Positions 1 to 34,571 of a stretch of 34,571 bases of DNA are shown here, piece by piece. A model generated the notes under the pieces. That model was not told the DNA's origin and did not search any database. It saw only the letters and a program-made list of their open reading frames with translations. Origin of the DNA: Planctomycetaceae bacterium (GTDB taxonomy: Bacteria; Planctomycetota; Planctomycetia; Pirellulales; Pirellulaceae); NCBI GenBank assembly GCA_027487375.1, contig JAIYDQ010000006.1, positions 1 through 34,571 of the forward strand, given 5' to 3'. Position numbers and translations under genes: made by a program. Position 1 is the first letter of the stretch, and every line of letters starts with the position of its first letter.

Positions 1-24
1 ACACTTTCTGTACTAACGCATTTG

Positions 25-3000
25 TCAGTCGTTTTTGTTCGTCGATTTGAAATACTCGGGCGCAATCTTTCTCAGATGCTGAGCGACTTTATCGACCGCA
101 AACAATATCTGTTGGTTCGTGTGGGTCGAGTTGATGAAGAATCGAAGTCTTGTCGCAGACTCTTCCACTGCTGGGTAGAGAATGGGTTGAACGTTGACTC
201 CTGATTCAAACATTCGACGCGACAATTGCAACGCATGGAGTGAGTTACCGGTAATCACGGGTACGACTGCCGTATCACCGCTGCTGCCAGTGTTGAGGCC
301 GTGCTTCTTAGCTTCGGTCAAAAACAGTCTGGACGCTTCCTTTAGTCGAGTTACTCGCTCGGGATTCTCCTTCAACACTTTTAGCGATGCTATTGCAGCT
401 GCCGTATTTGGGGGCGACAGCCCGACGCTGAAGACAAACCCGGGAGTTGTGTACTTGAGATATTCAATAAGCGACTTTCTACCAGCGATATAGCCGCCAC
501 AGGATCCAAAGGATTTGCTCAGTGTACCCATCCAAATGTCGACGTCTCTTGGATCGACACCAAAGTGTTCGCCAATTCCGCGACCGGTCGCTCCCATCGT
601 TCCAATACTGTGGGCCTCGTCTACCATCAGCCAGCACTGATGCTTTTTCACGATTTCGATGAACTTCGGAAGATTTGGATAATCTCCGTCCATGCTGTAA
701 ACGCCTTCGATGATCACGAGAACACGTCGATAGTTAGAGCGTTGTTCTGTGAGAGCTTCGTCAAGAGCTTCCCAGTCGTTATGAGGGAATGGGCGTCTTC
801 TCGCACCAGACAGCATTGCTCCTTGCACGATACTATTGTGCGACAACGAATCGTGTAGGATTAAGTCAGGAGTATCCACGATATGACCAATGATTGTTTC
901 GTTGGTCGAATGCCCTCCGACCAGGACGATCGAATCATCGACTCCGATCCATTCAGCGATTCCCTTCTCAAGTTCGCGGTGAAGATCTTTTTCTCCACTT
1001 ACTAATCGCGACGCGGAGACGCTTGTTCCGTATTTGGCAACTGCGTCGATAACTGCTTGGCTTACTTCGGGGTCACCACTCATACCGAGGTAGTTGTAGC
1101 TTGCGAAGCTAATGTATTCTTTGCCATCGATTGTTGTCGTATCGCGAGTCAGACCTTGATGGACCGAGAAATAAGGATTCGGTACGCCCGTCATATCGAA
1201 TTGCATCATCGTTTGCTTGAGCCGACGATATTCCGGTAGTTGATCGAACTGGTATTCGTCAGGCGTAATCGTACGCGGGGCCTTCGGTGCATCGTCTTGT
1301 TCTGGCGCGAGATCCGAGATGACGCGATCTTTACCGAAAAGGCTTTCTAAAGCTTCTGCAATTTCTCGGATCGTTTCAATTTCTTGAAGCGTCTCTTCTG
1401 GTATTCGGCCTCCGAAAGCATTCTCGAGCGAGTGAGCAATCTGAAGTCGTTCTAAGCTATCGAGTCCTAAGTCGACGACAATGTTGGTGTCCAAGTCCAG
1501 TAACTTCGCTCGTTCTTGAGCGACCGCTTTGACGGCTCGTTTTACAATCTCAACAACATCGACGTCCGGGTCACGCGTCTTTTTCGCGATAACCGCGGTT
1601 GGTCGCGCGGTGGCTTTGGAAGGTCGACCGGCTAGCTGATCGACAGTTGCTGCGGCGATCATTGGGGCCGTTTGTGGTAGATCGTCTTCCCAGCTAACCC
1701 ATTTGGCGATCACACGGAGCGTGTCGTCTTTGAATCCTTGAAGACATGCGTGGCGTTGTATCTTGCCACTGGAGGTTTTCGGAAGTGATCCGCTTCGGAC
1801 AAGGATGACTGCATCTGGAGGTAGTTCGTGAACTTGAGTGACTGATTTTCGAATGGCTTGAATTACTGGTTCCCAATCATCTTCCAGGGAACGTTGCACC
1901 TCCAAAGCGATGATCAGTCGCTCACGGCCGTCGATATCATCAGAGAATGCTGCGGCAGCTGAAGACTGGATGGATTCGTGACATTCCTCGACTGTCTGTT
2001 CAATGTCTTGAGGGTAACGATTTACGCCACGGACAATAATCAGGTCCTTGACGCGACCAGCTACGAATAGTTGGCCGTCTTCGAAGAACCCAAGATCGCC
2101 CGTTCGCAAGAAAGGTCCCTGCCCATCCGCAGTCATCGCGTTAAACGTCTTCTCGGTGATATCAGGTTTTTCCCAATAGCCGGTTCCAGCGCTTGGGCTC
2201 TGAATCCAGATCTCACCGATCTGATCATCGGGCAGAATCGCGGATGTTTCCGTGTCGACGATTTCGACACGTTCATTTGGCGACGTTTGACCACAGCCAA
2301 CGAGTGCTCGCGAGTCAGGCGTGTTTCGTTCAACTGGTAGAACAACTCGAGCGGCAAGGTTACGTCCATCGAAGTGTCTTATCACGGGAACGTCTGCGTG
2401 AGGACCGGCTGTTACGATCAACGTGGTTTCCGCCATGCCATAGGTCGGAAGGTGTGACGAGTGCCGAAATCCAACCTTCTCAAACTTGCGGCTGAAGGCC
2501 TCGAGAGTACTCGCCCGTACCGGTTCAGCGCCATTAAATGCGACTCGCCACTTACTCAGATCAAGCCCCTTCATCTCCTCTTCTGTGACTTTATCAACGC
2601 AAAGCTGATAAGCAAAATTCGGTCCGCCTGACATGGTCACGTTGTACTTCGTGATGGCTCGAAGCCAACGCACCGGGCGTTGAAGAAAAGACATAGGGCT
2701 CATCAAAGCAAGTGGCAATCCCAAGAAAACAGGGCTCAGGATGCCGCCGACCAAGCCCATATCGTGGTAGGTAGGTAACCAGCTAGCGCCAATCTCGTCA
2801 TGTACCTGACCAAACAGGTAGGCGATCATCTCACAATTCCGCATGATGCACTCGTGCGTAAGGACGACACCCTTGGGCGTACCAGTAGATCCGGACGTGT
2901 ATTGCAAAACTGCAACATCTTCCGCGTCGATGGTGACTGGTGAAAACTGAATCGCCATCGATCGATCGACTCGGTCGCTTGAGATGAGCTTCATCGTCGA

Positions 3001-3465
3001 CATGTCTTCGCGAGTCGCATCGTCCTTCATGATCTGCGTGGCGGTGGTTTCCACAGTCAAACCAAATTTCGCAGCGCAGTCTTGCGCGATCCCTTGAATT
3101 CGCGACCCTTTTCGGTTGCGCCGTGGTGGGAATGCGGGGACTGCTGTGCAACCTGCATAAAGGCAACCGAAGAAACCAATGATGAAATCCAGTCCCGGCG
3201 GGTACATCAAAATTCCGCGATCACCTGGATTGGCTACTTTCAGAATCTCAACTGCCAAAGCGCGCGCAGCGTGATCCAGCTCGGCATAGCTAAGCGTTTC
3301 GTCTTGGTCCGTCTCTCCGTCGGTGAACCAGAACGCAGGGGACGTTGGCTGGACATTTGCCCAATGCCGCAAGCTATCCACCAGGTGCGTTCGCGGAAAG
3401 AACTTCGGATTCACCAGACTCAGGTCGAGTGGGCGGTGACGATTGTCAAGAACGTTGGCATTCAT
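25..3465 (-). CDS. Fusion protein: fatty-acyl-AMP ligase (FAAL) + acyl carrier protein + PLP-dependent alpha-oxoamine synthase (AONS/KBL/SPT-like)
   Basis: 1146-aa ORF. AMP-binding motif LQYTSGSTGTPKGVVLTHE and FAAL-like NRYPQDIE; ACP phosphopantetheine motif DLGLDSLERLQ (Ser ~670); AONS motifs YNYLGMSGDPEV, VDEAHSIGTMGATGRG and PLP-lysine motif TLSKSFGSCGGYI (Lys ~984). Confidence 0.93.
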   Translation of the reverse strand: MNANVLDNRHRPLDLSLVNPKFFPRTHLVDSLRHWANVQPTSPAFWFTDGETDQDETLSYAELDHAARALAVEILKVANPGDRGILMYPPGLDFIIGFFGCLYAGCTAVPAFPPRRNRKGSRIQGIAQDCAAKFGLTVETTATQIMKDDATREDMSTMKLISSDRVDRSMAIQFSPVTIDAEDVAVLQYTSGSTGTPKGVVLTHECIMRNCEMIAYLFGQVHDEIGASWLPTYHDMGLVGGILSPVFLGLPLALMSPMSFLQRPVRWLRAITKYNVTMSGGPNFAYQLCVDKVTEEEMKGLDLSKWRVAFNGAEPVRASTLEAFSRKFEKVGFRHSSHLPTYGMAETTLIVTAGPHADVPVIRHFDGRNLAARVVLPVERNTPDSRALVGCGQTSPNERVEIVDTETSAILPDDQIGEIWIQSPSAGTGYWEKPDITEKTFNAMTADGQGPFLRTGDLGFFEDGQLFVAGRVKDLIIVRGVNRYPQDIEQTVEECHESIQSSAAAAFSDDIDGRERLIIALEVQRSLEDDWEPVIQAIRKSVTQVHELPPDAVILVRSGSLPKTSSGKIQRHACLQGFKDDTLRVIAKWVSWEDDLPQTAPMIAAATVDQLAGRPSKATARPTAVIAKKTRDPDVDVVEIVKRAVKAVAQERAKLLDLDTNIVVDLGLDSLERLQIAHSLENAFGGRIPEETLQEIETIREIAEALESLFGKDRVISDLAPEQDDAPKAPRTITPDEYQFDQLPEYRRLKQTMMQFDMTGVPNPYFSVHQGLTRDTTTIDGKEYISFASYNYLGMSGDPEVSQAVIDAVAKYGTSVSASRLVSGEKDLHRELEKGIAEWIGVDDSIVLVGGHSTNETIIGHIVDTPDLILHDSLSHNSIVQGAMLSGARRRPFPHNDWEALDEALTEQRSNYRRVLVIIEGVYSMDGDYPNLPKFIEIVKKHQCWLMVDEAHSIGTMGATGRGIGEHFGVDPRDVDIWMGTLSKSFGSCGGYIAGRKSLIEYLKYTTPGFVFSVGLSPPNTAAAIASLKVLKENPERVTRLKEASRLFLTEAKKHGLNTGSSGDTAVVPVITGNSLHALQLSRRMFESGVNVQPILYPAVEESATRLRFFINSTHTNQQILFAVDKVAQHLRKIAPEYFKSTNKND

Positions 3466-3830
3466 GTGCTAGTAGAGCGCCGAAGCGACGGTCCAACAGT
3501 AAGAAAATGTAACAATAAGGCGTAATATTCTTTGCAACTTAACAAATTTAGCTAACCAAACCAGTCGAAAGGACTGATCCGCACCTCAGTATAGCCAAAT
3601 ACCAAGTCCACTATTCGCCTACGTATTCAGTGTATCGGTCGCTACCGACGGCACAGCCCCCACGGTCTCTCTACAGAGGAACATTTAGGATAACCGGATT
3701 AGATTCCATTTCCGACCGCTGACTGCGGATTTTCAGGCTTTCGCCCATCGTCCGGTAATGCGAACCCAAGGGACAACCCATACAAAAATATCTTTAGCAC
3801 AATTCACCCCCAGTTTCCCCGGTAAGGGAT

Positions 3831-3859
3831 TTGTGGCAAACGGGTTACTACACTACAAT
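3831..3859 (+). promoter_or_regulatory. Candidate sigma70-type promoter upstream of hpf (TTGTGG-N17-TACAAT)
   Basis: TTGTGG at 3831-3836 and TACAAT at 3854-3859, 17-bp spacer, ~46 nt before the probable GTG start of hpf at 3905. Motif match by eye only. Confidence 0.4.
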
Positions 3860-3904
3860 TCGCACATCGCTAACATCGATTCCCCTCTACAGCGGAGTTT
3901 TTCT

Positions 3905-4237
3905 GTGCAAGTCAACGTATCAGCCCGTCACGGCCACCTAAAACAAGAAGACCAATTGCTGATTACGGAAAAGGCAGAGAAAGTCCGGAAGTTTTACGAC
4001 AGAATCAATTCGATAGCGGTCGTTGTAGATATGGAACATGCAGAAAAGCCGCATGTGGAAGTCAACGTGTCCGCTGAAGGGACCGAAGACTTCGTTTCCA
4101 CAGCAACGGCCCCAACCGTATTGGCGGCGTTAGATGCTGCAATCCACAAGGTGGAACAGCAAGTTCGAAAGCACAAAGACAAAGTGACCGAACACAAGGG
4201 TGTCGGCCTTAAACACTCTGGTGAAGTCCAAGAGTGA
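3905..4237 (+). CDS. hpf: Ribosome hibernation-promoting factor, short HPF/RaiA (S30AE) family
   Basis: Protein VQVNVSARHGHLKQEDQLLITEKAEKVRKFYDRINSIAVVVDMEH...; S30AE-like. The supplied ORF starts at 3758, but homology begins at GTG 3905, preceded by a purine-rich AGCGGAG. Confidence 0.82.
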   Translation: MQVNVSARHGHLKQEDQLLITEKAEKVRKFYDRINSIAVVVDMEHAEKPHVEVNVSAEGTEDFVSTATAPTVLAALDAAIHKVEQQVRKHKDKVTEHKGVGLKHSGEVQE

Positions 4238-4269
4238 TAGTTCGATCGTCTTATTTTTTTGGTTAATCA

Positions 4270-4746
4270 ATGAAGTTCTCTGATTTTATAGCTCCCCAAG
4301 CTCTGCTTCCCGTTCTGGGTTCTACTACTAAAGAGAGTGTTATCGGCGAATTAGTCGACGCGCTCGTGTCCTCTGGAGACGTTCAAGCCAGTGATCGCGA
4401 CGATATAATTCGCGCAATCATGAAACGCGAAGAACTCGGGAGTACCGGGATTGGCCGAGGCGTCGCTGTTCCACACACCAAGCACGTGGGCGTGGGAAAA
4501 CTGGTCGGTACCGTGGGTGTCAGCCAGGAAGGGATCGACTTCGATAGCCTTGATGGGCATAAAGCCGAGCTGTTCTTCTTGCTCGTATCTCCTCCAGATC
4601 GTCCAGGTGACCATCTTCGAGCACTTGAAAACATCTCGCGACAGTTGAGAAACGACACATTTTGCCGTTTCTTGAAGCAGTCCAAAACGGGCGATGATAT
4701 CACTCAGCTCCTGAAAGAAGCTGATGACAATCATTTTGGTTCCTAA
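4270..4746 (+). CDS. ptsN: PTS EIIA (PtsN/fructose-type EIIA domain) protein
   Basis: 158 aa; active-site motif GRGVAVPHTKH, then LDGHKAELFFLLVSPPDRPGDHLRALENISR, typical of EIIA-Ntr/Fru. Confidence 0.88.
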   Translation: MKFSDFIAPQALLPVLGSTTKESVIGELVDALVSSGDVQASDRDDIIRAIMKREELGSTGIGRGVAVPHTKHVGVGKLVGTVGVSQEGIDFDSLDGHKAELFFLLVSPPDRPGDHLRALENISRQLRNDTFCRFLKQSKTGDDITQLLKEADDNHFGS

Positions 4747-4799
4747 AATTCCAATCCTGCTCCTTCGCGTTCACCGCCTCGGAGCCTGGAAAATCGATC

Positions 4800-5084
4800 A
4801 TGAGCCAATTTTTATCAACAGCGACCGTGGTCGTACGCAACCCGCAAGGCTTGCACATGCGGCCTGCGAACCTGTTGGTTACAGCGGCGGGTAAGTTCAC
4901 CAGCAATGTAACCATCGTTCGCGAAGGCCAGGCTGTCGATTGCAAAAGTATCCTCGGTATACTTACTCTGGGTGCCGTCCAAGGTAGTCAACTTGACTTG
5001 CGCGCTGAAGGTCCAGATGCTGACTCGGCAATCGAAACTATTGTCGACCTATTTCAACGTGGATTTGACGAACCCACGGAGTAG
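4800..5084 (+). CDS. ptsH: Phosphocarrier protein HPr
   Basis: 94 aa; His motif NPQGLHMRPANL and Ser motif CKSILGILTLGA. Confidence 0.92.
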   Translation: MSQFLSTATVVVRNPQGLHMRPANLLVTAAGKFTSNVTIVREGQAVDCKSILGILTLGAVQGSQLDLRAEGPDADSAIETIVDLFQRGFDEPTE

Positions 5085-5134
5085 GTCGTTTCCCCTTTCC
5101 GCTAACCCCTTGCACAAAGTAATCGAAAACCAGC

Positions 5135-6883
5135 ATGCTGGAATTGCAGGGCATTGCGGTATCTCCGGGAGTTGCGATTGGGCAAGCTCTGGTCTTTGAC
5201 CGCGAAGGTTATCAAATCTCGCGGAGCCGAGCCGCTACCGTCGACGCCAATCAAGAATGGCTTCGTCTGAAATCCGCAATCGATTCTGCTGCGGCCAAAT
5301 TAGAAGCTTCCGCTCAAATAACAGCCGATAAACTCGGAGCTCGATTGGGCGGGATTTTTTCGGCTCAGCTTCAAATGCTTCTTGACCGGCGATTGCACGA
5401 TGAGCTGGAGCAATTGATCCAAAAGCAAAGTTATTCTGCTGAGTTTGCAGTGAGCGAGGTTTTGAATGGCTACGCTGCAGCATTTCGCAGAGCCGGATCC
5501 AGCTTTCTTGCAGAACGCGCAGCCGACATTCGCGATATCGAACGCCTTCTTTTGGAAGGACTAACCGGCGTACCGACGCAAACTCTTCGGGAGATCACTA
5601 ACCCCGCAATCATCGCCAGTCATGACCTGACTCCCGGCGAAACTGCGGTTCTTGATCCGCGAAAAATACTTGGCTTGTGCACCGAAACCGGAGGCCCTGG
5701 TGGCCATACTGCGATCGTTGCACGAGGGCTTGAGATCCCTGCTGTGGTTGGAATTGGACCGTTTTTGCATCTATTGCGCGCGGACGATTCAATCATCGTG
5801 GATGGTCATCTGGGACGAGTTATTATCAATCCAGATGACGATACGCGTGAACGTTACTTGGCTCGCCGCGAACATCGCCAGTCGATAGCTCGTGAATTAA
5901 CCGAACTTCGTGACCTTCCCGCGTGCACCAGTGACGGCATTCGGGTGGAGTTGATGGCGAACATTGAATTCCCCACCGAAGGCCAATCTTGCTTGGACCG
6001 CGGGGCTGATGGAGTGGGACTCTATCGAACCGAATTTCTCTATCTTGGAAGCGAAGCAGATCCAAGTGAAGAGGACCATTTTCAAGCATATGTTCAAGTC
6101 GTCCGTGACATGGGTGGAAAGCCAGTCGTGATGCGGACGCTCGATCTCGGAGCAGATAAAATGGGGATGACTCCCTATGCTCATCAGGAAAACAATCCGT
6201 TCCTGGGATTACGAAGTATCCGACTGTCGCTACGTAATCCAGCTCTGTTTCGAACGCAAATCCGAGCGATGCTGAGAGCTGCCTCGGAAGGAGACATTCG
6301 GATTATGTTTCCAATGATCACGACTTTGGATGAACTGCGTACCGCGCGATTTCTCCTTAGAAGTGTTGCAGAGGACCTTCGCGAAGAAGGTCATGTCGTG
6401 CGAAACGACATTCCAATCGGCATGATGGTCGAAGTCCCAGCGGCCGTCGTTATGCTCGATCGATTCATTGCAGAAGTCGACTTCGTTAGTATTGGTACAA
6501 ACGATTTGACTCAGTACGCGCTCGCCGTAGACCGAGGCAATGAAGCAGTTGCCGACCTCTACCAAGCGTGCGATCCAGCGGTTCTCCGACTTATTCAAAA
6601 AACTTGGGAAATTGCAACCCAGCATCAAGTTTCAACCAGTGTCTGTGGAGAAATGAGTAACCATCCAGCCCTCGCACTACTTCTGGTAGGCATGGGCATT
6701 CGTGTACTCAGCGTCGCCCCTTCTGCGATTCCTGTCCTCAAGAAAGCAATTCGCTCCGTCACCATCGGTCAATGTCAAGCGATGGCATGGCGGGCAATGC
6801 GTCTGGATACAGCCAAAGAAGTCGATGCGTTCCTCCAAAATCAACTTGCCGGTTTAGTCCCCGAGATGGTTCTCCAGGCCTAA
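5135..6883 (+). CDS. ptsI: Phosphoenolpyruvate-protein phosphotransferase (PTS enzyme I)
   Basis: 582 aa; phospho-His region TETGGPGGHTAIVARGLEIPAVVG; PEP-binding GADGVGLYRTEFLYL, DFVSIGTNDLTQYALAVDRGN and SVCGEMSNHP motifs. Confidence 0.95.
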   Translation: MLELQGIAVSPGVAIGQALVFDREGYQISRSRAATVDANQEWLRLKSAIDSAAAKLEASAQITADKLGARLGGIFSAQLQMLLDRRLHDELEQLIQKQSYSAEFAVSEVLNGYAAAFRRAGSSFLAERAADIRDIERLLLEGLTGVPTQTLREITNPAIIASHDLTPGETAVLDPRKILGLCTETGGPGGHTAIVARGLEIPAVVGIGPFLHLLRADDSIIVDGHLGRVIINPDDDTRERYLARREHRQSIARELTELRDLPACTSDGIRVELMANIEFPTEGQSCLDRGADGVGLYRTEFLYLGSEADPSEEDHFQAYVQVVRDMGGKPVVMRTLDLGADKMGMTPYAHQENNPFLGLRSIRLSLRNPALFRTQIRAMLRAASEGDIRIMFPMITTLDELRTARFLLRSVAEDLREEGHVVRNDIPIGMMVEVPAAVVMLDRFIAEVDFVSIGTNDLTQYALAVDRGNEAVADLYQACDPAVLRLIQKTWEIATQHQVSTSVCGEMSNHPALALLLVGMGIRVLSVAPSAIPVLKKAIRSVTIGQCQAMAWRAMRLDTAKEVDAFLQNQLAGLVPEMVLQA

Positions 6884-6930
6884 GCTCAGCGCAACTCCAA
6901 AACAATTAACAAGGACAATTTTTACGTATC

Positions 6931-8619
6931 ATGAAGAAGGAAATGCTTATCAACGTATCGCAATCCGAAGAATGTCGGATCGCGCTACTGGAGGATGGAC
7001 AGCTCGAAGAGCTCTACACCGAACGATCCAGTCAAAACAACTGGGTCGGCAATATCTACAAAGGCAAAATCGTCAACATCGAGCCTAGTATCCAAGCCGC
7101 ATTCGTCGACTTTGGCGTCGGACGAAATGGCTTCCTCCACATCAGTGACGTCGAACCACAATACTTTCGACAAGGTGGATATGACCCTGCGGACATCATG
7201 GACGATTCCCGCAACGACTTGGATGACGATTCCAACGATGAAGAAGGGAGTGATCGAAACGGCGACGAACAAGATGACGATAGCGATTCGCCTCGCAATA
7301 AAAAGCCAGGCGGACGGGATGAAGGGCGTGGACGCGGGCACGGCAAGGGGCAACTGAAAAGTGGTCGCCCTCGCTTCAAGCCACCAATTCAAGAAGTCTT
7401 CAAGCGCGGCGATGAAGTTCTAATCCAAGTCATCAAAGAAGGAATTGGAACCAAAGGTCCAACCCTTTCAACATACATATCCATTCCTGGTCGCTACTTG
7501 GTATTGATGCCCGCCCTTGGACGAGTCGGTGTGTCGAGAAAAATCGAAGATGACGATGCGCGCAGAAGACTTCGCCGAGCAATGCTGGAACTGAATCCAC
7601 CTAAAGGTGTCGGATTTATTGTGCGAACAGCTGGCCAAGAACGAAGCAAGAAAGAACTCGCTCGCGATGTGACTTACTTGCTTCGGCTTTGGAAAGTCAT
7701 TGTCAAGCGTATCGAAAAGAATGCTGCACCATGTGACATCTACGAAGAGAGCGACATGCTCATTCGAACAATCCGCGATACTTTCACCGAAGACATCGAT
7801 CGAATCATCGTCGACCAAGAAGAGGCTCACACACGAGCCAAAGAGTTCTTGGAAATGGTCATGCCGCGCTTTGTCGATCGCTTGGAACACTACGATGGAC
7901 GCGAACCCTTGTTCCACAAATATAAGCTCGAGCAAGAGATCGCTCGCATCCATCAACGTGTCGTTCCTCTTCGCACCGGCGGTTCGATTGTCATCGATCA
8001 AACCGAGGCGTTGGTCGCCATCGATGTTAACAGCGGTAACTTCCGCGGCGATAGCTCGGCCGAAGAAAACGCATTCCAAATGAACGTTCATGCAGCCAAA
8101 GAAATTGCGCGTCAACTTCGCTTGCGAGATCTCGGCGGCGTGATCGTGAACGACTTTATTGATATGCATAAAGACAGCCATCGTCGAAAAGTCGAGAAGA
8201 CGCTCGCCGATGCAATGCGACGTGATCGCGCAAAGACGAAAATTTTACGAACCAGCCCTTTTGGGCTCATCGAAATGACTCGTCAAAGGATCCGACCAAG
8301 CTTCAAGAAAAGCGTCTACGAAGACTGCCCGTGCTGCAAAGGCCGCGCACTTGTGAAGACACCTGAAAGTATGTCACTTGAAGTATCACGACTGATCATG
8401 CTCGCATGCGAAATTCCGCAAGTCAGCAAAGTATCCGTTCGTGTCCATGAGAACGTCGCCGCCTATCTCAATAACAAGAAACGCCGTGAGCTAATCCAGA
8501 TGGAAGAGTTAACCGGTGTCAGCTTGTTGATTCTCGGCAGCGATGCGCTCTATCCAGAACATTGTGAACTCGAGTGTCGCGATAAAGATAACAGCTTGAT
8601 TCCAATCAACGTTTCGTAA
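6931..8619 (+). CDS. rng: Ribonuclease E/G family protein
   Basis: 562 aa; S1-like N terminus (WVGNIYKGKIVNIEPSIQAAFVDFGVGRNGFLHISDV), catalytic region GGSIVIDQTEALVAIDVNSGNF and IVNDFIDM, EMTRQRIRPSF, Zn-link-like CPCCKGRA. Confidence 0.94.
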   Translation: MKKEMLINVSQSEECRIALLEDGQLEELYTERSSQNNWVGNIYKGKIVNIEPSIQAAFVDFGVGRNGFLHISDVEPQYFRQGGYDPADIMDDSRNDLDDDSNDEEGSDRNGDEQDDDSDSPRNKKPGGRDEGRGRGHGKGQLKSGRPRFKPPIQEVFKRGDEVLIQVIKEGIGTKGPTLSTYISIPGRYLVLMPALGRVGVSRKIEDDDARRRLRRAMLELNPPKGVGFIVRTAGQERSKKELARDVTYLLRLWKVIVKRIEKNAAPCDIYEESDMLIRTIRDTFTEDIDRIIVDQEEAHTRAKEFLEMVMPRFVDRLEHYDGREPLFHKYKLEQEIARIHQRVVPLRTGGSIVIDQTEALVAIDVNSGNFRGDSSAEENAFQMNVHAAKEIARQLRLRDLGGVIVNDFIDMHKDSHRRKVEKTLADAMRRDRAKTKILRTSPFGLIEMTRQRIRPSFKKSVYEDCPCCKGRALVKTPESMSLEVSRLIMLACEIPQVSKVSVRVHENVAAYLNNKKRRELIQMEELTGVSLLILGSDALYPEHCELECRDKDNSLIPINVS

Positions 8620-8909
8620 AAGAAAGCCAGCTTTAAATCGCGCGGGCGATCGATAACGGTTTTTGATTTCAATCTTGCTTGTATTCGATGAATTGGTGGA
8701 CGTACTTCTGTCCGGTGCGATGATTTAAATCGGATGGGAGTACGAGTGCAGCCAAAGAACGTTTCGTCGATCGACCGCCAACATACTGTAGGTTGGTGTC
8801 GAGTGACCGGCAAGTGGTCTGATCCCGTAACGATTCACTTCAATCATCAATTTCTCCGTACTGTGTACGCCAGCGTTGAGAAGTTGCGTCGTAGATATCA
8901 AAGCTCTGC

Positions 8910-9686
8910 TCATCGGATAAACATACGACGATAAATTAAGTGCCAAACGTCGATCTCTGATAAGCTACCTTTGGGAGAGTGGGACGTCACATCCCACTCG
9001 CAAAACTGACGGAGCATTTTGAGGAACTGTTCGCCTGATTCAAAAGTTTGTTCGCTTGGATAATCACCGTAGTCAGAACGCACATACCGACCATTTTTCC
9101 AGTAGATATTCGTGCCTCCCTCTTTATGCGAACTTCGAAACGAGGCGCCTCGTTTCATTCCATCAACGATGGCATGTTGAATTGCGTCAACAGATTTTAA
9201 TTGCTGTTCTTCGTTGAGCGCTTCATCGCATCGCTTGTGGTAAAGCTGCGGTGATCCTCCGGTAACGAGCTCTCGATTTGTTGCAGAAAACTCTTGCGTC
9301 CAAAGCCGAAACCAACTTTCTGATGACTTACGATGATACTCGGCGTAGGCGGAGTCTTGTCCTGTCCACGATACGTCCATCTGCAATGAATAACTATTCA
9401 ATGCAGGAAATGCATCTTCAAAAGTAAGCATGAATCTATAATTTGCACCCAGTACAGTCGCATTTCCAAGAAATCGCAATTTTTTATCATCCTTAGCCAC
9501 CGCGGCGAACGTTCCATCAACCACCGCTGGAGTAAAAATCACTCGAATATCTCGTTCAAGCAGTGACTTTACCTTATGGGGAGGACGAGAATCGCAGAAA
9601 TACAGAAGGTATGCCGCATGAGTCGCGGACTCCTCGGGATGGTTTTCCGATGATGGTAGTGATGATGAATCGATCGTCTGCTCCAA
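8910..9686 (-). CDS. Hypothetical protein
   Basis: 258-aa ORF, same strand and 38 bp downstream of the next hypothetical ORF; no family recognised. Confidence 0.6.
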   Translation of the reverse strand: MEQTIDSSSLPSSENHPEESATHAAYLLYFCDSRPPHKVKSLLERDIRVIFTPAVVDGTFAAVAKDDKKLRFLGNATVLGANYRFMLTFEDAFPALNSYSLQMDVSWTGQDSAYAEYHRKSSESWFRLWTQEFSATNRELVTGGSPQLYHKRCDEALNEEQQLKSVDAIQHAIVDGMKRGASFRSSHKEGGTNIYWKNGRYVRSDYGDYPSEQTFESGEQFLKMLRQFCEWDVTSHSPKGSLSEIDVWHLIYRRMFIR

Positions 9687-9724
9687 TCCTTAAAAGATGC
9701 CAATACATAGATTGAAATCAAGTC

Positions 9725-11026
9725 TCAGGGAGATCTCATTCTTTTTGTATCGCTGATTATCTTTCCAAAATGTTCCTGATGTTTACCGGAAGCTAGTTCC
9801 GCATTGAAGGCATCGGCAATAGTCTTGATTAGCTTTGGATAGACTTGGTTGGTGGGATCGTAAGGTAAGTAAAGGTGTTTACTAAAACTGATTCGTTGAT
9901 CTGACTCTCGGTAGACGATGTCGAGTTTGGTTGTTGCGTCACCGATTAGGATGCGCCGGCCAGTGTATTCCCCTGTTTCGTCTGACAGAATGTTGGAGCT
10001 ATTCCAACCCAATTGGCTCAAAGCGAAATCGAGAAACACCGATTGCATTGATGGCTCCACAGGATAGAGGTTGTAGTACCCATCTTGAGTATTGAGCTTC
10101 CCCAACCAAGGTGGTGCCGGGTTTTGAGATGGATCGAAGGCCTTTAGTTGCAATTTGTCTTTACCGGTTGGTTGCTTGATCCATTCAAAGTAAGTTCCAA
10201 ACCACTCGCGATTGATTTGTTCCGTATTGATCATGCGAGTCGCCGTGTCGTCATACTTCACAGCGTAACCTCTATCCGCCTCAAAATCATAGACCACGAT
10301 CGCATGCTCGGAATCTGGTAAATCCTCGGTCGCTAAGTTTGAAGAGGAGCAATATCCATGGTACACGATCGACTTTCTATCTGGGGCTAACGCAATCGCC
10401 CCATGAGCATCAGGAAAGCTACAGCCGTCAATCCACTCCTTGCTTTGATTGAAGAAGTGTTTCTTACCACTATGAATATCGAGCACTAGTTGGCCGCTTA
10501 CAAGCAGCAAGCTACCTCCGGAAAGCAATGGCAGATCCTCCATGCCATCTGTGTCGCCTACCATAACAACGTCGACTTTTTCACTAGGCTGTCCATCGTC
10601 GCCATCAAGAAATTGCAAGCTCGCGAAATCATTGTCCTTCTCGACAAGTGGCTCTAGAACAGGCTGACCATCCTTCAGAGAAATTAGGTATAAGCTTTGG
10701 CTTCCGGCGATAAGTGTCGGTTCGGATGCGTCAGCGAGAGCGTACACACGCCATAAAAATGGTAGCCCCGTATTTGTTTGAAGGTTATCCGGAAATCGAA
10801 TCGGTTTGTCTTTGAACCAAATCGAATATCTCACGGTGGTTTGATCGACAATACCATAGTTGACGTTGAAGGTCTTCCCTGTGCTCGCATCTGCACGAAT
10901 CGTAAACGGTCCATACTGCGTTTGCTTGGACGACGTGACAACTCGATTTAATCGATAAACGAAAAACACCAAAGTCGCGACAATCGCCAAGAAGCTCGCG
11001 AGAACAATAGCCAAGAATATCTTCAT
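9725..11026 (-). CDS. Hypothetical membrane-anchored protein
   Basis: 433-aa ORF with N-terminal hydrophobic anchor (MKIFLAIVLASFLAIVATLVFFVYRL) and a long extracytoplasmic region with weak beta-propeller-like stretches (GAIALAPDRKSIVYHGY). Confidence 0.72.
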   Translation of the reverse strand: MKIFLAIVLASFLAIVATLVFFVYRLNRVVTSSKQTQYGPFTIRADASTGKTFNVNYGIVDQTTVRYSIWFKDKPIRFPDNLQTNTGLPFLWRVYALADASEPTLIAGSQSLYLISLKDGQPVLEPLVEKDNDFASLQFLDGDDGQPSEKVDVVMVGDTDGMEDLPLLSGGSLLLVSGQLVLDIHSGKKHFFNQSKEWIDGCSFPDAHGAIALAPDRKSIVYHGYCSSSNLATEDLPDSEHAIVVYDFEADRGYAVKYDDTATRMINTEQINREWFGTYFEWIKQPTGKDKLQLKAFDPSQNPAPPWLGKLNTQDGYYNLYPVEPSMQSVFLDFALSQLGWNSSNILSDETGEYTGRRILIGDATTKLDIVYRESDQRISFSKHLYLPYDPTNQVYPKLIKTIADAFNAELASGKHQEHFGKIISDTKRMRSP

Positions 11027-11183
11027 GGATTTTCACACATCGATTAACGCTGCCTCAACTGGGGGCATGGTCGCCATTGCACCCCCAAAAATCGTTGGGG
11101 ACGTGTTAGGAATCAGAGTTCAAAAGTAAGTATCGGGTAGCGAGTCTTATGCAAGAGAAATCATTGTCGTTCACGAAATCCAA

Positions 11184-12155
11184 TTATTCGTTAGCGATCC
11201 CTTCACGAAACGGATCGCGCGGATCAAAAACGAGATTTACTCGAGCCGTTACAAATGCTTCTCCGGTAATCGTGGGGCTGACTGAACCTTTGGCTTTGTC
11301 ATCCCATACAAAGCTGCCGATGAAATGGCTCCCTATGATACTCCGCTGAAACAGTGTTTCGCCTTCCAACAAAAGACCGTCACCTGCCAAGCATGCGAGT
11401 CGAGCGCTCGTGCCAGTCCCGCATGGAGATCGATCGTATGCTTTTCCTGGGCATAGTACAAAGTTCTTGGAATAGATCGTCGGCTTGGTTATTAATTCGG
11501 GCTCATTTGCATGAGAAGTGTCTGGGGCAAGCAAGATGATGTGATCCACATCAGGGAATCCACTTTCGTTGATGGCGATCCGAATTTTCCAGCTGACATC
11601 AGTCAGTTGATCAAGGTTTTTTTGATCCAAGCAAAACGGATGATCGTTTACCAAGTAAAACCAGTTTCCGCCCCAGGCTACATCGCCTTTCACTTTTCCA
11701 ACGCCAGAGATTTGGAGTTCAACATCATTCGCTATTCGAAATGATGGGACATTGGTTATCGAGACCGATCCATTTGGATGTAGTTCGGCGGAGACAATGC
11801 CTACTGGAGTTTCAATGTGATGAACTCCAACGCCGATCTTCCCGAGATAGGCAAGTGTTGCGATTAATCCAATGGTTCCGTGACCGCACATACCAATAAA
11901 CTTGACGTTATCAAAAAAGATAACTCCGGCAACGCACGATTCGTTACTCGGTTTCACAAGCAGCGCGCCAACCAAGTAGTCCGTTCCTCTCGGCTCGTTG
12001 ATGACGGATCGCCGAAAGCAATCGTGATGCTGTCGGAGGATTTCCAATTGCTGGGCGACGCTGCCCGTGCCTAAGTCAGGTCCTCCTGAGAGAACCACTC
12101 GAGTTGGCTCACCACCCGTATGCGAATCAATAACTTGCACTTCAGTGTTGGCCAT
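11184..12155 (-). CDS. Proline racemase family protein, probable 4-hydroxyproline 2-epimerase
   Basis: 323 aa; DSHTGGEPTRVV N terminus, both catalytic-cysteine motifs MCGHGTIG and DRSPCGTGTSARLA. Confidence 0.9.
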   Translation of the reverse strand: MANTEVQVIDSHTGGEPTRVVLSGGPDLGTGSVAQQLEILRQHHDCFRRSVINEPRGTDYLVGALLVKPSNESCVAGVIFFDNVKFIGMCGHGTIGLIATLAYLGKIGVGVHHIETPVGIVSAELHPNGSVSITNVPSFRIANDVELQISGVGKVKGDVAWGGNWFYLVNDHPFCLDQKNLDQLTDVSWKIRIAINESGFPDVDHIILLAPDTSHANEPELITKPTIYSKNFVLCPGKAYDRSPCGTGTSARLACLAGDGLLLEGETLFQRSIIGSHFIGSFVWDDKAKGSVSPTITGEAFVTARVNLVFDPRDPFREGIANE

Positions 12156-12219
12156 TCACTTACGGTTTTCGATGTTCAAGTGGACGAGGTTTCAATATGT
12201 GAAGAATTGATTGTTGGAA

Positions 12220-14010
12220 CTAGTTCGTTGCATTTCGTGGTTGCGTCAATCGTTCACGGACCAATTCCGGAAGGTATTTCACTGGTATCGAGCCGTTTTC
12301 GAGGACAGCTTCGTGATAGCGACCGAGATCAAATGCATCGCCTTGCTCGCGTTGTATCATTTCACGAAGACGATAAAAGGCCATCCTACCGGCGAAATAC
12401 GTGCTCAACTGAACCGAGCTTTGCTTGGCTCGGACAATCTTCAGGAGCGCCTCGCCGTCCGATTGATAGGCCTCGCGAGTAAGAAAGTTGAAGGCTTCTT
12501 GATCGGTCATTTGCGTGCGATGCATCTTGTGATCAAGAATCGCATTACCAACAGCGCGGAGATAAAACTTCAGCTGATTCAACCGCAACGGTAATGAGCC
12601 ATCTCCATAACCTTGGTCCAGCATCATTTGCTCGGTATACACCGCCCATCCTTCAATATAAGTTCCCGATTGAAGCACGCGACGAATTAAAGAGGGGGTT
12701 CGATTCGAGTATTGTAGTTGCACGTAATGCCCGGGGTAAGCTTCGTGAATCGAAAGGATCTGCAGCATGTGATTGTTGTACTCTTCTAAAAAGCTATCAA
12801 CACGTTTTTGATTCCACTGTTTGGGTGGAGGGCTGATCGCGTAGTAGCTGAAACCGTCGGGGTCTAGTGGTAGGGCAGAATCCAAGTATGCGAGCGAGTT
12901 ACCTCTTCGGAATTCTGGCATCTCGATAACTTGGCAACGATCCTTTTCCGGGAGTCGAAGAATATCACGAGCGGTTATGAAGTCTTGAATGTCTTTCACT
13001 GATTTTCTAGCATCAGCAATCAGTGCAGAGGGTTGGCTATGTTCCTGACTGACCGCTGATACGACTGCTGCGACCGTCTTGCGTCGTCCTTCCGCGTTAT
13101 CTGCCGGGAGAGGCCGACCGGGGTAATACCGACTCCATAGTTGCCGAGCCACAACGTACATTTCATTTTGAACACGCTCGAACTCGATTAGCGCATCGCG
13201 AAGTACTTGGTCTGCTGAAAGTTGAACATCTAGCACTAGCTGCAGTTTTTGGTCAAATTTGTCTTTCCCGAGTCGCCATTCTCCTTTTGCTTTAGGCAAA
13301 ACATCGTTCTCCAAAAATAGCTGATAACTCTTAAGCGATTCGATTGCTTGCGGAGTAGATTGACGCATCAAGTTGCGTAGTGACTCGACACCGATTAGCT
13401 CGTAGATTCCATTTTCATAAAAGTCGATCGCTCCTTTGTTTTGCGAGATGGCCGTTTCAAGAATTGATCTTGGTGGATTTACAATAGTTGCCCGAGCCGT
13501 CCCAACGATTCGCGGAATTTCTTGAATCCTCGCAATTGCATTGGTAACGTTTTTTTCAAGTGGCAATGTAGATTGCGCAAGTAAAAGATATACGCTGTCA
13601 TTAATGTAGTTTCCGTACACGCGAGGGTCTTCTGCGAACGGGTTTGTATTCTCGTTTAGCCATATATTTCGCTTTAGTTCATCACGCCATATTTCATAGT
13701 CAATCTTCTCGACTCTGTTCAGCGAATCATATTGCACATGTTGTTCGAGCTTCTGCAGTTGATGACGAAAATGGTCAAGCCATTTTTGACGGGCCTCGGG
13801 AGACACGTCATCCAGCTTGCCATCGAAACGATGATCCCCAAGCAAGGTTGCGTCGAGCGGTCGAAGCGCGAAGCACTCATCAAGATATGTTTGAAATAAT
13901 GTGGTGAGCTTTACGCTTTCGCCTTGACCCAAACAAGCGTTTGCTAAAAACACATTTGCCAGAAGCGTTAAGAATAGGACGCCATGAAAGCTGAGCTTGT
14001 GCATAATCAC
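12220..14010 (-). CDS. DUF885 family protein, probable secreted metallopeptidase
   Basis: 596 aa; N-terminal signal-like segment; HEAYPGHYVQ metal-site motif; ...YIEGWAVYTEQMMLDQGYGDG; typical DUF885 layout. Confidence 0.88.
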   Translation of the reverse strand: MIMHKLSFHGVLFLTLLANVFLANACLGQGESVKLTTLFQTYLDECFALRPLDATLLGDHRFDGKLDDVSPEARQKWLDHFRHQLQKLEQHVQYDSLNRVEKIDYEIWRDELKRNIWLNENTNPFAEDPRVYGNYINDSVYLLLAQSTLPLEKNVTNAIARIQEIPRIVGTARATIVNPPRSILETAISQNKGAIDFYENGIYELIGVESLRNLMRQSTPQAIESLKSYQLFLENDVLPKAKGEWRLGKDKFDQKLQLVLDVQLSADQVLRDALIEFERVQNEMYVVARQLWSRYYPGRPLPADNAEGRRKTVAAVVSAVSQEHSQPSALIADARKSVKDIQDFITARDILRLPEKDRCQVIEMPEFRRGNSLAYLDSALPLDPDGFSYYAISPPPKQWNQKRVDSFLEEYNNHMLQILSIHEAYPGHYVQLQYSNRTPSLIRRVLQSGTYIEGWAVYTEQMMLDQGYGDGSLPLRLNQLKFYLRAVGNAILDHKMHRTQMTDQEAFNFLTREAYQSDGEALLKIVRAKQSSVQLSTYFAGRMAFYRLREMIQREQGDAFDLGRYHEAVLENGSIPVKYLPELVRERLTQPRNATN

Positions 14011-14049
14011 CTTCAGAAAGTTGGGCGAATCGGCTTGGCGATCACCAAA

Positions 14050-14964
14050 TTACTTTATTAGTTTGGGTTTCGATTCAATTCCGTCATGAATGATCTTAAG
14101 TATTCGAGTTCTTTCCTCACCTGTTAGGATCATACGAGGCGCACGCACCCACTCGGATCCTAGTTTGCACTCTTGAACCATGAGTTTAATGTACTGAATA
14201 AATTTTGGATGGACATCCAGGTGAAGCAAAGGAGTAAACCAACGATACCATTCGCGTGCTTCTTCCCATCTTCCCTGTCGCGTAAGATCCCAGAGGTGTT
14301 GGTTCTCGGCTGGAAAGGCAATACCACTACCTGCTACCCAGCCATCGATCCCAAGGATTGATGCTTCAAGCATCAGGTTATCGACACCCGTGAAGAGTGC
14401 GTATCGATCTCCGACAGTGTTTCGCAAATCGGTAATGCGTCGCGTGTCGCCGGAGCTTTCCTTGATCGCTACTAGGTTTGGGAGGTCCGCTAGTTTCTCA
14501 AACATAGCAGGAGTAATGTCATTAGCATAACTGATAGGATTGTTGTAAACCATAATCGGTAAAGCTGTCGATTTTGCAACCGATCGAAAGTGCGTCAGTG
14601 TCTCTTCCGGGTCGGCACGATACAGCATGGCCGGGAGCAGCATTGCGCCGTTTGCGCCCAGCTTTTCTATGTCATGCATAAATCGGATGGCTTCAGCGGT
14701 GCTTGTTTCGGCAACACCACTCAGTAAGGGTATGCGACCGTTTACCACTTGCACCATCGCCTTTACGACAATTCTTTTTTCTTCAGGAGTCATCGGTTGG
14801 TTTTCGCCCAGCGATCCTAAACAAATCAAACCGGTGATACCCGATTGAATCAAGATTTCAGCGTGCGCTTCTGTTGCAGCTATATCGATTGAACCATCTC
14901 TGTGCATCTGAGTCGTAATCGCGGGAAAAACACCTTGCCATTTCGGATTCGTACTGGATCTCAT
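14050..14964 (-). CDS. Dihydrodipicolinate synthase/N-acetylneuraminate lyase superfamily protein, possible pyrroline-4-hydroxy-2-carboxylate deaminase
   Basis: 304 aa; WQGVFPAITTQ, CLGSLGENQPMTPEEKR, MVYNNPISY, Schiff-base lysine LVAIKESSGDTRR. Deaminase call rests on neighbouring epimerase. Confidence 0.85.
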   Translation of the reverse strand: MRSSTNPKWQGVFPAITTQMHRDGSIDIAATEAHAEILIQSGITGLICLGSLGENQPMTPEEKRIVVKAMVQVVNGRIPLLSGVAETSTAEAIRFMHDIEKLGANGAMLLPAMLYRADPEETLTHFRSVAKSTALPIMVYNNPISYANDITPAMFEKLADLPNLVAIKESSGDTRRITDLRNTVGDRYALFTGVDNLMLEASILGIDGWVAGSGIAFPAENQHLWDLTRQGRWEEAREWYRWFTPLLHLDVHPKFIQYIKLMVQECKLGSEWVRAPRMILTGEERTRILKIIHDGIESKPKLIK

Positions 14965-15129
14965 TCGCTATTACCTATTCGTTCGGTTTTGATTTCTTAA
15001 AATTGTATGATGTAAATGTGGAACTCTGCTTAATGAATTCGGCGTTCGATTGGAAGGACGCACAGAAATCAGCATGTAGACCTGGCGGTAGCAACTTGCA
15101 ATGCTGATGCATGGAGTACCAAAAATTCA

Positions 15130-16599
15130 CTACGGATTCGCGACTTTTGGAAATTGCCGCCTGAGTTGTACCTCGGCTTCGAGAAGAATTGAAGCCGCAG
15201 ATGCATCGTCGATTAGGTTGCGAGTTTCTGCAGGTTCGTCGGCTTCTGAATAAAGTTCTCGAGCAATTGTCTCGCCCGATTTCCAATCCCGCCACTCGGT
15301 ATAGCGAGCGTTCGATGTACGCACACTAACTCCCATTGATTCGGGTTGCTTGGATGGAGTTCGATCATAGTAAGCAGGTCGAGGGTGCTGGGTAAAGGCA
15401 GCCTGCTTAACAGATACAGATGGATCTCGGAGTACCGGCACAAGACTAGTACCTTCTAACCCAGGCGATGTCGGGAGTCCACAAAGCTCGACGAGAGTCG
15501 GGAACAGATCGACTAATTCTGCAAGGGACGAAGTTTGTTGACCTTTGTGCGTAATGCCGGGGGCGTGGACAATCATGGGGACGCGGGCATCGAGTTCGAA
15601 GTTCGAAGTTTTTCCCCAGAGAGTGTGTTCGCCAATGTGATAGCCGTGGTCGCTTATAAAAGTCACGATCGTATTGTCAGCGACCCCGCTTTTTTCTAAT
15701 GCATCTAATACCTTGCCAACCTGAGCATCCATGTAGCTGATATTAGCGAAGTATCCGTGGCGCATCTCCGCGGCTTGTTCGGCAGAAGGTACCTTTTGTC
15801 GAGCAACCGGTCCGAGCACTTCTGTGCTTTCGTGAAACGCAACAGCCGGGGCTCCGTCAGGTCGTTGGGAAGTCAGTTTCGGTAACTGGTTGCGATCGTA
15901 CATGTCCCAGTAGCGCTTTGGAGCGTTGAACTGAGCGTGGGGCTTCCAGAATCCGACGGCAAGAAAGAAAGGACGATCTTTGACTTCATTCAGAACACGA
16001 ATTGCTTCCGCAGCAACACGGCCATCGTAATATGCCTCATCAGGAACATCTCGGCACTCGCAGATTCCAACCTCGCCATAGCCAAAGCCGGACGTTGTTT
16101 TTGCAAAATTGGGGGGCATTGGGCCGGTCACTTTCGCAATGTCCTTTCCATGGTTAGCAAAATGGAGAAACTCGGGTGCGCTCCAGGATGTCGGGTCACC
16201 TTCTACCTTTGTATGCCAGTTGTGAAAGATTTTTCCCGTGCATCGTGTGTCGTAGCCGTGCTGCTTGAACCAAAGCGGTATCGTAATTACGTCAGGGTTT
16301 GGTTCTCGAAAGTGTATGCCGTTGTTCCATATTCTCAGTGTGTCTGGACGCCGACCGGTAAGTAGTGAGGACCGCGACGGGTTGCAAACTGCTTGTTGGC
16401 AATAGGCACGATCAAATTGCATACTTCGCTTTGCAAGGCGATCGAGATTTGGTGTCTTTGCCGCCGAACCATAGCTTCCCAACTCAGTTCGCAAGTCATC
16501 TGCCATGATGAACAGCACGTTCGGCTTTTTACTTTCGTTAGCGAGAGAGCACACACCAAGAAAGGAAACGAAGGTTAGCGCAATAGCGAGATATCTCAT
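15130..16599 (-). CDS. Secreted sulfatase (iduronate-2-sulfatase-like)
   Basis: 489 aa; signal peptide, PNVLFIMADDLRTELGSYG, formylglycine motif CNPSRSSLLTGRRPDT, FISDHGYHIGEHTLWGK. Confidence 0.94.
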   Translation of the reverse strand: MRYLAIALTFVSFLGVCSLANESKKPNVLFIMADDLRTELGSYGSAAKTPNLDRLAKRSMQFDRAYCQQAVCNPSRSSLLTGRRPDTLRIWNNGIHFREPNPDVITIPLWFKQHGYDTRCTGKIFHNWHTKVEGDPTSWSAPEFLHFANHGKDIAKVTGPMPPNFAKTTSGFGYGEVGICECRDVPDEAYYDGRVAAEAIRVLNEVKDRPFFLAVGFWKPHAQFNAPKRYWDMYDRNQLPKLTSQRPDGAPAVAFHESTEVLGPVARQKVPSAEQAAEMRHGYFANISYMDAQVGKVLDALEKSGVADNTIVTFISDHGYHIGEHTLWGKTSNFELDARVPMIVHAPGITHKGQQTSSLAELVDLFPTLVELCGLPTSPGLEGTSLVPVLRDPSVSVKQAAFTQHPRPAYYDRTPSKQPESMGVSVRTSNARYTEWRDWKSGETIARELYSEADEPAETRNLIDDASAASILLEAEVQLRRQFPKVANP

Positions 16600-16750
16600 A
16601 ATAGGTTTTCAACGAGTGATTGGGAGGAATCGTTTTATGAAATGCGAAGTGACATTTGACAGTTTGTATAGGACGTACCGGAATCGTGAAGCTTCAAGCG
16701 GCAAACGCTAAATGGCAATCACTCTCGACGTTGATTAAATCCTGAACACG

Positions 16751-16814
16751 GAACAAGGAATACTTAAGGACGAAGTGATGCCTGATTTCTTTCGGATTTC
16801 GACGCTCCTTGTTC
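16751..16814. repeat. Noncoding inverted-repeat segment GAACAAGGA...TCCTTGTTC
   Basis: GAACAAGGA at 16751-16759 and its exact reverse complement TCCTTGTTC at 16806-16814, in a ~700-bp gap with no convincing CDS. Confidence 0.4.
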
Positions 16815-16993
16815 AATATTCGAAAGTGATTCTGATCTCGCAAATACAAAGTAAGTACCATTGGGCTAACGCCAGAGAGCGAACACGTCAGATATTCCAA
16901 CGACTAATCGTCAGCTTACTTCGTTAAAACCTGAAAAGATACCACGGAGACGTATTTCTAAAGGCGTTCTCACGGCACGATGGAAGATTCATT

Positions 16994-17029
16994 CACCAAG
17001 AATATTTGGTGGGACACCAAACCTTTTTT
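16994..17029 (+). promoter_or_regulatory. Candidate attenuator-like element: alternative hairpins followed by a T6 tract
   Basis: CACCAA (16994-16999) can pair with TTGGTG (17006-17011); the overlapping TTTGGTG (17005-17011) can instead pair with CACCAAA (17015-17021), followed by CC and TTTTTT (17024-17029). Confidence 0.35.
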
Positions 17030-17034
17030 AATGC

Positions 17035-17096
17035 AGTGGAACGATCCAACTCCTTGCAAACTGACACGCGCTTAATTACGGAAGGATCATTCCACT
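17035..17096. repeat. 13-bp near-perfect inverted repeat with 36-bp spacer
   Basis: AGTGGAACGATCC (17035-17047) versus GGATCATTCCACT (17084-17096); one mismatch. Confidence 0.5.
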
Positions 17097-17301
17097 CCAT
17101 TTTTGAGTCGGATGATAGTTCACCCACTATTTAGAAGTTTTTACTATTGGCTGAAGTGGATTATCCAATCAAGGACTAGTTGAATAGAGAAGTGATAGAT
17201 CTTAGACTTTGCTCGGAGGGCGGCAGGGGGCGGTATAAGTCGTTTGCTGCGAATTCAGGTGTATTGCTACAAACTATTTCTTACACGAAGGTGTCGCCCA
17301 A

Positions 17302-18048
17302 ATGGGATCAGATTTTTCGAGCAATCCTTACACGCCGACTTCAGCATCGCCACTATCGAACATCCGGCTCGATGAACAAGGGGCATCAGCCTTGTTGTCG
17401 AGAAACTTTACGTATCAAAATGGATTAATGTGCAAGTTGACCTGCGTGCTTTTGGGAGTCTGTATTTTCGCGTGTGTTTTGAATATCGTGTCGAGCTTTC
17501 TGCAACTGGGCTTGTTACAGGGGCCTGCGTTCACGGACGAACAGGCATCTGCGAATGATCTTCGCGAACAAGCGGCAGGGGTGTTTTATATCGTTGTATT
17601 TTTGTTTACTGCAATTGTTTTTTCGACATGGATCAACCGCGCGCATCACAATGTCCGCGGTTTTGGTGCTCAATCCATGACGATCACTCCCGGTTGGGCT
17701 GTCGGGTACTTTTTTATCCCTATACTCAACTTGTTCAGACCTTACAAAGCGATGTCTGAATTGTGGCGAGCAAGTCAGTCGCCTGGAGATTGGATCTCCA
17801 ATAGTTCCGGTTTAGTACCCGCTTGGTGGACATTGTGGCTCCTCAACTTCATCTTAGGTCGTATTTCTCAGCAGGTTGGAAACGCAGCAACAACGATCGA
17901 TGGATTGATAGCTTCAACTTGGTGGAGCATCGCAGTCGCAGTGATGACGATTCCACTTGCGATCGTCGCCATGGGAATGGTGAAGGGAATACAGAAAATG
18001 CAAGACGATTGGTCAAACGGTTCCGGGGTAGCTACACAGATTCAGTAG
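17302..18048 (+). CDS. DUF4328-like multi-pass membrane protein
   Basis: 248 aa, several hydrophobic segments; motif-like FSTWINRAHHNVRGFGA...TPGWAVGYFFIPILNLFRPYKAMSELWRAS. Confidence 0.82.
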   Translation: MGSDFSSNPYTPTSASPLSNIRLDEQGASALLSRNFTYQNGLMCKLTCVLLGVCIFACVLNIVSSFLQLGLLQGPAFTDEQASANDLREQAAGVFYIVVFLFTAIVFSTWINRAHHNVRGFGAQSMTITPGWAVGYFFIPILNLFRPYKAMSELWRASQSPGDWISNSSGLVPAWWTLWLLNFILGRISQQVGNAATTIDGLIASTWWSIAVAVMTIPLAIVAMGMVKGIQKMQDDWSNGSGVATQIQ

Positions 18049-18094
18049 TTTATAATGCGGTTTTGCTGATTCGCCTTTCGAAACAAAGCCATTT

Positions 18095-19924
18095 ATGCCA
18101 ACTATGACCGTCCCCCAAGCACTCGACTCCATTTCGCAAGCGGCCAAAGACAATCTTCTAAGTCCCGGTGCTGTTGAGAATGTAACACGTTGGCTGAAAG
18201 AAGATCGATACTCGGACTATCTTCCTAAGGTCCTCGAGCATATCGAGGCCAAGAAGTGGAAAGCACTGGACGATGCTTTCTGGACCGTGATACCTTTTGG
18301 GACTGGTGGTCGCCGGGGGCGAATGTATGAGATTGGCTCCAACGCGATCAATGATCGTACGATCGGAGAGAGCGCACAAGGGTTGGCAGACTACGTCAAA
18401 TCGGTCAAGGAAGCAGGTGCAACACTTCGCTGTGCGATCGCTTACGACACTCGACATCGCTCACGCCATTTTGCCGAGCTTTGTGCATCGATTATGGTTG
18501 CCAACGGATTTGAAGTGTTCTTTTTGTATTACTACCGCGCAACTCCTCAATTGTCGTTTGCCGTAAGAGCCAAGGAATGCGATTGCGGGATCATGGTTAC
18601 TGCCTCTCATAACCCGCCAAGCGATAATGCTGTAAAGGTTTATTGGAGCACGGGTGGCCAAGTAATGCCGCCTCATGACGCGAAAATCATCGACCGCGTC
18701 ATGAGCTGTCAGACAATTCATACGGTTCCGTTTGATAAAGCTTTGAGCGAAGGCAAGGTCAAGATCATCACGAAAGAGATCGATCGCGATTACCTGCAAG
18801 CTGCCGTTCAGTTCTCATGGAAAGGTCCACGCGACATTCGCATTCTCTACTCGCCACTACACGGAGTCGGCGGGTTTGCGGTGATGCCGCTTTTGAAAGC
18901 AGCGGGCTTTACCGATGTTGTTGCCTACGCACCGCATTGGGAGCCAAGTGGCGATTTCCCCAATGTTCCCGGGCATGTAAGCAATCCTGAAAACACCATC
19001 GTTTTCGAAGCTCCCATTGAAAATGCAAAGCTCATCAAAGCCGATATCGTGATCGCAACAGATCCCGATTGCGATCGGCTTGGGTGCGCCGCGCCGTTGA
19101 CGACTGACTTGAACGGTCCTTGGGCAACGCTCAATGGGAACCAATTGGGTGCGATTCTGGCTGACTATGTTTTAAGCAAGATGGAAGAGGCGGGGACTCT
19201 TACTCCGAAACATTACATCATCAAGACACTCGTTACGACCGATTTGACTCGGTTGGTAGCAGAGCATCATGGAATTCGATGTGAAGGAAATATTCACGTT
19301 GGCTTTAAGTGGATTGCTGGTTTGACTGATGCAGTTGGCCCAGAGTACTTTGCTTTTGGTACTGAAGAGTCCCATGGATACACGATCGGGACTTATGCTC
19401 GGGACAAGGATGGAGCGGTTGCTTGTTTGCTCATGGCCCAACTTGCCGCCGATTGTAAGAGTAAGGGAATCTCGCTTCATCAGTACTTGGATAAACTATT
19501 CCTGACTCATGGTTACCACATGGAAGACCTGTTGAATGTCCAGATGGAAGGTAGCGAGGGAATGGTAAACATGAAACGCCTCATGCAAGCCTTCCGTACC
19601 ACTCCACCCAAAACTGTTGGTGGCTTGAATGTCGCTGCGATCCGCGATTACAAGGATCTTTCGCGAAAAATAATCGGCGGTGATAAAGACGGCCAAGTCG
19701 AACAAATGGATGCACCGAAGACGGATATGATCGTTCTAGATCTGGCTGAGCCTGGGAACTACGTTGCCGTTCGTCCCTCGGGGACCGAGCCGAAGGTTAA
19801 GTTCTACTTCTTCAGTCGCCTTTCTCCCGCTGAATCGGTGGATCTGCCGGCCGCGAAAGATCGCCTTCAAAAACGACTGGCAACGTACCGTAGCGACATC
19901 CAAGCGTACGCAAAATCCCAATGA
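18095..19924 (+). CDS. Phosphoglucomutase/phosphomannomutase family protein
   Basis: 609 aa; FGTGGRRGRM, active serine TASHNPPSDNAVKVYW, metal loop ATDPDCDRLG, sugar loop GTEESHGY, phosphate loop RPSGTEPKVKFY. Confidence 0.95.
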   Translation: MPTMTVPQALDSISQAAKDNLLSPGAVENVTRWLKEDRYSDYLPKVLEHIEAKKWKALDDAFWTVIPFGTGGRRGRMYEIGSNAINDRTIGESAQGLADYVKSVKEAGATLRCAIAYDTRHRSRHFAELCASIMVANGFEVFFLYYYRATPQLSFAVRAKECDCGIMVTASHNPPSDNAVKVYWSTGGQVMPPHDAKIIDRVMSCQTIHTVPFDKALSEGKVKIITKEIDRDYLQAAVQFSWKGPRDIRILYSPLHGVGGFAVMPLLKAAGFTDVVAYAPHWEPSGDFPNVPGHVSNPENTIVFEAPIENAKLIKADIVIATDPDCDRLGCAAPLTTDLNGPWATLNGNQLGAILADYVLSKMEEAGTLTPKHYIIKTLVTTDLTRLVAEHHGIRCEGNIHVGFKWIAGLTDAVGPEYFAFGTEESHGYTIGTYARDKDGAVACLLMAQLAADCKSKGISLHQYLDKLFLTHGYHMEDLLNVQMEGSEGMVNMKRLMQAFRTTPPKTVGGLNVAAIRDYKDLSRKIIGGDKDGQVEQMDAPKTDMIVLDLAEPGNYVAVRPSGTEPKVKFYFFSRLSPAESVDLPAAKDRLQKRLATYRSDIQAYAKSQ

Positions 19925-19990
19925 TTTTGAAGCTTCTCGCTAAACGCACTGTTTTCGCATTCAAAAACATAACGAAAATAGTAGCGTTTT

Positions 19991-20051
19991 CGTGCTCGTA
20001 CTCGTGCTCGAACAATCGATTTCGAGCACCGTTTCACTGAGCACGAGCACG
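19991..20051. repeat. Nested palindromic repeat built from GTGCTCG/CGAGCAC units
   Basis: GTGCTCGAA (20004-20012)/TTCGAGCAC (20021-20029) and outer CGTGCTCGT (19991-19999)/ACGAGCACG (20043-20051). Confidence 0.65.
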
Positions 20052-20341
20052 GATGTGGTCGGTACTGGCGATTGGCGAGAAGTGTCGTAGTTTTTAGCAA
20101 CGAGACGACCGGCAGATAGAGAAAGACTTTAGGCGTAGGCTTCCAGTCTGTGTCAACTGTTAGATTACGGGCGGGACGCCTATTCTACGAGTTTGATTAC
20201 AAATCTTGCTAAGTTAAAGGCGATTTTAGCCTACTTTGAAATTCTCATTGCGTAGGCCGAACAATTCTCGATATAGTGCGTCTCAATCCATAGGAGCTTT
20301 CTTTCGCGATCGGCGATTTTCTACTTGAATTAACAAAAACG

Positions 20342-21727
20342 ATGCCAATCGCCTCGCCACTTTTAAATCCGCCCGTAGCAGATGATTCGCAGCTTGAGGG
20401 AGTCGTTGGGACTCATGCGGATCTGGGCGTGATTGGGTCGCCTTCGCTAGTTCATGGCGAGACCCCATCTGAGGACCTTGAAGAGTCTGGTGCTCAGGAA
20501 CCCTCTTTTAGTGCCCTCATGTGGTTGCGCCCCAATTTGCGGGCGAGCATGCTTGATGGCGGCTTTTTTGGGCTGACATTAGGATTGGGCGAAACGTTTT
20601 TGCCAGCTTTTGCCTTAGCCATTGGGTTAGGTGAGGTGGTTTCTGGTCTTGTGACTAGTTTGCCAATCTTTTTTGGTGGGATTGTTCAGCTGGTCTCGTT
20701 GCGAGCTTTATCTTGGACGGGTTCTTACAAGCGATGGATCGTTGCCGGGGTCACGCTTCAAGCGATGACTTTCTTGCCACTGATTGCGGCTGCAATTTAC
20801 GGTTCTATATCCGCTTGGGCTTTCTTTCTGATTGCATCGATCTACTGGGGATCCGGGATGGCAGCGGGGCCTGCTTGGAATGCTTGGATCGGACACGTCG
20901 TACCACAACCGATACGAGCTAATTTTTTTGCCAAACGAACGCGTGTCATCCAGTTGGCAACGCTGGTTGGTTTTTTGGTCGGCGGTGGTTTTTTACAGTA
21001 CACCAAAGGCATCGATGCAGTGCTGTGGGGATTCGCGACTTTGTTTGTCGTGGCAGGGTTGTCACGATTCGCTTGTTCGATTTATCTGATAAAGCATCGA
21101 ACATCCAAAGCCGACGACGATGTCCACCCTGAGCCTGCACGACTGTTGGAAACATGGCGAGGAATTAGTTCTAAGAGCCGCAGTCTGATCATTTACCTGA
21201 TATGCATGCAGGCCTGCGTGCAATTTTCTGGGCCCTACTTCGTGCCTTATATCATTAAGCAATTGAACTACAGCTATGCGGCTTTCGCAACCATCATTGC
21301 CGCTGCTTTAGTGGCTCGTGTTTTGGCGATGAATCTCTGGGGTAGGGTTGCACAGAAGTACGGTACGGATCGATTGCTTGTAATCGGAGGAATTGGGCTT
21401 TTGCCTTTAGCGTCCCTTTGGATTCTGTCGCCTTCGCTTTGGTGGTTGATCGTTGTTCAAATGCTGAGCGGGTTCCTTTGGTCCGCTTATGAGCTTGCGT
21501 TTTTCTTAATGTTTATGGAGGAACTCCCCCAAAAGCGACGAGCCACAGCGCTAACAATATTCAACTTCGGGAACTCGTTAACATGGTGTCTTGGCGCATT
21601 GGCCGGTGGATGGTGGATCGCACATTTTGGAACATCGATCGAATCCTATCACGGCATTTTCGTGATTTCATCTTTATCCCGGGTCCTATGCGTTGGGCTG
21701 CTTTGGCGCGTCGTTGCTAAACGCTAA
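20342..21727 (+). CDS. Major facilitator superfamily transporter
   Basis: 461 aa, about 12 hydrophobic segments after an ~65-aa hydrophilic N terminus; MFS-like organisation. Confidence 0.82.
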   Translation: MPIASPLLNPPVADDSQLEGVVGTHADLGVIGSPSLVHGETPSEDLEESGAQEPSFSALMWLRPNLRASMLDGGFFGLTLGLGETFLPAFALAIGLGEVVSGLVTSLPIFFGGIVQLVSLRALSWTGSYKRWIVAGVTLQAMTFLPLIAAAIYGSISAWAFFLIASIYWGSGMAAGPAWNAWIGHVVPQPIRANFFAKRTRVIQLATLVGFLVGGGFLQYTKGIDAVLWGFATLFVVAGLSRFACSIYLIKHRTSKADDDVHPEPARLLETWRGISSKSRSLIIYLICMQACVQFSGPYFVPYIIKQLNYSYAAFATIIAAALVARVLAMNLWGRVAQKYGTDRLLVIGGIGLLPLASLWILSPSLWWLIVVQMLSGFLWSAYELAFFLMFMEELPQKRRATALTIFNFGNSLTWCLGALAGGWWIAHFGTSIESYHGIFVISSLSRVLCVGLLWRVVAKR

Positions 21728-22324
21728 TCGCATCTCTTGTTAGCATAATCTTTCTACTAGGGATATAACCGAAAAGAAGCAAAACACCAAGCTTGCCCGA
21801 TCATTAAGACCAACTAGAGGATTCGCGGTCAGATGTACACTGAGTCTTCGAAGCCGATGTCGTTGGGTTACATTGTTTGTGTGTCCCTAGAGCCTTTGCT
21901 GGGGGCCTTTGCTCTACCGACAAGCGAGTAGCTCCTTTGCTCTGGTTCGGAACTTGTTTCGTTGGTGAAGTTATCAGCTTGGTGTGGCTTCGGCGACCAT
22001 CAGGTGCCTGCAATGGTTCTGAATATCTTTCTACAGCTGCGTTTTAACTCGCGCCAAGTCGTCACATTGATAGCAAGTCACTCAAAGATCGGAGCGGTAA
22101 GAAGTGTTGTGCGTTTCATATGTCGGATCGAAGTGCTATTGCTGTTTTCTGGTGCACTGCGAGACCTGCTGACGGACTCTTTGTTTGTCGATGCAAATAA
22201 GTGCGGAGGCCGACGAGTCAGAGTCGTTAAAGATTTCGAAGGCCACTATAAGGAAAAGGAGGTAAGAAAAGAGTCTGTTACCTGGCACGCAAAAGTTTCA
22301 CGGGCTTTGTCTATAGAATGAGTC

Positions 22325-23479
22325 TTAGGGCGTGGTAATCCAGTCAAGATTTAAGCGAGCACAATCGATGTCATTATCGTCTTCGTATAGACACAGCACT
22401 GTGCCGTCTTGTAGTACGGCAAGATCGGAGTAGGCGGCTTTTCCTGGATCAATTGTCTTGCTGATGGACCAGGACTTACCGTCATCGCGACTGAGTTTGA
22501 TGCAAAGATTTTCGCGTTTGCCTCTGCCTTTCGGGATTTCCTTTCCTTGCGCATCGATTGGCCGCGTGTGTGGATTCGAGAATAGCAATACGCCCGAAGG
22601 ATGCCATAGCAAGCTTGCCATACAGCGTGGTTCCCACAACTCGGGGTGAAACTCAGGCTTGCTCCATGAGGTCGCTCCGTCAGCACTGATCGTGACGAGC
22701 TTACGATTCGGTTGAGATTCATTTCGAGAGATCATCATCACACGTCCATCAGCGAGTGTTGCGAGGATAGACTCGTTGGGGTTTCCGAATTCCCCTTCAT
22801 TGGGAATAGCGATATCTCCGGCTTGCCATGTCTTGCCGTGATCATCACTGTAGATCGTGCCGCAGGCTGATGGTGCGTGATCACCGATTCCGCCAAATGC
22901 TATCCAGATCGGAACCACAAGCCGCCCATTCTTGAGCTGGATACCGTGGCCGGGGCCAGTCGCGATAACTTTCCAATTGTAAGTGTTACGAAACGTCTCA
23001 AACGAAGAGGTTATCTCGACGGCATTGCTCCAAGTTTGGCCGTCATCGACGCTGCGCATCGAAAAGCATCGTGCATAATTGACGCAATAAAGGAACTCGA
23101 TTGCTCCTGTTTCGCGATCGATGATCGCCACTGGGTTATTCACTGTTTGCTCATGCTCGCCACCCGTTACTTTACGTGGGTTGCCTTCGATGCGAGGACC
23201 GTCATGGGCGATCCGTTTCGATTCTTCCCAAGTCTTCCCGCCATCTGTGCTGCGACGCAAATGGATCTCGATCTCGCCCCAATCGGAGCTATTGTTCTTC
23301 CGTGCTTCGGAGTATGCGAGCACAGTTCCCTTGGGGGTGACAACAATACCTGGGATGCGATACCGTGCGATCCCATTTAGCCCTTGCGGGAAGACGGGTG
23401 TTGTTTCAAGCAGAGGCTCCGCGTAAGCAACATTCCAAAAGAAAGTTACGAGAAGAAGCGACGTTAGCAAGTGTTTCAT
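22325..23479 (-). CDS. Secreted exo-alpha-sialidase (BNR/Asp-box repeat)
   Basis: 384 aa; signal peptide, RIP motif RYRIPGIV, Asp boxes STDGGKTWEE, SVDDGQTWSN, SDDHGKTWQA, SRDDGKSWSI. Confidence 0.92.
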   Translation of the reverse strand: MKHLLTSLLLVTFFWNVAYAEPLLETTPVFPQGLNGIARYRIPGIVVTPKGTVLAYSEARKNNSSDWGEIEIHLRRSTDGGKTWEESKRIAHDGPRIEGNPRKVTGGEHEQTVNNPVAIIDRETGAIEFLYCVNYARCFSMRSVDDGQTWSNAVEITSSFETFRNTYNWKVIATGPGHGIQLKNGRLVVPIWIAFGGIGDHAPSACGTIYSDDHGKTWQAGDIAIPNEGEFGNPNESILATLADGRVMMISRNESQPNRKLVTISADGATSWSKPEFHPELWEPRCMASLLWHPSGVLLFSNPHTRPIDAQGKEIPKGRGKRENLCIKLSRDDGKSWSISKTIDPGKAAYSDLAVLQDGTVLCLYEDDNDIDCARLNLDWITTP

Positions 23480-23521
23480 AGAAGAATCTCGTGTCGTGTG
23501 AAGAGGAATAAAAGATCTCGA

Positions 23522-25234
23522 TTACTTTGTTGGCTTCCACTGCAAAACTTGGCCGTCTGCGGAGAGCTTGGACCGTAGCTTTTCGTAATCAAGTGACTGC
23601 ACCGGTAGGTCTTCGTCGATCGACAAGCAAGCGGCGGTCGCTGCACTTTGGCTAGTGATCATCAAAACTGGTTCCATGCGGATGCTGGCGAAGGCCGTAT
23701 GGCTCGCGCTGAGTGCGAAGGTTACGAATAAGTTCTCGCATTCGCTCTGAAACGGTACGATGGCATCGTATCCGATGTTGTATGGACCGAATCCACCGCG
23801 GGAACTAGCGAGCTTGCCTTCGCGACAAACGGAACCGTCCTTTATGATGCGTCGAATCTCATGCACATCGGTACCATAGCTGCCAAGGCCGATCGACTTG
23901 GTCGCGATTTTCCTGCCAAAAGTGTGATGTTCGGTCATGACGAGATCGCTTACCATACGACGGGCCTCGCGAATATAGAGTTGATGTGGCCAACCGCCTG
24001 TTTCAGGAAACTCGTCACTTGGTAAACCGAACCGCTGCATATCCTCACGAACTTTCCTAGGCACGCGTTGATCGGTTGCTAGGAAGTGAAGAAGCCCACG
24101 ATGGTAGTTCTCGTGCGCTTTGGCGATTAACTCACGTTCGGCATAGCTCGCACTTGGCCATGCGTGGCTCGCGCCTGGTAAGTTGCTGCCAAAAGTTGCC
24201 GTATTGAAATCCCATTTATTGTTGGGAAGCGGATCATGTTTGGTGAACCAACGCAAGTCCATATCATCCCCGTTATGCAAGCATGCTTGAATAAACCGCC
24301 CCACAATCTCGTATTGTTTGGGATCATAATCGGCCGGCGGGACGATTGGTAAACGATCGGAAGCTGTAGTCAGGCAAAGTCGAAAGCAGTAGGCCTGTAC
24401 GCCAGGAGCAGGATCACCTGGCTTGCCTGGCCCTTCAAGTTCGATCAGCGGCAGCAAACCACTTTCAGGACGACCGACGATAACATAGGGATCAAGTGGA
24501 AAGTCTCGATCCCAGACACCTTGGCCTCCAATGACCCGTCCGTTGGCTAATGGCACGAGATGTCCAGAACGCGGTTTGTACTTTGCGTCATACTGGATTC
24601 CATTGAGCGACTCGCCGTACTTATCATTGCCTTCTCGCATTAAAGTGAAGCTTACACCAGCCTTCGCCATCAAGTCCCCTTCATACGTGCAGTCGATAAA
24701 CATCTTCGCACGAATCGTATCGCCGTTCTCCAAATTGATTGCTGTGATACGCGGACTATTCTTGGTGACCGACGCTAACTTAGCATCACGCAGCACCGTC
24801 ACGCTTGCTTCAGCAACCATTTCATTAAAGACGCGCTCCGCTTGATGCGGTTCAATTGCATACGCACCTCCCGTTGCTGGGCCCCCTTCGTTTTGGAATG
24901 GCCGATCCCATTCGAGCTTCTTCCCGTACTTACCTACAAGTCGCGTGAAGTACTCGCGAGCGATACCGCCTACACTGCGCGGATCACCAATGTCAACCGC
25001 ACTGAGACCGCCGCTTGTCATGCCGCCAAGATGACGCCCCGGTTCCGCAAGGATGACATGCTTACCCATCCGCGAGGCTTGCACTGCCGCCACCACGCCT
25101 CCTGAAGTGCCACCGTAGATGCAGACATCGTATTCATAAACTCGTGCGAAGGTCTGCTGATGGAACGTCGTAATCAAAAGGACGATGAGCATGTATTGGA
25201 AATACATTACAAAGAATGAAGGATGAACTTTCAT
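23522..25234 (-). CDS. Secreted FAD-dependent oxidoreductase (FAD_oxidored family)
   Basis: N-terminal signal-like segment, YDVCIYGGTSGGVVAAVQASRMGKHVILAEPGRHLGGMTSGGL (Rossmann/FAD). ORF opens at 25240; the ATG at 25234 overlaps the nanA-like stop as ATGA. Confidence 0.9.
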   Translation of the reverse strand: MKVHPSFFVMYFQYMLIVLLITTFHQQTFARVYEYDVCIYGGTSGGVVAAVQASRMGKHVILAEPGRHLGGMTSGGLSAVDIGDPRSVGGIAREYFTRLVGKYGKKLEWDRPFQNEGGPATGGAYAIEPHQAERVFNEMVAEASVTVLRDAKLASVTKNSPRITAINLENGDTIRAKMFIDCTYEGDLMAKAGVSFTLMREGNDKYGESLNGIQYDAKYKPRSGHLVPLANGRVIGGQGVWDRDFPLDPYVIVGRPESGLLPLIELEGPGKPGDPAPGVQAYCFRLCLTTASDRLPIVPPADYDPKQYEIVGRFIQACLHNGDDMDLRWFTKHDPLPNNKWDFNTATFGSNLPGASHAWPSASYAERELIAKAHENYHRGLLHFLATDQRVPRKVREDMQRFGLPSDEFPETGGWPHQLYIREARRMVSDLVMTEHHTFGRKIATKSIGLGSYGTDVHEIRRIIKDGSVCREGKLASSRGGFGPYNIGYDAIVPFQSECENLFVTFALSASHTAFASIRMEPVLMITSQSAATAACLSIDEDLPVQSLDYEKLRSKLSADGQVLQWKPTK

Positions 25235-26145
25235 AACCATGAGAAGAATCCCATTTGATCGAGATCGCGATGAAGCTCTGCTTGTTGATCGTTGGTAAGG
25301 CCAGCAATAGGCAATCGCGGCGGCCCGACGTCGACACCGCGAAGCTTCATGACAGTCTTTGCGGCAGCCATGTAACCATACGAGGCAAGAAGCTTAATGA
25401 GTCGAACGGCTCGCATTTGCTCATCGCGAGCGGCTTGCAGATCGTTTACCGCGAAGGCTTGCATGACTCGGCGATAAATCGGGGCAGCAAAGTTATAGCT
25501 GCTACCAACTGCTCCTATTGCACCGAGCGACAATGCTGGAAGCAGCATCTCATCGAACCCGAAAGGTATGTCGAACTTGCTGTTGGAATGACGGCGACAA
25601 AGTTGATACTCCATCAAGTTGCTGCTCGTAAACTTGATGCCGGAAAGGTTGGGGATTCGAGGTGTGGCTGCTTCGAGAAACTCTGAAGGCCAAATGTTGA
25701 TTCCAGTCATCGTCGGAATCTCGTAATAGTAGAAAGGCAATTCTGGTGCAGCCGAGGCGATCTTAGACATGCTCTCGACAAGAGTTTGAACATTTCCAGG
25801 CTTGAAGTACGAGGGTGCGACGGCGCTGACCGCCGCAACGCCGAGTTGCTGAGCTTGCTTAGCGAGGCTGACCGAATCGTCCAAGCAATTGGAGCCTACA
25901 TGCACGATTAATTGGAGGTCCGTCCCTCGAACAACTCGACTCCAGCGATCCGCAAGCTGCAGTCGTTCATCAAGGGTAAGTGAGCTGCTTTCTCCGGTCG
26001 TGCCGCCAATGAATGCATATCGCACACCGTCAGAATGAAGCATTGCAAATTGCTGCTGGACGATGCTGAGGTTGAGTGACCCATCCGCGTGAAAGGGAGT
26101 ATGAGTCGCAGCAACGAGACCGTGGATTCGGAATGACGATGACAT
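25231..26145 (-). CDS. nanA: N-acetylneuraminate lyase-like protein (DapA/NanA superfamily)
   Basis: 304 aa; GLVAATHTPFHADGSLNL, GGTTGESSSLTLDER, PFYYYEIPTMTGIN, LSGIKFTSSN (Schiff-base lysine). Confidence 0.88.
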   Translation of the reverse strand: MSSSFRIHGLVAATHTPFHADGSLNLSIVQQQFAMLHSDGVRYAFIGGTTGESSSLTLDERLQLADRWSRVVRGTDLQLIVHVGSNCLDDSVSLAKQAQQLGVAAVSAVAPSYFKPGNVQTLVESMSKIASAAPELPFYYYEIPTMTGINIWPSEFLEAATPRIPNLSGIKFTSSNLMEYQLCRRHSNSKFDIPFGFDEMLLPALSLGAIGAVGSSYNFAAPIYRRVMQAFAVNDLQAARDEQMRAVRLIKLLASYGYMAAAKTVMKLRGVDVGPPRLPIAGLTNDQQAELHRDLDQMGFFSWL

Positions 26146-26187
26146 AGTAAATTCAATTTATAGTTGATGATTCGAGACCGAATGGAT

Positions 26188-27255
26188 TCACTGAAGCGGA
26201 TTCAATGGAAGGCTCCAAACTTCCGGCGTGCGGACGCGTGGTCGTACTTCTCCGCTTGGAACTACGTAGTCATTCTGCCAGACAACTGTGGATGCAGTTG
26301 CCCTTGAGAACGGACCGTTATCTTGCACCGTCCATGAATCACTTGCCACGTCGTAAACAAGCCCATCGCGAGGAAACCCAGGGTGAGCATTTATGGGGTT
26401 GAATGCTACGTTCACGCCGTCATCGCCGCTGTAGACAATCAGCTTAGAACCAATCGATGCGGCAGGAGAAGGTGCCGCGACTGCTGATCGAGGGAGATCG
26501 GATATTCGTGTCCATCCCTCGTTGGATTTATATCGATATGCATCGCGAAGATAAGTTCGCACGGGCTTTTGCGCTGAATTCGAGGAAAGGCTGGTGCCAC
26601 TGAATAGATAGAATGCGTCATGACTTGCACCTGCAACGGCAAGCATTCGTTCGGGGCCGGGCCATGTTGGTAGCTCCTTCCAAGCGAGTTCCTTCGCGTC
26701 GAGATCAAGCGACCAAAAGTTGTGCATGGCGGTTGTAGAAGGCGGCATTTCTATGCCACCGGCGATGTAAACAATTCGTTGCACTAAAGCTCCACAAGTG
26801 TTTGCACATGGGATCGGCAATGAAGGAAGCGGTTTTGTGATAATCCTTCCATCAACCCACTCTAAACAGAAACTGTCGGAGTAGTGACGAGTCGCATCAC
26901 TTCCTCCAAAGCACATGAGACTATTGTTGGCGCTGATAGCGAGCCCGTAGCCTCTTGGCCTTGGTAATCGAAACTCCGATTTCCATTTGCCATTAGGTGT
27001 ATCGAGAACAAAGATTGTGTCGTGCCATACTTTTTGAAAGACATCCGACCATTTGTCTTTGGGGATGTTTGCACCCCCCGCGACAATCAATGCTCCGTTG
27101 CTAGTACCCGCAAACATACCTGCAAAGCCCTCATCGTTCGGTAAAGATGGCAGCTTCGACCAACCAGATGAAACAGGCTCAGCGGCGACTATCTCAATCG
27201 ATATCGTCACCACAAGAGTAACCGCGTAAAGAGTCTGGGCTTCAAAAAATCTCAT
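26188..27255 (-). CDS. Secreted kelch-repeat protein, N-acetylneuraminate epimerase (NanM)-like
   Basis: 355 aa; signal peptide; WSKLPSLPNDEGFAGMFAGTSNGALIVAGGANIPKDKW and repeated kelch blades (IVYIAGGIE, AFYLFSGTS, LIVYSGDDG). Confidence 0.86.
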   Translation of the reverse strand: MRFFEAQTLYAVTLVVTISIEIVAAEPVSSGWSKLPSLPNDEGFAGMFAGTSNGALIVAGGANIPKDKWSDVFQKVWHDTIFVLDTPNGKWKSEFRLPRPRGYGLAISANNSLMCFGGSDATRHYSDSFCLEWVDGRIITKPLPSLPIPCANTCGALVQRIVYIAGGIEMPPSTTAMHNFWSLDLDAKELAWKELPTWPGPERMLAVAGASHDAFYLFSGTSLSSNSAQKPVRTYLRDAYRYKSNEGWTRISDLPRSAVAAPSPAASIGSKLIVYSGDDGVNVAFNPINAHPGFPRDGLVYDVASDSWTVQDNGPFSRATASTVVWQNDYVVPSGEVRPRVRTPEVWSLPLNPLQ

Positions 27256-27317
27256 CCTTTTCGGATTCCGTTATGAAAGTGCAGTAGAAACCGCATGCAT
27301 TAGATTGAGACTGGTTG

Positions 27318-27935
27318 TCATCGCGAATCTCCAAAGAGTGTATCTTTACCGGATCGGATGTGTCGACGAATCATCGAGTCGGCTCCTTCTGGTGATGCAT
27401 TGCGTAGTTCGCTAAGGAGTTTAACGTGCCGATTGTAGGTGGCTTTCCGAGTAGGTGCGATTACCGAAATCTGATGAAACATACTTAGCCTCACAACACG
27501 ATCGAAACAACTGATCAGTGCTTCACAATCAGCGAGCGCAACGAGTGCTTGGTGAAATTCAAAGTCTTCCGACCAAATCGGATGACCTGAATCGGCCGCC
27601 TTATCGGCCTTCGTCGCAAGTAATCTTAGTTTCGGAAAGGCCTTTTTAATCTTCTCGCCACAGTAAATCCGCGCACATTGGCATTCAATCGCTTCGCGCA
27701 GCAAGAGTTGACCGCGAACATCTTCAATACTCGGCGAAACAACAAATGTTCCTTGTCGATGACGTGTCGTCAAAAAGCCTTCGTAGGATAATCGCTGCAC
27801 TGCGTCCGATACTGGAATCAGACTTACCGCGAGCTGATCAGCAATCTTGCGACGATCCAACAAGTCACCGGGGCGAATCTCGCGTTCGAGCAACTGACTG
27901 AGAATGTGCTGATAAACCTGCTCGGACAAAATCAT
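27318..27935 (-). CDS. GntR family transcriptional regulator (FCD-type)
   Basis: 205 aa; N-terminal wHTH (QVYQHILSQLLEREIRPGDLLDRRKIADQLAVSLIPVSDAVQRLSYEGFL), C-terminal FCD-like helical domain. Confidence 0.9.
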   Translation of the reverse strand: MILSEQVYQHILSQLLEREIRPGDLLDRRKIADQLAVSLIPVSDAVQRLSYEGFLTTRHRQGTFVVSPSIEDVRGQLLLREAIECQCARIYCGEKIKKAFPKLRLLATKADKAADSGHPIWSEDFEFHQALVALADCEALISCFDRVVRLSMFHQISVIAPTRKATYNRHVKLLSELRNASPEGADSMIRRHIRSGKDTLFGDSR

Positions 27936-27943
27936 GAATGTGC

Positions 27944-27999
27944 TCGAACATTAGGAACATTTGCTAGCATGTTGCGTAACATGTTACAAAGCTGTTCGA
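27944..27999. promoter_or_regulatory. Candidate operator: nested dyad symmetry upstream of gntR
   Basis: CATGTT-GCGT-AACATG (27968-27983) flanked by TCGAACA (27944-27950)/TGTTCGA (27993-27999), within 65 bp of the gntR start. Confidence 0.45.
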
Positions 28000-28124
28000 A
28001 GATGTCAAGCAATCTAAGCACCGCTTCAAAGTCACATTGATAACCTTGGACTGATGCGAGTGACGAAAATGTGTAGACTACGGAAGGTAGACCGAGTACT
28101 GGCTTACAGGAAGACAATTTAAGA

Positions 28125-30296
28125 ATGGAAAGCTCGATAGCAAAAGAATTCGACTTGAGAAAGGCGATCATCGCTATAGCGGAGGCGCTAGGAGTGGAAA
28201 CACGGCAAGTGGAGTTGGCTGTCAGTTTGCTTGATGCAGGCAATACCATCCCATTCATAGCTCGGTATCGCAAGGAAGCAACACGTGGTCTAGATGAGAT
28301 TGCCTTGAGAATCATCGAAGATTCAATCGAGAAAGCGAAGGAACTCCACGCAAGAAAGCTAACGATTCTCAAATCCATCGAAGAGCAAGGATTACTCACA
28401 TCGATGCTTCGGCAACAGATTATAGATTGTCAGGACCTGCAGACTCTGGAAGCGATCTATCTTCCTTACAAGCCCAAACGACGAACACGCGGGACGATAG
28501 CACGCGAGCGAGGGCTTCAACCACTTGCGGATATTCTCTTAAAGCAATCCGCGATTGGAGTTTCTAGGAACGAATTGCTGAAGCGATTTGTATCTTTAGA
28601 AGCTGATGTTCCGGATGAGTCATCGGCACTTGCAGGAGCATTAGATATTGTCGCCGAGCAGTGGTCCGAGGATGTCGAGACTCGGGTTTGGTTGTCAGAT
28701 CAAGCTATGAAGTATGGTCAGATTTCCTCCAAAGTGAAACGTGGTAAGAAGGAAGAGACTGAAAAGTATGAGATGTACGTCGACCATCAAGAGTCTGTAG
28801 CGCGAATTCCATCACATCGTTTTCTTGCCATGAAAAGAGGTCAGGACGAAGGGATCTTGCGAGTTGAACTTGGTTTGGATGAAGATCGCATTGTTCGTCA
28901 ATTGCAGTCACGATTTGTTGTGAATCCGCGATTTGGATTCAATCGCGAGTTGCTTGAAACGGTTATCGATTGTTACGATCGACTTTTGCTACCAGCGACC
29001 GAGTCCAGTGTGTTACAGGCACTAAAAGATCGCTCTGACGAAGAAGCAATCGCAGTTTTCGGAAAGAATCTTCGAGAACTTCTATTAGCGCCCCCAGCAG
29101 GGCCTCGGGTCACATTGGGAATCGATCCGGGGTTTCGGACGGGTTGTAAGTTAGCGGTCGTTGATGGTACCGGGAAGTACCTTGCACACACGACGATTTA
29201 TCCGACTCCGCCCACAAGTGATACCGCTACTGCAAGTAAGACTGTGCTTGGTTTGGTTGCCAAGTATGGAATCGAGTTGATTGCGATAGGTAACGGAACA
29301 GCTTCACGGGAGACGGATGCTTTTGTTACCGATCTCATACGCAGTCATGGCCTACGAGTCACTAAAGTAATTGTCAGCGAGTCGGGTGCGTCGATCTACT
29401 CCGCGAGCGAACTTGCTGCGAGCGAGTATCCGAAGTTAGACGTTACCGTCCGTGGTGCAATCAGTATTGCCCATCGTCTCCAAGACCCATTGGCGGAGCT
29501 TGTAAAGACGGACCCGAAGTCGATTGGCGTTGGCCAGTATCAACATGATGTGAATCAAACTCAGCTACGTAAGTGCCTGGAGAGAGAAGTCGAGTCGTGT
29601 GTAAATCGCGTTGGCGTTGACTTGAATACGGCGAGCGCTTCTCTGTTGTCATATGTTTCGGGGATTGGTCCTAAGTTGGCTGAGAAGATAGTGAGCTATC
29701 GAAATGAGAATGGCGAGTTCAAGCAAAGAACGGAGCTAACCAAGGTACCAAAGCTGGGTGCTAAGGCATTTGAGCAAGCAGCTGGATTCTTGCGCATACG
29801 TGATGGCAAGCAACCGCTGGATAACTCGGCAGTCCATCCGGAATCCTATTCATTGGTCGAACGCATGGCAAAGTCACTTGGACTGGCAACGTCAGCACTT
29901 GTCGGTAACAGTGAGCTTTCAAAGAAGCTGCGGCCGGAAGACTTTGTCGAAGCACAGTTTGGTCTACCGACGGTAATCGATATTCTTGAAGAACTCTGCA
30001 AACCGGGGCGAGACCCGAGAAAAGAATTCAAAGCAGCCCAATTCTCTGAGGCAGTCAAGACAATTGATGACCTGAAACCCGGTTTGGTCCTCGAAGGCGT
30101 TATCACCAACGTCACGCACTTCGGGGCGTTTGTAGACATCGGCGTTCATCACGACGCTTTGATTCACATCTCGCAGTTGTCGAAAGCGTTCATCAAGGAT
30201 CCTAACGAAGTTGTCTCGGTTGGCCATGTTGTGAAAGTAAAGTTCCTTGAGGTGGATGTCGCTCGAAAACGTATCTCAGCGAGCAAGAACTTCTAA
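28125..30296 (+). CDS. tex: Tex family RNA-binding transcription accessory protein
   Basis: 723 aa; NTIPFIARYRKEATRGLDE, YLPYKPKRRTRGTIARERGL, VTLGIDPGFRTGCKLAVVD, VGVDLNTASASLLSYVSGIGPKLAEKIV, C-terminal S1 domain. Confidence 0.96.
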   Translation: MESSIAKEFDLRKAIIAIAEALGVETRQVELAVSLLDAGNTIPFIARYRKEATRGLDEIALRIIEDSIEKAKELHARKLTILKSIEEQGLLTSMLRQQIIDCQDLQTLEAIYLPYKPKRRTRGTIARERGLQPLADILLKQSAIGVSRNELLKRFVSLEADVPDESSALAGALDIVAEQWSEDVETRVWLSDQAMKYGQISSKVKRGKKEETEKYEMYVDHQESVARIPSHRFLAMKRGQDEGILRVELGLDEDRIVRQLQSRFVVNPRFGFNRELLETVIDCYDRLLLPATESSVLQALKDRSDEEAIAVFGKNLRELLLAPPAGPRVTLGIDPGFRTGCKLAVVDGTGKYLAHTTIYPTPPTSDTATASKTVLGLVAKYGIELIAIGNGTASRETDAFVTDLIRSHGLRVTKVIVSESGASIYSASELAASEYPKLDVTVRGAISIAHRLQDPLAELVKTDPKSIGVGQYQHDVNQTQLRKCLEREVESCVNRVGVDLNTASASLLSYVSGIGPKLAEKIVSYRNENGEFKQRTELTKVPKLGAKAFEQAAGFLRIRDGKQPLDNSAVHPESYSLVERMAKSLGLATSALVGNSELSKKLRPEDFVEAQFGLPTVIDILEELCKPGRDPRKEFKAAQFSEAVKTIDDLKPGLVLEGVITNVTHFGAFVDIGVHHDALIHISQLSKAFIKDPNEVVSVGHVVKVKFLEVDVARKRISASKNF

Positions 30297-30845
30297 CGTC
30301 GATGTAGGTTTATTGCCTTGAAGATTTGAAATGAATCCGTGCCGATTGACGGAAGCAAGCTCCAGAGCGTAGGCCGGAATGGTGGGCGTTTATCGGTTGG
30401 GCCAACGAATTTCGCGACGGCTTTATCAACTCGCGAGGCTTACAACACTTTTGTTTTTCGCTCGCTACGGAAAATCGCAATCACGTCTGATAACGTGAAC
30501 CTCGGAGGCATTGATGGCGTGAAGTATCGGGGGCGTCCTTCTGAGCAAGGCGTTCATAGATCGGCGATTGCATGGTTGCGATCGGAAATTTGCGATTAGA
30601 AAGTCGATTTGTCGAAGGAACGTCGCAAGCGACAAGCGGGGCGAGTTTCTCGCGTTGGGTGAAGTTAGTACGGAAATTGATTGGCCGCCCAAACCAATCC
30701 GAGCAAGCATCGGGGGAACCTAAGTTAAGATTCGTGAAACTCGCCCGATTGTGACGGTTGCGACAATTGAATACTTTAGGGAGACCGCGTCAGTTGCGGG
30801 AATTTTTCTCAAGTTGTCAGGGAAACAGTTCTAAGGAGCTACTCT

Positions 30846-33800
30846 GTGGTAGTCTTAAAGACTCGAGATTTCGCCCAATTCGGTTCATTGCGAAGGTTTT
30901 TGCCTATGTTTTATAGTCGTTTCTTCCCTACCGGACACTGTTTCGCGGCGTCCTCATATCGCCGTCTCGCGGCAATCTGTGGGTTGGCATTCTTAGTTTC
31001 CTGCCCAGATTTGATAGTCCATGCAGCGGACGAGCCGGAATATCCTCCCTTTGAGAAGGTGGTCGAAGGGTTCGTGAAGTCCGAATCGAAGTCGCCTGAC
31101 GGACTGACGCTTGGAAACATTTGGACACGAGAGAAAGACTCGCAAATGTATCTCGAGCTTCCCAAGGATTTCGCCAACAAGCGATATTTCGTGGCCCTCA
31201 CGGTCAGCAGTGGAAATGAGTTCGCAGGGCTTCAGTCGGGCGATTATTACGTTTACTGGCGGATGTATAACAAGCGTCTTGCGTTGATTCTCCCGAATGT
31301 CGAAACTCGCTCAAACGGGGAGCCGGAATCGAAAGCGTCGGTTAAACGACTCTTTACGGACACCGTGCTGCTTGACGTTCCTATCATCACGATGGTCCCT
31401 CGCGGTGGACCGTTGGTAGATGCAGATGCATTGTTCGTGAATCAAGCGACGAAGTTTTTCGGTCCTGGGACTCGAATTACCGATCCCATGTTGACCAAGA
31501 TCGTGAAAGCCAAAGCCTTTTCCAAGAATGTGGAGATCGCTTTTGAAGTCGTTGGTCAAGGTGGTCAGCTACAAACGCTTCACTACTCGCTAAGCGAAGT
31601 CCCTGAAGATAATGGTTATCGCCCACGTAAGTCGGATGAACGAATCGGTTACTTTGCGACTTCGTATACAGATTTGGGCGCTTATGACCGCGATAAAACA
31701 AAAACGAGGTACGTCAATCGATGGCGATTGGAGAAAAGAGATCCAAGCCTGAAGATCAGCCCTCCTGTAACGCCAATTCGGTTTTACATTGAACACACTA
31801 CACCAGTGCGATATCGACGTTGGGTCAAGCAAGGTGTTGAGTATTGGAACAAAGCCTTTGAAAAGGTTGGCTTTGCAGATGCAATCGAAGTCTACTATCA
31901 GGACGCTCGCACCGGAGCCTTTATGGATTTGGATCCTGAAGATGTTCAGTACAACTTTATTCGTTGGCTGAACAATAACCAAGGTACTGCAATCGGCCCA
32001 AGTCGTGTGCACCCGATGACTGGTGAGATCTTGGATGCGGATATCATCTTGACTGATGGTTGGATTCGGAGCTTTAACTTTAACTTCCAAAAGATGATGC
32101 CAGATGTTGCGACAGAGGGCATGTCGGGTGAAACACTGGCTTGGCTATCGGATCACCCATCTTGGGATCCTCGCGTCCGATTTGCTGCTCCTGAAAACCA
32201 GCAGTTTGTTGCTTCGGAGATCACTAAAAATGCGAACCTGCCTTGGAATGGACATCCAGCTACCAAGGTCGATGGTCGAATGATCGGTAACGAGTTGTTT
32301 GATGGACTAATTGGTCGCGTTAGTCAGCTCAATGGCATGTGTCTCGCCGCACGTGGGAAGCAGCTCGATATAGCTATGGCTCGAATGGCCTTGGATCTAC
32401 TGGAAGAGGCGGAAGCGGAACCCGCTGAGAAGCCAGAAACCAAGCCTGAAGACAAAGAGAGTGAGAAAAAGAAGGAAGAATCAAAAGATTCAAAGCCGGA
32501 GGCAAAGGCTGCTGAAGATAAGAAACCTGAAGATAAAAAGCCGGATGACAAGAAACCTGAAGAAGGCAAGGACGAGAAGAAGGACGAAAAAGCAGCTCCT
32601 TCTGCCGATGCTAAAAAGAAACCGGACGCACCGAAAGAAGATATGCTCGATGGGATGCCCGAGTCTTTCATCGGGCCATTGTTGGCTGAGTTGGTCGCTC
32701 ACGAAGTCGGACATACGCTTGGTTTGAGGCACAACTTCAAGGCGTCTGCCACATACACGATCGAACAGATCAATTCAGAGGAGGTTAAGGGTAAGAAACC
32801 ACTTGCTGCATCCGTGATGGACTATCTTCCGATCAATATGACCTACAAAGCCGGTGAAGTTCAAGGCGATTGGACGATGATCGGTATCGGACCTTATGAC
32901 TACTGGGCGATTGAATATGGATACACGCCCGACGAGGCAAAGCTCCCGGAGATTCTTAAGCGCGTTGCTGAACCTGAGTTGCAATACGCAACAGATGAAG
33001 ACACATCCGGTCCCGACCCACTAGCTCGTCGTTATGACTACAGCAAAGATCCATTGGCATACGGCAAGAATCAAGCTGAAGTCATCAAGGCTTATCGAAA
33101 GCGATTGCTCGACAAGTTCGTCAGTGATGGAGATAGTTGGGCAAAGGCTCGTAAGGGCTATGAGCTTACGCTTGTCAAGCAAATGGATTCCTTGCAGATG
33201 GTGGCGAACTGGGTAGGCGGAGCTTTTGTTAATCGTGACAAAAAGGGTGATCCGCAGAACCGACAGTCATTGATTCCTGTCGATGCAGAGGTTCAACGCA
33301 AGAGTCTCGAGTTTGTTTACCAAAATGCATTTCGTGATGAAGCATTCGGTTTAACCCCCGAGCTCATGCAGCGGTTGACGATCGATAAGTGGTGGGACGA
33401 CGGAATGAACGTGATGGACGATTCTACCTTCCCGATTCACGATCGAATCCTTGCAATTCAAGCGAGCGTTCTTACGAAACTGATGAGCCCCACCACTTTG
33501 CGACGCGTTCTAGACAACGAGCAGATGATTCCTTCTGACAAGGATGCTTTGGTGCTCCCTGAATTGATGGACGGGTTGCAAAAGGAAATTTGGTCCGAGC
33601 TTTCCAAGAAACCGGAAGGCGAAGTTACGGCACGCAAGCCACGAATTAGCTCGTTGCGTCGCAATTTGCAACGCGAACACATGGAACGGTTGATTGACTT
33701 AGTCATTACGGATTCTGGCAACGCCGCCATGAAGCCGATTTCGACCCTCGCGATGATGCAACTGCGGGATTTGAAGCGGCAAATTGATGGGGTTGTGGAA

Positions 33801-33971
33801 GCTCGAGCAAGCCTAGATTCTTACTCGGTGGCACACCTAACCGAAGCCTCTGCAAGGATCGCGAAAGCTATCGATGGACAGTTTATCTACAACTTGCCTA
33901 AGAACTTCGGTCGGAACACGCCAACTTTGTTGATCTTGGGCCAACCTGAAGATTCAGAGCAGAAAAACTAA
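30846..33971 (+). CDS. Large secreted zinc-dependent metalloprotease (DUF5117/DUF4953-type)
   Basis: 1041 aa; N-terminal signal-like region (true start may be ATG 30906), HEVGHTLGLRHNFKAS zinc motif, WNKAFEKVGFADAIEV and RYVNRWRLEKRDP blocks. Confidence 0.9.
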   Translation: MVVLKTRDFAQFGSLRRFLPMFYSRFFPTGHCFAASSYRRLAAICGLAFLVSCPDLIVHAADEPEYPPFEKVVEGFVKSESKSPDGLTLGNIWTREKDSQMYLELPKDFANKRYFVALTVSSGNEFAGLQSGDYYVYWRMYNKRLALILPNVETRSNGEPESKASVKRLFTDTVLLDVPIITMVPRGGPLVDADALFVNQATKFFGPGTRITDPMLTKIVKAKAFSKNVEIAFEVVGQGGQLQTLHYSLSEVPEDNGYRPRKSDERIGYFATSYTDLGAYDRDKTKTRYVNRWRLEKRDPSLKISPPVTPIRFYIEHTTPVRYRRWVKQGVEYWNKAFEKVGFADAIEVYYQDARTGAFMDLDPEDVQYNFIRWLNNNQGTAIGPSRVHPMTGEILDADIILTDGWIRSFNFNFQKMMPDVATEGMSGETLAWLSDHPSWDPRVRFAAPENQQFVASEITKNANLPWNGHPATKVDGRMIGNELFDGLIGRVSQLNGMCLAARGKQLDIAMARMALDLLEEAEAEPAEKPETKPEDKESEKKKEESKDSKPEAKAAEDKKPEDKKPDDKKPEEGKDEKKDEKAAPSADAKKKPDAPKEDMLDGMPESFIGPLLAELVAHEVGHTLGLRHNFKASATYTIEQINSEEVKGKKPLAASVMDYLPINMTYKAGEVQGDWTMIGIGPYDYWAIEYGYTPDEAKLPEILKRVAEPELQYATDEDTSGPDPLARRYDYSKDPLAYGKNQAEVIKAYRKRLLDKFVSDGDSWAKARKGYELTLVKQMDSLQMVANWVGGAFVNRDKKGDPQNRQSLIPVDAEVQRKSLEFVYQNAFRDEAFGLTPELMQRLTIDKWWDDGMNVMDDSTFPIHDRILAIQASVLTKLMSPTTLRRVLDNEQMIPSDKDALVLPELMDGLQKEIWSELSKKPEGEVTARKPRISSLRRNLQREHMERLIDLVITDSGNAAMKPISTLAMMQLRDLKRQIDGVVEARASLDSYSVAHLTEASARIAKAIDGQFIYNLPKNFGRNTPTLLILGQPEDSEQKN
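32517..32561 (+). repeat. Three 15-nt tandem units encoding DKKPE/DKKPD/DKKPE within the metalloprotease
   Basis: GATAAGAAACCTGAA / GATAAAAAGCCGGAT / GACAAGAAACCTGAA, in frame. Confidence 0.85.
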
Positions 33972-33989
33972 ACAGCCGATTGGGCTCAC

Positions 33990-34014
33990 GCGAGGAGAAG
34001 GCTCTTTTCCTCGC
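33990..34014 (+). terminator. Strong hairpin 18 nt after the metalloprotease stop; possible terminator or mRNA 3'-end structure
   Basis: GCGAGGAGAAG (33990-34000), GCT loop, CTTTTCCTCGC (34004-34014); 11-bp stem with one G-U pair; no clear T tract follows. Confidence 0.45.
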
Positions 34015-34230
34015 CGTTAAGTTTGGTCAGATCCTGATGCGGGATGTTGTCCGCTAAGGAAATGCTGATGTTTAGGTTTTAGCTACGGCTACAAAAAATT
34101 CTTTGTCCTGGTTTGTAGGCTTGGTGCGACGGCGTTGTGCAATGTTTGTTGAGAGGTAGGAATCAGCCGAGCATTCATTTGACTCTGGCCAAAACGCATC
34201 AAGGGCTGGCGAGGGGCTCTTTTTGTCGAA

Positions 34231-34571
34231 ATGACATTGAATGATTTAGTCAAGACGTGCTACAAAGCCATTGGATTGGTTTCGAAAAAACAGAAATTTT
34301 TTATTCGGATAATGCACACGCTTCGTGGCATGGCTTTGTGGCCTGGATTGCCTAGTCTTTGGATTCGCGGCGAGCTCTATTCGTTGGCGATTGCGAGTTT
34401 GTTTGGTGTCGTGCTGAATCTGGCGTTGCTCGCGACATTTTACTGGACAGAGTGGCTCTCTGTGGTACTACTCCGGTCCATGTGGTTTGGGATTGCTGCT
34501 GCTTCGTGTTGGTCGCTGGTTAAGACGATTATTCTGCCCGTTCAGATTTATCCAGCGAGACCCACGCAAGA
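34231..34571 (+). CDS. Partial membrane protein, truncated by window edge
   Basis: Open frame from ATG 34231 (or 34312) to the window end without stop; hydrophobic segment ELYSLAIASLFGVVLNLALLATFYWTEWLSVVLLRSMWFGIAAASCW. Confidence 0.6.
   Translation, partial: MTLNDLVKTCYKAIGLVSKKQKFFIRIMHTLRGMALWPGLPSLWIRGELYSLAIASLFGVVLNLALLATFYWTEWLSVVLLRSMWFGIAAASCWSLVKTIILPVQIYPARPTQ

Follow-up and report, generated by a model that had tools for sequence, protein, structure and literature searches.

Sphingolipid synthesis in Caulobacter crescentus and E. coli BL21 involves the ligase AasR, which attaches a free fatty acid to AcpR; the acyl-AcpR so formed is the substrate of SPT, and a later step requires the acyltransferase gene known as aca or bCerS (in E. 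coli, yghO) (PMC9386255). A second route is that of SgaA-SgaB in Pseudomonas fluorescens MYb115, an iterative PKS and an alpha-oxoamine synthase (AOS). In 2025, clusters of the SgaAB kind were found to produce sphinganines and phosphoglycerol-sphingolipids; SgaB, encoded by KW062_RS19800, acts as an SPT, takes L-serine almost exclusively and makes 3-ketosphinganines (PMC12134224). Environmental surveys count many Planctomycetota among the possible sphingolipid producers (PMC11334938).

We analysed a stretch of 34,571 nucleotides from a member of the Pirellulales (hereafter the window) that encodes an acyl-AMP ligase of the FAAL type, an ACP and an AOS in one chain. The likeness to AasR, AcpR and SPT lies in the predicted order of events: a free acid is activated, tethered to an ACP and condensed by a PLP enzyme, and bCerS/aca (YghO) completes the pathway. 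However, what are three proteins there are a single chain in Pirellulales, the AOS shares about 33% identity with E. coli SPT and falls in a different clade, and neither a clear CerR orthologue nor such an operon was found, unlike in Rhodobacteria. The comparison with SgaA-SgaB rests on AOS genes of similarly composed clusters, which are 52-53% identical to our AOS domain (SgaB is outside the tree). In that system the chain is built by the PKS and the AOS is separate, whereas the fusion is predicted to take a ready-made free fatty acid via its FAAL. PKSs with a C-terminal ACP-AOS, found in other Planctomycetota, in Planktothrix and in Streptomyces (G205, G107, L190 and L189), share the ACP-AOS end (AOS 51-59% identical), but they have KS-AT and further domains in place of the FAAL or, in the FAAL-PKS-AOS of G107, in addition to it. 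The BioWF acyl-CoA synthetase-AONS is likewise a single chain that takes a free acid through activation to an aminoketone, but by an acyl-CoA route, with no ACP and with a biotin precursor as product (PMC9544090). Finally, the cysteate-C-fatty acyltransferase of sulfonolipid synthesis (PDB 28eh) and the Legionella lytica operon of an AOS and a FAAL-ACP-ComA protein combine an AOS with a supply of acyl-ACP, as here, but belong to another AOS clade (100/100) and use cysteate, not serine.

The chemistry itself has precedents, one in three separate proteins and one in a PKS with an AOS, and the single-chain FAAL-ACP-AOS is a new fused form. We found no FAAL fused to an AOS in open-licence papers, the FAAL review PMC11837247 makes no mention of one, and an order-wide link between such a fusion and bCerS was likewise not found in that literature. 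On the evidence below, we think it likely that the fusion is a single-chain, acyl-CoA-independent enzyme of the SPT type, making 3-ketosphinganine for an order-wide ceramide pathway.

The fused gene and its distribution

The gene spans positions 25..3465 on the reverse strand, starts with ATG and encodes a single protein of 1146 aa. The window is an entire contig (C508) of the source genome, which is 87% complete, and the gene lies at its edge, with the stop codon at 25-27 and 24 bases left to the contig end. The first-pass annotation had read this frame as an acyl-AMP ligase with a FAAL-like YPQDIE motif, an ACP with its phosphopantetheine on Ser670 and an AONS/SPT-like PLP domain with DEAHS and SKSFG motifs, and all three assignments held. 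Pfam matches, all above cut-off, cover AMP-binding (residues 32-431), the DIP2-like AMP C-domain (474-587), PP-binding (641-706) and Aminotran_1_2 (783-1125). The motifs include YTSGSTG (189), YPQDIE (484-489), DSL with Ser670, DEAHS (949-953) and SKSFG (983-987) with Lys984.

A copy that is 98% identical lies in the middle of a separately assembled contig of 689 kb (L009). The homologous loci we used are the best 80 of 586 relatives retrieved by a search of genome contigs; nearly all are labelled as planctomycete, and most as Pirellulales, and with this selection fused genes of other phyla may have been passed over. Cultured carriers of the gene are Blastopirellula marina DSM 3645 and Rubripirellula obstinata. 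The same three domains stand in one uninterrupted frame in 73 of them. Six of the other seven are cut by a contig end or lie on a short contig, and one (L039) matches residues 331-1145 only, in one frame. The second copy and the intact frames show that the fusion is real and due neither to chance nor to an assembly join. The AlphaFold model of the protein (mean pLDDT 77, pTM 0.52) shows the expected domain order, with an inter-domain placement too uncertain for a judgement on the docking of the ACP.

On its 5' side, the gene is separated by an intergenic region (3466..3757) from a ribosome-hibernation-factor-like gene (PF02482), and since this neighbour is divergent the fused gene lies outside any operon on that side. 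The first-pass annotation had supposed that partner genes were hidden only by the end of the window, and had suggested comparing the synteny of homologues. This supposition did not survive the comparison: the 3' neighbour in L009 is a convergent ABC-transporter permease gene, no homologues of CerR, bCerS or SDR were found in the flanks of the best 80 loci, and no operon partner is conserved around them. Ribosomal genes, rex and a gene for a secreted protein are frequent neighbours across the 80 loci and appear unrelated.

The three domains and their relatives

We aligned 35 homologues with 49-73% identity, and every catalytic residue checked in the ligase, the carrier and the PLP site is invariant in all 35. 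The ligase domain (residues about 25-591; 1692..3393, reverse strand) has an AMP-binding Pfam score of 223 bits and carries the adenylation motifs of the ANL fold (YTSGSTG, YGMAET, RTGD and SSGK568), and its invariant residues are Lys198, Glu346, Asp457, Arg471 and Lys568. The closest solved structures are FAALs (7r7g with 526 bits, 3kxw with 413 bits, and FadD32). Its alignment to 7r7g and 3kxw continues across the insertion typical of FAALs (residues about 357-393), where E. coli FadD has a gap. Identity is 34% to E. coli AasR and 44% to the PKS FAAL 7r7g. Judged by its co-linearity with the solved FAALs and by this insertion, the ligase domain is predicted to be a FAAL and not one that makes acyl-CoA. 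Enzymes of the FAAL class transfer free fatty acids to holo-ACP but do not accept CoA (PMC8460268).

The ACP domain (PP-binding, residues 641-706; 1348..1545, reverse strand) scores 44.5 bits with its Pfam profile. The D669-S670-L671 triad, which includes the phosphopantetheine serine, is invariant in 35/35 homologues, and the helices of the AlphaFold model (635-653, 670-684, 690-693 and 699-710) make a four-helix domain. The source genome encodes three genes of the phosphopantetheinyl-transferase type.

In the AOS domain (residues about 735-1126; 88..1263, reverse strand), His876, Asp949, His952, Lys984 and Arg1108 are invariant in the 35 homologues and provide the stacking His, the Asp/His, the Schiff-base Lys and the carboxylate-binding Arg of a fold-type I PLP enzyme. 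Among solved structures, the domain scores highest with eukaryotic SPT2/LCB2 (240 bits), followed by the Sphingobacterium SPT (218), KBL (204) and AONS (166). It stays under the cut-off of every curated model, including the bacterial SPT models NF047599, NF047600 and NF047603 (263/500, 308/640 and 214/670, respectively), to be compared with 600/500 for E. coli SPT in such models. Membership in the curated bacterial SPT family fails by score, and an SPT-like mode of working still seems to be the best reading.

The best NCBIfam AOS score of the domain is with the bioF model TIGR00858 (344 bits, below the cut-off of 426). This might be taken as a sign of a housekeeping 8-amino-7-oxononanoate synthase or 2-amino-3-ketobutyrate CoA ligase that was accidentally fused; a PLP domain with such an activity, using only free acyl-CoA, is what the first-pass annotation had named as fatal to its proposal. 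However, the domain stands on a separate branch in the trees, apart from the biotin (BioF), threonine (KBL) and rhodobacterial SPT enzymes, and a separate BioF-like AOS gene exists elsewhere in the source genome (C397). We also know of no role for a conserved FAAL in biotin or threonine metabolism. A housekeeping function is already largely excluded, and we regard it as extremely improbable.

The fused proteins group with AOS domains linked to polyketide synthases in a clade with a support of 100/99. Its members include the KS-AT-DH-ER-KR-ACP-AOS proteins of the planctomycetes G205 and G107, a PKS-AOS of Planktothrix, a KS-AT-ACP-AOS of Streptomyces and a planctomycete FAAL-ACP-KS-AT-AOS. Stand-alone AOS genes of Pseudomonas sp. 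TMW 2.1634 and Caballeronia insecticola also fall in a sub-clade of it (96/96); their clusters contain a PKS, an SDR and an LTA-synthase-like gene and so resemble SgaAB in make-up. The same sub-clade contains the PKS-AOS-SDR capsule locus of Sinorhizobium meliloti, RkpA-RkpG-RkpH. According to the annotation table of the Pseudomonas plasmid, the SDR follows the AOS as the sixth gene, a spacing near that of SgaC according to the locus tags of MYb115; this match in position is suggestive only, SgaB itself being outside the comparison. The AOS domain of the fusion is probably descended from the AOSs that release chains from sphingolipid-making PKSs, or has a common ancestor with them, the PKS having been replaced by a FAAL. 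A sister relationship with eukaryotic SPT2/LCB2 appeared in two trees (93/85 and 93/81) and was lost in a third, and we do not claim it.

Proposed condensation in cis

In the mechanism we propose, the FAAL domain would adenylate a free long-chain fatty acid with ATP and hand the acyl group to the phosphopantetheine on Ser670. The PLP domain, acting as a homodimer, would bind an amino acid, most likely L-serine, as an external aldimine with the PLP of Lys984. The amino acid and the ACP-bound acyl chain would then be condensed in cis and CO2 given off; 3-ketosphinganine, or something closely similar, would leave the enzyme, and the ACP would be free for the next cycle. An N-acyltransferase of the bCerS/YghO type, encoded elsewhere in the genome, would lead to a (dihydro)ceramide, before or after reduction of the ketone. 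The idea that activation, tethering and condensation occur in cis and yield a sphingoid-base-like or other lipid aminoketone without acyl-CoA goes back to the first-pass annotation; at the level of sequence it is supported by the intact domains, the FAAL insertion and the PKS-linked AOS clade, and it has precedents in the two characterised systems (PMC9386255; PMC12134224).

The two halves of the protein could instead work apart, with the FAAL-ACP loading acyl groups for a partner in trans and the PLP half using acyl-CoA separately, as an AONS-like, KBL-like or CoA-dependent SPT enzyme. Some precedents are compatible with such a split: acyl-CoA can stand in as a surrogate substrate for AOS enzymes in vitro, SgaB among them (PMC12134224), and there are known cases of FAAL-ACP didomains supplying other enzymes (PMC11837247). 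Yet the order FAAL-ACP-AOS is kept in the 73 intact loci, the relatives on PKSs also end in ACP-AOS, the genome has its separate BioF-like AOS, and a nearby partner gene is not conserved. We consider this division of labour very unlikely.

Co-occurrence with bCerS and the ceramide context

The source genome has a bCerS/YghO homologue (C282:45282-46388, E 6e-61 with YghO), and a YghO homologue is also present in four relatives. The homology is only 33-38%, and the family is one of GNAT-type acyltransferases with little curated coverage. In a class-wide sample of 249 evenly drawn genomes, we found a YghO homologue in 62 of the 66 Pirellulales and in 0 of the 183 other class members. The fused gene has the same range, with the exception of G500, in which the contig carrying it (L064) is only 5.8 kb long and may be misbinned. 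Within the order, 60 genomes have both genes, one has only the fused gene (G380) and two have only bCerS (G384 and G474). The three genomes with neither (G325, G372 and G513) come from three different families and keep only BioF-like AOS genes. This co-occurrence gives a one-sided Fisher p = 0.00085, a value confounded by ancestry and uncorrected for it.

Physical linkage was seen in a few genomes. In G384, one of the genomes lacking the fusion, a stand-alone AOS gene and a bCerS-family gene are divergently arranged. The fused gene of G344 is followed after 177 bp by a gene of the bCerS family, the sole case of a ceramide-gene neighbourhood for the fusion. In the distant planctomycete G107, genes for a CTP-transferase, an SDR and a lipid kinase come after the PKS-AOS gene, and a fusion of a bCerS-like domain with a FAAL and an ACP is found about 12 kb further along. 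Together, the co-occurrence and the linkage in these three genomes tie the AOS clade to N-acylated sphingoid lipids. The co-occurrence favours the sphingoid-base branch over other aminoketones, and it is this pattern and the AOS clade that point to a putative SPT activity with L-serine.

The chief rival to the serine reading is the same cis chemistry with alanine, glycine or another amino acid, which would give a 1-deoxy-sphingoid base or another aminoketone with a role as a secondary metabolite or signal. AOS enzymes with identical catalytic residues differ in their amino acid, and no residue proves serine. The AOS domain is swapped in some homologues (G334 and G448), so the FAAL-ACP part can serve different AOS types. 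The reductase searches are also compatible with this rival: in the source genome, at 87% completeness, they gave only generic and weak SDR/epimerase matches, with no clear CerR orthologue (best 1.6e-7) and, when the SDR of G107 was used to look for a KDSR-like reductase, generic SDRs with no strong match. Nevertheless, the sub-clade holds SgaAB-like clusters, a type reported to have serine-specific SPT activity, and both the co-occurrence and the linkage with bCerS point to N-acylated sphingoid bases. We therefore regard the use of another amino acid as rather unlikely.

With serine as the probable substrate, the fusion is the strongest candidate in Pirellulales for the first enzyme of sphingolipid (ceramide) synthesis. 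A more far-reaching version of this proposal, to which we give about even chances, is that a one-polypeptide, CoA-free 3-ketosphinganine synthase is the committed enzyme of an order-wide and so far unrecognised Pirellulales sphingolipid pathway, born from the joining of a FAAL to the ACP-AOS end of a sphingolipid-making PKS, and that its SPT activity came from the PKS lineage rather than from that of the classical bacterial SPTs. If this is true, abundant bacteria of an entire order use a one-protein route from free fatty acids to ceramides, and the architecture would offer a substrate-channelling enzyme, ready for use, that turns free fatty acids into sphingoid bases. Such genes could be overlooked or misinterpreted in searches keyed to the classical operons of SPT, CerR and bCerS because they are fused, stand-alone and below the curated SPT cut-offs. 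We rejected an apparent CerR-AOS pair in G121: it is really a BioF/KBL-like AOS beside an epimerase, probably involved in threonine degradation.

Variants of the FAAL-ACP-AOS fusion

Genomes G334 and G448 encode fusions (loci L175:260-3964 and L176:7018-10785) in which the FAAL-ACP half is of the same type as that of the window's protein (48-49% identity) and the AOS domain is quite different (just 29-33% identity), as if this domain had been exchanged. A second FAAL-ACP-AOS fusion of genome G121 (L123:7624-10959, 1112 aa) is divergent in sequence and has an MMPL-family transporter gene as its convergent neighbour.

Related genes in other putative lipid loci

The planctomycete G107 has FAAL and ACP joined to an acyltransferase resembling bacterial ceramide synthase (bCerS) in a single fusion, ~12 kb from a PKS-AOS gene that is followed downstream by CTP-transferase, SDR, and lipid-kinase genes. 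This region (L173:4207-7242 and L129:2713-12957) is likely a polyketide ceramide cluster. The PKS-AOS-SDR genes of the Sinorhizobium meliloti capsule locus on pSymB (L191:388-10151) were placed within the AOS clade of the window's protein, hinting that the lipid anchor of this capsule is a sphingoid-type lipid. In genome G507 (L178:664-1869), the bCerS homologue lies ~6 kb away from a methyltransferase-like gene and a DUF3419 gene, the latter presumably BtaA-like.

An operon on the Legionella lytica plasmid NZ_CP071528.1 (L119:7905-12776) encodes a cysteate-acyltransferase-like AOS, a fusion of FAAL, ACP, and ComA (phosphosulfolactate synthase) in one gene, and, as third member, a 2-phosphosulfolactate phosphatase. 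It looks like a capnine/sulfonolipid pathway beyond Bacteroidetes.

Putative sialic-acid genes in the window

Elsewhere in the window, a putative cluster for sialic-acid catabolism (22325-27935) includes genes for a BNR-repeat sialidase-like protein, an FAD-dependent oxidoreductase, a DHDPS/NanA-family protein, a NanM-like kelch protein, and a GntR-type regulator. A further DHDPS-family gene and a proline-racemase gene are found at 11-15 kb.
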